Origin: Flavihumibacter petaseus NBRC 106054
Lineage (GTDB): Bacteria; Bacteroidota; Bacteroidia; Chitinophagales; Chitinophagaceae
DNA length: 64,000 nt
Direction of reading: 5' to 3'
Assembly: GCF_000974785.1 (NCBI RefSeq)
Contig: NZ_BBWV01000002.1
Location: 1,054,001 to 1,118,000, forward strand
Each line of letters begins with the position of its first letter. Positions within the stretch are counted from its first letter, which is position 1. Made by a program: the position numbers and the translations under genes. This document shows, piece by piece, positions 1-64,000 of this stretch. Under the pieces are notes generated by a model. That model had not been told where the DNA came from and did not search any database. It saw only the letters and a program-made list of their open reading frames with translations.

Positions 1-139
1 CGGTAAGCACAAAGTTGTTGCCATTCACGGAAAGCTTGCTGTATTGTCCTGCCGGTATCACCCAGGTTCCGATCGCGGCGATCACTACCACGATCATCAG
101 GATGGTCAGCGGAGATAGCATGTTTTTTGTAGCGGCCAT
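1..139 (-). CDS. YfcC-family membrane carrier, 5' end only
   Basis: Only the first 46 codons are inside the window; the gene continues past base 1. The start is the ATG read leftward from 139. The visible protein begins MAATKNMLSPLTILM, then a hydrophobic helix, then TWVIPAGQYSKLSVNG. The helix followed by TW(I/V)IPAGQY is typical of the N-terminus of YfcC/DcuC-like carriers (basic amino acid or C4-dicarboxylate exchange). This is recognition of a short conserved start only, so substrate and full length are unknown. The gene lies downstream of, and on the same strand as, the metal efflux operon, but 556 bp separate them, so it probably has its own promoter. Confidence 0.6.
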   Translation of the reverse strand, partial: MAATKNMLSPLTILMIVVVIAAIGTWVIPAGQYSKLSVNGNNFVLT

Positions 140-695
140 GCACAAATCAAAACAAAAAACAGGGGAAAACAAGGATCATCCACCGAAATCGTCCACTGAA
201 ACCGCCCAGCGATTCTTTGGCGGACCGGAACGCTGTGTCCAGTTCTTTACCGGCGATGTCATTATGAGGATGATGCCGGAAACACGGTAGGATCCACTGC
301 TCAGCAGGTAGTAACTGCCATGCCGACTCCCGGCACGGGCAGCGCAAGGGTATAACTATTTTAGGAAAAGACACACTTGTTGCTTCCTGATGCTTTAAAC
401 ATGCTGGAAAATTGCTTTAAAGTTGCTTTAACCTTGCTTCAAAATAGCTTTTTCCCTATGATAACCTTGCTGCTGAAGCAAGGTTAAAGCAAGGATTAAG
501 CAACCTTTAAGCTTGTATTAAGTTAGTTTTCAGCTAGTTACAGGCAGTTGCAATCGTTAATTAATGCGCGCACTTACCTTTTATTCCTCTAAATAACTGG
601 TTCCCAGGTAGTAATTATCATTGGAAAGTGTTTTGTTATAGCATCCCGATACCGCGAAATAAAACGCAATTGCGAAAATCATCTCCACCAAACCA
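140..695. other. Intergenic region between efflux operon and YfcC-type gene
   Basis: This is the only gap over 300 bp in the window. Both flanking genes point left, so it should hold the 3' end of the efflux transcript and the promoter of the YfcC-type gene. The central part (380-546) is a phased 11-bp repeat array, described separately. Bases 140-379 and 547-695 show no convincing gene or motif. A 75-codon open frame on the minus strand (147-374) has Cys/His/Pro-rich, non-protein-like composition and was not accepted. Confidence 0.7.
380..546. repeat. Mirror-symmetric array of degenerate 11-bp phased repeats
   Basis: On the plus strand, octamers resembling TGCTTTAA start at 391, 402, 413, 424 and 435, with weaker forms at 381 and 446; the step is 11 bp (10 bp from 381 to 391). 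From 473 the same unit appears in reverse orientation (TTAAAGCA-like) at 473, 484, 495, 506, 517, 528 and 539, again every 11 bp. The two halves mirror each other around 457/458. The core is a perfect 19-bp inverted repeat, 423-441 with 474-492. The spacing puts every unit on about the same face of the helix. Function is unknown; a regulator-binding array, a long hairpin in RNA, or bent DNA are all possible. Confidence 0.7.
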
Positions 696-3600
696 TCATA
701 CCCCCGCGAGCTTCCTTTTCCTTTCCCGCAAATGAAGTGCCTTATGATACACAATGGGAAATACGAGCAGCGTGAAAAGTGTCGCCGTAACCAGGCCCCC
801 GATGATGACGATCGCGAGCGGTTTCTGGCTTTCTGAACCGATCCCGCTGCTAAGCGCCGCTGGCAGCAAACCGATAGCTGCCATCAGCGCCGTCATTACC
901 ACAGGGCGCGTTCTCACCCGGACTGCATTCACAATCGCTTCGTTTAGATCGGAAACTGTTTTCGTTTGCCGGTGGAATTCCGAGATCAGGATCACCCCGT
1001 TCTGCACGCAGATACCAAACAGCGCGATAAACCCTACGCCGGCGGAGATCCCGAAATTGATGCCGGTGACATGCAGTGCGAGAATGCCGCCGATCAGGGC
1101 AAAAGGCACATTGATGAGTACGTAAGTAGCATCTTTGGCGTTGCTGAACATGATGAACAGTAAAATGAAAATAAGCACCAGGCTGATGGGTACCACCTGC
1201 AACAACCGTTCACTCGCCCGAACCTGGTTCTCGAATTCTCCTGTCCACCCTATACGATATCCTTCCGGCAGCCGGATTCCTGCATTCAATTTGGCCTGTG
1301 CTTCAGAAATGGTGCTGCCCAGGTCTCTTTCCCGAACCGAGAATTTTACACCGATAAATCTTTTGGTATTGTCCCGGTAAATGAACGCCGGACCGGTAAC
1401 CTGGCTGACAGTCGCCACTTCCTTCAGCGGGATCCTGTTGCCCGTGATCGTGGGGATCATGAGCATCATAATATCGTCCTCATCCTGCCGGTACGCCTTG
1501 TCGTACCGGATCCGGATATCAAACTTCCTTTCGCCTTCATACTTCTGTGTGGCAGTCTTGCCGCCGATGGCCATTTCGATCACCGCCTGTGCATCGGCTT
1601 TGGTGATGCCGTAGATGGCCATCTTTTCTTCGTTCAGCAAAACACTGATCTCCGGCTGGCCGATGTTCCGCAGGATGCCCACGTCCTTGATGCCGGGTAC
1701 CGCTTTGATCTGCTCAATTACCTGGTTGGCGATCTCATCGAGTTTATCGAGATTTTCACCGTAGATCTTAACGGCATTGGAGGCATTCATGCCGGCCACC
1801 GCCTCGGCCACATTGTCAATGATCGGCTGCGAATAGTTATAGTTGATTCCCTGGAATGCCTTTAGCCGGGTGTCCATTTCTTCCACCAGGTCGTCCAGTG
1901 AAATTTTGCGCTGCCAGTTTTCTTTGGGCTTCAGGTTCACCTGCATCTGCACGTAGTAAAAACCACTCGGGTCGGTGCCGTCATTGCTTCTGCCGGTCTG
2001 GGACAAAACTCCGTTCACTTCCGGGAACTGCATCAGTTCTTTCCGCAGTACGCGCACCATCTCTACAGTTTTCGGCAGGGAATAGCTCATCGGCATTTTG
2101 GCTTCCACCCATAGGGCACCTTCGTTGAGCTGGGGAAGAAATTCACTGCCGAGCCAGCGGGTGGAAAAAATCGTCAGCACAAAAGCAGCTGCCGCAACCA
2201 GCAGCGTCAGTTTTTTGTGTGTGAATGTCCATCGGAAGGCACTGACAACCAGTGCATTGACATTGCGGGTGAAGAAATTGTCTTTCTCACGAACGTTCCT
2301 GCGTAGCAGGAGGGAGGATAGCACCGGTACAATCGTCAGCGTAAAGAGCAGTGCACCCAGCAGGGCAAAGCCAAGCGTCCAGGCAAGCGGCGAAAACATT
2401 TTTCCTTCTACTTTTTCGAAAGAGAAAATGGGCAGGAGTGCCGCTATGATGATCAGCTTGGAAAAGAAAATTGCCTTTCCCATCTGAGTGCCGGTGGTTT
2501 TGATCAGGCCCATTTTAGCCAGGCTATTGAATCGTTTCATGCCCACCTGGTGGGCCTTATGGTCGAGTGCTACAAAGATTCCCTCTACCATCACTACCGC
2601 ACCGTCAATAATGATTCCGAAATCTATAGCGCCCAGCGACAGCAGGTTTGCGCTCATGCCCCTGAGTTTCAGCATCAGGAAGGAGAACAGCAGGGAAAGC
2701 GGTATGACCACTGCCACGATAACGGTCGTGCGCCAGTCGGCCATGAACAGGAATACCATTACCGTTACCAGCACGATACCTTCCACGAGGTTGTGCATGA
2801 CCGTTTTGGTGCAATAGGCCATCAGGTTGTCGCGGTCGTAAAAGGTTTCCATTTTCACGTCAGACGGAAGAATGCCATTGTTCAGTTCGTGGATCTTTTC
2901 CTTCACCCTGCCCAGCACTTCGCCGGGGTTTTCGCCTTTGCGCATGACAATGATGCCTTCAACCACATCATCGTCATGGTTTAGGCCAACCTGGCCCACC
3001 CGCGGTGCGCTCGCTTCGGAGACGGTGGCTACATGTTTTACCAGCAGCGGGTTGCCGTTAAAAATATCAACAATGGTATTTTCAATATCCGACCGGTTGT
3101 CCAGCAACCCGATGCCCCGCACGACGTACGCCTGGCCGTTCTTCTCGATCACATCACCACCAACATTGAGGTTGGATTTGCTGACGGCCTCAAACAATTC
3201 CAGCGGTGTCAGGTCATATTGCTGAAGCTTTACCGGGTCAACAGAGATCTCATAAATTTTTTCCTGGCCACCGAATGCGACGATATCCGCTACGCCCGGA
3301 ACGCGGCGCAATTCCCGGTCGATGGTCCAGTTCTGGATGGTCAGGAGGTCACGGGTGTCACGGGAGTTGCTTTTCAGCACGTAACGGAAGATTTCGCCGG
3401 TGGGGCCGTACGGCGGTTGTACATCCGGTTCGACGCCATCAGGCAGAGACACATTCCGCAACTGGTTACTGACCTGTTGCCTTGCAAAAAAGTCCTCCAC
3501 ATCATCTTCGAAAATGATCTTGATCACCGACAGTCCGAACATGGTAATGCTGCGCACATTGGTCTTTCGCTGAACGCTGTTCATGGCGATCTCAACCGGC

Positions 3601-3809
3601 GTGGTTACAAACCGCTCAACTTCCTCTGCGCTGCGGCCGTTCCATTCCGTAACAATGATGATCTGGGTATTGGTCACATCAGGGAACGCTTCGATGGGAA
3701 TTTTGACAAAGCTGAATATTCCGGCAATCACGAGTATGCCGACCCAGAAAAAAGTGAAGAATTTGTTCCGGAGGGAAAAAGAGATTATGTTTCGAATAAA
3801 GCCATTCAT
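696..3809 (-). CDS. czcA: Heavy-metal efflux RND permease, CzcA type
   Basis: Inner-membrane proton-driven pump of the HME-RND family, exporting divalent metal ions through a CzcCBA tripartite complex. The length of 1037 residues is normal. The first helix (about 15-34) is followed by the FPDVTNTQI porter region typical of CzcA/CusA. In transmembrane segment 4 the acidic proton-relay motif is visible as DFGIIIDGAVVMVEG, giving D396, D402 and E409; this DFG...D...E form is CzcA-like rather than the CusA form. The residue after E409 is Gly where Asn is usual. It is the last gene of a leftward operon, 4 bp after the adaptor gene. The exact metal (Zn, Co, Cd or Ni) cannot be read from sequence. 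Confidence 0.93.
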   Translation of the reverse strand: MNGFIRNIISFSLRNKFFTFFWVGILVIAGIFSFVKIPIEAFPDVTNTQIIIVTEWNGRSAEEVERFVTTPVEIAMNSVQRKTNVRSITMFGLSVIKIIFEDDVEDFFARQQVSNQLRNVSLPDGVEPDVQPPYGPTGEIFRYVLKSNSRDTRDLLTIQNWTIDRELRRVPGVADIVAFGGQEKIYEISVDPVKLQQYDLTPLELFEAVSKSNLNVGGDVIEKNGQAYVVRGIGLLDNRSDIENTIVDIFNGNPLLVKHVATVSEASAPRVGQVGLNHDDDVVEGIIVMRKGENPGEVLGRVKEKIHELNNGILPSDVKMETFYDRDNLMAYCTKTVMHNLVEGIVLVTVMVFLFMADWRTTVIVAVVIPLSLLFSFLMLKLRGMSANLLSLGAIDFGIIIDGAVVMVEGIFVALDHKAHQVGMKRFNSLAKMGLIKTTGTQMGKAIFFSKLIIIAALLPIFSFEKVEGKMFSPLAWTLGFALLGALLFTLTIVPVLSSLLLRRNVREKDNFFTRNVNALVVSAFRWTFTHKKLTLLVAAAAFVLTIFSTRWLGSEFLPQLNEGALWVEAKMPMSYSLPKTVEMVRVLRKELMQFPEVNGVLSQTGRSNDGTDPSGFYYVQMQVNLKPKENWQRKISLDDLVEEMDTRLKAFQGINYNYSQPIIDNVAEAVAGMNASNAVKIYGENLDKLDEIANQVIEQIKAVPGIKDVGILRNIGQPEISVLLNEEKMAIYGITKADAQAVIEMAIGGKTATQKYEGERKFDIRIRYDKAYRQDEDDIMMLMIPTITGNRIPLKEVATVSQVTGPAFIYRDNTKRFIGVKFSVRERDLGSTISEAQAKLNAGIRLPEGYRIGWTGEFENQVRASERLLQVVPISLVLIFILLFIMFSNAKDATYVLINVPFALIGGILALHVTGINFGISAGVGFIALFGICVQNGVILISEFHRQTKTVSDLNEAIVNAVRVRTRPVVMTALMAAIGLLPAALSSGIGSESQKPLAIVIIGGLVTATLFTLLVFPIVYHKALHLRERKRKLAGV

Positions 3810-3813
3810 GGGG

Positions 3814-4917
3814 TCAGTCGTTTATCGCGTCATAGATCAGCAAACCATTCTTTGAAATCACTGTTTCACCGGCTGCGAGGCCGCTGCTGATGTAGGTGAC
3901 ATCATTCAGCTGGCTGTGCAGCTCAACCTGGCGGGTCTCGATATTCTGCCGGTCTTTGAAGATCATTACCCAGTATTTGCTTTTGTCGAAAATGATTGCG
4001 GAGGTGGGCACTGCCACCTTCTTCTCAGGTTCGGCGTAACGCACGTTAACCGTGCAGTTCATATCCGGCTTCAGTTTGAAGTCGTGGTTGGGAATGCGCA
4101 CCCTGATCTTCATCGCCTTAGTGGCCGGATCGATCAGGCTATAGATCTTTTCAACCTTTCCCTGGTAATTCAGGTCGGGAAATGCAACCGTATTAACGAG
4201 TACATCATAATTTTCCTTTATGCGGGGAATGTCGGCTTCGTTTACATTCGCCACTGCCCAGATCTCGTTCATTTCGGCAATGGAAAAAAGCGGTTCATTT
4301 TCATCGGAGCGCAGGAGTTCGTTGATGTTGATGTTTTTCGTTACCACGAATCCGCTGATCGGTGCAACGACGTCGAAAATGGATCCCGCTTTCAGCCGGT
4401 AAATTTTGTAGATCTCGTTGATCCGGTTCAGCCTTGCTTTTGCCTTTTGCAGTTCGGTTTCTGCTGCGGCAACATCCTTTTCAGAATTGAGTTTGCCGGA
4501 GAAAAGGTCTTGTTGCACCCGGAGGTTTTTCTCAGCGATCACAAGATCATTGGCGGCATCCAGTTTTTCCTGCTGGAAGGTTGCCACTTCACTGCTCTGT
4601 AAAACGGCTAGGAGTTGCCCCTGGCTGACACGATCTCCCAGGCCAACATTGATGGATTTTACCACACCACTCAGTACCGAGTACACCTGCGCGGTCTTGT
4701 TGTTGTCAGTGGCGATCTTGCCAAACAACCTGATCTCATTTTTCACCTGCTGCAGTTCAGCATTAATGAATGCACACTGGCGGTACATGGTGTCACTCAT
4801 GGAAAAGGCGACTGCTGTTTCTTCCATTTTTCGCGATTTGCAGCCGGCCAGAAGAAATAGCATCATTGCGGCCACCAGGATGGTCAGTGTGGCACGGGTA
4901 GTAATTGTATAATGCAT
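3814..4917 (-). CDS. RND efflux periplasmic adaptor lipoprotein, CzcB/CusB type
   Basis: Membrane fusion protein that links the RND pump to the outer-membrane channel. The N-terminus has a hydrophobic segment ending in LLAGC, so it is probably lipidated at Cys26. Then come a biotinyl-lipoyl-like half (VYSVLSGVVKSINVGLGDRVSQGQLLAVL), a long alpha-helical hairpin (about 110-175), the second lipoyl half (APISGFVVTKNININELL) and a beta-barrel domain. The 367-residue length fits the family. It sits between the TolC-like gene (21 bp upstream) and the permease (4 bp downstream), so the three are co-transcribed. No His/Met-rich metal-binding N-terminal extension is seen. Confidence 0.9.
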   Translation of the reverse strand: MHYTITTRATLTILVAAMMLFLLAGCKSRKMEETAVAFSMSDTMYRQCAFINAELQQVKNEIRLFGKIATDNNKTAQVYSVLSGVVKSINVGLGDRVSQGQLLAVLQSSEVATFQQEKLDAANDLVIAEKNLRVQQDLFSGKLNSEKDVAAAETELQKAKARLNRINEIYKIYRLKAGSIFDVVAPISGFVVTKNININELLRSDENEPLFSIAEMNEIWAVANVNEADIPRIKENYDVLVNTVAFPDLNYQGKVEKIYSLIDPATKAMKIRVRIPNHDFKLKPDMNCTVNVRYAEPEKKVAVPTSAIIFDKSKYWVMIFKDRQNIETRQVELHSQLNDVTYISSGLAAGETVISKNGLLIYDAIND

Positions 4918-4938
4918 AAGTATTATAGCAATAATTGG

Positions 4939-6195
4939 TTAGTAGAGGTCTTTTCCTGCCAGGCGGTTGAGTTCCTCGGCGGCAGCTACCAGTTGTGTCC
5001 TGGTCCGGGTGAGTTCGGTGATCACATCATTATAAGATTCAAAGAAGTCGATGAATTCCATGATGGATACATTTCGCTTCTGAAAATTGCCGGTCATGCC
5101 TTTGAGTGTAAGGTCAAAGTCGGCGTTGTAGAGCCCGCTTACTTTCCGGTATTCACTGATACTTTGGTTATACCAGGCATATGCATTCCTGACCTGGCTG
5201 TTTACTTCATTTTCAAGGGCCTTCAACTGGTACCCGGTTTCCCGGCTTTGAAATGCTGCGGCCTTAATATTACCCTGGTTGCGGTTCAGGAAAGGAAGAG
5301 GCAAGGCAATTCCGGCGTTTACCTGGTTCATGAAGGCGCCGCCCCGCTGATCATAGGCAGAGAAGACCGTGAGATCCGGTACGACATATCTTTTCTGAAG
5401 GTCCAGGTGCTGGTTCGCGAGGACCTGTTGTTGTTTCAGGATCAGGAGATCGGGACGCGATTCCCCGGCGGTTGACTGAACCGTTTCCGGGGCAATCACC
5501 CTGATGTACCGCGTAATGTCATCTTCGGAAAATTCGAACCGGATCACAGCGGGTACCTGCATCAGTTGCTGGAGGTCTGCCTGTGTCTCAAACCAGGTCT
5601 TCAGTACTGCTGAGCGGTCATTATGCAGTTTGAGGTAGGCACCTTTCAGCCGCACGACCTCCTTCAGGGCAATATTACCCTTATCGGCCTGCACCTGGTA
5701 GCTCTGCAAAAGGTTTTCCAGCCAGGTCATTTGCTGGTTGTACTGGCCCAACAGGAATTCCTGCTGGCCTGCGGCATAAAGGCTGCTGTGCAACCGGTAT
5801 TTTAAGTTCCTGGTGGTTTGCTCGAGTTCCAGCGCGGCGATGCCTGCATTGGTTTTGGCTATTTCGATTTCAGCTTTGCGCTTGCCGCCGAGAATGATCA
5901 GTTGTTCCAGCTGGATCGCTTTCTGGCCGGTTTTTCCGGCATGCAATATTTTGTTGTTTTCAGGATCCCAGGCGTTGAAGTCGATCGTCAATACAGCATT
6001 CGGGTACAGTTTCGCCTGGATCACCAGCGCATTTTGCCCTTCGATGTTCATAGAGGCAGCAAGGAGGTAGTAGCTGTTTTGCAGGAAGATGCTATCGGCC
6101 TGCCTGATGTTAATGCGCAGGGTATCCTGTGCTGTAACCATGGCCGGAAAGCAGAAAATAAAAAGGAAGAGGATTTTGCCGGTAACGCCGCTCAT
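4939..6195 (-). CDS. TolC-family outer membrane efflux protein, CzcC type
   Basis: Outer-membrane channel component of the metal efflux complex. A Sec signal peptide is clear (about 1-22, ending FPAMVTAQ). The rest is helix-rich with the repeat-like TolC organisation: long amphipathic helices such as KAEIEIAKTNAGIAALELEQT and a second, similar half near the C-terminus. The 418-residue length fits CzcC-like proteins of Bacteroidota. It is the first structural gene of the efflux unit, and phased TTTAAG repeats lie 40-80 bp upstream of its ATG, suggesting an internal regulated promoter there. Confidence 0.88.
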   Translation of the reverse strand: MSGVTGKILFLFIFCFPAMVTAQDTLRINIRQADSIFLQNSYYLLAASMNIEGQNALVIQAKLYPNAVLTIDFNAWDPENNKILHAGKTGQKAIQLEQLIILGGKRKAEIEIAKTNAGIAALELEQTTRNLKYRLHSSLYAAGQQEFLLGQYNQQMTWLENLLQSYQVQADKGNIALKEVVRLKGAYLKLHNDRSAVLKTWFETQADLQQLMQVPAVIRFEFSEDDITRYIRVIAPETVQSTAGESRPDLLILKQQQVLANQHLDLQKRYVVPDLTVFSAYDQRGGAFMNQVNAGIALPLPFLNRNQGNIKAAAFQSRETGYQLKALENEVNSQVRNAYAWYNQSISEYRKVSGLYNADFDLTLKGMTGNFQKRNVSIMEFIDFFESYNDVITELTRTRTQLVAAAEELNRLAGKDLY

Positions 6196-6234
6196 CAGTT
6201 GTGCTCAATGGTGGCTGCAAAAGTGTAACCGGCA

Positions 6235-6275
6235 ACCTTAAAATCACCTTAAAGCGAATAAATTTCAGCTTAAAG
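6235..6275 (-). promoter_or_regulatory. Phased TTTAAG direct repeats before the efflux genes
   Basis: Read on the minus strand, the segment is CTTTAAGCTGA, ten unrelated bases, CTTTAAGGTGA, then TTTTAAGGTTG. Units are therefore 21 and 11 bp apart, on one helix face, which is the usual geometry of OmpR-family response regulator sites. The segment overlaps the last codons of the histidine kinase and ends 40 bp before the czcC-like ATG. An OmpR-family regulator is encoded just upstream in the same cluster. Binding is inferred from spacing and position only. Confidence 0.5.
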
Positions 6276-7632
6276 GCAGTTGAATAAGAAAGGTGTTGAG
6301 GTGATCATTGGTGGCGGCATAACTGATGGTGCCGCCGTGAAGAGAAATGATTTTTTTTGTCAGTACCAGTCCCAGTCCGAAGCCAATCTTTCCCCGGCTG
6401 TTTTCCCCGCGAAAGAAGTGGTCAAAGAGGAACTTCTCTTCCTCGTTTGATAATGTTTTACCCCTGTTCATCACGGCTATGTGTACACTATTGAATTCCC
6501 GGCTGTTGAATTGTATTTCCGCCCGGTTGTTGCTGCTGTAGGCGATGCAGTTGCCCAGCAGGTTCTGGAATACCTGCCGGATCAGCATTTCATTGACAGC
6601 ACCGGTAAGGTTGCCAGGCGGCATGTCTTCGGGGGAATACTGCACGTCGAAATGAAAGCCAGGGTGGATCTTCGTTAGTTCCTCAATCGCGTCGAATGCA
6701 ATTTCGTCTATTCTTTTCGGCTCCTTCCGGAGGGGTTGCCCGGAATCTGATTTGGAGATCTCCAGCAGTACGTTGATCACATCTGCGAGGGATTTTGTTT
6801 TGTCGATCTGCTGATCCAGTGCGTTCCTGGTGATTTCGCCGGTAGCCTGATTTTTGATCACTTCCAGCTCTGATACCAGCACGGCAACCGGCGTTTTCAG
6901 CTGGTGCGAAATATGGTGTATGGAATGTTTCTGGAAAGCAAATGCTTCCCGGGTGCGGTCTGCGAGTTCCTGGAACTTTTCGTTGAGGTAGTTGATTTCA
7001 TGCGTGGTGGTATGCAGAACGGGAATATGTTCCTGCTCACCCACCTGGTAACGACCCAGCAGGTTAGCCAGCCGGTCGATGGGTTTCGAAATTCTGCCGG
7101 CGAGGAATAATGAAACCAGCAGGACGGCCAGGGTGATGGCTGCAAAAACAATAAAAAGGATATTGCGGAGATAGGTCAGCTTCAGGTAGCCAAATTTGTC
7201 GTAGGCTTTGCTTATTCCGTAGAAGTATTTGCTACCCGATTTGAAATAAATGGCAACCACATCGTACTGGCCGTCTTTTCTTTCGATCCAGTTGTTGTTG
7301 ATGGAAAGGTTGTTGAGGAGATCATTGGAGTAACTGATCGGCAGGTCATCCAGGCTGGAATAAATGAGCTTCCTGCTGTTGTCAAAGATGAGCAATTTTT
7401 CGTCCAGCAGCGAATTCAGGGTCATCCGGTCGATTGCTTCCGCCAGGTCTTTGTCAGTTTTTTCCACTTCTGCAATGAAATGGAGGGTACTGGTGATCTT
7501 TTCTTTCTGCCGTTGCTGGAATTCTTCTTCACGATAGGAGGAAAACAGGAGGTAGATGATGAACAGCGCGATGGCGGTCAGCAGGGTGACAGTTGCGGAA
7601 AAATATACCAGTATTTTATTCCTGATCTTCAT
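6265..7632 (-). CDS. Sensor histidine kinase of the metal efflux operon
   Basis: Membrane kinase expected to sense periplasmic metal and phosphorylate the regulator encoded just before it. Transmembrane helices are at about 8-30 and 158-178, bounding a periplasmic region of about 125 residues. A HAMP linker follows (AGRISKPIDRLANLLG). The phospho-acceptor is H243 in HHISHQLKTPV. The C-terminal ATPase domain shows the N box (FQNLLGNCIAYS) and the G2 box (KIGFGLGLVLTKKI). The 455-residue length is normal for CusS/CzcS-like kinases. Its ATG overlaps the regulator stop by 4 bp, which implies translational coupling. Confidence 0.9.
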   Translation of the reverse strand: MKIRNKILVYFSATVTLLTAIALFIIYLLFSSYREEEFQQRQKEKITSTLHFIAEVEKTDKDLAEAIDRMTLNSLLDEKLLIFDNSRKLIYSSLDDLPISYSNDLLNNLSINNNWIERKDGQYDVVAIYFKSGSKYFYGISKAYDKFGYLKLTYLRNILFIVFAAITLAVLLVSLFLAGRISKPIDRLANLLGRYQVGEQEHIPVLHTTTHEINYLNEKFQELADRTREAFAFQKHSIHHISHQLKTPVAVLVSELEVIKNQATGEITRNALDQQIDKTKSLADVINVLLEISKSDSGQPLRKEPKRIDEIAFDAIEELTKIHPGFHFDVQYSPEDMPPGNLTGAVNEMLIRQVFQNLLGNCIAYSSNNRAEIQFNSREFNSVHIAVMNRGKTLSNEEEKFLFDHFFRGENSRGKIGFGLGLVLTKKIISLHGGTISYAATNDHLNTFLIQLPLS

Positions 7633-8315
7633 TCAGCTTCGAGGTAGTAGCCGTATCCGACCCTGGTTTTGATCGTGTTTTTGCCGAAAGGTTTGTCAAG
7701 TTTGTTCCGAAGGAAGTTTACATAAACCTCAATGGTGTTCGTATTGGTATCAAAGGCGGTACCCCAGATGGCTTTGATCAGTTCCTGCTTGGATACGATT
7801 TCTCCTTTTCGTTCGCAGAGCATTTCAAGAACCTGGTATTCCCTGGGGGTTAGTGTCACTTCGCTATCCCGGCGAAAAACCTTTTTGGTTTTAGGATAAA
7901 TAACGATATCGTCTGCAATGAGTGTTTCATTGTCTTTACCGGATGTTGCACCGGACCTGTACCGCCTGAGCAGTGCCTGTGTGCGGAGGATCAGTTCACG
8001 CAGGTAGAAGGGTTTAGTGAGGTAGTCGTCTGCGCCACAGTCGTAGCCTTTCACTTTGTCATCCAGCTCACTAAAAGCGGTGAGGAGGAGAACAGGTGTT
8101 TCGGTATTGTGTTTCCTGAAGTCGCGGCATAAATCGAAACCGGTTTTTCCCGGGAGGTTAATGTCCATGATCACGCAGTCGAATTGTTCCCTGCGGAGCA
8201 TCCTGTCGGCTAGCTGACCGTCGAATACGCCTTCTGCGGGCATGTTTTCTGCACGGAGTGCGTCGATGATGTTCTTGTTCAGAATGGCGTCGTCTTCAAT
8301 AACCAGGATCCCCAT
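7629..8315 (-). CDS. OmpR-family response regulator of the metal efflux operon
   Basis: A 228-residue regulator with a receiver domain (about 1-115; acidic pocket E7-D8-D9, phospho-acceptor D51 in VIMDINLPGKTGFD, conserved Lys in LTKPFY) and a C-terminal winged helix (about 130-226; LTPREYQVLEMLCERKGE, then IEVYVNFLRNKLDK). It is the first gene of the leftward cluster regulator-kinase-channel-adaptor-pump and resembles CusR/CzcR. The phased TTTAAG repeats before the channel gene are a plausible target. No similar repeat was seen in the 200 bp upstream of this gene itself. Confidence 0.92.
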   Translation of the reverse strand: MGILVIEDDAILNKNIIDALRAENMPAEGVFDGQLADRMLRREQFDCVIMDINLPGKTGFDLCRDFRKHNTETPVLLLTAFSELDDKVKGYDCGADDYLTKPFYLRELILRTQALLRRYRSGATSGKDNETLIADDIVIYPKTKKVFRRDSEVTLTPREYQVLEMLCERKGEIVSKQELIKAIWGTAFDTNTNTIEVYVNFLRNKLDKPFGKNTIKTRVGYGYYLEAE

Positions 8316-8527
8316 GCGTGCAAGGTATGTTTTTGTTCTGATGCGAAGGTTCCGCCAGGTGCCTGGGCTGATTGCCTGTGCAACAGCAAGGACGTGTATC
8401 GAATCCGGACAAAAGTCGTTCGGTTGCGCACGGGGGTGAGCCTGTTATAATATGCAAATCACTGATAGCGAGTTACATGGCGGAATGGCATAGGTTTAGG
8501 GGGGATAGGAGAACAAACCCGCGACAC

Positions 8528-10897
8528 ATGTTTACCAACTACCTGAAAATTGCATTCCGGAGTACCTGGAAGAACAAATTCCATTCCGCCATATCCATTT
8601 CCGGGCTCGTCCTTGGCCTCACCGCGGGGATCCTGATTTTGATATGGTGCCAGGATGAAAGAAGTTATAACCAGGCGTCGGGTGAAACATCCCGGGTTTA
8701 CAGGGCTATCCCCAATTTTAAATCCGGCGCGGAAGATAAATATTTCCCGACAGTTCCTTCGGCACTGGACTATGTGGCCAAAGATGTTCCGGGAATTGAG
8801 TTATCGGGATTGATCATCCGTAACTGGAATGAGATGGTACTGCGGTCAGGTGAAAAGATCTTTTCCGAAAGAAACAGCGCCTTCGTTGACCCGGAATTGT
8901 TTGCGATCCTTGGGTTTTCCTTTTCAGCAGGTAATAGGAATTTACCATTCCGCGATAACAGGTCCATTGTGCTGACGGAAGCTTTTGCAAAAAAGTATTT
9001 CGGTGATGACAATGCAATCGGAAAGTCTATACTACGCGAAGATCAGAACGAAACTTATACTGTTACCGGTGTGGTAAAGACATTAAAGAATTCTCAGGTT
9101 TCATATGATTTTTTTCTCCCCGTATCGATCATCAACCAGTATTTCGGCAATCCCGCAGACCCGAAAAAAGGAATTGATGGCGACTGGCGTAACTATGATT
9201 ATGAAATGTACATGCGGCTGAAACCCGGGGTTAAGACCAGTATTGTTGCCAGCCAGTTGACAGGATTGCAAAAGGAGAATGTTTCCGACGAAATCACAAA
9301 GACCCTTCAGTACTCCCTCCAGCCTTTGGCAGACATCCATTTGTACCAGCCTGATGGTTCGCCCGGGCTCATTACGATCGTCAGGATCTTTACCTGGGTT
9401 GCATTTGTCATCCTGTTTATTGCCGCCATCAATTACATTAACCTGTCCACAGCCAGGGCTGCGCAACGGGCCAGGGAGGTAGGTGTGCGCAAAGTGATCG
9501 GCGCTGCCAGGCACCAGTTGTTTTTCCAGTTTATCATGGAAACGCTGGTGGTTTTCGTGATCTCCATGGCAATATCACTGCTGCTGATCGCCCTGGTATT
9601 TCCGCTATACAATTCCCTTACGGGTAAGGACCTGGTATTTGACCTGTTCGATTTGGCTATATGGAAGGTTTTAGGCGCGAGCATGCTGGTCACCTTGCTG
9701 GCTGCTTCCGTTTACCCCGCTATTCTTTTGTCAGCATTCCAGCCGATACAGGCAATCCGCGGTAAATTCTCCATCGGCAGGGGAAACCATTATCTCCGGA
9801 AAATATTACAGGTGACACAGTTCGGGTTCTCCGTCGTTTTTATTATCTGCACGATCATCATGGGCAGGCAACTGAATTATGTTCAGACGAAAAACCTGGG
9901 GATAAATAAGGATGGCGTGTTCCGGCTGGAACTAAAGAACATGAGGGGTAAATATGACGCTGTCAGGAATGAACTGCTGAAGGAGTCTTCAATTGCGGGG
10001 ATCTCCGCTGCGGGCCAGGATGTGCTGCAGGTGGGTTCCAATACCACGATGAACGACTGGCCGGGAAAAGACCCGTCACAGTCCCTGCTGATCTTTTCGT
10101 TGCCGGTTGAACGTGATTTCCCGGAACTGCTTCAGTTGAAGCTGGCAGAGGGACAAGGTTTCACCGGTACAGCAGCAGATTCAGGATATTTTTTGCTGAA
10201 TGAGACGGCAATTGCTGCGATGGGATTGAAAGATCCTGTCGGCAAGTCATTCACCCTCTATAATACTAAAGGGACTATTGCGGGGATAGTGAAAGATTTT
10301 CACTTCCGCGACATGCATCAGAAAATCGCACCCTGCGTTATTTTCTGGAAACCTGGCTGGGCCGGACAGTTGTACGTAAGGCCGGTGCCGGGAAAAACCA
10401 CAGCAGCATTAGCGGCGGTAAAAAAGCTCTGGACACAGCATAACCCGGCTAACCCTTTTGAATATAATTTCCTGGATGATAGCTACAACAAATTATACCA
10501 GGCCGATCAGCGCATGGGAGAATTGTTTAAGGTGTTTGCCGTAGTTGCCATCCTGATCTCCTGCCTGGGTTTGTTCGGATTGATGGCTTATACCGCACAG
10601 CTGAAAACCCGCGAGATCGGGATCCGGAAAGTGCTTGGGGCAAGTGTGGCATCCGTTATTGCTTTGCTCGCGCGGGATTATGTACGCCTGGTATTGCTGG
10701 CAATCGTCATTGCGTTTCCGCTGGGCTGGTATGGGATGGATCGCTGGCTGCAGGACTTCGCTTACCGGGTGCCGGTGCGGTGGTGGATATTTCCGCTGGC
10801 CGGCGGAAGTGCGTTATTGGTTGCCGTACTCACGATCGGGTTCCAGGCTATCCGGACAGCAGTGTCCAACCCGGTGAAGAGTTTGAGGACGGAGTAG
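8528..10897 (+). CDS. FtsX/MacB-type ABC transporter permease, stand-alone
   Basis: A 789-residue protein with the double FtsX layout: an N-terminal helix (about 19-41), a large periplasmic MacB-PCD-like region, a first three-helix FtsX block (from about 280, with AREVGVRKVIGA after the first helix), a second periplasmic region, and a C-terminal FtsX block (KTREIGIRKVLGAS). The open frame reaches further upstream, but MFTNYLKIAFRSTWKNK at 8528 is the start typical of this family. No ATPase gene is adjacent, as is common for these proteins in Bacteroidota, so the ATPase partner must be encoded elsewhere. It is divergent from the efflux regulator. The substrate is unknown; lipoprotein or peptide export is the usual suggestion. 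Confidence 0.87.
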   Translation: MFTNYLKIAFRSTWKNKFHSAISISGLVLGLTAGILILIWCQDERSYNQASGETSRVYRAIPNFKSGAEDKYFPTVPSALDYVAKDVPGIELSGLIIRNWNEMVLRSGEKIFSERNSAFVDPELFAILGFSFSAGNRNLPFRDNRSIVLTEAFAKKYFGDDNAIGKSILREDQNETYTVTGVVKTLKNSQVSYDFFLPVSIINQYFGNPADPKKGIDGDWRNYDYEMYMRLKPGVKTSIVASQLTGLQKENVSDEITKTLQYSLQPLADIHLYQPDGSPGLITIVRIFTWVAFVILFIAAINYINLSTARAAQRAREVGVRKVIGAARHQLFFQFIMETLVVFVISMAISLLLIALVFPLYNSLTGKDLVFDLFDLAIWKVLGASMLVTLLAASVYPAILLSAFQPIQAIRGKFSIGRGNHYLRKILQVTQFGFSVVFIICTIIMGRQLNYVQTKNLGINKDGVFRLELKNMRGKYDAVRNELLKESSIAGISAAGQDVLQVGSNTTMNDWPGKDPSQSLLIFSLPVERDFPELLQLKLAEGQGFTGTAADSGYFLLNETAIAAMGLKDPVGKSFTLYNTKGTIAGIVKDFHFRDMHQKIAPCVIFWKPGWAGQLYVRPVPGKTTAALAAVKKLWTQHNPANPFEYNFLDDSYNKLYQADQRMGELFKVFAVVAILISCLGLFGLMAYTAQLKTREIGIRKVLGASVASVIALLARDYVRLVLLAIVIAFPLGWYGMDRWLQDFAYRVPVRWWIFPLAGGSALLVAVLTIGFQAIRTAVSNPVKSLRTE

Positions 10898-10952
10898 GGT
10901 GGTTAGTCGGCTCGCCTGGTGCAAGAGGGCGAATCTTCAATTCAGCCTGCTT

Positions 10953-11882
10953 TCAATTTAACTTATTGAGCATTTCAAGGAATGGTCCCGGAGGAAAAAT
11001 CCGTAAATTCTTGCTTTCAAGTTTATACGGTACTGGTGTAAAAACGCCATCGCAGTACCAGAAAATTTCGGGGCTAACAGAGCCTGGTCCCTCCTGGTTC
11101 ATGCCATGTGTAATGGGGATAAGTTTGTTCATAGCATCAGCGACCTGGAGATTGTTGATGGGATAGATGATTGCTGCATGCCGGTGGGGAAGTGCTACCA
11201 GGGCACCATGTTGCCCCAGGAGGTCCTGCCGGGTTTCAAGATCAAAAACAATGTTGGTGACAAAATGATGATCGCCTTGTGCAAACCAGATGTCAAAACC
11301 TTCCAGACTTACTTTGGAAATCTCTGTAGTGTAGTTAGCCCTGATGTTATTTTTTCCGATGGAAAACAACACGTCAGCGGGCTGATTCCAGGGCTCAACC
11401 TGATCGGGCTTTACGGAACTTACGACATGAGGGGTGTCGAACACCAGGCATGCAAGGAGTTCCCCGGAAAATGGCTGATATACTATATTATCCAATCCGA
11501 CGGCGCTGAAATAATCCTGGGGATACAACCGGACACCGAGAAAATTGCGGGCTGTTTCCATGGAGGATAACAGGTTGTCAATTTCATCATTCATGGTAGC
11601 ACCCTCCTTCATTTTTTCAAAATGCTGCCGGATCACTTCGTGGTACTGTTTCCTGCCTTCCTGCTTGCACAGTTGTGCAACGTTGACCAGGCCCAAATGA
11701 CTGTACCCGAATATTTCCCTGTCTGAAGTAAGGACACCTTCTTCAGCGTTGATGATATATTGAAAGCCCTTAAAATAGCGATCGATTTCATCGAGGAAGT
11801 GCTGGTATTCTTTGCCATTAAAAAAGCCTGCCCAGGCAGGCACAGGTATGGACTCTTTTTTTCTTTTGAAAAATGAAAACAT
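10953..11882 (-). CDS. Hypothetical cytoplasmic protein, DUF1444-like
   Basis: A 309-residue protein without signal peptide or membrane segment. The start FSFFKRKKESIPVPAW is followed by a mixed alpha/beta sequence. Two stretches recall DUF1444 (YtpQ-like) proteins: LACLVFDTPHVVSSVKPDQ in the middle and the later LLGQHGALVALPHRHAAII, where DUF1444 members have a conserved PxR/H-D-like segment. This similarity is from memory of the family pattern and is weak. The gene is isolated: convergent with the FtsX permease and divergent from the serine hydrolase. No function is proposed. Confidence 0.7.
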   Translation of the reverse strand: MFSFFKRKKESIPVPAWAGFFNGKEYQHFLDEIDRYFKGFQYIINAEEGVLTSDREIFGYSHLGLVNVAQLCKQEGRKQYHEVIRQHFEKMKEGATMNDEIDNLLSSMETARNFLGVRLYPQDYFSAVGLDNIVYQPFSGELLACLVFDTPHVVSSVKPDQVEPWNQPADVLFSIGKNNIRANYTTEISKVSLEGFDIWFAQGDHHFVTNIVFDLETRQDLLGQHGALVALPHRHAAIIYPINNLQVADAMNKLIPITHGMNQEGPGSVSPEIFWYCDGVFTPVPYKLESKNLRIFPPGPFLEMLNKLN

Positions 11883-11956
11883 TTCGGATGATTGATAAGG
11901 TTATGTTGTTGGAAATGTAAAAATAAATATTGAGTATCTTCAGGGAAGTTGGCGAT

Positions 11957-13390
11957 ATGCGTTATTTGAGACTGAAAATATTACTCTTCGTATTGAGTGT
12001 TGCAGCTGTAACCTTTGCCCAGGAGAGGGCGAAAAGACTGGAGGACATGATGCGCCGCTACCATGAGTATAACATGTTTGACGGTGCTGTATTGGTGGCG
12101 CAGCAGGGAAAGGTTGTTTATGAAGGGGCGTTCGGTATGGCCAACCGGGAGTGGAATATTCCGAACAGCACCGACACTAAGTTTATGATCGGTTCAGTGT
12201 CCAAACCACTCACGGCAACCCTGGTGCTCATCCAGGTACAGAAAGGCCTGGTTCAACTGGACAGTGCGCTGGAAAAATACCTGCCTGAATTCCGGGGGAA
12301 ACCCGCGGCAAAGGTTACTGTCCGCCAGTTGCTGAACCACACATCGGGCATTCCGAATTACGACATCATCAAAGACTTTTTTCCGAGGATCAGCCGGCAG
12401 CATTACAGCCGGGAAGACTATCTCCGGGTGTTTATGGATTCAGCATTGGCTTTCCCGCCGGGTTCCCGCTACGCTTACAGCAGCTGGGGTTATTTTACGC
12501 TGGGTTGCATCATGGAAAGGGTTACGGGAAAATCCTATGCGCAATTGATGAAAGAAGACCTTTTCGATAAGGCCGGCATGAACAATTCCGGATCTTATTT
12601 TCATACGCAGATCGTGGCCAGCCGTGCGACAGGGTATGACTACAGTTTCGGGAGTTATACTTCGTCGGATTTCCGCGATCAGTCCAATACCATGGGCACG
12701 GGTGATCTTTATTCTACGGTGGATGACCTGTTCAGGTTTCACCTGGCACTGACCAATAATACCCTGTTCAGTAAAGAACTGACCGCTGAAATGTTCCGCC
12801 CGGGAATAGATCCGGCCAACTATGGCTTTGGCTGGTTCAATAAGCAGTTCAGGTACTCCCCGGCAGACAGTGCTGCTTCAAATTTTCACCTGGGCATGAC
12901 GGATGGATTTATTTCGTTTTTCCGGCGGATCCCGGCAGACAACAGCATGGTGGTAATCCTCTGCAACAGTTCCCCGACAGATTTTTTCGGGATCACGACA
13001 AACCTGTATAAAGTGCTTTATGGTCAACCGGTAGTATTGAAACAGCCGGTACACAAAAAGATGGAAACCATCATCGGCAGGGAAGGTGCCAGCGCTGCTG
13101 TAGCTGCCTGGCCTTTGATGAAAGCCGATACGGCGCATTATTATGCCGACTGGATCTCGATGAATTTTCTTGCGCAGCAATTGTATGATCTGAAGCGTTT
13201 TGAAGAGGCAAAGATCATTTCCGAAAACAATGTGAAGGAGTTTGCAGACAAGGATCTCGTACAGGTCACTATGGGCAACATTTACCTGGCACTCGGCCGG
13301 AAAGCTGATGCGCGCAGAGCATACGAAACTGCCATAAAAATCAATCCGGGTTACGAAGAAGCCAGGAACCGGTTAAAGGAGCTGCAATGA
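11957..13390 (+). CDS. Secreted serine hydrolase (beta-lactamase/class C PBP fold) with C-terminal TPR
   Basis: A 477-residue exported enzyme. The ATG at 11957 gives a clean signal peptide (MRYLRLKILLFVLSVAAV then TFAQ); an ATG 27 bp upstream adds nine residues that spoil it. The catalytic SxxK is SVSK in FMIGSVSKPLTA. The second motif is YAYSSWGYFTLG, at the place of the YxN/YSN element. The C-terminal 70 residues form a TPR-like hairpin (GNIYLALGRKADARRAYETAI). Family members are peptidases, esterases or beta-lactam-interacting enzymes; the substrate cannot be told. It is transcribed alone and convergent with the alcohol dehydrogenase. Confidence 0.85.
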   Translation: MRYLRLKILLFVLSVAAVTFAQERAKRLEDMMRRYHEYNMFDGAVLVAQQGKVVYEGAFGMANREWNIPNSTDTKFMIGSVSKPLTATLVLIQVQKGLVQLDSALEKYLPEFRGKPAAKVTVRQLLNHTSGIPNYDIIKDFFPRISRQHYSREDYLRVFMDSALAFPPGSRYAYSSWGYFTLGCIMERVTGKSYAQLMKEDLFDKAGMNNSGSYFHTQIVASRATGYDYSFGSYTSSDFRDQSNTMGTGDLYSTVDDLFRFHLALTNNTLFSKELTAEMFRPGIDPANYGFGWFNKQFRYSPADSAASNFHLGMTDGFISFFRRIPADNSMVVILCNSSPTDFFGITTNLYKVLYGQPVVLKQPVHKKMETIIGREGASAAVAAWPLMKADTAHYYADWISMNFLAQQLYDLKRFEEAKIISENNVKEFADKDLVQVTMGNIYLALGRKADARRAYETAIKINPGYEEARNRLKELQ

Positions 13391-13406
13391 TCGGCTTAGT
13401 GGCTGA

Positions 13407-14432
13407 TCAGGGGATCAGCACGGCCCGGCCTTTGATCTTTCCGTTCCGGAGTTTGTCATAGACTTCGACGGCCTGGTCCAGTGGATATTTTTCAATTTCA
13501 ATATGGATCTTTTTCTGCCTGGCCAGTCCCACTACTTCCATTAGTTCAGTCCGCGAACCCCAGTAGGGATTGGACATATTGACGCCGAAGGGCAATCCCA
13601 TCATGTTGTAACTGAATTTTCCGCCACCCAGCCCGATGATGGTAAGGTCGCCGTTCAGGGAGACCACTTTGGCGCCGAGTTCGATCGTTGACGTAGCGCC
13701 AACGAAATCCAGCACTACTTTGGCTTTTTTGATCCCGGTTATTTTTTTGATCTGCTCCGCGGCATCGCTGTCTTTGGAATTGATCGCATAGGCAGCACCG
13801 AGTGAACGGGCGAATTCAAGGCGGTCGGGGGTGATGTCACAGGCGATAACAGTAGCGCCGGTCATCGCCCGGAGGATCTGCAGGGCGACGTGCCCCAATC
13901 CACCCACACCGATCACTACCACGAATTCATCGGACATCAGTTTATGCAGGGAGCGTTTGATGGCGGAATAGGGGGTAAGTGCGGCATCCGTCAATGGAGC
14001 GGCGATCACGGGATCCAGGTCGTAGATGGGAACCAGCAGCCGGGAGGAAGGCACCAGCAGGTATTCGGCCATGCCGCCGTTCAGGCCGAGACCGCCACCG
14101 AAGGCCATCTCGCTCTGGTGATCACAGTAGTTTTCGCTGGACAACTGGCAGGGTTTGCAATGGCCGCAACCCCAGGGGCCATAGACCAGCACGGCGTCGC
14201 CTTTTTTATAGCCCTTTACTGCAGGACCCATGGCTTCGATCCAGCCCGCATTTTCATGACCTAATGTGAAAACTACCCCGGAAACTGTGCCTTCGTCAAT
14301 GATGTGGAGGTCAGAGTGGCAAACGCCGGCGCCGCCGATCTTCAACAATACTTCATCACCAGTAGGAACTGGCTTTTCCTGGTCATTGACTACGCGGACA
14401 TCTTTGAGGCCGAAAAATCGTACTGCTTTCAT
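13407..14432 (-). CDS. Zinc-dependent NAD(P) alcohol dehydrogenase
   Basis: A 341-residue medium-chain dehydrogenase. Catalytic zinc ligands are visible as C38 (GVCHSDLH) and H59-E60 (LGHENAGW). The structural zinc site is complete: C89, C92, C95 and C103. The Rossmann glycine motif is GVGGLGHVALQ. This is the AdhA/AdhP-like layout acting on primary or secondary alcohols or reducing aldehydes, in the cytoplasm. The gene is single, and its stop region overlaps a 7-bp hairpin (13402-13419, no T-run) between it and the convergent hydrolase gene. Confidence 0.9.
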   Translation of the reverse strand: MKAVRFFGLKDVRVVNDQEKPVPTGDEVLLKIGGAGVCHSDLHIIDEGTVSGVVFTLGHENAGWIEAMGPAVKGYKKGDAVLVYGPWGCGHCKPCQLSSENYCDHQSEMAFGGGLGLNGGMAEYLLVPSSRLLVPIYDLDPVIAAPLTDAALTPYSAIKRSLHKLMSDEFVVVIGVGGLGHVALQILRAMTGATVIACDITPDRLEFARSLGAAYAINSKDSDAAEQIKKITGIKKAKVVLDFVGATSTIELGAKVVSLNGDLTIIGLGGGKFSYNMMGLPFGVNMSNPYWGSRTELMEVVGLARQKKIHIEIEKYPLDQAVEVYDKLRNGKIKGRAVLIP

Positions 14433-14549
14433 AAAAATAAAATTTAGCGCTACCCGTTATTTCCAGAAAGCCTTAAACGTAGAGAGAGGGACTGCAAAGG
14501 TACTTCAAACCATGACTGGTTCCACTATGTTTAATTCAACCTTAACCTT

Positions 14550-15068
14550 ATGAGACGTCTCATTTTAATCCTTTCCGTGCTGGCAATCTGTTTTGCTTTC
14601 GGCTGTACGAAAACCGAATATCTTCCTTCGGAGATTATTTACCGCGACACAACGATTGTGATACACCATGATACGACGATAGTGTCGGGGCCGTACCAGG
14701 TGAGAATTCAACTGCCTGGCCTGGGATGGCAATCAACTGAATATTGGATTCCGGAATCTTTTCGTATTGAGCGCTTTAACATTGATTACTATTCCGGGGT
14801 GGATTCCGTCGCATTTTCATTTTCCAATATTCTTGAACCGTTGCCTGGCGCTGGTACTGTTGAATTATTCAATCTTACTGACAATGTTCCTGTCGAAGGA
14901 AGTTTGATTAATATTCCTGCGAACAGTGGTCCGACATATTTTCAATCTGCCAATCTGGTTAGGTCTTTCCCTCATAAAGATATCAGTTTGGGATTTCGAT
15001 TGAGGGCCGCAAAAGATGGAGAACTGATTCAAATGGCGGATGGTGTGCTTTACATATACAGTCATTGA
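14550..15068 (+). CDS. Small lipoprotein of unknown function
   Basis: A 172-residue protein with a lipoprotein signal: hydrophobic stretch and CFAFGC, lipidated Cys19. After the Cys come charged residues and a short internal repeat (RDTTIVIHHDTTIV). The rest is predicted beta-rich with no family recognised. Its 3' end overlaps the convergent MFS gene by 7 bp. The lipobox and codon use support a real gene; a surface or periplasmic role is inferred from the lipidation only. Confidence 0.72.
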   Translation: MRRLILILSVLAICFAFGCTKTEYLPSEIIYRDTTIVIHHDTTIVSGPYQVRIQLPGLGWQSTEYWIPESFRIERFNIDYYSGVDSVAFSFSNILEPLPGAGTVELFNLTDNVPVEGSLINIPANSGPTYFQSANLVRSFPHKDISLGFRLRAAKDGELIQMADGVLYIYSH

Positions 15069-16249
15069 GTCTCTTTCCGAAGGCCCGTATCTCCATTTGC
15101 AATTAGGGTGGTCACTAGGCCAATGGCAAAAAACGCCACCACGATTGGCAACACATCTTCACTAAGCAGGCTGCTGATAATAGCACCCAGCCCTGCACCT
15201 ACAAAAAAGAAAGATGTGCCGTAAAGGGAAGAAGCAAGGCCTGCCGTATTGCCCATGGGCTCCATGGCCAGTGCACTGCTGTTCGGTTCTACTGCAAGGT
15301 TGATGCCGAGGAGCAATCCCACGGAGATCACAAAAATATAAAGCTGGGGCGGGCTTCCGAAAGCCAGCGTCCATAGCAACAGGAGTGATGCGACGATGGT
15401 ATAGGCAACCAGCAGCCAGCGCAGGGTGGGTTTTGACCCAAATCGTGATGCGAGCCGCGAGTTGGTCAGGGTACAAATGGCCATCCAGAGGCCAATGGCG
15501 CCGAAGACCCAGGCAAACAGCTTTGGACGATGGTAGATGTCGCTCACAATATGCGCGGAACTGGATACCCATGAACTTAAACCAGTGAACAACATCGTGG
15601 TGATCGCAGTATACCGCAGGAAAATCCTGTTGCGGAAAATCTGGCTGACCGACGCAGCGAAATGGGGGAAGTTGAGCGGCTGGCGTTTTTCCCGCGGAAG
15701 CGATTCATTCAGCCGCAGTGACCAGGCGAATGCGATTACGGCGAAAAGCGGCGGTGTCAGCATGACCATCCGCCACGACGAAACCTGCATGATGGCCAGT
15801 CCCAGGAATGGTGCAAAGACCGGGGTAGACAGGAAGATGGTAAAGATCAGCGACATCATATGGGCCATCTGGTCACCCACATAGCGGTCCCGCACACCCG
15901 CAATGGTTGTCATGAATACTGCAGATGCCCCGATACCGGCCACAAATCTCGCAGCGAAGAGTGTTGCCATCGAAGGTGCGTAAGCTGCAGCGATGCCACC
16001 CAGAATGTAGAGCGGAAATCCAACCCTGAGAATGGCGAGGCGACCGAAGCGGTCTGACAATGCACCGAAGATCACCTGTGCTACCTGTCCCAGGAAAAAG
16101 AACACCACGATATTGGCAGTTGCGGTGGAGTTTGCGGGGAGGTGGAAGTGTTGGCGGATTTCGCCGAATACCGGCAGCATGATATCGATGCCGAGGGCGG
16201 TCAGCATCATGGTACAGGCAGAGAGTGCGATAAATTCAGCTTTGCTCAT
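15062..16249 (-). CDS. MFS drug-efflux transporter, Bcr/CflA type
   Basis: A 395-residue inner-membrane protein with about 12 hydrophobic helices. The start FIALSACTMMLTALGIDIMLP matches Bcr/CflA antiporters, whose first helix carries a conserved Asp before MLP. The MFS signature follows helix 2 (GALSDRFGRLAILRVG), and antiporter motif C-like Gly/Pro residues occur in helix 5 (FLSTPVFAPFLGLAIM). It would export small hydrophobic drugs or metabolites against protons. It is divergent from a Crp-family regulator gene with 113 bp between them, so that regulator may control it. Confidence 0.87.
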   Translation of the reverse strand: MSKAEFIALSACTMMLTALGIDIMLPVFGEIRQHFHLPANSTATANIVVFFFLGQVAQVIFGALSDRFGRLAILRVGFPLYILGGIAAAYAPSMATLFAARFVAGIGASAVFMTTIAGVRDRYVGDQMAHMMSLIFTIFLSTPVFAPFLGLAIMQVSSWRMVMLTPPLFAVIAFAWSLRLNESLPREKRQPLNFPHFAASVSQIFRNRIFLRYTAITTMLFTGLSSWVSSSAHIVSDIYHRPKLFAWVFGAIGLWMAICTLTNSRLASRFGSKPTLRWLLVAYTIVASLLLLWTLAFGSPPQLYIFVISVGLLLGINLAVEPNSSALAMEPMGNTAGLASSLYGTSFFFVGAGLGAIISSLLSEDVLPIVVAFFAIGLVTTLIANGDTGLRKETQ

Positions 16250-16362
16250 CGGCGCAATTGACTTTCAAATTTATTGGCTGAATAGATATGGCGAAGGTGT
16301 TATAACGGACTTTCCCCGGGGGCAGTTTGGACATGCGCGGGATCACCTAATTTTGGGATAGT

Positions 16363-16941
16363 ATGTTCAAAGTGTGGCAGACATATTGCCGGCAGGTTCA
16401 GCTCAGTGCGGAAACGGTGGAAAAAGTTTTTGCTGCTGCGCAGCAACGTACCCTTCAGCGCAACGAATTATTATTGCAGGAAGGCCAGGTCTGCCGGTAC
16501 AAGACTTTTGTGTTGACAGGACTGCTCCGCACTTATGGGCAGGATGCTGACGGCAGTGAGCATATACTGCAATTCTCTCCTGAAAATACCTGGACCGTTG
16601 ATGCCGAGAGTTATGACAGGCAGGCACCATGTGCATTTAATATTGCCGGGGTGGAACGTTCGGAACTCCTGTTGTGGACAAAAGCAACATTCGATTCGCT
16701 GATGAACGAACTGCCTGAGCTGCAAAGCCTTTCACAGCGCCTGATCTCGGGAACCGTCCACAGCAGCCGGCATCGCCTGTTTTCAGCCCTGAGTGACCCT
16801 CCCGAAGTGAAATATGAAGCATTTGTCCGCAGCTTTCCCGACCTGCTTAACCGGTTGCCTTTGCATATGATTGCGTCTTACCTGGGTGTTTCCGTGAAGA
16901 CCCTGACAAGGGTGCGGCAGGCGCAGTGGCATCGCGGGTGA
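16363..16941 (+). CDS. Crp/Fnr-family transcriptional regulator
   Basis: A 192-residue protein: a cNMP-binding-like jelly roll (about 20-115; LLLQEGQVCRYKTFVLTGLLRTY) and a short C-terminal helix-turn-helix (MIASYLGVSVKTLTRVR). No Fnr-type N-terminal cysteine cluster is present, so it is not an iron-sulfur oxygen sensor. This short form next to transporters or reductases is frequent in Bacteroidota. It is divergent from the MFS pump and upstream of the epimerase-like gene, and it may regulate either. Confidence 0.85.
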   Translation: MFKVWQTYCRQVQLSAETVEKVFAAAQQRTLQRNELLLQEGQVCRYKTFVLTGLLRTYGQDADGSEHILQFSPENTWTVDAESYDRQAPCAFNIAGVERSELLLWTKATFDSLMNELPELQSLSQRLISGTVHSSRHRLFSALSDPPEVKYEAFVRSFPDLLNRLPLHMIASYLGVSVKTLTRVRQAQWHRG

Positions 16942-17015
16942 AACAGGGACAAATGTCCCGGTTTATTGCCGGCAGCTATCCCAAATTTGTAGCCATTTCA
17001 CTTAAAACATTTCAT

Positions 17016-17909
17016 ATGCGTGTTTTTGTTACGGGTGCTACCGGATTTGTGGGTTCTGCTGTAGTAAAACAGTTATTGGATGGCGGTCATGAAGTAATTG
17101 GACTTGCGCGGTCTGACAGCAGTGCGAAGGCACTTGATGATGCCGGCGCGTTGGTTCATCGTGGTGACATTGATGATCCGGAAAATCTCCGGCTGGGTGT
17201 TGCAAAGGCAGATGCCGTGATCCATACGGCATTCAATCATGACTTTTCGCAGTTTAAAGCAAATTGCGAAGCCGATCGCCGGGTGATACTCTCGCTGGGT
17301 GAAGCACTTGCCGGGTCAGATCGTCCACTGGTAATCACCTCTGGCGTCGGGTTACTGCATTATGACCATCCTGTTGCGGAATCTGATCAACCATCGTCCT
17401 CAGCGATAATTCCCCGTGCGGCAACTGAAGAGGCCGCTAAAGTTGTTGCTGACCGGGGAGTGAATACCTATATTGTCCGCTTACCGCCCAGTGTTCATGG
17501 AAAGGGAGATCATGGATTTGTACCCATGGTGATGGCAATGGCAAAAGAAAAGGGCGTGTCAGCTTTTGTGGGTGAGGGCGCAAATCGATGGCCCGCGGTA
17601 CACCGGTCCGATGCTGCTGCGATCTACCGACGTATTATTGAACTGCAGCCGGCTGAAAAGACTTTCCATGCTGTTGCAGAAGAAGGCATTCCGTTTCGAC
17701 TGATCGCAGCGGCTATAGGAAAGCAATTGGATTTACCGGCAGAAAGCAGGTCCCCGGAAGCCGCAACAGAACATTTTGGATGGTTTACACATTTTGCCAT
17801 GATGGATTGTCCTGCAACAGCCAGCCTAAGTCATGAATTGCTTTCCTGGAAACCAACTGAACTTACCCTGCTGGACGACCTGGCAGCAGGAAACTATTCA
17901 GACCGTTAA
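17016..17909 (+). CDS. NAD(P)-dependent epimerase/dehydratase family protein (extended SDR)
   Basis: A 297-residue protein starting MRVFVTGATGFVGSAVV, the classic Rossmann glycine-rich start of atypical extended SDRs; this fixes the ATG at 17016 rather than the 90 bp upstream frame extension. Residues about 35-60 (GLARSDSSAKALDDAGA) fit NADP-binding YbjT/YeeZ-like members. The usual catalytic YxxxK is not obvious; the region LHYDHPVAESDQPSSS to EEAAKVVAD lies there. Substrate unknown. The gene follows the Crp-family regulator by 74 bp and overlaps the convergent lipoprotein gene by 4 bp. Confidence 0.85.
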   Translation: MRVFVTGATGFVGSAVVKQLLDGGHEVIGLARSDSSAKALDDAGALVHRGDIDDPENLRLGVAKADAVIHTAFNHDFSQFKANCEADRRVILSLGEALAGSDRPLVITSGVGLLHYDHPVAESDQPSSSAIIPRAATEEAAKVVADRGVNTYIVRLPPSVHGKGDHGFVPMVMAMAKEKGVSAFVGEGANRWPAVHRSDAAAIYRRIIELQPAEKTFHAVAEEGIPFRLIAAAIGKQLDLPAESRSPEAATEHFGWFTHFAMMDCPATASLSHELLSWKPTELTLLDDLAAGNYSDR

Positions 17910-18802
17910 TAAACGAATTCGTAACGGATAGTGCCCAGCAGTGGCTCTTCCACTTTAGTCATTAACATGGCACTGATATGTCCCTTGCTGTTATATTCAT
18001 AGGAGACATTGATCGTTTCATGATCGGTGATGGACCCATCCGTGCTGGTAAATGCGACCTGTGTTAACTGGTTGCCATCTGAGTAGGGAAAATTCACCAC
18101 GCCGCGGGAATAATAGATGCAGAATTCATATAAGTCCCGCAAGTCTTCTATGTAATGATCTTTTCCGAGCAGGGTAAACATCAGCCTGTCAATCGGGCCG
18201 GATTTACCGGAAGTATGGTAAGTAGCTGTGTAATTTTCAAGGCGGTTTTCCAGGGTATTGAAACCGGAGCAGTTTACGAGCCCGGTTCCGGAATATTCGT
18301 ATTCGTAAGGTTCGCGTTCAATGATCTGGTTGCCGGCGTTATAGACGCTTCTCCGGGATACCTTGTTATGCGTGGTGGTGATTACCGCATTACTTCCTGA
18401 AATAGCGTATTGGAAAAATGTCGTGTCTGGTTTGCCCTGTTCGGTTTCCGTGCTGATATATTGGATCCGGTTATTATCATCCCGGTGTATTTCAGCAATG
18501 CGGGGTTCGCCATTTGGCCATATCCGCCTGCAGCTGATCAGGTAGCCATCATCGTTCAGCTGGTAGCGGTAATACAGATCATTTGGGCTGGCTGTTAAAA
18601 GGTCGTCGCCATAAACCTCGTAAACATGCTGCAGGGTATCCATCAGGAAGGTGAAGTGTATTTCACCACTCTGACCGGGGATGGAGAGTTTAATGGCCTT
18701 TGGAAGCAGGTTGTTATTTGTTTCATCGGTTCCGGCCGGGGTCGAATCTTTATGGCAGGAAACAAGGGCCACGCAAAGGAAGCCGAACAGGATCTTTTTC
18801 AT
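17906..18802 (-). CDS. Lipoprotein of unknown function, tandem copy A
   Basis: A 298-residue protein with lipobox VALVSC (Cys16) and a short polar linker. The body is beta-rich with YD-repeat-like pieces: YRYQLNDDGYLISC, YEYSGTGL, SYEYNSKGHISAM. It is clearly homologous to the next gene (18831-19769) over its whole length: shared LGK(D)H/YYIE(D/E)(L/I)R, (Y/F)SYEY, and both end in (Y/T)FVY. The pattern recalls DUF4595-like lipoproteins, but this is not certain. The two are probably one transcript, 28 bp apart. Function unknown. Confidence 0.78.
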   Translation of the reverse strand: MKKILFGFLCVALVSCHKDSTPAGTDETNNNLLPKAIKLSIPGQSGEIHFTFLMDTLQHVYEVYGDDLLTASPNDLYYRYQLNDDGYLISCRRIWPNGEPRIAEIHRDDNNRIQYISTETEQGKPDTTFFQYAISGSNAVITTTHNKVSRRSVYNAGNQIIEREPYEYEYSGTGLVNCSGFNTLENRLENYTATYHTSGKSGPIDRLMFTLLGKDHYIEDLRDLYEFCIYYSRGVVNFPYSDGNQLTQVAFTSTDGSITDHETINVSYEYNSKGHISAMLMTKVEEPLLGTIRYEFVY

Positions 18803-18830
18803 GGAAGGTTATTAAAAGCTGGTAGCAGAA

Positions 18831-19769
18831 TTAATAGACAAACGTATACCGATCGCTTCTGTTGTTTACACCCTGTTGGGCATTTTGCAGCATGGAAGTG
18901 ATGTCTCCATTGTCGTCATACTCGTAGGAGAAATTGATTTTCCGGTTATATTCTGTGCTGCTGTTCGGGCCGGTGCTGAATTGGTATTCCAGTTCCTGGA
19001 TGGGGCTGCCGTCGGAAAGGGCAATGCTGGTCATACCCTCAATACCGAAAACGGAGAACATGTATAGTTTGCGGATCTCTTCAATATAGTAGTCTTTTCC
19101 GAGAATTGTTCTCATCAGGAAATCAAGCCGGCCGGATCTGCCGCCGCGGTAATAGCTGACGCGGATATTCTCAAAAACATCAGGTAAGGTATAGTCCGTT
19201 GCACACATCACCATGTTGCCTTTCTGGTAAGCGAAAGAATACCCGGTAGTCCGGACAACTTTGTTGTTGGCATCGTAAACGCAACGGGTAGTTCCGGTAG
19301 CAGCAGTTGTCCATCCATCGACAGGGTTGTTGGTGGTACGGATTACCGTGCGCCCGTCTTCAACGGAATAGTCAAACCAGGTAGTGGTGCTGAAGCCGTA
19401 GGCATCGGTGGATTTGATCGTTTTGATCTGATTGTTGTCGTGCCGCTGGATTTCTACTGTGTTGCGTGTTCCGTTTTCTCCTGGCTGGAAGCATTTAACC
19501 AGGAAGCCATCACTATTCAGCTGGTAGCTGTATGCAAGTGCATCGTATAGGGTTGCCGTAGCCGTATCATCCTTGTACAGGCTGAAGCTATTATTGGCCT
19601 GGTCGACCATAAAATTGTAAAAATCTGTCTTGTCCGTATTGACCTGAAGATGCTGTATTTGTTGGGGAAGGTCCTGGGAGGTATCCCGCTTTTGAGGTTC
19701 GCTGTCGGAGTCTTTTTTACTGCACGCAAACAGGCTGGCGCATAGAAGTAGGGTAAGGAGCTTTTTCAC
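18831..19769 (-). CDS. Lipoprotein of unknown function, tandem copy B
   Basis: A 312-residue paralogue of the downstream gene. The lipobox is SLFAC (Cys16). Conserved blocks in both copies: YQLN(S/D)DG(F/Y)L near residue 85, a DNN(Q/R)I stretch, GR/KSG..(D/R)...R/F.(I/L)LGKD(Y/H)YIE, and a final SYEYD-type beta hairpin. The divergence is considerable, so the duplication is not recent. It is the first gene of the pair and is divergent from the methyltransferase gene, with 65 bp between the two starts. Confidence 0.78.
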   Translation of the reverse strand: MKKLLTLLLCASLFACSKKDSDSEPQKRDTSQDLPQQIQHLQVNTDKTDFYNFMVDQANNSFSLYKDDTATATLYDALAYSYQLNSDGFLVKCFQPGENGTRNTVEIQRHDNNQIKTIKSTDAYGFSTTTWFDYSVEDGRTVIRTTNNPVDGWTTAATGTTRCVYDANNKVVRTTGYSFAYQKGNMVMCATDYTLPDVFENIRVSYYRGGRSGRLDFLMRTILGKDYYIEEIRKLYMFSVFGIEGMTSIALSDGSPIQELEYQFSTGPNSSTEYNRKINFSYEYDDNGDITSMLQNAQQGVNNRSDRYTFVY

Positions 19770-19834
19770 AGGGGTTTAAATTTGCAGCGAATATAATAGC
19801 AAACTTTGAAATCTCATAGTGTACCTTTAGTTGC

Positions 19835-20593
19835 ATGGCCTGGAATCCTGAGTTATACAACCAGTTTAAGGAAGAACGTTATCAGCCTTTTCACGACCTG
19901 GTTGGGCATATTTACCCCCGTCAGGGAATGAATATCATTGACCTGGGGTGTGGAACGGGAGAGCTTACCCAGCTGCTCGCCGAAAAATTTTCACCGCACA
20001 AGATTACCGGAATTGATACCTCTGCCGAAATGCTGGCCAAAGCACCGCGGACCGGGCGGATCGCCTTTGTGAATCGCTCCGTGGAAGCCCAGTTGGAACG
20101 GGAGGAGCATTGGGATCTCATATTCGCCAATGCTTCCCTGCAATGGGTCGACGATCACGCGGTCCTCTTCCCAAAAATCATCAGCAAACTCCATAGCGGT
20201 GGACAACTTGCTGTACAAATGCCATCGCAGCAGGAAAATCGCCTGAACCAGGTGCTTGATACGCTGGTGCGTGAGTCGCCCTTCCGCGAAGCGTTGCAGG
20301 GATGGCGGCGGGATTCCCCGGTACTTGGCCTTGATGCCTATACGCAGTTATTTTTTCAACAGGGTGCGCAGGATGTTGTCATCTACCAGAAAGTTTATCC
20401 GCTGCTTGTTCCGGCGGCGGACCGCCTATATGATTTTATCGCCGGGTCTGCGCTTGTTCCTTATATGGAACGCCTTGAAAACCAGCTGCAGGATTTGTTG
20501 GAGGCTGCTTTCCGTGAAAGGATCAGGAAGCAATTTAACGGTACGCCGGTGGTATATCCCTTCAAGCGGCTGATCCTTTACGGGAGATTCTGA
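19835..20593 (+). CDS. SAM-dependent methyltransferase, trans-aconitate methyltransferase-like
   Basis: A 252-residue class I methyltransferase. The start MAWNPELYNQFKEER resembles Tam (trans-aconitate 2-methyltransferase), which begins with W(N/D)P..Y..F..ER. SAM motif I is IIDLGCGTGELTQ, motif II is the acidic end of ITGIDTSAEML, and ASLQWVDDH corresponds to the NAALQWV element of Tam. The length fits Tam (about 250). The actual substrate could differ. It ends just before a bidirectional terminator shared with katG. Confidence 0.83.
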   Translation: MAWNPELYNQFKEERYQPFHDLVGHIYPRQGMNIIDLGCGTGELTQLLAEKFSPHKITGIDTSAEMLAKAPRTGRIAFVNRSVEAQLEREEHWDLIFANASLQWVDDHAVLFPKIISKLHSGGQLAVQMPSQQENRLNQVLDTLVRESPFREALQGWRRDSPVLGLDAYTQLFFQQGAQDVVIYQKVYPLLVPAADRLYDFIAGSALVPYMERLENQLQDLLEAAFRERIRKQFNGTPVVYPFKRLILYGRF

Positions 20594-20608
20594 ATCAGTC
20601 CATAAAGC

Positions 20609-20642
20609 AAAGCCGCCCCAACGGTAGTCGGGACGGCTTTTC
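20609..20642. terminator. Bidirectional rho-independent terminator
   Basis: AAAGCCGCCCC (20609-20619) pairs with GGGACGGCTTT (20630-20640) with one mismatch and a 10-base loop; A-runs and T-runs flank the GC-rich stem on either side. It lies between the convergent methyltransferase and katG genes and can serve both. Confidence 0.8.
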
Positions 20643-20659
20643 AATTGGCGCTAATTGCA

Positions 20660-22954
<2,295 letters not shown>

Positions 22955-23003
22955 TTATGGCGTTACAGGGCGATAAAATTAGCCTTTTGGGTATATAAGT
23001 TTT

Positions 23004-23039
23004 ATCGATTAATTCTATGTTTACATAGTTAAAAACTAT
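23004..23039 (-). promoter_or_regulatory. OxyR-like operator upstream of katG
   Basis: ATAGTTAAAAACTAT at 23025-23039 fits the OxyR half-site ATAG-N7-CTAT with matching inner T and A. A second, weaker half-site, ATCGATTAATTCTAT, is at 23004-23018. They are 6 bp apart; the enterobacterial consensus has 7. The position before katG supports an OxyR-type peroxide response, but no oxyR gene is in the window. Confidence 0.5.
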
Positions 23040-23104
23040 CAGGCAGGTTCCCTTGAAGGTACTTTTTTTAATAATTTGTGCCTCATAATCAATAAGCCTG
23101 CAGC

Positions 23105-23683
23105 ATGAATCCTAAGGTTGATTTCTTCTTTGACAAAACATCGCAGTGGCAGGCGGAATTCCAGCAGCTCCGGAACATCCTGCTGGATTGCGGCATGATG
23201 GAAGAATTGAAATGGGGGGTGCCCTGTTATACTTACAATAACCATAACGTGGTGCTGATGCACGGCTTCAAGGAATACTGTGCCCTGCTGTTTTTTAAAG
23301 GAGCGTTGTTGCAGGATCCGGAAGGTATCCTGGTGCACCAGTCTGAAAATGTTCAGTCGCCAAGACAAATCCGTTTCACCAGTGTAAAAGAGATCGTGAA
23401 GCTGGAGAAGGTGCTAAAGGTCTACGTGTTTGAGGCGCTTGAAGTAGAGAAGGCGGGATTAAAACTTGCCCCCAAAAAAACATCGGCCTATGCGGTGCCG
23501 GAGGAGTTTCAGAAACAGCTGGATAAAAGCAAAACACTGAAGAAGGCGTTTGAAGCACTTACGCCGGGACGTCAAAGGGCATACCTGCTCTACTTTGCAT
23601 CGGCAAAGCTGGTCAAAACACGGGAAGCAAGGGTGGAAAAATACAAGTCGCAGATCCTGGCAGGTAAAGGGCTGGATGACTAA
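23105..23683 (+). CDS. YdeI/OmdA-family protein with DUF1801 domain
   Basis: A 192-residue cytoplasmic protein. The N-terminal half (about 15-115) is a DUF1801 domain with the hallmark EELKWGVPCYTYNNHNVV and a following FKEYCALLFFKGALL. The C-terminal half matches the YdeI/OmdA domain: VPEEFQKQLDKSKTLKKAFEALTPGRQRAYLLYFASAK. This family is linked to stress or bacteriocin/porin phenotypes in some species, but the biochemical role is not known. It is a single gene, divergent from katG by about 160 bp. Confidence 0.88.
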   Translation: MNPKVDFFFDKTSQWQAEFQQLRNILLDCGMMEELKWGVPCYTYNNHNVVLMHGFKEYCALLFFKGALLQDPEGILVHQSENVQSPRQIRFTSVKEIVKLEKVLKVYVFEALEVEKAGLKLAPKKTSAYAVPEEFQKQLDKSKTLKKAFEALTPGRQRAYLLYFASAKLVKTREARVEKYKSQILAGKGLDD

Positions 23684-23698
23684 ACGTTGCCTGGTGAT

Positions 23699-23914
23699 CT
23701 ATTTAATGTCGAATGCCTCTTTGATCTCCCGCAGGGATTCCTGGTTCACAGGATCGCCACTGGCGAGTTTCTGCAATGCACTAATCATTGCCTGCTGTCT
23801 CTTTACCAGACTGTTCATCCGGATCATCCATCGCAGCACCATAATGGCCAGCGTCAGAAAACACAGTATTAAAAGTCCGTACGCAGATTCAAAAGTGTTC
23901 AGGTCCCCCATCAT
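23699..23914 (-). CDS. Small single-span membrane protein, hypothetical
   Basis: A 71-residue protein: a short polar N-terminus (MMGDLNTFESAYG), one hydrophobic helix (about 13-30, LLILCFLTLAIMVLRWM), then a basic patch and an amphipathic, coiled-coil-like tail (MNSLVKRQQAMISALQKL to SLREIKEAFDIK). The protein-like composition and topology, and the lack of a competing frame, support a real gene. No family recognised. It is convergent with the YdeI-type gene and divergent from the response regulator. Confidence 0.55.
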   Translation of the reverse strand: MMGDLNTFESAYGLLILCFLTLAIMVLRWMIRMNSLVKRQQAMISALQKLASGDPVNQESLREIKEAFDIK

Positions 23915-24126
23915 GACTGTGGTAAACGGGTATTTTTATCATTTATTATGCCAGCCATGCCGGTATTGTCAAAGCGTCTTCAACCAGACAATTTTTTCCG
24001 GTAAAACCAGAAGAACCATTACCGTTGCTGTGGCAAAATCTACTCACTGTATTAATATTTACTGGGACGATGACTGGAAGGTGATTGTTAGGTCAATTCC
24101 GTAAATTTATTTCAGCAATAGGACGA

Positions 24127-24540
24127 ATGGAAACTATGGAATTGAACAATCACCACCTGATCTGCATGCTGATTGATGATGATTCGGACGACCAGGAAAT
24201 ATTCGCACTTGCACTGAAAGAAGCTGATCCTGCTGCAAAATGTATTTCCGTAAATGATGCTATGGAGGGCCTTCGACTGCTTCGGAGCGGTACGGTTCCA
24301 GATATCATTTTCCTCGATGTGAACATGCATAAGATAAATGGATTGGCTTGTCTCCGGGAGATCCGCAAGATCGGGGGACTGGATAAAGTGCGGGTGATCA
24401 TGACATCTACCGCTGCCGATCCGGCGGTAATCCGGCAGTGTTTTGCACTCGGTGCCGAGAAGTATATGGTTAAACCTCCTGGTTTGGAACCATATGTAAA
24501 GGCTTTGCAGGATACCCTTAAGCAGGAGAATATTACATGA
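24127..24540 (+). CDS. Single-domain response regulator (Rcp1/CheY-like)
   Basis: A 137-residue receiver with no output domain. The acidic pocket is IDDDSDDQE; the phospho-acceptor is D64 in IIFLDVNMHKINGL; the conserved Lys is in YMVKPPG. The D-D-S/D-D-x-E start and the NM(H/P) after the Asp are typical of receivers paired with PAS/phytochrome-like kinases. The start at 24127 is chosen because the frame extension upstream is not conserved-looking. Its stop overlaps the kinase ATG (ATGA), so the two are coupled. Confidence 0.88.
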   Translation: METMELNNHHLICMLIDDDSDDQEIFALALKEADPAAKCISVNDAMEGLRLLRSGTVPDIIFLDVNMHKINGLACLREIRKIGGLDKVRVIMTSTAADPAVIRQCFALGAEKYMVKPPGLEPYVKALQDTLKQENIT

Positions 24541-26081
24541 CAGATATTTCGGGCAATATTTATCAGAGAATGGTCGAGGAAATTGAGGATTATGCGATCA
24601 TTTTATTGAATTGCGACGGCATTATCCAGAATTGGAACAGAGGTGCACAAAAAATCAAAGGGTACACTGCAACAGAAGCCATTGGCAAAAGCTTTACCAT
24701 GTTTTACCTGCCCGAAGATCGTGCTTCGGGCTTGCCCCAGGTGTTGCTGCGGCAGGCTGGCGCAGCGGGACGTGCCATTCACGAAGGGTGGCGCCTGAGG
24801 AAGGACGGTAAACGTTTTTGGGGAAGCACGACGTTGACTGCCATACATGACAGTTCCGGCACGGTTATCGGGTTTTCAAAAGTTACTCATGATCTTACGG
24901 AAAAAAAGATGGCGGATGACCGCATGGCTCATACCGCGTCAGAATTGAGAAAAGCCAACAACAGTCTCCGTAAAAGCGAAGAAAGGTTTCAGCGGATGGT
25001 ACGCGAAGTACGGGACTACGCCATCATCCTGCTGGATGAAAAAGGAAATATCCTCAATTGGAATGCAGGAGCTGAAAAAATAAAAGGTTATACTGCCTCA
25101 GAAGTCATCGGGCTGAATTTCAGAATCTTTTATTTGCCGGCAGACCAGGAGAGGGGGCTCCCGGAGCAATTGATCCATATGGCTGAAAAAGAGGGGCGGG
25201 CGGTGCATGAGGGCTGGCGGTTAAGAAAAGACGGAACTGCATTCTGGGGTAGTATCGTCATCACTGCACTTCATAACGAAGAGGGGAGTTTAATCGGATT
25301 TTCAAAAGTCACCCGTGATCTGACTGAACGTAAACAGGCTGAAGATAAATTACAGGAATACCTGCTGACACTGGAACAGCAGAATCGTCGCCTGGAACAG
25401 TTTGCCTATGTAGCATCCCATGATCTCCAGGAGCCGCTCCGGAAGATCAGGACTTTTACGGACATCATCCGGATTCATCGGGGCAATGGTGAGATGGTGG
25501 AAAAGTATTTCGAAAGAATTGATGCTTCCGCCCACCGCATGAGTGAACTGGTTGCGTCTGTTCTTCAGTACAGTCGTTTGGAGATGGCTACTTTCGAGAC
25601 GGTTGATCTTGATAGGGTGCTTGATCTCGCTAAAGAGGAGCTGGTACTCCCGATAGAAGAACGAAATGCGGTGATTGAGGCGGATACACTTCCCCTGATT
25701 TCCGGGATCCCGATACAGTTGCAGCAATTGTTTGTCAATTTGTTGGGCAATGCCATAAAATTTGCAGAAGGCCAGCCTATTATCCGGATCAATGTGGCTG
25801 AAGTTCAAAGCAGGGAAATTCCAGGCGCTCCTGCATCCCTGAAGGCAGGCCCTTGCTACGCCATAAGTTTTCGGGACAATGGGATCGGGTTTGATCAGCA
25901 ATATGCCGGCCAGATCTTTTCCATGTTCCAGCGGTTGCACCCCAAACATGAATATGGCGGAACCGGCATTGGCTTGTCGATCTGTAAACGCATCATGGAG
26001 AATCATGGCGGTTTTATCCGCGCTGAAAGCGAAGAAGGCAGCGGATCCACTTTCTGGATCTATTTTCCTTATTCAGACTGA
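24537..26081 (+). CDS. Soluble PAS-PAS sensor histidine kinase
   Basis: A 514-residue kinase without membrane helices. Two consecutive PAS/PAC units (about 5-125 and 150-270) are close copies: both contain DYAIILL, (N/G)WN.GA.KIKGYTA, FYLP.D...GLP, HEGWRLRKDG..FWGS and GFSKVT.DLTE. A HisKA domain follows with H295 in VASHDLQEPLRKI, then a HATPase domain (NLLGNAIKFAE, DNGIGFD, GGTGIGLSICKRI). This layout is common in phytochrome-type and osmosensing-like kinases of Bacteroidota. The signal is cytoplasmic but unknown; the upstream receiver protein is the likely partner. Confidence 0.9.
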   Translation: MTDISGNIYQRMVEEIEDYAIILLNCDGIIQNWNRGAQKIKGYTATEAIGKSFTMFYLPEDRASGLPQVLLRQAGAAGRAIHEGWRLRKDGKRFWGSTTLTAIHDSSGTVIGFSKVTHDLTEKKMADDRMAHTASELRKANNSLRKSEERFQRMVREVRDYAIILLDEKGNILNWNAGAEKIKGYTASEVIGLNFRIFYLPADQERGLPEQLIHMAEKEGRAVHEGWRLRKDGTAFWGSIVITALHNEEGSLIGFSKVTRDLTERKQAEDKLQEYLLTLEQQNRRLEQFAYVASHDLQEPLRKIRTFTDIIRIHRGNGEMVEKYFERIDASAHRMSELVASVLQYSRLEMATFETVDLDRVLDLAKEELVLPIEERNAVIEADTLPLISGIPIQLQQLFVNLLGNAIKFAEGQPIIRINVAEVQSREIPGAPASLKAGPCYAISFRDNGIGFDQQYAGQIFSMFQRLHPKHEYGGTGIGLSICKRIMENHGGFIRAESEEGSGSTFWIYFPYSD

Positions 26082-26086
26082 CGCGC

Positions 26087-26830
26087 TTATTTCAGTACTT
26101 CTCCGAGGAAAAGCAAAGTATGCTGCCAGGCCCTGCCGGCCATTACCTCATTATAGTCTTTTGATTTCGGATCGGTAAAAGTATGTTTCGAATTTGCGTA
26201 GGTGATGATCTGCCAGTCGGCCTTTCCTTCATTCATTTCTTTAATGGTTGCGGCCATTATCTCCGGTGTAACTCCCTGGTCGTCTGCAGGGTTCTCTATC
26301 AGCACCTTAGTGTTGATCGGTGAATTAGTGCGGGAGCTATCCTTGCCAAGTCCCCCATGAATTGACACAACACCCCTGACCGGCAGATTCCCTCTTGCTG
26401 TTTCCAATGCACCACTGCCCCCGAAGCAATAACCGATAACTGCCAGTTTTTCGGGCCTTGCACCAGCTTTGGTCAGCTGCTCAAGTGCCAGCTGAATGCG
26501 GCGCTGGTAGGCGGCATAGTCCTGGCGGTACTTGCCGGCCATCTTTCCCGCAGCCTCGTTGGTGGTGGGTGTATTGCCCTCCCCATAGATGTCGGCTATA
26601 AAGGCGATATAACCCTGTTTTTCAAGATCGCCTGCTGCTGTCCGGGCTTCGTCGTCTACACCCTTCCAGGCGGGAAGGATCAGCACGCCGGGCAGATTTT
26701 TGCCCGCATTCGAAGTAACCCAGCCATTGAGTTTTTGCGCGCCATCGCTGTAAGAGACGGCTTTGAGGGACTGTGCGCTGAGCAGGTCCATGGAAAGCAC
26801 GAGGATTGCGAACAGGTATATACGTTTCAT
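26087..26830 (-). CDS. Exported dienelactone hydrolase family protein
   Basis: A 247-residue alpha/beta hydrolase with a signal peptide (MKRIYLFAILVLSMDLLSAQ). The nucleophile elbow is GYCFGG with C135, the Cys typical of dienelactone hydrolases. The acid lies in ENPADDQGVTPE and the His in YANSKHTFTDP, so the triad is complete. Secreted members of this family are widespread and mostly of unknown substrate. It is convergent with the PAS kinase (5 bp between the stops). Confidence 0.88.
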   Translation of the reverse strand: MKRIYLFAILVLSMDLLSAQSLKAVSYSDGAQKLNGWVTSNAGKNLPGVLILPAWKGVDDEARTAAGDLEKQGYIAFIADIYGEGNTPTTNEAAGKMAGKYRQDYAAYQRRIQLALEQLTKAGARPEKLAVIGYCFGGSGALETARGNLPVRGVVSIHGGLGKDSSRTNSPINTKVLIENPADDQGVTPEIMAATIKEMNEGKADWQIITYANSKHTFTDPKSKDYNEVMAGRAWQHTLLFLGEVLK

Positions 26831-26912
26831 TATTGGTTATTGTAGCTAAAAGTTAGCAAAAACCGGGCAGAGTTCACGCCTGAAAGCAGGTGCCGTGACG
26901 TATCTTGGTAGC

Positions 26913-27599
26913 ATGACTGAAGCGAGGTATGAAGATAAGGCGCTGGTGGCTGGCATTCTTGCATCCGCCTTTGATCAGAATGCAAGCGTGAATTATATCG
27001 TGCCGCAGGATCACCGGCGAAAGGACCGGCTGCTGCAGCTCATGACCTATGCTTTTGACGTGTGCTTCCATTATGGCAAGGTATTGCTGTCTGATGATCA
27101 CATGGCCTGCGCGCTGATTACATTTCCGGAGCAAAGAAAATTCGGCTGGCGGACAATCACGCAAGACTGGCAACTGGTTAGCAGATGCCTGGGCTGGTCG
27201 CGTTTGCAAAGAACACTTTCGAGGGAAAAGGCCATCAAAAAAAAGCAGGAACAATTATCCGGTCAGTTCTGCTACCTCTGGTTTATCGGGGTTAATCCGG
27301 AGCAGCAGGGCAGGGGGAATGGTACGGCCTTACTGAAGGAGGTAATGAAGATCGCGGCTGAACAGGATCGGATATTATTGCTGGAGACGTCAGTTGAACA
27401 AAATATCCCCTGGTATGAAAGGGCGGGACTGATCGCATATGACCAGCTCGACCTGGGATACAGGTTATATTTCTTTCAACGACTGCCGGAAACGGTTCAG
27501 TCATGCATTGGTGGCACCTATTGCGAAAAGAACTCCAGCTCAGCTATGGAGAAGCTGTCATCATTGGCCGCAGCTGCCAGGCATTCCAGGCGCACATAA
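26913..27599 (+). CDS. GNAT-family N-acetyltransferase with extended C-terminus
   Basis: A 228-residue protein. The acetyl-CoA motif A is FIGVNPEQQGRGNGTALLKEVM, with the Q/R-x-x-G-x-G/A loop intact; the C-terminal half shows LLLETSVEQNIPWYERAGL. The family fold should end near YRLYFFQRLP (about residue 190). The last 35 residues (Cys/Ser-rich) run antisense over the end of the fucosidase gene for 82 bp and look like read-through after loss of an earlier stop. The ATG at 26913 is preferred to a GTG 18 bp upstream. Substrate unknown. Confidence 0.8.
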   Translation: MTEARYEDKALVAGILASAFDQNASVNYIVPQDHRRKDRLLQLMTYAFDVCFHYGKVLLSDDHMACALITFPEQRKFGWRTITQDWQLVSRCLGWSRLQRTLSREKAIKKKQEQLSGQFCYLWFIGVNPEQQGRGNGTALLKEVMKIAAEQDRILLLETSVEQNIPWYERAGLIAYDQLDLGYRLYFFQRLPETVQSCIGGTYCEKNSSSAMEKLSSLAAAARHSRRT

Positions 27600-29782
27600 C
27601 GGGCATTGGCAGCGGCTGGGAAATTGAACCGGCGGGTAGTGGGATCATTGACCAGGTTGCCAAATGAAAATTCAAGTGGTTGTGACCAGGTGTTGCCATC
27701 GTCACTGAATTGCAAGCGGCCTTTTTCCAGCAAGCCCTTCGACGAACCGACAGGTGGTGTGTACGCGAAACCTGACAGTGAATTACCGGCGCCCAGGTCG
27801 ATCACGATGAAGTGCTGATTGCCTCCGGCAGACAGCCACCAGGTTTTGGGATCATTGTCAAATGCCGCATTGCCGGGATGTTTGTCTGTTTCGCTGTCAA
27901 CCTTCACCAGTTTCCAGTTTTTGCTGATCAGTCCGAAGCTGCGCCGGGCAACAGCGCCTTTTTCTCCTTTGTTTTTGCCTGTGGAAATCGCGATGGCCCT
28001 GATCTCGCCACCGTTGTTCTCAAATGGCTGGCTGAAAAGGCTTGTATTACTACCCGGTTCACTGCCGTCGGTGGTATAACGGATTTCATAATCGCCTGCC
28101 AGGTTTTTTGCGGCGTTTTCACCATGCGGTTTCCAGCCGAAAGCCTGCTGTAAAGGTGAAATATTGATAAGGCCATTGCTATTACGCGTGATCCCCAGTT
28201 GTGGTGGCCGCGTTTTGTAATAATGTGCAGAAATCTTGCTGATCGCCGGCGTGGCACGGCTTTCCAGGATCCTGATCCGGAACTTTGCTGAAGTAGTTTC
28301 AGGAAAACGAAGGATTCTTTTGTAACCGATATTGGTTGCTGCAGCAATCTCTTTCCAGTTATTATCGATCCATGCGTCGAGCGCGTGTTTTGCAACGCGT
28401 TCGCTGTAGGAAGTGATGGCTTCCTGGATCACCAGACGGTTGATGGTTACTGGAGTCGCGGTAGTGATCACCATTTCCTGTGGTTTGGATGCCGGCAACA
28501 GTTGAAACGTTTTGTCTGAGTTATCCAGCACTGCTGCGGCGCCTTTGGCACCCGCTAAGAGATCTGTACCATAGGTAACACGGATCCGCTCACCAACTTC
28601 CTTTAATACACCAACATCTTCCGGAGAGAATTTCCCGTTGCGGTTCGGCGGAATATTGAGCAGGAAGGTAGAGTTGCCCCCGACGGAGCGTTCATAGATG
28701 TCAAAGACGTCATCTGCATTCCTGACCTGTTGCAGGCTGTCATCCCGGTAAAACCAGCCTTCGCGGATCGACGTATTTGTTTCCGCCTGCTGGTAGTGGA
28801 GGAACTTTCCTTTTTCCAGTTCGGCAAGGCTACCCAGCGACTCCGCTTCGAGGTCCGGAAAATGAATGGCTGTGCGCGGGTCATCTTCGTAGGGAATTAC
28901 ATTCCATTCGGTAGTGCGGGTACGGCCACTTTCATTGCCGCACCACCGGATATCTTCCTTTCCAAAGATCACCGCCTGCGGCGCAAGCGTGCGGATCAGC
29001 TTTTTCCAGGCGGTATAATTGTATTGCTGGTTGCCTTTGCGTTTGGGATGCGCGCCATCAAACCATACCTCATCTACGGGGCCGTATTCTGTGAGCAGTT
29101 CAAAAAGCTGGTTCAGGAAATATTCGTTGTAGTCATCCACTACAAAATCAAAGGTGTTTTTATTGGCGAATGGTCTTCCGGGAACAGACCGGGGTATGGT
29201 TCGCTTTGTATAGCTGCTCCCGTTGCCGTACAGGCCTTTTTCATTTTCGATCTGGAAAAGATCAGCGGGGGAAAGATAAATGCCCAGGCGCAGTCCGGAT
29301 TTACGGCAGGAAGCTGACAGGTCTTTGATGATATCTCCCTTGCCCTTTTGGAACCCGGTGGACATAATGCCGTGATCAGTATAGCGGCTTTGCCAGAGAA
29401 CAAAACCGTCGTGATGTTTGGCGGTCAGGATAACCATTTTCATGCCTGCAGCTTTCATGGCAGCACACCATTGGTCCGTGTCCAGTTCTTTCAGATCAAA
29501 AATGTGCGGGTCTTCCTTTCCCGTTCCCCATTCCATCCGGGTAAAGGAATTGGGGCCAAAATGTATAAAGGCGATGAACTCTTTTTTAAGCGCTGCATAT
29601 TGGTTTGCTGTAGGAACCACATGTACCGCTTTGGCAATGATCTGTTCCGGGCTGTCTCCTGGTTCAATGGCGATGGTATTCGCGTTGGCTATTGATCGTT
29701 TGCCGGATGATGATGCAGGCGATTGGGCGGAAAGCTGCAGGGCAGCGGCAAGGCAGGTCAGCAGGCAGAAGGATTTGATCAT
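27518..29782 (-). CDS. Alpha-L-fucosidase, GH29, with C-terminal discoidin domain
   Basis: A secreted 754-residue enzyme that removes alpha-linked fucose from glycans. The signal peptide is about 1-20 (LAAALQLSAQ). The GH29 barrel runs from about 55 to 400 with the hallmarks FIHFGPNSF, AKHHDGF (H123-H124-D125) and the nucleophile D242 in VDEVWFDGAHP. A linker and a beta-sandwich with YTTDGSEPGSNTSLF (chitobiase C-terminal-like) follow, then an F5/8-type discoidin carbohydrate-binding module (about 625-754). The gene is isolated from the arabinan locus. Its 3' end overlaps the convergent acetyltransferase frame. Confidence 0.93.
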   Translation of the reverse strand: MIKSFCLLTCLAAALQLSAQSPASSSGKRSIANANTIAIEPGDSPEQIIAKAVHVVPTANQYAALKKEFIAFIHFGPNSFTRMEWGTGKEDPHIFDLKELDTDQWCAAMKAAGMKMVILTAKHHDGFVLWQSRYTDHGIMSTGFQKGKGDIIKDLSASCRKSGLRLGIYLSPADLFQIENEKGLYGNGSSYTKRTIPRSVPGRPFANKNTFDFVVDDYNEYFLNQLFELLTEYGPVDEVWFDGAHPKRKGNQQYNYTAWKKLIRTLAPQAVIFGKEDIRWCGNESGRTRTTEWNVIPYEDDPRTAIHFPDLEAESLGSLAELEKGKFLHYQQAETNTSIREGWFYRDDSLQQVRNADDVFDIYERSVGGNSTFLLNIPPNRNGKFSPEDVGVLKEVGERIRVTYGTDLLAGAKGAAAVLDNSDKTFQLLPASKPQEMVITTATPVTINRLVIQEAITSYSERVAKHALDAWIDNNWKEIAAATNIGYKRILRFPETTSAKFRIRILESRATPAISKISAHYYKTRPPQLGITRNSNGLINISPLQQAFGWKPHGENAAKNLAGDYEIRYTTDGSEPGSNTSLFSQPFENNGGEIRAIAISTGKNKGEKGAVARRSFGLISKNWKLVKVDSETDKHPGNAAFDNDPKTWWLSAGGNQHFIVIDLGAGNSLSGFAYTPPVGSSKGLLEKGRLQFSDDGNTWSQPLEFSFGNLVNDPTTRRFNFPAAANARYVRLECLAAAANDDSFSIAELEFFSQ

Positions 29783-29896
29783 GACAAAGATTAGTATGAC
29801 AATGGGCGCTAAAATTCCCGATTTGCGTGAAGCCCAACTTCCTGAAAAAGTCCAATTTCTGCTTTAAATTACCCCTTATACCAGCTATTGTCACTT

Positions 29897-30724
29897 ATGA
29901 AATGGATCACCCGTGAACGTCCCAAAATTGACCGGATTGCCTGCCCATGGCTGATCAGGAAGTTTATTGATCCGCAGGCAGAGTTTCTCTACGTGCCCTT
30001 CCGGGAAGTGCTGGCGATGGCGGATCAGCTGGGTGCTATCCCGTTTGATGTTCCGGATGTGAAGTTTTCGCATAAAGGAGCATATTGCACGTTTGATGCA
30101 CTGGTTAAGGAATACCGGATCGAAGATCCTGCCGTTGATACAATGGCAGTGATCATACGGGGGGCAGACACAGACCGCCACGACCTTGCTCCGCAAGCGA
30201 GTGGTCTCTGGGCGATATCCGCAGGGCTGGCTCAGCATTTCACCAACGACCACGAGTTGCTTGAAAAAGGGATGTTGCTGTACGATGCCCTGTACGCCTG
30301 GGCCAAATACCTGCAGCATGAAAAACATACCGGCCAGCCTTTCGAAAACCTGCTGGTGAATGTATTCAACAGTCATCTGAAGGGGAAAAGAATTCCCGCA
30401 TGGGCAAAGGAGCTTAAAGAAATGATCCAGGACCATATCGATACCAACCTCACGTTAAAGGAAATTTCACGTGGATTGGATATCAGTCCCTCATATTTAT
30501 CACGAGAGTTCTCCAAATACTTCAACGATCTTTCGTTCGGAGAATATATCCGGCAGCAACGGATAGAAAAAGCAAAGGAACTGATGCGAAACGGAACATA
30601 TTCCCTTACTGACATTGCATACCTGACCGGGTTCTCGGACCAGAGCCATTTTACGCGGATCTTTCAGCGGCATACCGGTGAAACGCCATCTGCCTACCGG
30701 AAAAAGATTCCACGCGAGAAATGA
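29897..30724 (+). CDS. ChrB-domain protein fused to an AraC-type DNA-binding domain
   Basis: A 275-residue protein. The first 135 residues are a ChrB C-terminal-type domain, hallmarks RPKIDRIACPWLIRKFID and IRGADTDRHDLAPQASGLW. Residues about 165-272 are a complete AraC double helix-turn-helix (LTLKEISRGLDISPSYLSREF, then SLTDIAYLTGFSDQSHFTRIFQR). In classical chromate operons ChrB is a separate protein needed for regulated chromate resistance; here the sensor-like domain is joined to a DNA-binding output. It precedes chrA by 76 bp, so it is the likely regulator of the chromate genes. The ATG at 29897 is preferred over a TTG 9 bp upstream. Confidence 0.88.
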   Translation: MKWITRERPKIDRIACPWLIRKFIDPQAEFLYVPFREVLAMADQLGAIPFDVPDVKFSHKGAYCTFDALVKEYRIEDPAVDTMAVIIRGADTDRHDLAPQASGLWAISAGLAQHFTNDHELLEKGMLLYDALYAWAKYLQHEKHTGQPFENLLVNVFNSHLKGKRIPAWAKELKEMIQDHIDTNLTLKEISRGLDISPSYLSREFSKYFNDLSFGEYIRQQRIEKAKELMRNGTYSLTDIAYLTGFSDQSHFTRIFQRHTGETPSAYRKKIPREK

Positions 30725-30800
30725 GCCCGGAAGTGCAATTTTATACAAGTAGTGAACAGGCGTACAATTCCCGCGCTGCAAGCCGGCGTAGTATTGCCAA

Positions 30801-31958
30801 ATGAATAATGGCAACACCCTGGTGCCCGCTTACAGTCTTCGGCAACTTGCGGGTTATTTCCTGAAACTTGGAACTGTGGGATTTGGCGGCCCGGTGGCAC
30901 TGGTCGGTTATATGCACCGTGACCTCGTAGAACAACGTAAATGGATGACCGAAGAGGATTACAGGGAGGGACTTGCACTGGCACAGCTGGCGCCGGGCCC
31001 GCTGGCTGCCCAGCTGGCAATCTATCTTGGTTTCGTACATTATCGTTATTGGGGAGCAACACTGGCAGGCATCGCCTTCGTGATCCCGTCATTCCTGATG
31101 GTCCTGACTATCGGATACATTTATGTGCAGGCCGGTGGAATTCCCTGGATGCAGGCAATCTTTTACGGGATTGGTGCTGCGGTGATCGGTATCATCGCGG
31201 TGAGCAGTTACAAGCTGACCCGGAAAAGCCTGGGCAGCAATAAGCTGCTCTGGCTTTTTTTCCTGGTGCTGGCGGTGTCTACCTATCTGACCGAGTCCGA
31301 AAATCTCTGGCTGATCCTGGCTGCAGGTGCGATCAACCTGCTGGTGGTAGCGCCGCCGGGATGGCCTGGAAGGAAGCAGTATTATTACTACCCGGTATTG
31401 TTGCTGCAGATCGGGGTTGCAGCTGCACCAGACAAACTCATGCAGATCGCCTGGTATTTTTTTAAAGCGGGAGCTTTCGTATTTGGGAGCGGTCTGGCGA
31501 TCGTGCCTTTTCTCTATGGTGGGGTAGTGAAGGAGTTCGGCTGGCTGAATGAACAGCAGTTTTTGGATGCCGTTGCGGTGGCGATGATCACACCGGGTCC
31601 GGTTGTGATCACTGTCGGATTTATCGGTTACCTGGTAGCAGGTTTTCCCGGTGCGACAGTAGCTGCTTTGGCGACTTTTCTACCCTGCTACCTGTTTACG
31701 ATTCTCCCGGCCCCCTGGTTTTCGCGTTATGGAAAGCACCCTTCCATCAAGGCATTCGTTGACGGGGTGACCGCAGCAGCAGTCGGTGCAATTGGCGGGG
31801 CGGTGCTGGTACTGGCCAAAAGGCAATTGACGGATATTACCACGATCATTCTTGCAGTATTGACTATCTTGGTGTTGCTGCGTTTTAAAAAGATCCCCGA
31901 ACCATACCTCATCCTGGCCGCGGCAGTCAGCGGCCTGCTGATCAAGACTTTCTTATAA
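30801..31958 (+). CDS. chrA: Chromate efflux transporter ChrA (long, two-domain form)
   Basis: A 385-residue inner-membrane protein of the CHR superfamily, exporting chromate. It has the two-repeat structure: in the first half FLKLGTVGFGGPVALVGYM and LAQLAPGPLAAQLAIYLG, in the second half FFKAGAFVFGSGLAIVPFL and AVAMITPGPVVITVGFIGY. About ten hydrophobic segments are visible. The long two-domain form works as a single protein. It sits 76 bp after the ChrB-AraC gene and 16 bp before the DUF1259 gene. Confidence 0.95.
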   Translation: MNNGNTLVPAYSLRQLAGYFLKLGTVGFGGPVALVGYMHRDLVEQRKWMTEEDYREGLALAQLAPGPLAAQLAIYLGFVHYRYWGATLAGIAFVIPSFLMVLTIGYIYVQAGGIPWMQAIFYGIGAAVIGIIAVSSYKLTRKSLGSNKLLWLFFLVLAVSTYLTESENLWLILAAGAINLLVVAPPGWPGRKQYYYYPVLLLQIGVAAAPDKLMQIAWYFFKAGAFVFGSGLAIVPFLYGGVVKEFGWLNEQQFLDAVAVAMITPGPVVITVGFIGYLVAGFPGATVAALATFLPCYLFTILPAPWFSRYGKHPSIKAFVDGVTAAAVGAIGGAVLVLAKRQLTDITTIILAVLTILVLLRFKKIPEPYLILAAAVSGLLIKTFL

Positions 31959-31974
31959 CCAGTAATTCTGAAAT

Positions 31975-32937
31975 ATGAAAAGCATAATGCTGATACCTGC
32001 CTTAATGGTTCTGCTTGGCTCCTGCAGCCAGCCTTCGGGAACTGCTGTCCGGCTGAATGCAGATAAAGGCAAACAGGATACCATCATCTGCTCGCCTGCC
32101 GGTAATCCCATCGATTTTACCGTTATAGAAAAAATAACAGGTCTGAAAGGTATATCCAAAAATGGGGAGTATAAAATCACCGTGCCGCAAAATGACCTGA
32201 AAGTGGTCGTCGATGGATTCAAAATAATCCCGCCAATGGGTTTGGGAAGCTGGGTGGCTTTCACACCCTGCCGGCAGGAGGTAATGGTCATGGGTGATAT
32301 TATCCTGGCAGAAAATGACCTTCAGCCCGTACAGCAGGAAGTTATCCGGCAGGGTCTTGCGATCACAGCCATACACAATCACTTCGTGCGCAACCACCCG
32401 AATGTGTTGTACATGCATATTGATGGTCGCGGCAACCTTGAAAAAATGGCCGGTTGTGTGAAGGCTGTATTGGATAAAGTAAAAACTTTAAGGGGAGGTG
32501 ATCCTGCGGCTGTAAAGGCAGACAGCGTGGTGAATACCCTGAATACAGCCAGTTTGGATAATATCCTTGGCTATAAGGGAGAGATGAGCAAAGGTGTTTA
32601 CAAGTATACGATCGGCAGGCCGGATGTGCCTTTGCAGGAGCATGGTATTCCGGTCAGCGCTTTCATTGGCTTTAATACCTGGGCGGCGTGGCAGGGTACA
32701 CCTGAAAAAGCTGCAGTTGCCGGCGATTTCACCATGCTGGAAGAGGAGGTGCAGCCAGTGATCAGAACGCTGATCAGTAGCGGAATTGAAGTAGTCGCTG
32801 TTCACAACCACATGGTCCAGGAAACACCCAAAGTGTTCTTTCTGCACTATTGGGGAACAGGTGATGCACAGCAACTGGCCAGGGCGTTAAGAGCGGCATT
32901 GAATCAGTGTGGAAAAAAAACGGGGCATCAAAGCTGA
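31975..32937 (+). CDS. Lipoprotein with two DUF1259 (LppY/LpqO-like) domains
   Basis: A 320-residue protein; the lipobox LLGSC predicts lipidated Cys17. Two DUF1259 units follow (about 45-165 and 185-315). Each has the signature LGSWVAF/FNTWAAW, then a block with a conserved histidine pair: ITAIHNHFVRNHPNVLYMHI in the first and VVAVHNHMVQETPKVFFLHY in the second. The family is of unknown function; the repeated HNH-like histidines suggest metal or oxyanion binding, as inference. The 16-bp gap from chrA indicates one transcript, so a role in chromate tolerance is plausible. Confidence 0.88.
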   Translation: MKSIMLIPALMVLLGSCSQPSGTAVRLNADKGKQDTIICSPAGNPIDFTVIEKITGLKGISKNGEYKITVPQNDLKVVVDGFKIIPPMGLGSWVAFTPCRQEVMVMGDIILAENDLQPVQQEVIRQGLAITAIHNHFVRNHPNVLYMHIDGRGNLEKMAGCVKAVLDKVKTLRGGDPAAVKADSVVNTLNTASLDNILGYKGEMSKGVYKYTIGRPDVPLQEHGIPVSAFIGFNTWAAWQGTPEKAAVAGDFTMLEEEVQPVIRTLISSGIEVVAVHNHMVQETPKVFFLHYWGTGDAQQLARALRAALNQCGKKTGHQS

Positions 32938-33221
32938 TCCAGCTGCCGGATGATTTCCCGGGCCGGGGTTACGCCGCTGGTGCGCCAGACAACCTGCCCA
33001 TTGCGAAAGATCATCAATGTTGGCACTGACTGAACGCCGTATCGGCGCGCATAAGCGGGATTTTTATCGATGTCCATTTTCAGAACGGTGGCCTTTTCGC
33101 CGACTTTGTCTTTTACTTCCTTTAAAATCGGTGGCATCATTTTGCAGGGACCGCACCATTCTGCGAAAAAATCCACGATCACAGGCTTGTCTCCCTTGAT
33201 ATGCGTTTCGAAACTGTTCAT
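32928..33221 (-). CDS. trxA: Thioredoxin
   Basis: A 97-residue cytoplasmic thioredoxin: active site W22-C23-G24-P25-C26, with cis-Pro in SVPTLMIF. It has no signal peptide. The length is slightly below the usual 105. It reduces protein disulfides and can donate electrons to reductases such as the thioredoxin-dependent CysH type found elsewhere in this window. Its 3' end overlaps the convergent DUF1259 gene by 10 bp, so it is not part of the chromate operon. Confidence 0.93.
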   Translation of the reverse strand: MNSFETHIKGDKPVIVDFFAEWCGPCKMMPPILKEVKDKVGEKATVLKMDIDKNPAYARRYGVQSVPTLMIFRNGQVVWRTSGVTPAREIIRQLDQL

Positions 33222-33281
33222 GATTACCTGCTATTGGTGTAAAGCAATAACGCAGGTTCCGCATAATTGTTCAGGCCAGTT

Positions 33282-34052
33282 TCAGCGATTGTCCTGTCGC
33301 AACTGCTGGTTGTAGGCGGATGGCGAAACTCCGAACTGTTTGGCAAAGCTTCTGCCGAAATTGGTCTGTGACCGGAATCCTACCATTGCGGCTACTTCAA
33401 AAATTTTGTAATCGCCGGAAGCCAGCAATTCTGCCGCTCTTTTGAGCCTGCTGAGATTGATCAGCTCATGCAATGTGAGGTTGGAAAGCGATTTGATCTT
33501 CCGGTAAAGCGTCGGCCGGCTCATGTTCATTTTGCGTGCGATCATTTCGACGTCCAGTTCTTCTTCTTCGATATGTTCGTAGATAATTCCCCTGAGTGTT
33601 TCCAGGAACTGCTCGTCTGATTTCGTGTGTGCCATACTGCGGATATGCACCAACGGCGAATTGGCAAAATAGTCTTTCAGCTTGTCGCGGTTAGCCAGCA
33701 GGTTGGCCACCTGTGCCTGCAGGAATTCAGGAGAAAATGGTTTTTCGATATAGGCATCTGCCCCCAGTTCCAGCCCCTGGATCTTGCTTTGCAAAGCATT
33801 CTTGGCAGTGAGCAGCACAACGGGAATATGACTGTAATCCACGCTGCTTTTGATCAGCCGGCAAAATTCAAATCCATCCATTTCCGGCATCATCACATCT
33901 GAGATGATGAGGTGCACCGTTTGTTCCTGCAGGATGGCCAGCGCCTCTTTGCCGTTGGCGGCTTTCTGAACGGCATATCTTTCCGAAAGATCGCCGGCGA
34001 TGAAATCCAGCATTTCTTCATTGTCTTCCACGATCAGGAGGGTTGGTCTCAT
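33282..34052 (-). CDS. Response regulator with AraC-type output, arabinan locus
   Basis: A 256-residue protein: receiver (about 1-120; E9-D10, phospho-acceptor D52 in LIISDVMMPEMDGFEF, Lys in YIEKPFSPEF) joined to an AraC helix-turn-helix pair (about 150-250; DVEMIARKMNMSRPTLYRKI and YKIFEVAAMVGFRSQTNFGRSF). These are exactly the last two domains of a Bacteroidota hybrid two-component system (HTCS), here as a separate protein. The ATG overlaps the stop of the sensor kinase (ATGA). It likely activates the SusC/SusD-GH43 operon that diverges from the kinase. Confidence 0.9.
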   Translation of the reverse strand: MRPTLLIVEDNEEMLDFIAGDLSERYAVQKAANGKEALAILQEQTVHLIISDVMMPEMDGFEFCRLIKSSVDYSHIPVVLLTAKNALQSKIQGLELGADAYIEKPFSPEFLQAQVANLLANRDKLKDYFANSPLVHIRSMAHTKSDEQFLETLRGIIYEHIEEEELDVEMIARKMNMSRPTLYRKIKSLSNLTLHELINLSRLKRAAELLASGDYKIFEVAAMVGFRSQTNFGRSFAKQFGVSPSAYNQQLRQDNR

Positions 34053-37000
34053 GGGATTTGATTTTCCGGCCAGTTGCGCCGTTGCGTGAAGGGACTGAGG
34101 TTAAATTCGTGTTGCTGCCGGATTGGCAATTCCAGGCGGAATACATTTTTTTCCGAAACCGGTGATGCCATCTGCAGGCTTCCGTTGTGCAAAGCTGCGA
34201 GTGATCTTGAAAGGGCAAGGCCGATACCGGTTCCTTTCTTTTTTTCCGATTCGCGCAGACGCACAAAAGGTTCAAAGATCTTTTCCCGCAGGTTGTCGGG
34301 AATTACGTCACCATCACTGGATACTTCCAATACAAACGAAGTATCATCTTCCTTTACCGGGTAAAGCTGAACAGCGGCAGCCGTTGCGGCATATTTAATG
34401 GCATTGCTGAACAGGTTATACAGGATCTTGTGGAAAGCATCGAGGTCGATATAAGCCTGTACCGGTTGTGGTGGCAATTGCAGGCGGAATTCGATCTGGT
34501 GTTGATCTGCCAGTTCCTTAAACCCGGCAAACACATCGTCGAGGATGTCAGCAATGTTTGCTTTTACGAAATTCAGGCTGAAGCCCTCCTGTTCTGTTTG
34601 CCGGAAGTCCAGCAACTGGTTGGTGAGTTCGATCAGGCGGTTGGTATTCCGGTCCATGATGCGCAGGTTATGCGTAAGGTCCGGCAGCTGGGCTGATTGG
34701 CGGATCACTTTTTCAAGAGGCGCCTTGATCAATGTGAGCGGCGTCCTGATCTCATGCGCTACATGAGTAAAGAAGTCAACCTTGGCGCGAAAGATCTCTT
34801 TGTCTTTTGCGATCTCCAGCAGTTCATAACGGCGCCTGTTGATGGCCTCGGTTCGCCGGTGGTAAGCACGGATCAGCCACGCGATAAGCGCGGCTGCCAG
34901 CAAGATGTATCCCGCGTATGCCCACGGGCTGCGCCACCATGGCGGAAGAATTTCTATAGACAGGCTCGCTGATTCACCGTCAAGCACAGCGTTCATCTTT
35001 CGGACGGTGAACATGTACCTGCCGGGGGCGAGGTCGGTAAAATAGGCTTTACGGTTCTGCTTCAGGAAAGTCCAGTTCTTATCCAGACCCTCCATCCGGT
35101 ATGCATATTCCGTCATTTCAGGGGCGGTGAAACCGAGTGCAGCAAAGTCGATACTTAAAGTCGACTGATCATAGGGCAGCACTATTTTACGGGTAAAACT
35201 GATCGACTGTTGCAGCCGGGATTCACCACCGATAGGCAATTCGCGGTTGAACACCTGGAATCCCGTGATATACATCGGCGAGGGCGACTCAGGTTGTAAC
35301 ATCGCTGCCGGCTGAAAGCTGATCATGCCTTTTACACTGCCGTAATAAAGCCTGCCGGAAGCATCCTTATATACTGAGTTGAAATTATACTGATCGTTCA
35401 GTGTGCCGTTTGGCGTTCGGTAAATCGTGCTGTTGCTGTTCTCTTTAAACTGAACGATGCCATTGGAAGTAGACAGCCAGAGGCGTTGCAGGTTATCTTC
35501 GGTTACCGTGAGAATAAAGTTTGACGGTAGTCCCGCTTCTTTGCGGAAGGTGGTAAAGGTCTTGCTGGCGCTGTCAAAACGGCAAAGCCCGTCTTCTGTT
35601 CCCAGCCAGATCCGGTGATTGTGATCTTCATAGATATAGTTGACCCGGTCGCTGCTGAGTGATTTACTATCGGTTGCACTATGCCGGTAGTTGAATTGTT
35701 TTCCCGTGTGGGGATCAAAAACATTTACGCCATCGCCGTATGTTGCCCCCCAGATCCAGCCGCGGCTGTCTACCAGCAGGTGGGCATACCAGTTATACAG
35801 GGGCAGGCCTTCAATGACGGAAAAGGTAGCCGTACTCTTGTTGTAGCGATAAGCGCCGCGGGTGGTTCCTGCGAGAATGTGTCCCTCCGCGTCCCTGGTT
35901 AGGCAATAGATGAAATTGCTCAGCAAGCCGCTGCCGTTTTCAATTGAAAAGTGGCGGATCACTTTCTGCTGTTGCAGATCCATCAGGTCAAGGCCATGTT
36001 CAAAGGTGCCGATCCACAATTGTCCGGAGTCGACCAGCAGTCCATGGATATTCGCATAGCTGATGCTTCCCGCAAGTCCGGACGGCTGAAATACGGAAAA
36101 TAACCCGGTTGCCGTATCCAGTTTGTTCAGGCCTGCATCTTCTGTGCCGATCCACAGGCAGCCTTTGTTGTCGGCATGAATTTCCCGGACTACATTTCCA
36201 CTGAGTGAATTCTCACCCGTTTTTGGAAAGTATTTGTGGAAGACAGTTGCCTGTTGGGGAAAATAGTTGACACCGCCGAAATAGGTGCCGGCCCAAACAC
36301 CGCCTTCGCTGTCTTCGAGGAGCGTGTATACTGCATTGTCAGAGATGGAGTAGGGGTCGTTGTAGGCTTTCTGCAGATTGACGGTTGCCCTGGTGGCGCG
36401 ATCGTAGGTATAAATGCCATTCTCGCTGGCAATCCAGATATCACCCGACTGGCGCTCGAGGAAGTTGCGTACGAAGATGCCTGTGCTGTCTTTGGCCTTG
36501 TACAATAACGAAACGGTGATATGGTGTAGGGGGTTGAAGATCCTGGCGCCATTACTCGTTCCGGCCAGGATCTGACCATCGCGGGTCGGTACAATCTTCT
36601 CTATCCATAAAGACCCATCCTGGAGCAATTGAAATCCCTGGAAAGTATTTCGATCATTATCGTAACGGAATAACCAACCTGTCGGTGTGGAAGCCCAGAG
36701 TGTTCCGGTTGGATCGGTACAAATGGAACTTACTTCAAAATGACCCGGAATCGGAAACACCGTGATCCGCTGTTGTTGCTGATCGTACCGGTACAACGTA
36801 AAGAACTGCACAAACCAGAGGTTTCCGTGGCGGTCCATTTTCATATCCGCTACAGGCAGCGAACTGGTTGGGCGGATCAGGGTAAAGCTTTCTGTCTTTT
36901 CATTATACCGGTAAAGGCCACGTTCCGTGCCGACCCAGATAGTACCATGCGGGTCTTCATAAAGACTGTGAATAAAATTGTTGCCAATGGAACCCTGCTG

Positions 37001-37354
37001 CGCTGGATCGTAGCGGAAGATTTTAAAGCTGTACCCATCAAAACGGTTCAGGCCGTCTTTAGTGCCCAGCCAGAGAAATCCTCTTTTATCCTGGATTGCG
37101 GTGATGACGGCATTGTTGGATAAACCGTTCTCTACCTGGTAATGCCGGAAATTAGCCACCTGGGCGGTTGCCCGGTTGCCTGTTGCCAGGAACAGCAGTA
37201 CAAATACATTCAGGGAAAGCAGTGTCGTCCGCAAGCGTAGGTCGTTTAACCGGGCTAAAAATACATACTTGAGATGATTTGTAGAATTTCTGAGACGCTG
37301 TGTTGAGCAGGTAAAAAATAAAAAAATCAATTTTAGACCATTAACTGCTTGCAT
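34049..37354 (-). CDS. HTCS-type sensor histidine kinase with two-component propeller, no receiver
   Basis: About 1100 residues. After a hydrophobic signal segment (ending FLATGNRATAQ) come about 14 propeller repeats of the form (I/L)W(I/V)GT..GL.R(Y/F) that form the periplasmic sensor, a Y_Y_Y domain (FLKQNRKAYFTDLAPGRYMFTVR), one membrane helix (AYAGYILLAAALIAWLI), HisKA (THVAHEIRTPLTLI) and HATPase (LFSNAIKYA, GTGIGLALSRSL). It ends there; the receiver and AraC parts are in the next gene. It should sense arabinan oligosaccharides in the periplasm. The start is unsure: the ATG at 37354 abuts the susC ATG on the other strand, and an in-frame TTG at 37234 would give a cleaner signal peptide. 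Confidence 0.88.
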   Translation of the reverse strand: MQAVNGLKLIFLFFTCSTQRLRNSTNHLKYVFLARLNDLRLRTTLLSLNVFVLLFLATGNRATAQVANFRHYQVENGLSNNAVITAIQDKRGFLWLGTKDGLNRFDGYSFKIFRYDPAQQGSIGNNFIHSLYEDPHGTIWVGTERGLYRYNEKTESFTLIRPTSSLPVADMKMDRHGNLWFVQFFTLYRYDQQQQRITVFPIPGHFEVSSICTDPTGTLWASTPTGWLFRYDNDRNTFQGFQLLQDGSLWIEKIVPTRDGQILAGTSNGARIFNPLHHITVSLLYKAKDSTGIFVRNFLERQSGDIWIASENGIYTYDRATRATVNLQKAYNDPYSISDNAVYTLLEDSEGGVWAGTYFGGVNYFPQQATVFHKYFPKTGENSLSGNVVREIHADNKGCLWIGTEDAGLNKLDTATGLFSVFQPSGLAGSISYANIHGLLVDSGQLWIGTFEHGLDLMDLQQQKVIRHFSIENGSGLLSNFIYCLTRDAEGHILAGTTRGAYRYNKSTATFSVIEGLPLYNWYAHLLVDSRGWIWGATYGDGVNVFDPHTGKQFNYRHSATDSKSLSSDRVNYIYEDHNHRIWLGTEDGLCRFDSASKTFTTFRKEAGLPSNFILTVTEDNLQRLWLSTSNGIVQFKENSNSTIYRTPNGTLNDQYNFNSVYKDASGRLYYGSVKGMISFQPAAMLQPESPSPMYITGFQVFNRELPIGGESRLQQSISFTRKIVLPYDQSTLSIDFAALGFTAPEMTEYAYRMEGLDKNWTFLKQNRKAYFTDLAPGRYMFTVRKMNAVLDGESASLSIEILPPWWRSPWAYAGYILLAAALIAWLIRAYHRRTEAINRRRYELLEIAKDKEIFRAKVDFFTHVAHEIRTPLTLIKAPLEKVIRQSAQLPDLTHNLRIMDRNTNRLIELTNQLLDFRQTEQEGFSLNFVKANIADILDDVFAGFKELADQHQIEFRLQLPPQPVQAYIDLDAFHKILYNLFSNAIKYAATAAAVQLYPVKEDDTSFVLEVSSDGDVIPDNLREKIFEPFVRLRESEKKKGTGIGLALSRSLAALHNGSLQMASPVSEKNVFRLELPIRQQHEFNLSPFTQRRNWPENQIP

Positions 37355-40300
37355 ATGAAAAAGGTTGCTCTGCGACGGCACCTGTGTTCGATAACACAGG
37401 CATTGCTGATAATCTGTCTGTTAAGTGTACATATTACACTATTTTCCCAAACAAAAGCTGTTACCGGTACTGTTTACAATGCTTCAGGCGAGCCGCTTTC
37501 GGGCGCGACGATCAGTCTGAAAAATTCCGGTTCAGCCACTTCCACCAATGCCAATGGCAAATTTTCCATTAAGGCGCCTCCCGACGGCATCCTGGTGATC
37601 TCGTCCATGGGGTTTGCCTCCACCGAACTGAAAGTGGGGGAGCAGACCGATCTGCGGATCGTACTGAATACATCCGTTGATCCGCTGGATAATGTGGTAG
37701 TGGTTGCCTATGGCCGCCAGAAGGTGAAGGACCTGACAGGTTCAGTTGCCGTGGTGAATGTTGATAATGCGAAAAAAACGGCGAGTTATGACATTGCCAA
37801 AATGTTACAGGGGCAGGTTGCCGGTGTAACGGTTCACGGCAGTGGTGAACCCGGCGGTTATGTGCAGCTGAAAATCCGAGGCGTTACGACTTTCGGGAAC
37901 AATGCTCCCCTGTTTGTAATTGATGGTGTTCCGATGGACGCGCCGTTTGATTTTTCGCCGGATGATGTGGAGAGCATGCAGATATTAAAAGATGCTTCTT
38001 CCGCAGCCCTATACGGGGCGCGCGCAGCAACAGGTGTGGTAATTATCACGACCAAAAAAGGTAAAAAAGGCCCGATAAAAATTGACTACAATGGGTATTA
38101 TGGCTGGCAAAAGATTCCCAAAACACTGCCGGTGACGGACCGTGAAGGCTATCAGAAGATCACCAGCGCAGCAGAAATCAACGCAGGCTTGACGGTTGCA
38201 CCTGCAAATGATCCTGCTAGCCCGAATTTCAGTACCATCAATACCAACTGGCAGGATGCGCTCTTTCAGACAGGAAAGATCCAGGACCATCATATCAATC
38301 TTTCCGGTGGAGGCGATAACATCAATTACAGCCTTGGGTTAGGTTATTTCGATCAGACGAGTACCATGGTGGGCCCGCAAAGTTATAAGCGCTTTACGTT
38401 GAACAATGCTTTTAGTGGCAAGCGCGGGATTTTCAGTTATGGCGGAAAAGTCGCCTATACCCAGTCTGATAAGGTAAACCTCGCCATAACCGGTGATCAT
38501 GCAGTGTTCGGGGGAGGGGTTACCAGTATGCTGACTGCGATTCCGACCATGCCGATTTATGACGAAAACCGACTGGGCGGATATGGTGGCAGCGATGAAC
38601 TGCTAAACCGCGCGATCGCTCTGAACGTAATCGGCATGAACAACCTGGTGACCGATAACAGTGACCGCAACCGCTTTTTCGGTAATGTCTGGGGCGAAAT
38701 CGAAATCGTGAAAGGCCTCCGCTATAAACTCAACCTCAGTTACGATTACACCAATTACAAGAACTATCATTTCGAACCTAAATTTGACCTTGGGTTCTAC
38801 TATCTCAACAACAACTATATTCTCAGTGATAACAGGGGCAATGGTTACACCGGGCTGGTAGAGAACCTGCTGACCTACAACGTGGTAACCGGAAAGCATA
38901 ATATTGATTTCCTTGCAGGTACTACCTACCAGGAAGGTCATGGTGAATGGACAACCGGGCGCGCCACAGGCAATGGTGATTACGAAACATACAATTTCAG
39001 CGCGTTGCCATCCGAGGATAAAGTGTTGCTGGGAGAAAGCAGTACCAGCACGATCCTGTCTTTCCTCGGCAGGGTGAATTACAACTACGACAGCCGGTAT
39101 ATGCTCACCGTGAATTTTCGCCGTGACGGCTCATCGCGCTTCGGACCAGCCAACCGCTATGGTAATTTCCCGTCCGTGAGTGCGGCCTGGAATATTTCCA
39201 ATGAGAAATTCATTCACCTGCCTGCTGTGATCAGTAACCTGAAGATCCGCGGTGGTTACGGTACACTGGGTAACCAGAATTTTGGTGATTACCTGTTCCA
39301 GTCATATATCAATCCGAATGCGAGTTACAATTTCGGCGATGTGCTGGCACAGGGTTCCGCTGTGGTGTATGTGGCTGATCCGAACCTGCGCTGGGAATCT
39401 ACCAAAACAGGAAATGTGGCCATTGACCTTGGTTTCTTTTCCAACCAACTGACCTTCTCAGCAGAATACTTTAACCGTGAATCCTACGACATCATTACGA
39501 GTTTGCCGCTTCCGTATTCTGCAGGATCTTTTCCTGCAAACATTACGACCAATGCAGCATCCATGCGCAATAAGGGTCTGGAGTTCACCCTCAACTATCA
39601 GCATCAGACCAGCAAAGATTTTCATTATGCCATCGGCGCCAATCTCGGCACATTGCAAAACAAAGTGCTGAAGCTTGGCCTGTATGATAATCCGATCTAT
39701 GGCTCCGGAAGCAAAACTGAAGTGGGCCGCGAGATCGGCGAGTTGTTCGGATTTGTGACCGAGGGAATTTTCCAGAACCAGGAAGACCTGGACAAGCATG
39801 CCAAACAAACCAATGCCGCAGTAGGTGATATGATGTTTAAAGATACCAATGGCCGTGACGCGGAAGGTAAACTTACCGGGCAACCGGATGGCCTGATCAC
39901 GGATGATGACCGTGTTTACCTGGGTTCGACTATTCCTTCTTTTAACTATGGGTTCAACCTGAGCCTTGGGTACAAGCAATTTGATTTCTCGTTTTTCTTC
40001 CAGGGACAGGGCGGCAATAAAGTGAACAATGGCGTATATGGCTCGCTGATGAGTACCGACTATGGCAACCACCACCAGGATGTGCTGAATTTCTGGACCC
40101 CGCAAAACACCAATACGAATATTCCGCGACCTGTTAAAGGTGACCCCAACGGTAACGGCCGTTTTTCCGACAGGTTTGTAGAAAGCGGTGCTTATGGGCG
40201 CCTGCAAAATGCAGTGCTCGGATATACATTTTCTCCGCAACTGCTGGCCAGAACGAAAGTGCTTAAATCTTTCAGGGCATATGTATCCGGTCAGAATCTT

Positions 40301-40429
40301 TTCACCATCAGCAACTACAAGGGATACGATCCTGATTTTATCAGTGATGGATTGTTCAGCAGGGGATTTGATTATGGTTCTTTCCCCAATCCCCGCACCA
40401 TTATGGTGGGTCTGCAAGTAGGCTTTTAA
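37355..40429 (+). CDS. SusC/RagA-family TonB-linked outer membrane transporter
   Basis: A 1024-residue importer of oligosaccharides, working with the SusD protein as a lid. A signal peptide (about 1-32) is followed by a carboxypeptidase-regulatory-like domain (KAVTGTVYNASGEPLSGATI), the plug (LDNVVVVAYGRQKVKDLTGSV, LKIRGVTTFGNNAPLFVIDGVPM, ILKDASSAALYGARAATGVVII) and a beta-barrel ending in an aromatic residue (MVGLQVGF). The ATG at 37355 is chosen over a TTG 6 bp upstream. It is the first gene of the arabinan operon; susD follows after 17 bp. Confidence 0.96.
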   Translation: MKKVALRRHLCSITQALLIICLLSVHITLFSQTKAVTGTVYNASGEPLSGATISLKNSGSATSTNANGKFSIKAPPDGILVISSMGFASTELKVGEQTDLRIVLNTSVDPLDNVVVVAYGRQKVKDLTGSVAVVNVDNAKKTASYDIAKMLQGQVAGVTVHGSGEPGGYVQLKIRGVTTFGNNAPLFVIDGVPMDAPFDFSPDDVESMQILKDASSAALYGARAATGVVIITTKKGKKGPIKIDYNGYYGWQKIPKTLPVTDREGYQKITSAAEINAGLTVAPANDPASPNFSTINTNWQDALFQTGKIQDHHINLSGGGDNINYSLGLGYFDQTSTMVGPQSYKRFTLNNAFSGKRGIFSYGGKVAYTQSDKVNLAITGDHAVFGGGVTSMLTAIPTMPIYDENRLGGYGGSDELLNRAIALNVIGMNNLVTDNSDRNRFFGNVWGEIEIVKGLRYKLNLSYDYTNYKNYHFEPKFDLGFYYLNNNYILSDNRGNGYTGLVENLLTYNVVTGKHNIDFLAGTTYQEGHGEWTTGRATGNGDYETYNFSALPSEDKVLLGESSTSTILSFLGRVNYNYDSRYMLTVNFRRDGSSRFGPANRYGNFPSVSAAWNISNEKFIHLPAVISNLKIRGGYGTLGNQNFGDYLFQSYINPNASYNFGDVLAQGSAVVYVADPNLRWESTKTGNVAIDLGFFSNQLTFSAEYFNRESYDIITSLPLPYSAGSFPANITTNAASMRNKGLEFTLNYQHQTSKDFHYAIGANLGTLQNKVLKLGLYDNPIYGSGSKTEVGREIGELFGFVTEGIFQNQEDLDKHAKQTNAAVGDMMFKDTNGRDAEGKLTGQPDGLITDDDRVYLGSTIPSFNYGFNLSLGYKQFDFSFFFQGQGGNKVNNGVYGSLMSTDYGNHHQDVLNFWTPQNTNTNIPRPVKGDPNGNGRFSDRFVESGAYGRLQNAVLGYTFSPQLLARTKVLKSFRAYVSGQNLFTISNYKGYDPDFISDGLFSRGFDYGSFPNPRTIMVGLQVGF

Positions 40430-40446
40430 CCTTTTAATTCTGGAAA

Positions 40447-42033
40447 ATGAAAAACAATATTTCCCGATATACATCTATAGTCCTGGTAGCTGCGGGTTTG
40501 GCAGCAGGAACAGGATGTGCTAAAAAACTGGAACAGGAAAACCCGAATGCGCAGACTGCCGAAACCTTCTGGCGCAATGAATCGGACGCCATGAAAGGCG
40601 TGAACGCGTCTTACGGCAGCATGCAGGTAGACGGAACCTATATGCGCTTTTTACCGATGCTGCTGGATGTTCGTGGTGACGATGTTCGCAGTAACAGTCC
40701 CTGGAGCCAGATCTATAATATCGGCCGTTTTGCCCTGGGAACAGGTATCGGCGATGGTTACGGATGGACCTACGAGTCCTGTTACCAGGGGGTGTTCCGT
40801 GCAAACCAGGTATTGGAGAACGTTCCCGAGATCACGATGGATGAAGCGCTGAAGGCAAGGATCATCGGGCAGGCGCATTTCCTGCGGGGGTTCTATTTCT
40901 TTCACCTCGTGAACCTGTTCGGAAATGTGAGTCTGCCGCTGCAATCCGCTGCCAAAACAGGCCAGTTCTATGTGCCGCAATCTTCTGCGGCTGACGGATG
41001 GAACCAGGTCATTGATGACCTCACCCAGGCAGCAGGACTCTTGCCGGTAGATTACAACGCGGTGGATGGTCCCGATAAAAGTCAGACAGGCAGGGCTACA
41101 AAAGGTGCGGCACTTGCCTACCTTGGAAAGGCCCTGCTGTTCAATCATCGCTTTGCAGAAGCAGGTGAAAAATTCAAGGCGGTGATTGATCTGAACAAAT
41201 ACGCACTGATGCCGGACTATAAGATGAATTTTGTGGATGACAAATATTATCCTGGTGCAGAAAATAATGTGGAATCCGTTTTCGAAGTGCAGTTTTCTAC
41301 TGTAGCAGGTGGTGTGGACCTGGGATGGGGAGGAGCACCTGCGTCCGCCTGGGGCAAATATTCTGCCCGCGCCATTACCTGCGCGCCAAGAGGATTTGGC
41401 TGGGTGGATGTGCAGCCGACGTTTTCCGTTCGCGATGAATTTCTCCAGGAGAAAACGGTGGATGATGCTGTCGATCCCCGGCTCGACGCGACGATGTTTT
41501 ACAATAAGCCCGGCACTTCGATATACGGACATAATTTTCAGGATTTTTATGCCAACAGTCCCGCAGACCTGAATGACCTCTTCTGTCGCAAATACCAGAA
41601 CGGCGATGGTCAGCGGCCGGATGAATTTGACTGGCGGTCAGGCATCAATGAAAGGATCATGCGTTATGCAGATGTATTGCTCATGTATGCGGAGTGCCTG
41701 AATGAAACCGGTAACACTACCCAGGCGGCGCAGTATATGCAGCTGGTACGTTCCCGGGTAAAGTTGCCCAACCGGGAGGCTGAATTTGCGGCAATGTCGC
41801 AGGATCAGTTCCGGGATCAGCTGGCACATGAACGCCTGCTTGAATTCTGCCTGGAAGGCCATCGCTTCGATGATATCCGCCGCTGGGGTTGGCTGCAGGA
41901 TGGCAGCAAACTGAGTCTGCTTAAACAACGTGATCCTGAGTTCAACAGCTATGTTCCCGGAAAGGAGGTGTATCCCATTCCATTGATCGAGATTCAGAAC
42001 AATCCCGGATTTATCCAGAACCCGACATACTAA
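40447..42033 (+). CDS. SusD/RagB-family nutrient-binding outer membrane lipoprotein
   Basis: A 528-residue surface lipoprotein (lipobox ending GTGC, Cys24). It has the SusD architecture: an N-terminal TPR-like helical region (YQGVFRANQVLENVP, GQAHFLRGFYFFHLVNLFGNVSLP), the KGAALAYLGKALLF segment and the C-terminal signature (DVLLMYAECLNETGN, LAHERLLEFCLEGHRFDDIRRWGW, YPIPLIEIQNNPGFIQNPTY). It binds glycans and caps the SusC channel. It is encoded between susC and the first GH43 gene, so its ligand is probably arabinan. Confidence 0.96.
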   Translation: MKNNISRYTSIVLVAAGLAAGTGCAKKLEQENPNAQTAETFWRNESDAMKGVNASYGSMQVDGTYMRFLPMLLDVRGDDVRSNSPWSQIYNIGRFALGTGIGDGYGWTYESCYQGVFRANQVLENVPEITMDEALKARIIGQAHFLRGFYFFHLVNLFGNVSLPLQSAAKTGQFYVPQSSAADGWNQVIDDLTQAAGLLPVDYNAVDGPDKSQTGRATKGAALAYLGKALLFNHRFAEAGEKFKAVIDLNKYALMPDYKMNFVDDKYYPGAENNVESVFEVQFSTVAGGVDLGWGGAPASAWGKYSARAITCAPRGFGWVDVQPTFSVRDEFLQEKTVDDAVDPRLDATMFYNKPGTSIYGHNFQDFYANSPADLNDLFCRKYQNGDGQRPDEFDWRSGINERIMRYADVLLMYAECLNETGNTTQAAQYMQLVRSRVKLPNREAEFAAMSQDQFRDQLAHERLLEFCLEGHRFDDIRRWGWLQDGSKLSLLKQRDPEFNSYVPGKEVYPIPLIEIQNNPGFIQNPTY

Positions 42034-42055
42034 ACAAAGGGCTGGAAAAACTGAC

Positions 42056-43549
42056 ATGAAAACAATCGGAAAGAAATTAGTAGCTGCAGGTGTATTGTTC
42101 CTGTTATTACAGGGAAATACGTCCTGCAGCAAGCATGGCGATGAACCGGTACCGGTGGATACAACTATTGATCCGCCGGTGCAACCGGTCTTTGATATCA
42201 ACAGCATTTCGGATACTTATGAGTCCCTGGCGCCATTTGCCAACTACCTGCACTGGGGATCCTATAATGTACATGATCCGTCTGTGATCAAAGTGGGTGA
42301 GTATTATTATTGTTACAGTACAGATGCAGGTTTTGGAATTTCAGTGCGGTCGGGGATTCAGATCCGCCGGTCAAAGGATCTTGTAGTGTGGGAATACATG
42401 GGTTGGGTGTTCAATGCACTGCCTGCACAGGGAGCAGCCTTCATTCAGTCCAAGGGCGGAACCGCATTTGATGCGCTGTGGGCACCTTATGTGTTGAAAT
42501 CAGGCAATGAATACCGCTTGTATTATTCCCTTTCCAGTGCAAAACCAAGGCTGAGCGTGATCGGCATGGCAACAGCAAGCAGCCCCATGGGTCCCTGGAC
42601 GGAAAAGGGACTGGTGGTGACTTCCCTCGATGATGCCTCAATACAGACAAATGCCATCGATCCCTCGGTGATCACACTGGCTAACGGCAATCAATACCTG
42701 TATTATGGTTCGGCATGGGACGGGATCTATGTATTGCAATTGAACGCTGCCACCGGTCTTGCCCTGAAGAATGCCGACAAGGGAAAGCGGATCGCCAACC
42801 GCGGGTTTACCGATGGCAGGTACAATGGCAATATAGAAGGTGCGGAGATCATCTACAATGCAGCGCAACAACAATACTACCTGTTCATCGCCTATGACTG
42901 GCTGCAGACCAAATACAATGTAAGGGTTTGCCGGTCGGCCAATCCGGAAGGACCGTTTTATGATTTCAATGGAAAGGATGCCAATAGCAATGAAGATCAC
43001 GGACCGATGATCCTGGCACCCTACCAGTTTGAAGGACATGCCGGCTGGCAGGGTGTGGCGCATTGTTCAGTATTCCAGGACGGCAACGGGCAGTATTTCA
43101 TAGCCCACCAGGGACGGCCGGTGGTGAACAGTTATTATATGGACCTGCACGTGCGGAAGATCTTCTGGACCCCTGATGGCTGGCCGGTGGTATCACCGGA
43201 AAGATTTGCCTGGGAAGACAACGCTGTGGTGGATCAGTCGATGCTTCCGGGTTCCTGGGAAAAGATTGAATTGATGTATTCGGTTGTACCGGGTTATGCC
43301 GATGAACAAAAGCTGCCCGACCTGCAGGTGGCGAAGAAGATCAGTATCGACGTGGGCGGTACATTAAACGGTGAGGCAGGCAGTTCCTGGACCTACCAGG
43401 CGCCCTGGCTGGAAATGAAATGGAAAAATGGCGGGAATGAAAAAGTATTGGTACAAAAAGGCAGGGATTGGGAAAATCGCATTCAAAATTCACTTATTTT
43501 CACCGGACTCAACAATGAGGGAACTGCTGTCTGGGGTAAAAAGCATTGA
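42056..43549 (+). CDS. GH43 endo-alpha-1,5-L-arabinanase lipoprotein (subfamily 4-like)
   Basis: A 497-residue enzyme with lipobox NTSC (Cys24), so likely surface-anchored. The five-bladed GH43 propeller shows the three acids: base D74 (HDPSVIK), D202 (AIDPSVIT) and acid E261 (NIEGAEII). After the catalytic domain comes a C-terminal beta domain (about 395-497) like the extracellular arabinanase C-terminal domain of BT0360-type enzymes. It would cut arabinan backbones at the cell surface to make oligosaccharides for SusC/SusD. It lies 22 bp after susD. Confidence 0.9.
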   Translation: MKTIGKKLVAAGVLFLLLQGNTSCSKHGDEPVPVDTTIDPPVQPVFDINSISDTYESLAPFANYLHWGSYNVHDPSVIKVGEYYYCYSTDAGFGISVRSGIQIRRSKDLVVWEYMGWVFNALPAQGAAFIQSKGGTAFDALWAPYVLKSGNEYRLYYSLSSAKPRLSVIGMATASSPMGPWTEKGLVVTSLDDASIQTNAIDPSVITLANGNQYLYYGSAWDGIYVLQLNAATGLALKNADKGKRIANRGFTDGRYNGNIEGAEIIYNAAQQQYYLFIAYDWLQTKYNVRVCRSANPEGPFYDFNGKDANSNEDHGPMILAPYQFEGHAGWQGVAHCSVFQDGNGQYFIAHQGRPVVNSYYMDLHVRKIFWTPDGWPVVSPERFAWEDNAVVDQSMLPGSWEKIELMYSVVPGYADEQKLPDLQVAKKISIDVGGTLNGEAGSSWTYQAPWLEMKWKNGGNEKVLVQKGRDWENRIQNSLIFTGLNNEGTAVWGKKH

Positions 43550-43552
43550 TCC

Positions 43553-44536
43553 ATGTATAAGACAAGCATTTCTATTCGTCATTGTCCGACGCTGGTATTA
43601 CTGACATTGCTGCACCTGGTGGCAAAGACGCAGGATACCAATTTTATCGCCAAAGGAAATCCCATTATCTCACATGTGTACACAGCCGATCCTGCCGCAC
43701 TGGTAGTAAAGGACACACTGTTCCTGTTCACGGGGCACGATGAAGCACCGCCGGGCAGGGAGGGGTATGTGATGAAAGAGTGGCTGTGTTTCTCTACTAC
43801 CGATCTGAAGCACTGGCGTCAGTATCCCGTTCCGCTGGATGTTTCAGCATTCAAATGGGCCAAAGGTGATGCCTGGGCTTCGCAGGTGATCAACCGAAAC
43901 GGAAAATATTACTGGTACGTAGCAGTGGAGCATGGTGCCATTCCGGGAAAAGCGATAGGCGTTGCCGTTAGCGACCGTCCGGAAGGTCCTTACAAGGATG
44001 CCATTGGAACCGCACTGATCACGAATAATATGACCTCAGCTGCCACAATCAGCTGGGATGATATTGATCCGAGTGTGATCATTGACGATGACGGGCAGGC
44101 TTACCTGTTCTGGGGCAACACGCAGTGCTATTATGCAAAGCTCAAAGCGGACATGACAACACTGGATGGCACAGTGCAGCTGGTGAACGGTCTGCCACAA
44201 TTCACGGAAGCACCGTGGATCCACAAGCGGGGAAGTTGGTATTATCTTTCTTATGCCACGTCTTTCCCCGAAAAAATCCGGTACTCGCGCTCCCGAAGCA
44301 TTAACGGCCCGTGGGAGCCTATGGGTATCCTGAATGAGCTGGCCGGCAACAGCAATACCAATCACCAGGCCATCATTGACTTTAAAGGAAAGAGTTATTT
44401 TATTTATCATAATGGCGGTATACCCACAGCAGGGGGCAGCTTCAGGCGGTCCGTCTGCATCGATCCGCTTTACTATAACAAAGACGGCAGTATGAAGCGT
44501 GTGGTAATGACATCTGAATCCGTTTTCCAAGATTAA
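43553..44536 (+). CDS. GH43 exported arabinofuranosidase/xylosidase-like enzyme
   Basis: A 327-residue single-domain GH43 protein with a signal-like start (CPTLVLLTLLHLVAKTQ). The catalytic acids are D46 (YTADPAALV), D172 (DIDPSVII) and E219 (QFTEAPWIHKRG). The short form without extra modules resembles exo-acting alpha-L-arabinofuranosidases or beta-xylosidases used on arabinan or arabinoxylan side chains. It is 3 bp after the arabinanase gene. The location should be periplasmic; exact linkage specificity is not readable. Confidence 0.87.
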   Translation: MYKTSISIRHCPTLVLLTLLHLVAKTQDTNFIAKGNPIISHVYTADPAALVVKDTLFLFTGHDEAPPGREGYVMKEWLCFSTTDLKHWRQYPVPLDVSAFKWAKGDAWASQVINRNGKYYWYVAVEHGAIPGKAIGVAVSDRPEGPYKDAIGTALITNNMTSAATISWDDIDPSVIIDDDGQAYLFWGNTQCYYAKLKADMTTLDGTVQLVNGLPQFTEAPWIHKRGSWYYLSYATSFPEKIRYSRSRSINGPWEPMGILNELAGNSNTNHQAIIDFKGKSYFIYHNGGIPTAGGSFRRSVCIDPLYYNKDGSMKRVVMTSESVFQD

Positions 44537-44545
44537 ATCTGAAGT

Positions 44546-46588
44546 ATGCGTTACGTAAAATTTGCCGGGGCAGTGATGCTGGCTACTGTTATGGGTACCT
44601 GTTGTATGGCACAGGTTGACAACAGGCAACAGGAGCCTGGAATAGCTGAGCGAAAAATGACCCGTCACAAAAAAACTGCCGCCACGGAGATTGCTGTGAA
44701 TGTCAGGGAGCAGGTCGCACCCATTGCACCAACCATGTGGGGTGTTTTTTTTGAAGACATCAACCTGGGCGCCGATGGCGGTATCTATGCTGAAATGGTG
44801 AAAAACCGGTCTTTTGAATTTCCCAAACCATTTATGGGTTGGAAAGTAGTGCGGCAGCAACCCATTGAGGGCGATATGGAACTCGTGAACAGGCCCGATA
44901 ATGTCAACAATCCACGTTATCTGCGGCTGAAAGTCAGCAGCAGTGAAGCGGGGAGTTTCGGCCTGATCAATGAGGGATTCAGGGGGATGGGGGTAAAAAA
45001 AGACCTGCGGTATGATTTTTCTGTGCTATATCGTGTGATCTCCGGCAACGTAGTGCTTCATGTGGGCTTGCGTGACAGTCTGGGGAACGTACTCGGAGAG
45101 AATAAACTAATACTTCCTGCAAGCAATGACCAATGGCAAAAAGGGAGTGTCTCTTTTGAATCCGCTAAGCGGGAATTGAAGGCACAGTTTTTCGTTTGGG
45201 CAACCGGTAGTGGTGTGGTGGACATCGACATGGTATCACTTTTTCCTGCTGACACCTGGAAAAACCGTCCCGGCGGATTGCGTGCAGATATGGTGCAATT
45301 GCTGGCAGATATGAAGCCTGGTTTTTTACGGTTTCCGGGCGGGTGTATCGTCGAGGGATATGATCTGTCGCAGCGTTACCAGTGGAAGAATACCGTAGGA
45401 CCTGTTGAAGATCGTCCGTTGCTCATCAATCGCTGGAATTTTGAATTTGCACACCGGCCGACACCTGATTATTTCCAGACATTCGGCCTTGGTTTCTTCG
45501 AATATTTCCAACTGGCGGAAGATATTGGCGCGTCACCGCTCCCTATTCTCAATTGCGGTATGGCCTGCCAGTTCAACACTGGTGAACTGGTGCCGGTAGA
45601 AAATCTCGATCCCTACATCCAGGATGCACTTGACCTTATCGAATTTGCTAACGGTGAGGTTTCGACGACGTGGGGCAAGGTTCGCGCCCGGATGGGGCAT
45701 CCTGCACCATTTAACCTTCGCATGATGGGGGTGGGTAACGAGAACTGGGGTCCACAGTATATTGAAAGGCTGAAGGTGTTTACACAGGCGATCAAAGCAA
45801 AATATCCGGAGATCACCCTGGTGAACAGTGGTGGAACCGATCCCAGTGGAGAGCGCTTCGATTACCTGAACCAGACTCTAAGGGAGATGAAAGCTGATGT
45901 GATTGATGAACATTACTATCGCCGCCCGGAATGGTTTCTTTCCAATGCCCGCCGGTATGACAGCTATCCCCGGAACGGTTCAAAAGTATTTGCCGGTGAA
46001 TATGCAGCGCAGAGCGATAAAATGGTGAGTACCGACAACCAGAACAATTGGCTGACAGCAATGTCGGAAGCAGCGTTTATGACAGGACTGGAACGGAATT
46101 CCGCTGTGGTGCAGATGGCTGCCTATGCTCCCTTGTTTGCGCATGCGGATGGCTGGCAATGGCGGCCGGACCTGATCTGGGTCAATAACCTTGACATATT
46201 CGGCACCACAGATTACTATGTGCAGCAATTGTTTTCTACCAACCGGGGTAACTATACCGTTCCGATTTCCATGGCCGGAGAAGTAATGGCCGGTGGTGAC
46301 AGCCTGTATGCTACTGCGGCAATTGACAGTGAGCACCAGGAACTTATTATTAAGATTGTGAATACCGGTGCCACCCCGCAACAAAAGACTTTCCGGCTGA
46401 ACGGACTGGCAAAAGCAAATTCATCTGGTACGGTTCAGTTGTTGTCAAATCCTGAAGTTTCTGTTCAGAATAGTTTTGATCAACCCAAAAGAATATCGCC
46501 TCAAACTGCTACAGTTGCTGTTCGCAATCGCCAGTTACCATATACGATTGCACCTTATGCATTTGCCGTTATACGCGTGAAGTTGTGA
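44546..46588 (+). CDS. GH51 alpha-L-arabinofuranosidase, exported
   Basis: A 680-residue enzyme removing terminal arabinofuranose. A signal-like N-terminus (FAGAVMLATVMGTCCMAQ) precedes a GH51 barrel with a CBM4-like insert (about 90-240). The acid/base is E399 in VGNENWGPQY, and the nucleophile is E485 in FAGEYAAQ. The C-terminal beta domain (about 560-680) is the usual GH51 one. The gene follows the GH43 gene by 9 bp, and its stop lies 2 bp before the next ATG, so it belongs to the same operon. Confidence 0.92.
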   Translation: MRYVKFAGAVMLATVMGTCCMAQVDNRQQEPGIAERKMTRHKKTAATEIAVNVREQVAPIAPTMWGVFFEDINLGADGGIYAEMVKNRSFEFPKPFMGWKVVRQQPIEGDMELVNRPDNVNNPRYLRLKVSSSEAGSFGLINEGFRGMGVKKDLRYDFSVLYRVISGNVVLHVGLRDSLGNVLGENKLILPASNDQWQKGSVSFESAKRELKAQFFVWATGSGVVDIDMVSLFPADTWKNRPGGLRADMVQLLADMKPGFLRFPGGCIVEGYDLSQRYQWKNTVGPVEDRPLLINRWNFEFAHRPTPDYFQTFGLGFFEYFQLAEDIGASPLPILNCGMACQFNTGELVPVENLDPYIQDALDLIEFANGEVSTTWGKVRARMGHPAPFNLRMMGVGNENWGPQYIERLKVFTQAIKAKYPEITLVNSGGTDPSGERFDYLNQTLREMKADVIDEHYYRRPEWFLSNARRYDSYPRNGSKVFAGEYAAQSDKMVSTDNQNNWLTAMSEAAFMTGLERNSAVVQMAAYAPLFAHADGWQWRPDLIWVNNLDIFGTTDYYVQQLFSTNRGNYTVPISMAGEVMAGGDSLYATAAIDSEHQELIIKIVNTGATPQQKTFRLNGLAKANSSGTVQLLSNPEVSVQNSFDQPKRISPQTATVAVRNRQLPYTIAPYAFAVIRVKL

Positions 46589-46590
46589 AG

Positions 46591-47595
46591 ATGAAATGGT
46601 TTGTTGATCATAGAAATTTAATACGGCACTTCCTGGTGATCATGATCGGGTTACTGCCGGTGGCGGGTTATGCAACAGATAGCCTGCCCGGAATACATGA
46701 TCCGGTAATTATCCGGGAGAAGGGATATTGGTATGTATTCGGAACCGGGCGTGGCATCACCGTGATGCGTTCAGCTGACCGCAGGAATTGGAAAAGATTA
46801 CCTCCGGTTTTTGATCAGCCGCCGGGTTGGGCAGTTAAGGCAGTTTCCGGGTTTAAGGGTCATATCTGGGCTCCGGATATCGCGTATGTCCGTGGCCATT
46901 ATTACCTGTTCTATGCGGTATCTGCTTTTGGAAAGAATACGTCCTGCATCGGGGTGGCCAGCAATAAGACCCTTGATCCTGATTCGAAGGAGTATCATTG
47001 GTTGGATCATGGAAAGGTAATAGAATCAGTACCGGGCAGGGATATGTGGAATGCGATTGATCCGAATCTTATCCTGGATGAAAAAGGAACACCCTGGCTG
47101 AGTTTTGGTTCTTTCTGGAATGGGATTAAAATGGTGCAGCTGGATAGTAGTCTGACCCAACCGGCAACACCACAGCAATGGTATACACTGGCAGCGAGGT
47201 CAAGAAATCCAGTACTGCCTGATTCCGTTGCCGGAGACGCTGCTATTGAAGCACCGTTTATCTTTCACCACAATAATTATTACTATCTCTTTGTCTCATT
47301 CGATTACTGTTGCCGCGGCGTAAAAAGCACATATAAAGTAGTGGTCGGACGAAGTAAGTCGATTATTGGTCCCTATCTCGACAGGGATGGCGTTCCGATG
47401 ACGCTGGGAGGTGGTACCCTGGTGCGGGAGGGGGATGCCAACTGGATGGGTATTGGCCATAACGCCGTTTTTTCTGATGATGGCAATGACTACCTGCTCT
47501 ATCATGGTTATGATGCACACGACAATGGAAAATCAAAATTGTGGCAGGAAAAGATCCGGTGGCGGGACGACTGGCCGGAGGCAGTTATAAAATGA
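46591..47595 (+). CDS. GH43 exported endo-alpha-1,5-L-arabinanase (subfamily 5-like)
   Basis: A 334-residue enzyme of the compact arabinanase type. The signal peptide is about 10-29. The catalytic acids are D37 (GIHDPVII), D157 (NAIDPNLI) and E220 (AIEAPFIF), almost the same numbers as in Cellvibrio Arb43A. HIWAPDI and WNAIDPN are also typical of this group. It likely shortens arabinan oligosaccharides in the periplasm, complementing the surface arabinanase at 42056. The ATG at 46591 is taken; a GTG two codons upstream would overlap the GH51 stop. Confidence 0.9.
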   Translation: MKWFVDHRNLIRHFLVIMIGLLPVAGYATDSLPGIHDPVIIREKGYWYVFGTGRGITVMRSADRRNWKRLPPVFDQPPGWAVKAVSGFKGHIWAPDIAYVRGHYYLFYAVSAFGKNTSCIGVASNKTLDPDSKEYHWLDHGKVIESVPGRDMWNAIDPNLILDEKGTPWLSFGSFWNGIKMVQLDSSLTQPATPQQWYTLAARSRNPVLPDSVAGDAAIEAPFIFHHNNYYYLFVSFDYCCRGVKSTYKVVVGRSKSIIGPYLDRDGVPMTLGGGTLVREGDANWMGIGHNAVFSDDGNDYLLYHGYDAHDNGKSKLWQEKIRWRDDWPEAVIK

Positions 47596-47609
47596 CTTAA
47601 ATTTATGTC

Positions 47610-48278
47610 ATGCCAACACACCGCGTCACCCTCACCGAAGTCAAGCCGGTCACACACGATGTGAAATCGTTTCATTTTACACGGCCGGATGGTTACGAAT
47701 TTGTTCCCGGCCAGGCAACCGATGTAAACCTGGTGGACGAAGACTGGAAGCAGGAAAAGCGTCCATTTACCTTTACGGGATTGACAGATGCCCGGGACCT
47801 GAGTTTTACCATCAAAGGATATCCGGATCACCACGGTGTGACGGATAAACTGCATCACTTAAAAGCAGGTGATCAGATTGAGATAGATGATCCGTGGGGA
47901 GCTATCAGTTATAAGGGACCCGGGTATTTTATTGCCGGCGGCGCCGGGATCACCCCTTTTATTGCGATCTTCCGGGACCTTCACCGCAAAGGTCAACTCA
48001 TTGGAAATACACTCTTTTTTTCCAATAAAACGGCAAAGGACATCATTTTGAAAGAGGAATTGATCGCCATGCTGGGAGATAAGGCGATATTCATTTTGAG
48101 CCAGGAAGCAGGGGATGGGTATCCGAAAGGGCGAATAGATGAAGCTTTTTTGCGGGATCAGCATCTTGACCTGAAAAAGCATTTCTATATCTGTGGTCCG
48201 GATCCGATGATTCAGCAGATCACTGCAACGCTGGAGGGAATGGGGGCCAATCCCGAGGCTGTAGTATTTGAGAAGTGA
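47610..48278 (+). CDS. Ferredoxin-NADP reductase-like FAD-binding oxidoreductase
   Basis: A 222-residue soluble flavoprotein of the FNR fold: the FAD domain with KRPFTFTGL (RxYS/T-like site), a GAISYKGPGYFIAGGAGITPFIA segment joining to the NAD(P) domain, and the terminal FYICGPDPMIQQ. There is no iron-sulfur domain. It would pass electrons between NAD(P)H and an unknown partner protein. It starts 14 bp after the last arabinanase gene, so it may be co-transcribed, but no link to arabinan is known. Confidence 0.85.
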   Translation: MPTHRVTLTEVKPVTHDVKSFHFTRPDGYEFVPGQATDVNLVDEDWKQEKRPFTFTGLTDARDLSFTIKGYPDHHGVTDKLHHLKAGDQIEIDDPWGAISYKGPGYFIAGGAGITPFIAIFRDLHRKGQLIGNTLFFSNKTAKDIILKEELIAMLGDKAIFILSQEAGDGYPKGRIDEAFLRDQHLDLKKHFYICGPDPMIQQITATLEGMGANPEAVVFEK

Positions 48279-48295
48279 GGAAGGTTTGAAGGTTG

Positions 48296-49186
48296 TCAGA
48301 CCTTGTTATCCATCACCACGCCGGTTTTGGCAACCTCACGATAATGCTTGGGCGCATACCCGGTTGTTTCCTTGAACAGTTTGTTGAAATTGGAGATCGT
48401 TTTGTAACCACAGTTGTAGGCTATCTCTGAAATGGTCCAGTCGCTGTCCAGAAGCAGTCTGCATGCATTGCTGATGCGCACCTGGTTGAGGTATTCCACA
48501 AAATGGATCTTGTTGCGCTTTTTAAACAGGCGGCAAAAGCTCTGGGGGGTAAGGTTGGTCAATCGCGACACATCCTTCAGCTGGATATCGGTGCGGAAGT
48601 TTTCATTAACGAAGCGATACACCTCGCAGAGCCTGTCCTTTTCCTTGCCTCTTTCGTGATTGATAAGTTCTTCCGCGTTGAGCGGGATGAGATCTGCAGA
48701 GCCGGAAAGTTCGTGGAGCAATTGTAGCAGGCAGAGGATCTTTTCAAATCCTTTGGCCACCAGGATGCGTTCCATGAGCGTGACAACTTTCTCGCGGGTC
48801 ACACCATGTATACTCAGGCCGCTGCCTGATTTGGTAAGCAGTTCCCGGATAGCCGTGGCTTCCTGGAGGTTGAAGATGCCAGACTCGAGGATGCTGGGAT
48901 GAAAATATAGGATCAGCGATCGCGCTCTTTTATCTGCCCGGCCTTCCATGAACATTTCATCATTGATCCAAACATGCGGCAGTTGTGGTCCGATCAACAC
49001 CATATCACCGGGTTCAAAAGGTTCGATACCGTTGCCGATTATCCTTTTCCCAAAACTTTCCCTTACATACACGAGTTCAAATTCCGGGTGTACATGGAGG
49101 GGAGAGTTGAAAAAATGCTCGTTCCTTTCCAATACGGTAAAAAGGGTATTGAGCTTTAGCGCAATTTCCGTTTCCAGTATTTTCAT
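48296..49186 (-). CDS. AraC-family transcriptional regulator with cupin sensor domain
   Basis: A 296-residue regulator: an N-terminal cupin (SPLHVHPEFELVYV, FEPGDMVLIGPQLPHVW) likely to bind a sugar, and a C-terminal AraC helix-turn-helix pair (DIQLKDVSRLTNLTPQSFCRLFKK and WTISEIAYNCGYKTISNFNKLFKE). It is divergent from galK (92 bp between starts) and convergent with the FNR-like gene. Control of galK or the arabinan genes is plausible from position only. Confidence 0.9.
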   Translation of the reverse strand: MKILETEIALKLNTLFTVLERNEHFFNSPLHVHPEFELVYVRESFGKRIIGNGIEPFEPGDMVLIGPQLPHVWINDEMFMEGRADKRARSLILYFHPSILESGIFNLQEATAIRELLTKSGSGLSIHGVTREKVVTLMERILVAKGFEKILCLLQLLHELSGSADLIPLNAEELINHERGKEKDRLCEVYRFVNENFRTDIQLKDVSRLTNLTPQSFCRLFKKRNKIHFVEYLNQVRISNACRLLLDSDWTISEIAYNCGYKTISNFNKLFKETTGYAPKHYREVAKTGVVMDNKV

Positions 49187-49278
49187 ATCACATCATCAGG
49201 TGTTTGGCAAATTAGGTTTTTTCGGACGAGTAGGAAACTTTCCCTTAAATTAGATAGTTTTATAGCAATCAACGATTC

Positions 49279-50484
49279 ATGACCCCTTCTGCCAATACAC
49301 CGAAGGTGCAACCCTTATTGTCCACTCAACTGGCTGTATCTCAACGGTTTTCGCAATATTTTGGATCCGAGCCCGACTTTCTTGTCAGTTCTCCCGGCCG
49401 AATCAACCTGATCGGCGAACATACCGACTATAATAATGGCTTTGTGTTGCCGGCTGCGATCGACAAGCAAACTTTTCTGGCGATCAGCCGGCGAACAGAT
49501 AATGATCTTCACCTGCTGGCAACGGATCTCGATGAAACCTGGCAGGGAAGCCTTTCCCAGGTGGGTACGCCGGTTGGCAACTGGACAGACTACCTGGTTG
49601 GCGTGATCGACCAGTTGCATCGCAGGGGCGTCCGGATCAGCGGCGTTAATATTGCCATGGGCGGAAATATACCGGTCGGAGCCGGTCTATCCTCTTCGGC
49701 AGCAATGGAGTGCTGCATGATTTTCGCCCTGAACGAAATGTTCCGGCTGGGGCTGACCAGGCTCGAAATGGTTCGCATTGCCCAGGCTGCAGAAAACCAG
49801 TATGTAGGGGTGAAATGCGGCATCATGGATCAGTTTGCCTCAGTATTCGGGAAAAAAGGACATGCACTGCTGCTTGACTGCCGCAGCATGAAGTCAGAAT
49901 ATGTTCCCCTTGATCTGCACCAGCATGCGATCCTGTTGCTGGATACCCGCGTAAAACATTCCCTGGCTTCCGGAGAATACAATATCCGGCGGGAGCAGTG
50001 TGAAATGGGGGTTCGTGCACTTAGGAAAGTATATCCGCAGGTACAAAGCCTGCGGGATGCCAACCGGGCCATGATTGAATATACCCTGAAAGATATCGTT
50101 CCCGAACTTGTTTACCTCCGCTGTAAATATGTAGTGGAGGAAAACCTGCGCCTGCAGGTCGGTACGGAAGCCCTTCGCCGGAATGACCTGGTCAGTTTCG
50201 GGAAGAAGATGTTTGCTTCGCATACCGGTCTCAGTAAACTGTATGATGTCAGTTGCCCGGAACTCGACTTTCTCGTGGAGCTTGCCCGGGAGGAACATGC
50301 GATTATCGGCGCCCGCATGATGGGTGGAGGATTTGGTGGCTGCACCATTAATATCATCCGCAAACCCTTTATCAATGAGGTAGTGGATAGAATGGGCAAA
50401 GCCTTTTTCCTGCGGTTCGGCCAGGAACCGTTGGCGCATATCTGCAATCTGGCCGATGGCACACAATTGATCAGCAACAAATAA
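49279..50484 (+). CDS. galK: Galactokinase
   Basis: A 401-residue GHMP kinase that phosphorylates galactose with ATP (Leloir pathway). The galactokinase signature is clear: PGRINLIGEHTDYNNGFVLP. The ATP loop is PVGAGLSSSAAME, and the C-terminal glycine motif is GARMMGGGFGGCTI. The catalytic Asp region is GVKCGIMDQFASVFG. No other Leloir gene is adjacent. Next to an arabinan locus it suggests use of galactose from arabinogalactan or pectin side chains. Confidence 0.96.
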   Translation: MTPSANTPKVQPLLSTQLAVSQRFSQYFGSEPDFLVSSPGRINLIGEHTDYNNGFVLPAAIDKQTFLAISRRTDNDLHLLATDLDETWQGSLSQVGTPVGNWTDYLVGVIDQLHRRGVRISGVNIAMGGNIPVGAGLSSSAAMECCMIFALNEMFRLGLTRLEMVRIAQAAENQYVGVKCGIMDQFASVFGKKGHALLLDCRSMKSEYVPLDLHQHAILLLDTRVKHSLASGEYNIRREQCEMGVRALRKVYPQVQSLRDANRAMIEYTLKDIVPELVYLRCKYVVEENLRLQVGTEALRRNDLVSFGKKMFASHTGLSKLYDVSCPELDFLVELAREEHAIIGARMMGGGFGGCTINIIRKPFINEVVDRMGKAFFLRFGQEPLAHICNLADGTQLISNK

Positions 50485-50521
50485 CATATTCCAGGGAAAT
50501 GCAGTATTTTGCCCGACTTAT

Positions 50522-50965
50522 ATGCTCTCTGCCAAAGCACAATATGCCATTCATGCCCTGACATACCTGGGTGAACAATATCAGGCAGGTTTTATTCCCA
50601 TCAACCAGATCGCTGAAAAACGGAAAATCCCGGCCAAGTTCCTGGAAGCTATCCTGCTTGAACTGCGGAAAGCCGGTATACTTGGCAGTAAGGCGGGCAA
50701 AAACGGGGGATACTACCTGCTCAAGCATCCCCGGCAAATTCCTATGGTGCAGGTGCTCCGGCTGATGGACGGTCCTATTGCCCTGTTGCCCTGCGTCAGC
50801 AAGATGTTCTACGAACCCTGCCGGCTTTGTCCCTACTCAGAAGGACAATGTAATATCCGGCAGATTTTTTTCGAAGTCCGTGATGCCACCCTGCAGGTAA
50901 TCGAGGGCAAATCTTTGCATGACCTGATGCAGAAGAACAATGGTTCGGACGACTTTGTAATCTAA
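50522..50965 (+). CDS. Rrf2-family transcriptional regulator of the sulfur locus
   Basis: A 147-residue winged-helix protein. The N-terminal helix-turn-helix is INQIAEKRKIPAKFLEAILLELRKAG, and the wing contains the Rrf2 hallmark KAGKNGGYYL. Four cysteines lie in the sensor region: C91, C100, C103 and C110, spaced x8-x2-x6, unlike the IscR triad. This could hold a metal or iron-sulfur cluster. It lies directly upstream of cysJ; a role as a CymR/IscR-like regulator of sulfate assimilation is inferred, supported by an inverted repeat in the following intergenic gap. Confidence 0.9.
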   Translation: MLSAKAQYAIHALTYLGEQYQAGFIPINQIAEKRKIPAKFLEAILLELRKAGILGSKAGKNGGYYLLKHPRQIPMVQVLRLMDGPIALLPCVSKMFYEPCRLCPYSEGQCNIRQIFFEVRDATLQVIEGKSLHDLMQKNNGSDDFVI

Positions 50966-51015
50966 TACTTTATTGATATTCAATTAATTACAGGTATATT
51001 CGATGAATGGTAGTA

Positions 51016-51044
51016 ACAATTCCTATTAAAATGATAGGAGTTGT
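51016..51044 (+). promoter_or_regulatory. Inverted repeat, candidate Rrf2 operator before cysJ
   Basis: ACAATTCCTAT (51016-51026) and ATAGGAGTTGT (51034-51044) are inverted repeats with one mismatch and a 7-bp spacer. The core CCTA-N9-TAGG (51022-51038) recurs as TCTA-N9-TAGA at 60129-60145 with the same inner CTA(T/C)TAAAA. It lies just upstream of the putative -7 element. The assignment to the adjacent Rrf2 protein is inference. Confidence 0.55.
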
Positions 51045-51056
51045 GGTATTTGTAAT

Positions 51057-51064
51057 TATCTTTG
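51057..51064 (+). promoter_or_regulatory. Putative -7 promoter element of the cysJ operon
   Basis: TATCTTTG matches the Bacteroidota -7 consensus TAnnTTTG exactly and lies 28 bp before the chosen cysJ ATG, leaving a short leader. No TTTG at the expected -33 distance is present, so the match is partial. Confidence 0.4.
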
Positions 51065-51091
51065 GTGTGTTCGGTAAACCAACTTGTGTCT

Positions 51092-52954
51092 ATGACCTCT
51101 GCCAGTTTGATGCTACCCGCAAACCTGTTTTCTATAGCTGAACAGGAGCAGGTGCAGCAATTGATTCAGAAATTTAATAACCAGCAGCTGCAATGGCTGG
51201 CCGGTTACCTGACGGGACTGCAACACAGTAACCAGCAGTTACTGCAATTGATCAACCGCATCCCGGTTCCCCAGGAATCCCTCGCCAGTGAACCGCTTCC
51301 TGCCACCGATCCGGTGACTGTATTGTTTGGCTCCAAGAGCGGAAACAGTAAGAAAATTGCAAAAAATCTCCACGATAAACTGATCGCCCGAGGCTTTACT
51401 GCCGTGTTACAGGATATGAACCAGTACCAGGGTGCAAAACTCAAGGAGGAAAAATGGCTTTTCGTCGTCGTGAGTACACATGGCGAAGGTGATCCTCCGC
51501 CCGCAGCGGAAGACCTGCACAGTTTTGTACACAACCGCAAAGCACCGCTGATGAAGGAAACCCAGTATGCCGTACTGGCCCTGGGCGACAGAAGTTACGC
51601 GAGCTATTGCAAGACCGGAAAGGATTTTGACGCCCGGTTCAATGCGTTACAGGCTACCCGCCTGATCGATTGCATGGAAGCGGATGTAGATTATGAAGAA
51701 ACAGCCGATGCCTGGACCGAAGCGGTGTTGTCACGTTTGCAGGACAAATTCGGTGCAGGTGCCCCGAAACCGGCAGCCACTAACGGTCATGCCGCTGTGG
51801 TAAACGGAACCGTAGCAAAACCAGCGGTTGCCTATACCCGTAAAAATCCATTCAAAGCGACCGTCCTGGAGAAGATCCAGCTCAACGGACGCGGCTCAGC
51901 AAAGGAAACCTACCACGTAGAACTGTCCCTTGAGGGAAGCGGCCTTTCCTACCAGCCTGGTGATACAGTTGGCATCTGGGTAGAGAACGAACCAACGCTC
52001 GTCAACGGGTTGTTATCCTACAGGAAATGGGATCCCCATACCATCATCATCCGGAAAGATACGCCGGTTGCGGTGGGTGACTTCTTACTGAAAAATGCTG
52101 AACTGACTACTGTCAGCGGCAGCTTTCTGAATGCTTACCTTCCTTATATATCAGATCCTGCTGACGCACATGCCCTGAAGGGAATTTTGACTGACAAGCA
52201 GGAGCTGTCGGCATATGTATTCGGGAAAGACATCTGGGATGTGTTGCAACAGTTCCCGGCACAGATTTCCGTGGAGGATTTCTGCCAGATCGTGTTGCCC
52301 CTGCAACCGCGGCTTTATTCCATTGCAAGCTCTTTCAAGGCACATCCTGATGAAGTACATTTAACCGTTGGCCGCGTACAGTACCAGCATCGAACGCGGC
52401 TGCATCGCGGGGTGGCATCAAACTTTGTTTCCGATTTCCTGGAAGTGGGTTCTGAAGTACCGGTGTTTATTGAGACAAATGAATCATTCAGGCTCCCGGA
52501 AAACGGCAGCACCCATGTTATTATGGTGGGACCCGGTACTGGAATCGCTCCGTTCAGGGCGTTTGTGGAAGAAAGGGCAGAAGAGGGTTCGGGAGGAAAG
52601 AACTGGCTCTTTTTCGGGGATCAGCATTTTACTACCGATTTCCTTTACCAGACAGAATGGCAACGGTTTATTAAACAGGGGAACCTGCAGAAAATGAATA
52701 CTGCATTCAGCCGCGATACCCGTCAGAAAGTTTACGTTCAGCACAGGATGCAGCAGCACAGTTCAGAACTCTATCGCTGGCTGGAAGAAGGGGCGCATTT
52801 CTATGTTTGCGGTGACGCTAAGAGGATGGCAAAAGATGTTAAGCAAAGCCTCATCAATATTGTTCAGCAGGAGGGAGGAAAAGACGAAGCAGCTGCAGCT
52901 GAATATGTAAAACAACTCGTGAAAACCGGCAGATACCAGGAGGATACCTATTAA
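51092..52954 (+). CDS. cysJ: Sulfite reductase flavoprotein subunit (CysJ-type diflavin reductase)
   Basis: A 620-residue NADPH-diflavin reductase that delivers electrons to the CysI hemoprotein. After a helical N-terminus (FNNQQLQWLAGYLTGLQ) comes a flavodoxin FMN domain (about 70-215; LFGSKSGNSKKIAKNL, STHGEGDPPPAA, ALGDRSYASYC), an FAD domain with connecting region (RLYSIASS) and an NADPH domain (MVGPGTGIAPFRAFVEER, FYVCGDAKRMAKDV). The C-terminal YQEDTY matches CysJ. The ATG at 51092 is chosen because upstream codons overlap the promoter region. cysI follows after 9 bp. Confidence 0.93.
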   Translation: MTSASLMLPANLFSIAEQEQVQQLIQKFNNQQLQWLAGYLTGLQHSNQQLLQLINRIPVPQESLASEPLPATDPVTVLFGSKSGNSKKIAKNLHDKLIARGFTAVLQDMNQYQGAKLKEEKWLFVVVSTHGEGDPPPAAEDLHSFVHNRKAPLMKETQYAVLALGDRSYASYCKTGKDFDARFNALQATRLIDCMEADVDYEETADAWTEAVLSRLQDKFGAGAPKPAATNGHAAVVNGTVAKPAVAYTRKNPFKATVLEKIQLNGRGSAKETYHVELSLEGSGLSYQPGDTVGIWVENEPTLVNGLLSYRKWDPHTIIIRKDTPVAVGDFLLKNAELTTVSGSFLNAYLPYISDPADAHALKGILTDKQELSAYVFGKDIWDVLQQFPAQISVEDFCQIVLPLQPRLYSIASSFKAHPDEVHLTVGRVQYQHRTRLHRGVASNFVSDFLEVGSEVPVFIETNESFRLPENGSTHVIMVGPGTGIAPFRAFVEERAEEGSGGKNWLFFGDQHFTTDFLYQTEWQRFIKQGNLQKMNTAFSRDTRQKVYVQHRMQQHSSELYRWLEEGAHFYVCGDAKRMAKDVKQSLINIVQQEGGKDEAAAAEYVKQLVKTGRYQEDTY

Positions 52955-52963
52955 GCAGAAATT

Positions 52964-54658
52964 ATGGCGCTCAACCAGGATAAATCAAAACTCAGCGAAG
53001 TAGAGCATATCAAGGAGAAAAGCAAATACCTTGAAGGCACTATTCAGGACAGTCTGAAAGACGAAGTGACCGGCAATCTTTATGCGCAGGACCAGCAGCT
53101 TATCAAGTTCCATGGAAGCTATGTGCAAAGCGACCGGGAGCTGGATAAAGAACGCAAAGCGCAAAAACTGGAACCACTTTATTCCTTTATGATCCGGGTA
53201 AGGGTGCCGGGAGGCGTGGCTACTCCGGAGCAATGGCTGGTAATTGACGAACTTGCCACCAAATATGGCATGCCAACCCTGAAGCTGACTACCCGTCAGG
53301 CATTTGAACTGCACAATATCTATAAGCATGATCTGAAGCAGACCATTAAAGAGATCAATGCCTCAGCGCTGGATTCTATTGCAGCCTGCGGTGATGTGAA
53401 CCGGAATGTGATGAATTCAGTGAATCCCTATACTTCAGCTATCCACGAAGATGTGCAACAGGTTGCCCTTCGTGTAAGTGAACACCTCACGCCGCGTACA
53501 ACAGCCTATTATAAGATCTGGGTAAATGAAGAACAGGTGGTAGGGCCTGAAGAGGAAGCCCCCATTGATGAACCGATCTACGGAAAAACTTATTTGCCCC
53601 GTAAATTCAAGATTACATTCGCTATCCCCCCTTATAACGATACTGACGTATTTGCGCACGATATTGGCCTGATTGCAATCGAAGAAAATGAAAAGCTCAT
53701 AGGCTTCAATATAGTGATTGGTGGAGGAATGGGCATGACCTTCGGTGATGATTCTACCTATCCCAGGATAGGGAATGTTATCGGTTTTGCACCATCTGAA
53801 AATATTCCTGATATCTGTGAGAAGATCGTCACAGTTCAGCGCGATTATGGTAATCGTGAAAATCGGAAAAACTCACGGTTTAAATATACTATTGACCGGC
53901 TGGGACTTGATTTTATCCGGAAGGAAATCAATGACCGGCTGGGATATGAGCTCGCTCCTGCGCGGCCTTTTGAGTTTACTACCAACGGTGATTCCTATGG
54001 CTGGATAAAGGGCAGGAACGGCAAATGGTTCAATACCCTTTATATTGAAGGAGGCCGGGTGAAGGATACTGATCTGTTCCAGCTTCGGAAGGGCCTTCGT
54101 GCCATTGCACAGATCCTCGAAGGCGGTGATTTCCGGCTAACGGGTAACCAGAATGTGGTTATCGGCAATGTGTCAGAAGCGCTGAAACCTGAAGTGGATA
54201 AACTGCTTGTTCAATACGGTATTGTTGCCCACCAGGAAGTGAGCAGCCTTCATAAGCATTCCATTGCCTGTGTGGCGCTGAATCTTTGTCCCCTGGCCAA
54301 CAGCGAAGCAGAACGTTATCTGCCATCGCTGATCAACAGGATCCATGGTTTGCTGGAGAAAAACAGTATTGGCGAAGAACCAATTACGATCCGCATGACG
54401 GGTTGCCCGAATGGGTGCGGCCGTCCTTATCTCGGCGAGATCGGCTTTGTCGGTCGTGCACCAGGTAAATACAATCTATATCTTGGCGCGTCATTCAATG
54501 GCGACCGGCTCAATGTTCTGTATAAGGAAGCACTTGATGAAGCAGAAATTTTGCAGACACTTGATCCGCTGATCGCTTCATTTGCGAAAGAAAAACATGC
54601 CGACGAACATTTTGGCGACTATGTTGTCAGAAAACAAATCGTTCAGCATATCAATTAA
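52964..54658 (+). CDS. cysI: Assimilatory sulfite reductase hemoprotein subunit
   Basis: A 564-residue siroheme and [4Fe-4S] enzyme reducing sulfite to sulfide with six electrons. The cluster/siroheme cysteines are C436 and C442 (CVALNLC) and C481 and C485 (TGCPNGC). Two ferredoxin-like half domains (YSFMIRVRVPGGVATPEQW; YGWIKGRNGKWFNTLYIEGGRV) and the two nitrite/sulfite reductase domains are visible. The length matches CysI. It is 9 bp after cysJ and 2 bp before hemA, which helps explain why siroheme genes follow. Confidence 0.95.
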   Translation: MALNQDKSKLSEVEHIKEKSKYLEGTIQDSLKDEVTGNLYAQDQQLIKFHGSYVQSDRELDKERKAQKLEPLYSFMIRVRVPGGVATPEQWLVIDELATKYGMPTLKLTTRQAFELHNIYKHDLKQTIKEINASALDSIAACGDVNRNVMNSVNPYTSAIHEDVQQVALRVSEHLTPRTTAYYKIWVNEEQVVGPEEEAPIDEPIYGKTYLPRKFKITFAIPPYNDTDVFAHDIGLIAIEENEKLIGFNIVIGGGMGMTFGDDSTYPRIGNVIGFAPSENIPDICEKIVTVQRDYGNRENRKNSRFKYTIDRLGLDFIRKEINDRLGYELAPARPFEFTTNGDSYGWIKGRNGKWFNTLYIEGGRVKDTDLFQLRKGLRAIAQILEGGDFRLTGNQNVVIGNVSEALKPEVDKLLVQYGIVAHQEVSSLHKHSIACVALNLCPLANSEAERYLPSLINRIHGLLEKNSIGEEPITIRMTGCPNGCGRPYLGEIGFVGRAPGKYNLYLGASFNGDRLNVLYKEALDEAEILQTLDPLIASFAKEKHADEHFGDYVVRKQIVQHIN

Positions 54659-54660
54659 AT

Positions 54661-55878
54661 ATGATCGCAGTAGCAGGAATCAGTCACACCAGCGCGGGCT
54701 TTGAAAGCCTGGCCACTTTTACGGGAAAGTATACCCGAAAGGAAGAGGCATCTCTGCACCTTTCGGGTCAGATCTGGGTGGAGACCTGCAACCGTATTGA
54801 ATTATACGCGGAACTGGAAAAAACATCACAGCAGGAAATTGAAAACATCCTGTTAAGACAATTTGGCCTGACGCAGAAACCGGCTGGTTTTTACGTGTAT
54901 ACAGGAGGGGACGCAATTTTTCACCTGTTGAAAGTTGCTGCGGGACTGGATTCGGCAGTTCTTGGCGAAGACCAGGTGCTTGCTCAGTTAAAACAGTCCT
55001 TTCAACGTGCGGCTGAAGCAAGAATGACCTCACCTTACCTGAATAAGGTGTTCCACAAGACTTTCGCTACCGGAAAACAGGTACGAAGCCTCACCGGAAT
55101 CAACAAGGGGAACCGCTCAGTTGCTTCTATTTCTGTGTCACTTGCTGACCGGTTCCTGCGGGATAACCAGTTGTCCAAGAATGCCTGCATTCTTGTTCTT
55201 GGAGCCGGAGAAACAGGTAATCTCCTGACCGAAATCCTGGTCGATAAAAAATACAGGCAGATCCGTATCTGGAACCGCACGGCGGATCGCGCCATTGAAC
55301 TTTCGAGCCGTTTTGGGCTGGAGACAGTTGCCACCAGTAGCCTGCCTTCAGCTTACCAGGATGCAGATATCGTACTGGTTGCCACTTCCAGCAAGAAAAC
55401 ATTGATCGATTACCAGGTTGAAGGCACAAGGAAACAACGTCTGTTGATTGATCTCTCCATGCCCTTCCAGGTTAAACCCGGAACAATTATTCCCGGTACA
55501 ACGCATTTTAACCTGAGCCAGATCACTGCAATTCGTGAACAAACGGACAAGAGCCGTCAGAAAGCGGTGGAAGATGCCCTGCAACTGGTTTATGCCGCGC
55601 AACAGGAAATTCTCAGCTGGCAGGATCAGAAATGGGTGGCACAAACACTTTCACAGTGGAGAAGCCTTTTGCAAATGGTGCAGGAGAGGCAGATTCGTGA
55701 TTTTATGCGCGATAATCCTGATGCTAATCCTGAACACCTGCAGGAATTGGCGATCCGCATGAGCAGCCAGGTACTGAAGCAACTTGCATGGACGATCCGG
55801 CAGCAACAGCTGACAGATGAAGGAAGCCAGTGGTCGAAATTGCTGGCAACTGTTGAACCATACGAACAACTGAACTGA
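54661..55878 (+). CDS. hemA: Glutamyl-tRNA reductase
   Basis: A 405-residue enzyme that converts glutamyl-tRNA to glutamate-1-semialdehyde, the first step of tetrapyrrole synthesis. The catalytic Cys is C43 in VETCNRIELYAELE. The family signature continues as AAGLDSAVLGEDQVLAQLKQSF, with the Rossmann motif VLGAGETGNLL and a C-terminal dimerisation helix. It lies between cysI and cobA, so it probably supplies precursor specifically for siroheme. The last base of its stop is the first base of the cobA ATG. Confidence 0.93.
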   Translation: MIAVAGISHTSAGFESLATFTGKYTRKEEASLHLSGQIWVETCNRIELYAELEKTSQQEIENILLRQFGLTQKPAGFYVYTGGDAIFHLLKVAAGLDSAVLGEDQVLAQLKQSFQRAAEARMTSPYLNKVFHKTFATGKQVRSLTGINKGNRSVASISVSLADRFLRDNQLSKNACILVLGAGETGNLLTEILVDKKYRQIRIWNRTADRAIELSSRFGLETVATSSLPSAYQDADIVLVATSSKKTLIDYQVEGTRKQRLLIDLSMPFQVKPGTIIPGTTHFNLSQITAIREQTDKSRQKAVEDALQLVYAAQQEILSWQDQKWVAQTLSQWRSLLQMVQERQIRDFMRDNPDANPEHLQELAIRMSSQVLKQLAWTIRQQQLTDEGSQWSKLLATVEPYEQLN

Positions 55879-56672
55879 TGCAGAACGCTACGACCATAGG
55901 GAAAGTATACATTACCGGCGCTGGCCCCGGTGACCCTCAACTGCTCACGCTGCGCGCCCGTACCGTGATCGAACTGGCGGATGTTATTCTGTATGACAAC
56001 CTGGTTAACCAGGAGATACTGGATTGGTCCCGCCCGGATGCGATAAAGATCTCCGTCGGAAAACTGCCGTATTGTTCCGTGATCACCCAGGAAACCATTC
56101 ACCAGTGGATGCTCGATCATGCATTGGAAGGCAGACAGGTGGTGCGGCTGAAAGGTGGCGATCCGTTGATTTTCGGCAGGGGAGCGGAAGAGGCAGCATT
56201 TCTTCAGGAAAATGGCGTGTCTTTCGAGATCATTCCCGGAGTAACCAGCAGCCTGGCTGCCGCTGCCTATGCAGGAATCCCCCTGACACACAGGGAAAAT
56301 GCACAGATGGTATTGCTGGCAACCGGACATACGAAGAGGGGAACAAACAAAGGCCTTGATTTCGACTGGGATCAGCTGGCCGCATTTAAGGGAACGATTG
56401 TTTTTTATATGGGCGTTAAACACCTGGAACAGATCGCTGAAAGCCTGGTAAAGGCCGGCAAAGCGGACGGGACGCCGGCTGCGGTAGTGGAAAACGGGAG
56501 TTTGCCACACCAGAGGGTGATAACAGGTAATTTGTCGGACATTGCAGCGTTATCCAAAGCAGCCGCCGTAACCACTCCGGCACTGCTTCTCGTGGGAGAA
56601 GTGGTGAAATATCACCAACAGCTGAATTGGTTTGCTGCGGTACAGTCCATTCACCAACAGGCAATCGCATGA
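55878..56672 (+). CDS. cobA: Uroporphyrinogen-III C-methyltransferase
   Basis: A 264-residue SAM-dependent enzyme that methylates uroporphyrinogen III at C2 and C7 to precorrin-2 for siroheme. The family motifs are VYITGAGPGDPQLLTLRA near the N-terminus, VRLKGGDPLIFGRGAEEA and VIPGVTSSLAAAAYAGIPLTHR. It is single-domain, without the CysG dehydrogenase part; a CysG-like domain is encoded at 63216. It overlaps hemA by one base and cysE by four. Confidence 0.95.
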   Translation: MQNATTIGKVYITGAGPGDPQLLTLRARTVIELADVILYDNLVNQEILDWSRPDAIKISVGKLPYCSVITQETIHQWMLDHALEGRQVVRLKGGDPLIFGRGAEEAAFLQENGVSFEIIPGVTSSLAAAAYAGIPLTHRENAQMVLLATGHTKRGTNKGLDFDWDQLAAFKGTIVFYMGVKHLEQIAESLVKAGKADGTPAAVVENGSLPHQRVITGNLSDIAALSKAAAVTTPALLLVGEVVKYHQQLNWFAAVQSIHQQAIA

Positions 56673-57496
56673 AAAATGATCGTATGACATTATTACACGG
56701 CTACATATTGAGCTCGTCGGTACCGAAAAAGAAGCAGGTAATCGACTTCGCCCAGGAACTGGTCGACTATCTTTTTCCAGTAGTAGAAAACGAAAAGACC
56801 TACGAAGCAAAACATCGTAAGAAACTTGACAGTTTAAAGAATCTTTTCTCCGAGATCCTTTTTGCTTTCAGTGAAAATTATAACCTTAACCAGGAGACCA
56901 TCAGTGAACAGTTCTTTGATTCGATCGACCAGGTAAAGGCAGATCTCCTTGAAGACGCCAGTGCCCTGCAGCAATTTGACCCTGCAGCCAAATCACTGGA
57001 GGAAGTTGTGCTGACCTACCCGGGATTTATGGCAGTAACTGCATACCGGGTTTCAAATGTGTTGTACCGCCTCGGCCTGCCATTGGTGCCGAGGATCATC
57101 AGCGAGTGGGCACATTCCACTACCGGCATTGACATTCATCCCGGTGCAACGATCGGGGTGCCGTTTATGATCGATCATGGTACAGGTGTGGTCATCGGAG
57201 AAACTTCCGTGATCGGTAAGAATGTAAAGATCTACCAGGGAGTTACGATCGGAGCCCTGGCTGTAAAAAAAGAAGAAGCAGAAGTAAAACGTCATCCTAC
57301 CATTGAGGATAACGTAATTGTATATGCGAACAGTACCATTTTGGGGGGCAAGACTGTGATTGGCCGGGAAAGCATTATCGGCGGTAACTGTTTTATTGTG
57401 GATTCCGTTCCGGCATTGAGCCTGGTTTATCATCAACCCATCATCACCGTTAAAAACAAAAAGGACTTTACCGAGCCGCTAAACTGGATCATCTGA
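56669..57496 (+). CDS. cysE: Serine O-acetyltransferase
   Basis: A 275-residue enzyme that makes O-acetylserine, the acceptor for sulfide. A long helical N-terminal region (about 1-130) precedes a left-handed beta-helix with hexapeptide repeats: STTGIDIHPGATIGVPFMIDHGTGVVIGE, with the catalytic His-Asp pair, and KIYQGVTIGAL. The ATG at 56669 overlaps the cobA stop as ATGA; a second ATG 15 bp later is possible. The organisation fits the EpsC-like long form. cysK follows 29 bp downstream. Confidence 0.92.
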   Translation: MKNDRMTLLHGYILSSSVPKKKQVIDFAQELVDYLFPVVENEKTYEAKHRKKLDSLKNLFSEILFAFSENYNLNQETISEQFFDSIDQVKADLLEDASALQQFDPAAKSLEEVVLTYPGFMAVTAYRVSNVLYRLGLPLVPRIISEWAHSTTGIDIHPGATIGVPFMIDHGTGVVIGETSVIGKNVKIYQGVTIGALAVKKEEAEVKRHPTIEDNVIVYANSTILGGKTVIGRESIIGGNCFIVDSVPALSLVYHQPIITVKNKKDFTEPLNWII

Positions 57497-57525
57497 GTCC
57501 TGAACCCCCCAAAAAATAAAAAACC

Positions 57526-58437
57526 ATGATTGCAGCAAACATTCTTGAAACAATCGGCAACACGCCTCACGTAAGAATCAACCGCCTTTTCGGCAACGGC
57601 CACGACGTGTACATCAAGCTGGAGAGGGCAAACCCCGGAGCAAGCATCAAGGATCGTATCGCATTGTCTATGGTGGAAGATGCAGAAAAGAAAGGCATCC
57701 TTCACAAAGACAGTGTGATCATCGAGCCGACTTCCGGGAACACTGGTATCGGACTCGCACTGGTTGCTGCAGTTAAAGGTTATAAGATCATCCTGGTAAT
57801 GCCGGAAAGCATGAGCATTGAACGCCGCCGGCTGATGAGTCTCTATGGAGCAAGTTTTGAACTGACGCCCAGGGAGAAAGGCATGAAAGGTGCGATTGAG
57901 AAAGCAAAAGAATTGTGCGCAGCAACACCCCACAGCTGGATGCCGCAACAGTTCGACAACCCTGCCAATACAGACATACACCGCAAAACTACAGCAGAAG
58001 AAATTGCAAAGGATTTCCCTGACGGGCTTGATTATATCATTACTGGTGTTGGTACCGGTGGCCACATTACAGGATGCGCAGAAATACTGAAGCAGAAATT
58101 TCCAAAGCTGAAGGTGTTTGCGGTAGAACCTGAGCTGTCGCCGATTTTAAGTGGCGGATCACCGTCTCCTCACCCCATCCAGGGCATTGGTGCCGGCTTT
58201 ATCCCCAGTATCTATAATGCCAACGTGATCGACGGTGTGATCACGGTTAGCAAGGATGATGCATTTGGTTATGCCCAGCGGGCTGCAAAGGAAGAAGGTA
58301 TCTTTGGCGGCATCTCAACGGGCGCTGCACTTGCGGCTGTTGCAAAAAAACTGCAGGATATTCCTGCCGGCAGTAAAGTACTGACGTTTAATTATGACAC
58401 CGGTGAACGTTATCTGTCCATCGACGGTTTATATTGA
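57526..58437 (+). CDS. cysK: Cysteine synthase (O-acetylserine sulfhydrylase)
   Basis: A 303-residue pyridoxal-phosphate enzyme that makes cysteine from O-acetylserine and sulfide. The PLP lysine is K42 in [11 protein letters not shown]; the substrate loop is [12 protein letters not shown]; the phosphate loop is [10 protein letters not shown]. The start [18 protein letters not shown] is typical of CysK. It follows cysE in the operon, consistent with a serine acetyltransferase/cysteine synthase complex. Confidence 0.95.
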
Positions 58438-58449
58438 TTATTGATCACA

Positions 58450-59154
58450 ATGACCACTGAAGCTTTAAATAAAGACCTGATCTCCCTGTCTGCCGCGGAC
58501 AGACTGCGGCTGATCTGCAGCCTCTACCCCGAAGGTGTCGTGTTCTCGACATCACTTGGACAGGAAGATCAGGTGCTTACCCACCTGATTGCCCGGCAAC
58601 AATTGCCGGTTGAAATATTTACGCTGGATACGGGCCGGCTTTTCCAGGAGACTTATGATATCATGGACCGTACGATTGCCCGTTATAAAGTAACCATCAG
58701 GACGTATTTTCCTGATACTGCCAGGGTAGAAGAACTGGTTACCCGCAAAGGGCCGAACAGTTTTTACGAATCAGTGGAAAACAGGAAAGAGTGCTGCTTT
58801 ATCCGCAAGGTGGAACCCCTTAACCGGGCGCTTAAAGGAGCTAAAGTGTGGATAACAGGATTGAGGGCAGAACAAAGCGAGAACCGCCATAACCTGTCCA
58901 TCGCCGAGTGGGACGAGTCAAGGCAGCTGTTGAAAGTGAACCCGCTGCTGGACTGGACCTATGAAGAGATGCTGTCGTTCATCGAAAAGGAGAATATACC
59001 CTATAATAAACTGCACGATAAAGGATTTCCCAGCATAGGATGCGCTCCCTGCACCAGGGCAATTGAGCCGGGTGAAGATATAAGGGCCGGCAGATGGTGG
59101 TGGGAAGCATCCCAGAAAGAATGCGGATTGCACCAGGAAAAAGTTCATTCATAA
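58450..59154 (+). CDS. cysH: APS-type (iron-sulfur) phosphoadenylyl/adenylyl-sulfate reductase
   Basis: A 234-residue thioredoxin-dependent reductase giving sulfite. The PP-loop-like nucleotide site is FSTSLGQEDQVL. It has the cysteine pairs C115-C116 (ECCFIRKVEPL) and C198/C201 (IGCAPCTRAI) that bind a [4Fe-4S] cluster, plus the catalytic C225 in KECGLHQE. The cluster motif is characteristic of APS-using reductases and absent from E. coli-type PAPS reductase, so APS is the likely substrate. The ATG at 58450 replaces a TTG 9 bp upstream. Confidence 0.93.
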   Translation: MTTEALNKDLISLSAADRLRLICSLYPEGVVFSTSLGQEDQVLTHLIARQQLPVEIFTLDTGRLFQETYDIMDRTIARYKVTIRTYFPDTARVEELVTRKGPNSFYESVENRKECCFIRKVEPLNRALKGAKVWITGLRAEQSENRHNLSIAEWDESRQLLKVNPLLDWTYEEMLSFIEKENIPYNKLHDKGFPSIGCAPCTRAIEPGEDIRAGRWWWEASQKECGLHQEKVHS

Positions 59155-59174
59155 AGACCACAAGAAAGATTAGT

Positions 59175-60086
59175 ATGTCAAGCACGTCAACCATACCCGC
59201 ATTTCCCCGGATGTTAGAGGATGAGAGTATTTACATAATGCGGGAAGTGGCAGCACAATTTGAAAAGCCTGCCCTGTTGTTCAGCGGTGGTAAGGATTCC
59301 ATCACCCTGGTAAGACTGGCCCAGAAAGCTTTCTGGCCGGGAAAAATTCCTTTTCCGCTGGTACATGTAGATACCGGCCATAATTTTCCCGAAACTATTG
59401 CATTCCGCGACTGGCTGGTAAAGCAAACTGGTGCTGAACTGATTGTAAGATACGTGCAGGATAGCATCGACGCCGGAAAAGTTAAGGAAGAAACCGGTAA
59501 ATACGCCAGCAGGAACGTACTGCAGACAGTAACATTGCTGGATACCATTGAAGAGTTCAAATTCGATGCCTGCATCGGTGGTGCCCGCCGTGATGAAGAA
59601 AAAGCCCGCGCAAAGGAAAGGATCTTTTCCGTACGGGATGACTTCGGTCAATGGGATCCCAAAAAGCAAAGGCCGGAACTTTTCGACCTGCTGAACGGCA
59701 AAATAAATATTGGCGAAAACGTACGCGTTTTCCCGATCAGCAACTGGACAGAACTGGATGTATGGACTTACATCAAGGAAGAAAACATGGCGATCCCGTC
59801 CATTTACTATACCCACAAGCGGGAAGTGATTGAGCGGGATGGTATGATCTGGCCTTACAGTGATTTTTTGAACACTTCGGAAGACGAAGTGCCTTTTGAA
59901 GAAATTGTTCGTTTCAGAACGGTGGGAGATATGACCTGCACTGCAGCAGTTGCATCTACTGCCAATCATGTTGACGATATTATCCGTGAAATTCTTGCTG
60001 CTAAAATATCCGAACGAGGCGCACGTATGGATGACAAACGCAGCGAGGCCGCCATGGAGCAACGCAAAAAAGAGGGATACTTTTAA
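59175..60086 (+). CDS. cysD: Sulfate adenylyltransferase subunit 2
   Basis: A 303-residue ATP sulfurylase catalytic subunit that forms APS from sulfate and ATP together with the GTPase CysN. The PP-loop is LLFSGGKDSITLVRLA, followed by PLVHVDTGHNFPE and CIGGARRDEEKARAKERIFS, all typical. The C-terminal MDDKRSEAAMEQRKKEGYF matches the family end. The ATG at 59175 gives the normal length. Its stop codon is inside the terminator hairpin, and no cysN follows in the window. Confidence 0.95.
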   Translation: MSSTSTIPAFPRMLEDESIYIMREVAAQFEKPALLFSGGKDSITLVRLAQKAFWPGKIPFPLVHVDTGHNFPETIAFRDWLVKQTGAELIVRYVQDSIDAGKVKEETGKYASRNVLQTVTLLDTIEEFKFDACIGGARRDEEKARAKERIFSVRDDFGQWDPKKQRPELFDLLNGKINIGENVRVFPISNWTELDVWTYIKEENMAIPSIYYTHKREVIERDGMIWPYSDFLNTSEDEVPFEEIVRFRTVGDMTCTAAVASTANHVDDIIREILAAKISERGARMDDKRSEAAMEQRKKEGYF

Positions 60087-60118
60087 AAAAAGTATCCCCG
60101 CTTAAAGCGTTTTTTTTT
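60074..60118 (+). terminator. Strong terminator after cysD
   Basis: GGGATACTTTT (60074-60084) pairs perfectly with AAAAGTATCCC (60088-60098) with a three-base loop. A second small hairpin, CGCT-TAA-AGCG (60099-60109), follows directly, then nine T (60110-60118). The cysD stop (60084-60086) lies within the first loop region. This should end the cysJ-cysD transcript. Confidence 0.85.
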
Positions 60119-60128
60119 GGAATATTAA

Positions 60129-60145
60129 TCTACTAAAAAACTAGA
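60129..60145 (+). promoter_or_regulatory. Second copy of the YCTA-N9-TAGR motif, before the TonB receptor
   Basis: TCTA-N9-TAGA with inner CTACTAAAAAAC. It shares the arms, the 9-bp spacing and the TAAAA core with the repeat before cysJ (51022-51038). It lies 119 bp upstream of the receptor ATG and just after the cysD terminator. Probable operator of the same regulator; inference. Confidence 0.45.
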
Positions 60146-60263
60146 GTAAATGCAACGCAACCTGACAATTAGAGTGCGTACGACGTTCGACCGATGTTGT
60201 TGTTAACTGCTGATTTTATGCTGACCCAAAACAACAAACAACAACTGCCAAAAAAGAAAAAAA

Positions 60264-63197
60264 ATGAAACGTCAACACTTTAATAAACTTTACCTGCTGA
60301 TCATTCTGATCACATCAACCGCCATATCGCCGCTTTATGCACAGCTGAATGGCTCCTTCGTTATCTCCGGTCGTGTAACCGATGACCAGGGGCACGCGCT
60401 GGAAGCGGTTTCTGTTCAGATCCTTGATACACAGTTCGGATCCGTAACAGACAGTCTTGGTTATTTCAAACTGGTAGGCAACAAGCCATTTCCATTCACG
60501 CTGCGATTTACCAATGTCGGTTTCGCACCAAAAGATGTACTGGTAAAATCGCTGAACGACAAAGTGAGCGTCCAGCTGTTCAGCCAGTCACTGATCGCCA
60601 ATGAGGTGGTAGTGACCGCGAGCCGGCAGGCAGAAAAACTGCTGCGTTCACCGGTTACTATTGAGAAGCTGGATATCAGGGCCCTGAAAGAGACACCCGC
60701 GCCATCATTCTATGATGCATTGGGTAACCTGAAAGGGATTCAGCTGACCACTTCTTCACTCACTTTCAAGATCCCCAATGCCAGGGGGTTTAATATTCCC
60801 AACAACTTCCGGTTCATGCAGCTGGTTGATGGTGTTGACATGCAGGCTGCTACGCTGGGTGTTCCGCTGGGCAATGCCATCGGGCCGACCGAACTGGATA
60901 TTGCCAGTGTGGAAGTAACACCGGGCGCAGCCAGTGCGCTGTACGGCATGAACGCCATTAACGGTATGGCCAACCTGATTACCAAGAATCCTTTTAATTC
61001 ACAGGGATTGAGCGTTTATCAGCGTACCGGTGTGAACCATGTTGATGGAAAAGATCATGCTGCAAGCGTAATGACGGAGACTGCTATCCGGTATGCGCAG
61101 GCTTTCAACAATAAGTTTGCCTTTAAGCTAAACTTCAGTTATCTCCACGGAACCGACTGGGTGAGCAACAATGCAACTGATCAGAACACCAATGACAAGA
61201 ACACTGCCAATCCCGGTTTTCCCGAGCTGAATGGCTCGAATAACGCCGCGTATGATGCCTGGAACAAATATGGTGACGAGAACAATAACGCTGTAACGGT
61301 GAGCGGTGTGAACTACCAGGGTTCGAATCAGACCTTCCTCGTTCGTCGTACCGGCTATTGGGAAAAAGACCTCGTGCATCCCCAGGTGGATAACCTTAAG
61401 GCCGATGTAGGTCTGTATTACCGTTTCAAACCCAGCCTGGAGTTGTCCTACGGCTACAGGGTAGGCAAGATGGATGGTATTTTCCAGCGGGGTAATAAAG
61501 TGCAGCTGGACAATGTGATCGTTCAGAACCACAGGCTGGAACTCAAAGGAAAAAACTTTAGCGCACGTACATATGTGAGTATTGAAAATACAGGTGATTC
61601 CTATAACCTGAAACCATTGTCTGACAACCTTGACCTGACACATTTGTCCAACAACGCCTGGAGGGATAAATTTAAGGCCAGTCTTCAGAATTCATTGAAT
61701 AATGGTGTAGATCTCGCTTCCGCTATGTCGGTGGCCCGTACTGATGCTGATGCCGGCCGTGTAGAACCCGGAACGCCCGAATTCGATCAGTTGAAAAAGA
61801 CGATCATTGGGATCAATAACTGGGATCACGCGAATGCAGGGATTGCAGGAGCACCTCCCACCGGCGGTGCGTGGTTGAAACAACGCAGCCGTATGTATCA
61901 TGCAGATGCGCAATGGGATTTGAGTGATAAGGTAAAATGGTTCAACCTGCTTGTAGGTGGTGACCTGCGGATCTATGAAGTGATTCCTGATGGCAACAAC
62001 TTTGTTGATTTCAGCCGCCCTGTTGATCAGCGCAACAAACCAGTTGAAGTAGACGGAAAAGTTCCGGATTCTTCTGACTTCGGCAGCAATGTCTATTATA
62101 AGAAATACGGGTTCTTTGCTCAGGTAACCAAAACATTCTTCAATGAAAAGCTGAAAGTGTTTGCTTCCCTGCGTTTTGACCATAACCTGGAATTCTCACC
62201 AAAATTCAATCCCAGGGCGGCAGTTGTATACAGTCCGAACGAGCACCACAATTTCCGTTTTGCTGTTCAGAACGGTTATCGGTTCCCCGCGTTGTTTGAG
62301 GCGCTTTCTTTCGTGAACAACGGTAACGTTCGCAGGGTGGGTGGTCTTTCCTTTATCAACGAGGGGCTTGGTTACCTGGATAACTCCTATACGCTGACTT
62401 CTGTAAACAACTTCAATGCAGCAGTAAACAAAGATGTAACAGCGGGCATGACCCAGAATGACGCTGCACTGAAGAACCGTGATCTGCTTGCAGTTACTGA
62501 CCTTGCTCCCACTCAACCGGAAAAGATCGTTTCTTTTGAAGCGGGTTACAAGGGCGTGTTCCAGGAAGGTCGTCTGTTTGTGGACCTTGATTTTTATCAC
62601 AATACATATACAGGCTTCTTAGGCCAGGTGGAAGTTTCAGTTCCCAAGGATGGCCAGGTGGGTTCTGACGAGGCAGTCGTTGATATGCTGGCGTCCAACC
62701 GTTCCAAGCAAACCCGTTACCGCGTATTCACCAATGCGAAGAATACTTACCGGAACTACGGTTCTGCACTCGCGGTTACTTACCGGTTCTACCGGAAGTT
62801 TACTGTTTCCGGTAACGTCAGCTACAATAATATCAAAACCAACAAAACATCAGATGTTTTTGTAACTGCCTTCAATACGCCGAAATGGTCAACCAACCTT
62901 TCCGTTGGAAACCGTGAAATAGTAAAGAACCTGGGTTTCAATGTGGTGTGGAAATGGCAGGATTCATTCCTGTGGGAAAGCCCCCTTGCAAATGGCGTTG
63001 TGCCATCATTCAGCACTATCGATGCTCAGGTTACCTACAGGATTCCGCAATGGAAAGCGACCATCAAAGTGGGCGGTTCCAACTTGTTCAATCAGCGGTA
63101 TTTCCAGTATGCTGCCGGTCCGACGATCGGAGGCCTCTACTATACAACCATCGTTCTGGACGGATTATTCTCGAAAGCCGATGGCTCAGTTAAATAA
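60264..63197 (+). CDS. TonB-dependent outer membrane receptor in the sulfur locus
   Basis: A 977-residue receptor. The signal peptide is about 1-26 (STAISPLYAQ). Next come a carboxypeptidase-regulatory-like domain (ISGRVTDDQGHALEAVSVQIL), a plug (EVVVTASRQAEKLLRSPVTI, FRFMQLVDGVDMQ, VEVTPGAASALYGMNAINGM) and a long beta-barrel. No SusD partner is adjacent, so it is not a Sus-type glycan importer. It lies after the cysD terminator and 18 bp before the siroheme-synthase-like gene, with a sulfur-motif copy upstream. Uptake of a sulfur source such as a sulfate ester or sulfonate, or of a cofactor, is inferred from context only. Confidence 0.9.
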   Translation: MKRQHFNKLYLLIILITSTAISPLYAQLNGSFVISGRVTDDQGHALEAVSVQILDTQFGSVTDSLGYFKLVGNKPFPFTLRFTNVGFAPKDVLVKSLNDKVSVQLFSQSLIANEVVVTASRQAEKLLRSPVTIEKLDIRALKETPAPSFYDALGNLKGIQLTTSSLTFKIPNARGFNIPNNFRFMQLVDGVDMQAATLGVPLGNAIGPTELDIASVEVTPGAASALYGMNAINGMANLITKNPFNSQGLSVYQRTGVNHVDGKDHAASVMTETAIRYAQAFNNKFAFKLNFSYLHGTDWVSNNATDQNTNDKNTANPGFPELNGSNNAAYDAWNKYGDENNNAVTVSGVNYQGSNQTFLVRRTGYWEKDLVHPQVDNLKADVGLYYRFKPSLELSYGYRVGKMDGIFQRGNKVQLDNVIVQNHRLELKGKNFSARTYVSIENTGDSYNLKPLSDNLDLTHLSNNAWRDKFKASLQNSLNNGVDLASAMSVARTDADAGRVEPGTPEFDQLKKTIIGINNWDHANAGIAGAPPTGGAWLKQRSRMYHADAQWDLSDKVKWFNLLVGGDLRIYEVIPDGNNFVDFSRPVDQRNKPVEVDGKVPDSSDFGSNVYYKKYGFFAQVTKTFFNEKLKVFASLRFDHNLEFSPKFNPRAAVVYSPNEHHNFRFAVQNGYRFPALFEALSFVNNGNVRRVGGLSFINEGLGYLDNSYTLTSVNNFNAAVNKDVTAGMTQNDAALKNRDLLAVTDLAPTQPEKIVSFEAGYKGVFQEGRLFVDLDFYHNTYTGFLGQVEVSVPKDGQVGSDEAVVDMLASNRSKQTRYRVFTNAKNTYRNYGSALAVTYRFYRKFTVSGNVSYNNIKTNKTSDVFVTAFNTPKWSTNLSVGNREIVKNLGFNVVWKWQDSFLWESPLANGVVPSFSTIDAQVTYRIPQWKATIKVGGSNLFNQRYFQYAAGPTIGGLYYTTIVLDGLFSKADGSVK

Positions 63198-63215
63198 TAA
63201 CATTTTGTACATTGT

Positions 63216-64000
63216 ATGATGTCACCCCAACCAGCCAATAATCTTTACCCAGTTTTTCTGCAACTGAACCGCCTGAAAGTGTTGGTGGTCGGGGGCGGTC
63301 ATGTAGGAGAGGAGAAACTTAATTCCCTCTTGCTATCTTGCCCGGATGCAAATATTACCCTGGTGGCCATCACGATCAGTGATGCCATCAGGGACCTTGC
63401 TGTAAAACATCCGACACTTGTACTGCATCAAAAACCATTTGTTCCGGGAGATTTGTTTGAGATGGATGTGGTGATTGCGGCAACCAATGATGCTGAACTG
63501 AATGCAATGGTGAAGCAGTCTGCCAATGACGCGGGTGTACTGGCGAATATTGCCGATACACCTGAGCTGTGTGATTTCTACCTGGGGAGTATTGTAAACA
63601 AGGGTGACCTGAAAATTGCAATCAGCACCAATGGCAAGTCACCCACCATAGCGAAACGCCTCAAGGAACTGTTCAACGATGCCATTCCTCCTGAAATGGA
63701 TCAGGTACTGGACAATATGCAGCAGATTCGTTTACGCATGAACGGAAATTTTGCGGACAAGGTGAAAAAACTGAACGAAATCACAGGCGTGCTGGTCGCA
63801 GAAAGCAGTCCGTCGAAAGTGAGTGCGGAAAGAAAATGGAAAAAGATCGCCTCCCGGCTGGTCCTTCTGTTTACAGCAATGATCATTGGCCATGTTATCC
63901 TTTCTTCCGTTCCGCTACCACCGATCGGAGAAATCTGGGCAACAGCCAGCAGCTACGTGACGCGGGAATTCCTCTTCTTTATACTGGCCGGTTTTCTTGC
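63216..64000 (+). CDS. Siroheme synthase (precorrin-2 dehydrogenase-like) domain followed by membrane segments, 3' truncated by window
   Basis: The 261 visible residues start MMSPQPANNLYPVFLQL. Residues about 10-150 are a CysG/Met8 N-terminal domain: NAD site VLVVGGGHVGEEKL, the segment DVVIAATNDAELN, and STNGKSPTIAKRLKEL (the SGGxSP..A..L element). Such domains oxidise precorrin-2 and insert iron to make siroheme. After a basic linker (SAERKWKK) a hydrophobic helix (about 211-231) and the start of a second (from 252, FLFFILAGFLA) appear, so the protein continues as a membrane protein. A TSUP/TauE-like sulfite or sulfate carrier is a guess from the second helix; the end lies outside the window. 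Confidence 0.85.
   Translation, partial: MMSPQPANNLYPVFLQLNRLKVLVVGGGHVGEEKLNSLLLSCPDANITLVAITISDAIRDLAVKHPTLVLHQKPFVPGDLFEMDVVIAATNDAELNAMVKQSANDAGVLANIADTPELCDFYLGSIVNKGDLKIAISTNGKSPTIAKRLKELFNDAIPPEMDQVLDNMQQIRLRMNGNFADKVKKLNEITGVLVAESSPSKVSAERKWKKIASRLVLLFTAMIIGHVILSSVPLPPIGEIWATASSYVTREFLFFILAGFL

Follow-up and report, generated by a model that had tools for sequence, protein, structure and literature searches.

A multicopy intergenic element of mirrored, helically phased 11-bp units in Flavihumibacter petaseus, possibly a platform for a putative protein

What kind of element is a mirror-symmetric array of 11-bp units, found between the genes for a carrier and a pump in Flavihumibacter petaseus? 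The question was raised by the original prediction, made on the 64,000-nucleotide stretch of DNA analysed here (the window), where arrays phased at 11 bp were described at 380–546, mirrored around 457/458, between yfcC and czcA; a multi-site regulator platform, a bent DNA segment or a long imperfect hairpin were proposed as possible meanings. The identity of the neighbours is confirmed: a DcuC/YfcC-family carrier lies on the left, an AcrB-family (CzcA-like) pump on the right. The gap had also been described as the only long intergenic one; it is the longest seen in the window, but a second one, at 32937–33282 when open reading frames of at least 150 aa are considered, also exceeds 300 bp. The layout of the region is reported in Table 1.

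The arrays are real. Lag-11 self-identity over 380–546 is found at 86 of 156 positions (0.55): the autocorrelation against shuffled controls, suggested along with the prediction, gave a mean of 41.6 (sd 5.7) for 5000 dinucleotide shuffles, none of which exceeded 62. Across 2000 shuffles, no lag from 5 to 30 gave more than 0.46; over 380–546, lags 22 and 33 are elevated too (0.54 and 0.50). Within the entire 64 kb, the best-scoring 88-bp stretches (lags 5–30) occur at lags 11 and 22, both inside this element. Period 11 is independently detected by Tandem Repeats Finder at 391–451, 476–503 and 506–539, while a repeat search places the starts of left units at 391, 402, 413 and 424 and of right units at 476, 487 and 498, and reports a 49-nt inverted repeat (393–441/474–522) with 78% complementarity. 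Coordinates and mirror axis hold as well: taking position 457, the T of the core's CCTAT, as anchor places the axis between the arms at 457/458. Axes moved by 5.5 bp, or by multiples of it, perform about equally well, so that only the phase is fixed and the axis is correct modulo the repeat. Rfam models, searched on window positions 1–1000, gave nothing above the gathering cut-off (the top one, a microRNA model, scored 25.9 bits, E 0.0035, with a cut-off of 57), and phage records contained no match.

Table 1. Position of the element, of its parts and neighbours in the window, and of the other A/B family copies in the same genome
Feature	Position	Strand	Remarks
Intergenic gap	139–696		557 bp, between carrier start (139, −) and CzcA-like pump stop (696, −)
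5' end of DcuC/YfcC-family carrier gene	1..139	−	runs beyond the window to contig position 1052646
Left arm, 6–7 degenerate 11-bp units (TTGCTTTAANN)	380..451	+	from repeat periods, copies and lag-11 statistics
Central core TTCCCTATGATAACC	452..466	+	also found, at other places in the genome, with arms of families unrelated in sequence
Single left-orientation unit adjoining the core	465..473	+	ahead of the right arm
Right arm, about 7 reverse-complement units	474..549	−	degeneracy grows outward
CzcA-like RND pump gene (ACR_tran; AcrB-family)	696..3809	−	3' end towards the element
Other A/B copies	C20:724867, C21:758714, C19:192111, C22:523208, C22:2194977, C20:933758, C21:969037		

The element is not unique: the genome contains at least 18 such intergenic copies, itself included, of about 130–210 bp, which fall into three sequence families (A/B, eight copies; C, seven; D, three, all aligned). 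The seven A/B copies other than the one in the window, found by a search of the own genome, are 65–84% identical; two weaker matches (L018, L019) were left out, as no array is present there. A single instance of family E was observed, with the core, and F-type units at three places, at one of which the core was read. In some arrays the units are unrelated to TTGCTTTAA: TTTTACCCGGA in family C, CGAGGTNNAA in F, ACAGCCGTCCT in G. When unit profiles are compared across families, only A and D clearly agree (0.71, 0.77), and family C does not. Several families with unrelated 11-bp units have in common the centre TTCCCTATGNNAACC. This core motif matches the genome 26 times with at most one mismatch, versus 3 for the reversed control, and 9 times exactly, versus 0. 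A flanking lag-11 score of at least 42 is found at 12 of the 26 matches, including 8 of the 9 exact ones; the highest score at other lags between 8 and 14, across all 26, is 39. A thirteenth match (L212, element D3), weakly periodic with a lag-11 score of 36, was placed in family D by alignment, while the remaining 13 look like chance. Elsewhere in the taxonomic family, the exact motif shows no enrichment: of 146 further genomes, 12 have 1–2 matches, and the reversed control is matched in 15.

Lag scans, which require no model of the unit, were run on parts of four genomes. In 824 kb of the own genome, a permissive threshold yields 17 arrays at lag 11, of which 14 do not lie in long open frames, and 0–3 at each of lags 10, 13, 14, 16, 17, 19, 20 and 23; further values are 1 at lag 5, 3 at lag 7, 12 at lag 8 and 10 at lag 22, double of 11, some arrays stepping by 22 bp. 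The lag-8 signal reflects, at least partly, another simple repeat. At the strictest threshold, arrays are found at lag 11 alone among 13 lags. The lag search was the first to reveal families C, F and G, which exemplify the members overlooked by repeat searches relying on sequence alone. Other repeats were encountered as well. A second intergenic repeat (GGTTTGAGGTTTGAAGTTTG-like, with a step of about 8 bp) adjoins 11-bp elements at two places (L010, about 4750–4800; C21:813284–813400), and is probably one source of the lag-8 signal. Three composite intergenic regions (C22:185284–185720, C22:8753–9100, C21:693441–693700) combine 22-bp repeats (GGGACGAGGTTGCACTTTT) with 11-bp CGAGGT units, a D-type element being additionally recorded for both of those on C22. 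Two long arrays are unmirrored: CTGGAAAGATG at C20:382396–382560 (L017), and one of about 20 units, starting at position 306 of L101, with TGCTTTAACCA/TGCTTTATCCA in blocks; both are apparently recent expansions.

As their sequences drift apart, the copies keep both the helical register and the distance between the arms. The interval separating the final left unit from the initial right one measures exactly 30 bp in 8 out of 8 readable A/B elements, namely A1–A4, three B elements, where the centre is different, and one element from F. solisilvae; A6 (L014) is not part of this count, its left arm failing the expression used. In the window element, this interval passes through the core and the single unit beside it. 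Mirrored elements of Dawidia soli, of opposite polarity and unlike in sequence, have a centre of 13 bp in seven of eight cases and of 12 in the other. When the outer 44 bp of each family C arm, anchored on the core, are compared to C1, offset 0 is the best one in 11 of 12 tests (six copies), the sole exception being the left arm of C6, at +1. Left arms match the reverse complement of right arms best at a common register in families A (r = 0.91), C (0.85), D (0.83) and E (0.58); the arms of family F are not in register about the core.

A small test, based on two pairs of copies which share flanking DNA, compared indels within and outside the elements. The L015/L016 pair features 22 substitutions and 0 indels in the element, versus 18 and 5 in the adjoining shared flank; the C5/C7 pair 26 and 1, versus 20 and 4. 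The pooled ratio is 48:1 in elements and 38:9 in paralogous flanks (Fisher p=0.007; p=0.0145 under stiffer gap costs; p=0.049 for L015/L016 alone). Elements do acquire gaps when alignments are freely gapped: the count for family C (21 pairs) is 62, with 679 substitutions, and for family A (6 pairs) it is 21, with 132. Under stiff gap costs, the counts become 12 with 805 and 2 with 171, respectively. Small as it is, the test agrees with the fixed spacings, and selection seems to maintain the 11-bp spacing, as though a putative protein were reading it.

All A/B, C and D copies examined are intergenic; they lie between convergent, tandem and divergent genes, with no single orientation. Neighbouring genes, taken here and in C. 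tropicalis as the longest open frames rather than from annotations, look functionally unrelated by eye. At one site, the element lies within about 258 bp between two convergent genes, putatively holA-like and ribF-like. In 7 of 14 congeners, both genes are found at the orthologous junction less than 30 bp apart, with no array; in the others, four have another neighbour, one (L252) is without a clear partner nearby and two (L258, L263) are unreadable. No readable congener has a lag-11 peak at this junction (maximum 46, versus 63 in the own genome), and the simplest reading would be a gain of the element in this lineage. For the comparison of target-site duplications at this site, the element ends are not placeable and the congener junctions are highly diverged; neither terminal inverted repeats nor target-site duplications shared among copies were recognised by eye in the alignments. 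An antiporter gene beside another copy (L013) was tried as a second empty-site test, and turned out to be uninformative: its congener matches, 31–58% identical, are not clearly orthologous. Just after the antiporter gene of one congener (G014, L338) lies an 11-bp array whose units resemble GGTGTTAGANA; one of its ends is mirrored over a short length, and its sequence has no relation to that of the window element. Flanking DNA is in some cases shared between copies, on the left for L015/L016 and on the right for L010/L015; one shared flank is an apparent piece of the ribF-like gene, which hints that copying is able to take neighbours along.

In other genomes, a three-unit TGCTTNAA-type pattern matches 4 of 394 members of the taxonomic family, the control matching none, and 69 stretches of a named genome collection. 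Outside the phylum, many single matches resemble chance hits or simple minisatellites, and the TGCTTNAA word common to the matches is not evidence of homology, because the pattern itself selects for it. Multicopy sets are found in Chitinophaga tropicalis (34 pattern matches), in Dawidia soli (eight clear places) and in a Fluviicola MAG, of which 11 loci were read, along with two from a Crocinitomicaceae MAG. The C. tropicalis arrays read are unmirrored, with a conserved module on one side and similar right ends; such an end module is absent, by eye, from the own-genome families. Of 19 loci scored, 17 have a callable left neighbour, and in 16 of these the array is located 5' of that gene, with the module in between (binomial p=0.0003). 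Array and module together could be a mobile promoter-like element; no such 5' bias is seen in the eleven Fluviicola loci. One C. tropicalis array (L022) is a perfect run of ATGCTTTAAAC x7. Beyond the conserved module, several loci between L063 and L124 contain a longer repeat (AATCCTG...GGTTTACA). Lag 11 is preferred in a 380-kb piece of C. tropicalis (6 arrays, with 5 at lag 22 and 0–2 elsewhere) and in F. solisilvae 3-3 (G008; 5 arrays, with 0–3 at other lags); a 400-kb piece of a congener (G012) has 1 lag-11 array and no enrichment. A separate lag scan gave concordant results for the own genome and C. tropicalis.

In a hairpin reading of the mirrored arms, transcripts, or single-stranded DNA, would fold into a long imperfect stem, with each 11-bp unit forming one A-form turn and the core forming the loop. 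The sequence is indeed foldable, as originally proposed: the + strand of the window element reaches −57 kcal/mol (z −4.5) and the − strand has a z of −3.4, nine own-genome elements range, on both strands, from −28 to −66 kcal/mol (computed without shuffles), and double changes occur in 4 of 26 and 7 of 49 pairs of the RNAalifold consensus stems. The covariation terms of RNAalifold are unfavourable (+0.83, +0.98), and arms pair with those of their own copy to the same extent as with those of other copies: 50.7 versus 52.2 of 99 positions in family C, 32.8 versus 32.9 of 55 in A, 23.0 versus 22.2 of 55 in D (C6, because of its 1-bp shift, was left out of this test and of part of the column count). 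In these families 42–55% of the mirrored positions pair, and arms slid by +11 pair as well as, or better than, unshifted ones (0.51/0.51 in C, 0.57/0.55 in A, 0.52/0.42 in D); sliding by −11 gives lower values (0.44, 0.45 and 0.27). The orientation of the elements relative to genes also varies. As no co-evolution between paired arms is seen in families A, C and D, the hairpin is not clearly the thing maintained: arm complementarity is that expected from two inverted arrays of one degenerate unit, and phase is the conserved quantity. We regard a hairpin element as unlikely. Still less credit is given to intrinsically bent or supercoil-tuned DNA, for which phased AA/TT steps would be sufficient. 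Crude phased-wedge sums, with assumed wedge values, are high in C1, C4, E1 and F1 (reached by 0 to 0.014 of shuffles), and ordinary in A2 (0.646) and in the window copy, matched by 0.515 of shuffles at 10.5 bp per turn and by 0.077 at 11. By this measure, the bending suggested for the window copy is seen in the C, E and F copies tried, and is not general.

The idea of a protein-binding platform is supported as regards helical phasing, and loses ground as regards a regulator dedicated to one site. For the latter, the window offers a candidate, an OmpR-family response regulator gene (7629–8315), which, or another factor, would control the adjacent carrier gene. OmpR/PhoB-type regulators bind direct repeats about 11 bp apart, and the 5' position of the C. 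tropicalis arrays would fit a role of this kind. Against it, copies are found between convergent genes and next to unrelated ones, unit sequences differ from family to family, and no common pathway is visible, by eye, among the C. tropicalis target genes. Conservation next to the carrier gene had been proposed as a check, and the 14 congeners searched all lack this gene; since, in addition, the element is dispersed, a regulator of this single site is most improbable. A selfish or neutral minisatellite-bearing element, comparable to BrickBuilt or BOX and with no bound protein of consequence, deserves more attention, and is a possible, if doubtful, explanation. The 11-bp step would persist merely through slippage of whole units and joint copying of the arms. 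This agrees with recent-looking perfect arrays (the sevenfold run in L022, the one at C20:382396, the roughly 20 units of L101), with the absence of the element from the junction in half of the congeners and with the unrelated look of the flanking genes. It poorly explains the fixed spacing across a non-repeated centre, the lower number of indels inside elements than in adjoining flanks, and lag 11 as the preferred long period in the genome.

The reading that we prefer, with a rough probability of 0.48, is that of a dispersed, probably non-autonomous MITE-like intergenic element, the arms of which provide a helically phased duplex platform for a putative protein. The element is multicopy, its core is common to several arm families and it is absent from the orthologous congener junction; its layout may be written as 6–9 forward 11-bp units, core, 6–9 inverted units. 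What we infer, namely the copying process, the protein and the host effect, may work as follows. A putative cooperative protein would sit on one face of the duplex, contacting a few bases per turn, and arms and core would be assembled into a dyad-symmetric nucleoprotein complex. Most simply, the protein would be a recombinase, or an accessory factor, copying the element, so that only in-phase copies would spread; alternatively, it may be a host chromosome-organising protein. In either case selection, for copying or for the host role, would remove out-of-phase copies, while unit sequence would drift in concert, via slippage in whole 11-bp steps, and the single-copy core and the geometry would persist. 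Perfect runs, in C. tropicalis as well as at C20:382396, suggest slippage. Some observations do not fit the platform easily: a conserved core with ragged ends is the opposite of what a DNA transposon usually shows; to read the unrelated units of this one genome, either several proteins or one of weak sequence specificity would be required; the arms of family F do not keep register about the core, and D3 is weakly periodic. The outward decay of units could come from neglected repeats.

A broader and more speculative proposal, to which we attach a low probability, is a class of Bacteroidota elements defined by geometry, with mirrored one-turn (11-bp) arms, fixed phase and unit turnover, read by a putative cooperative protein organising the chromosome or copying the element. 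Sequence is the usual basis for classifying intergenic repeats; in this case, what appears to be kept is the geometry, i.e. the 11-bp step and the inter-arm distance, across units which cannot be aligned. If a protein reads this geometry, the elements would be a chromosomal counterpart of plasmid iteron platforms, and a tractable target, with many natural copies and several unit sequences.

Among the matches listed in a search of open-licence literature, covering titles and abstract openings, no description of mirrored 11-bp intergenic arrays was found; the comparisons below refer to excerpts of the cited sources. REP/BIME palindromic units are dispersed, located outside genes, and form hairpins of 20–40 bp with a tagged end (PMC3733652). 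Dispersed palindromic repeats outside genes are a shared trait; as excerpted, REP/BIME units are without the phased tandem arms of the window element. They are linked to RAYT transposases, and membership of this group was rejected, no Y1_Tnp domain (PF01797) being found in the own genome (G000) or in C. tropicalis (G020); the domain is found once in G008 and eight times in G066, and its control matched in 5 of 14 genomes. In Streptococcus pneumoniae, BOX elements are described as dispersed and modular, the number of tandem modules that separate their fixed ends being variable (PMC3049150). Their likeness lies in this dispersed modular layout with tandem units. The boxB modules, of about 45 nt, are far above one helical turn, and BOX elements are not known to have mirrored arms. 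A genome-wide dinucleotide periodicity of 10–11 bp, close to the helical turn, is reported to be under selection (PMC7537859); it is a statistic of whole chromosomes, as excerpted, whereas discrete mirrored arrays are found here.

Within the excerpts consulted, the nearest element by geometry is parC of plasmid R1, which had been overlooked when the design was said to match no standard element: it comprises two sets of five 11-bp repeats, bound by ParR, one of the ribbon-helix-helix proteins (PMC9426499, PMC4949242). Both systems feature blocks of phased 11-bp repeats; parC is a plasmid centromere with direct repeats, while the present elements are chromosomal and dispersed, with inverted blocks. 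No par genes are seen beside the window element, whose neighbours are the carrier and the RND pump, and ParM (StbA_N, PF06406) matched in 0 of 4 genomes, its positive control also matching nowhere. The nearest described element found, again from excerpts, is BrickBuilt, a MITE of Porphyromonas gingivalis with 19 intergenic copies, where an imperfect tandem minisatellite of 23-nt unidirectional repeats, with predicted stem-loops and no Rfam match, is bounded by a leader and a tail ending in small inverted repeats (PMC4596501). Like BrickBuilt, the elements are found in Bacteroidota, dispersed, multicopy and intergenic, and contain a tandem minisatellite; the C. tropicalis arrays, with a conserved left module, 11-mers and similar right ends, resemble it further. 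The window element differs in its unit of 11 bp rather than 23 nt, in mirrored arms rather than repeats in one direction, in a conserved core with ends that are ragged by eye, and in the several unit sequences present in one genome. It shares with MITEs a dispersed, intergenic, multicopy occurrence and an empty site in relatives, the latter at one site. As no known system fits all tested features, the element is filed as a new form of dispersed minisatellite-bearing element.
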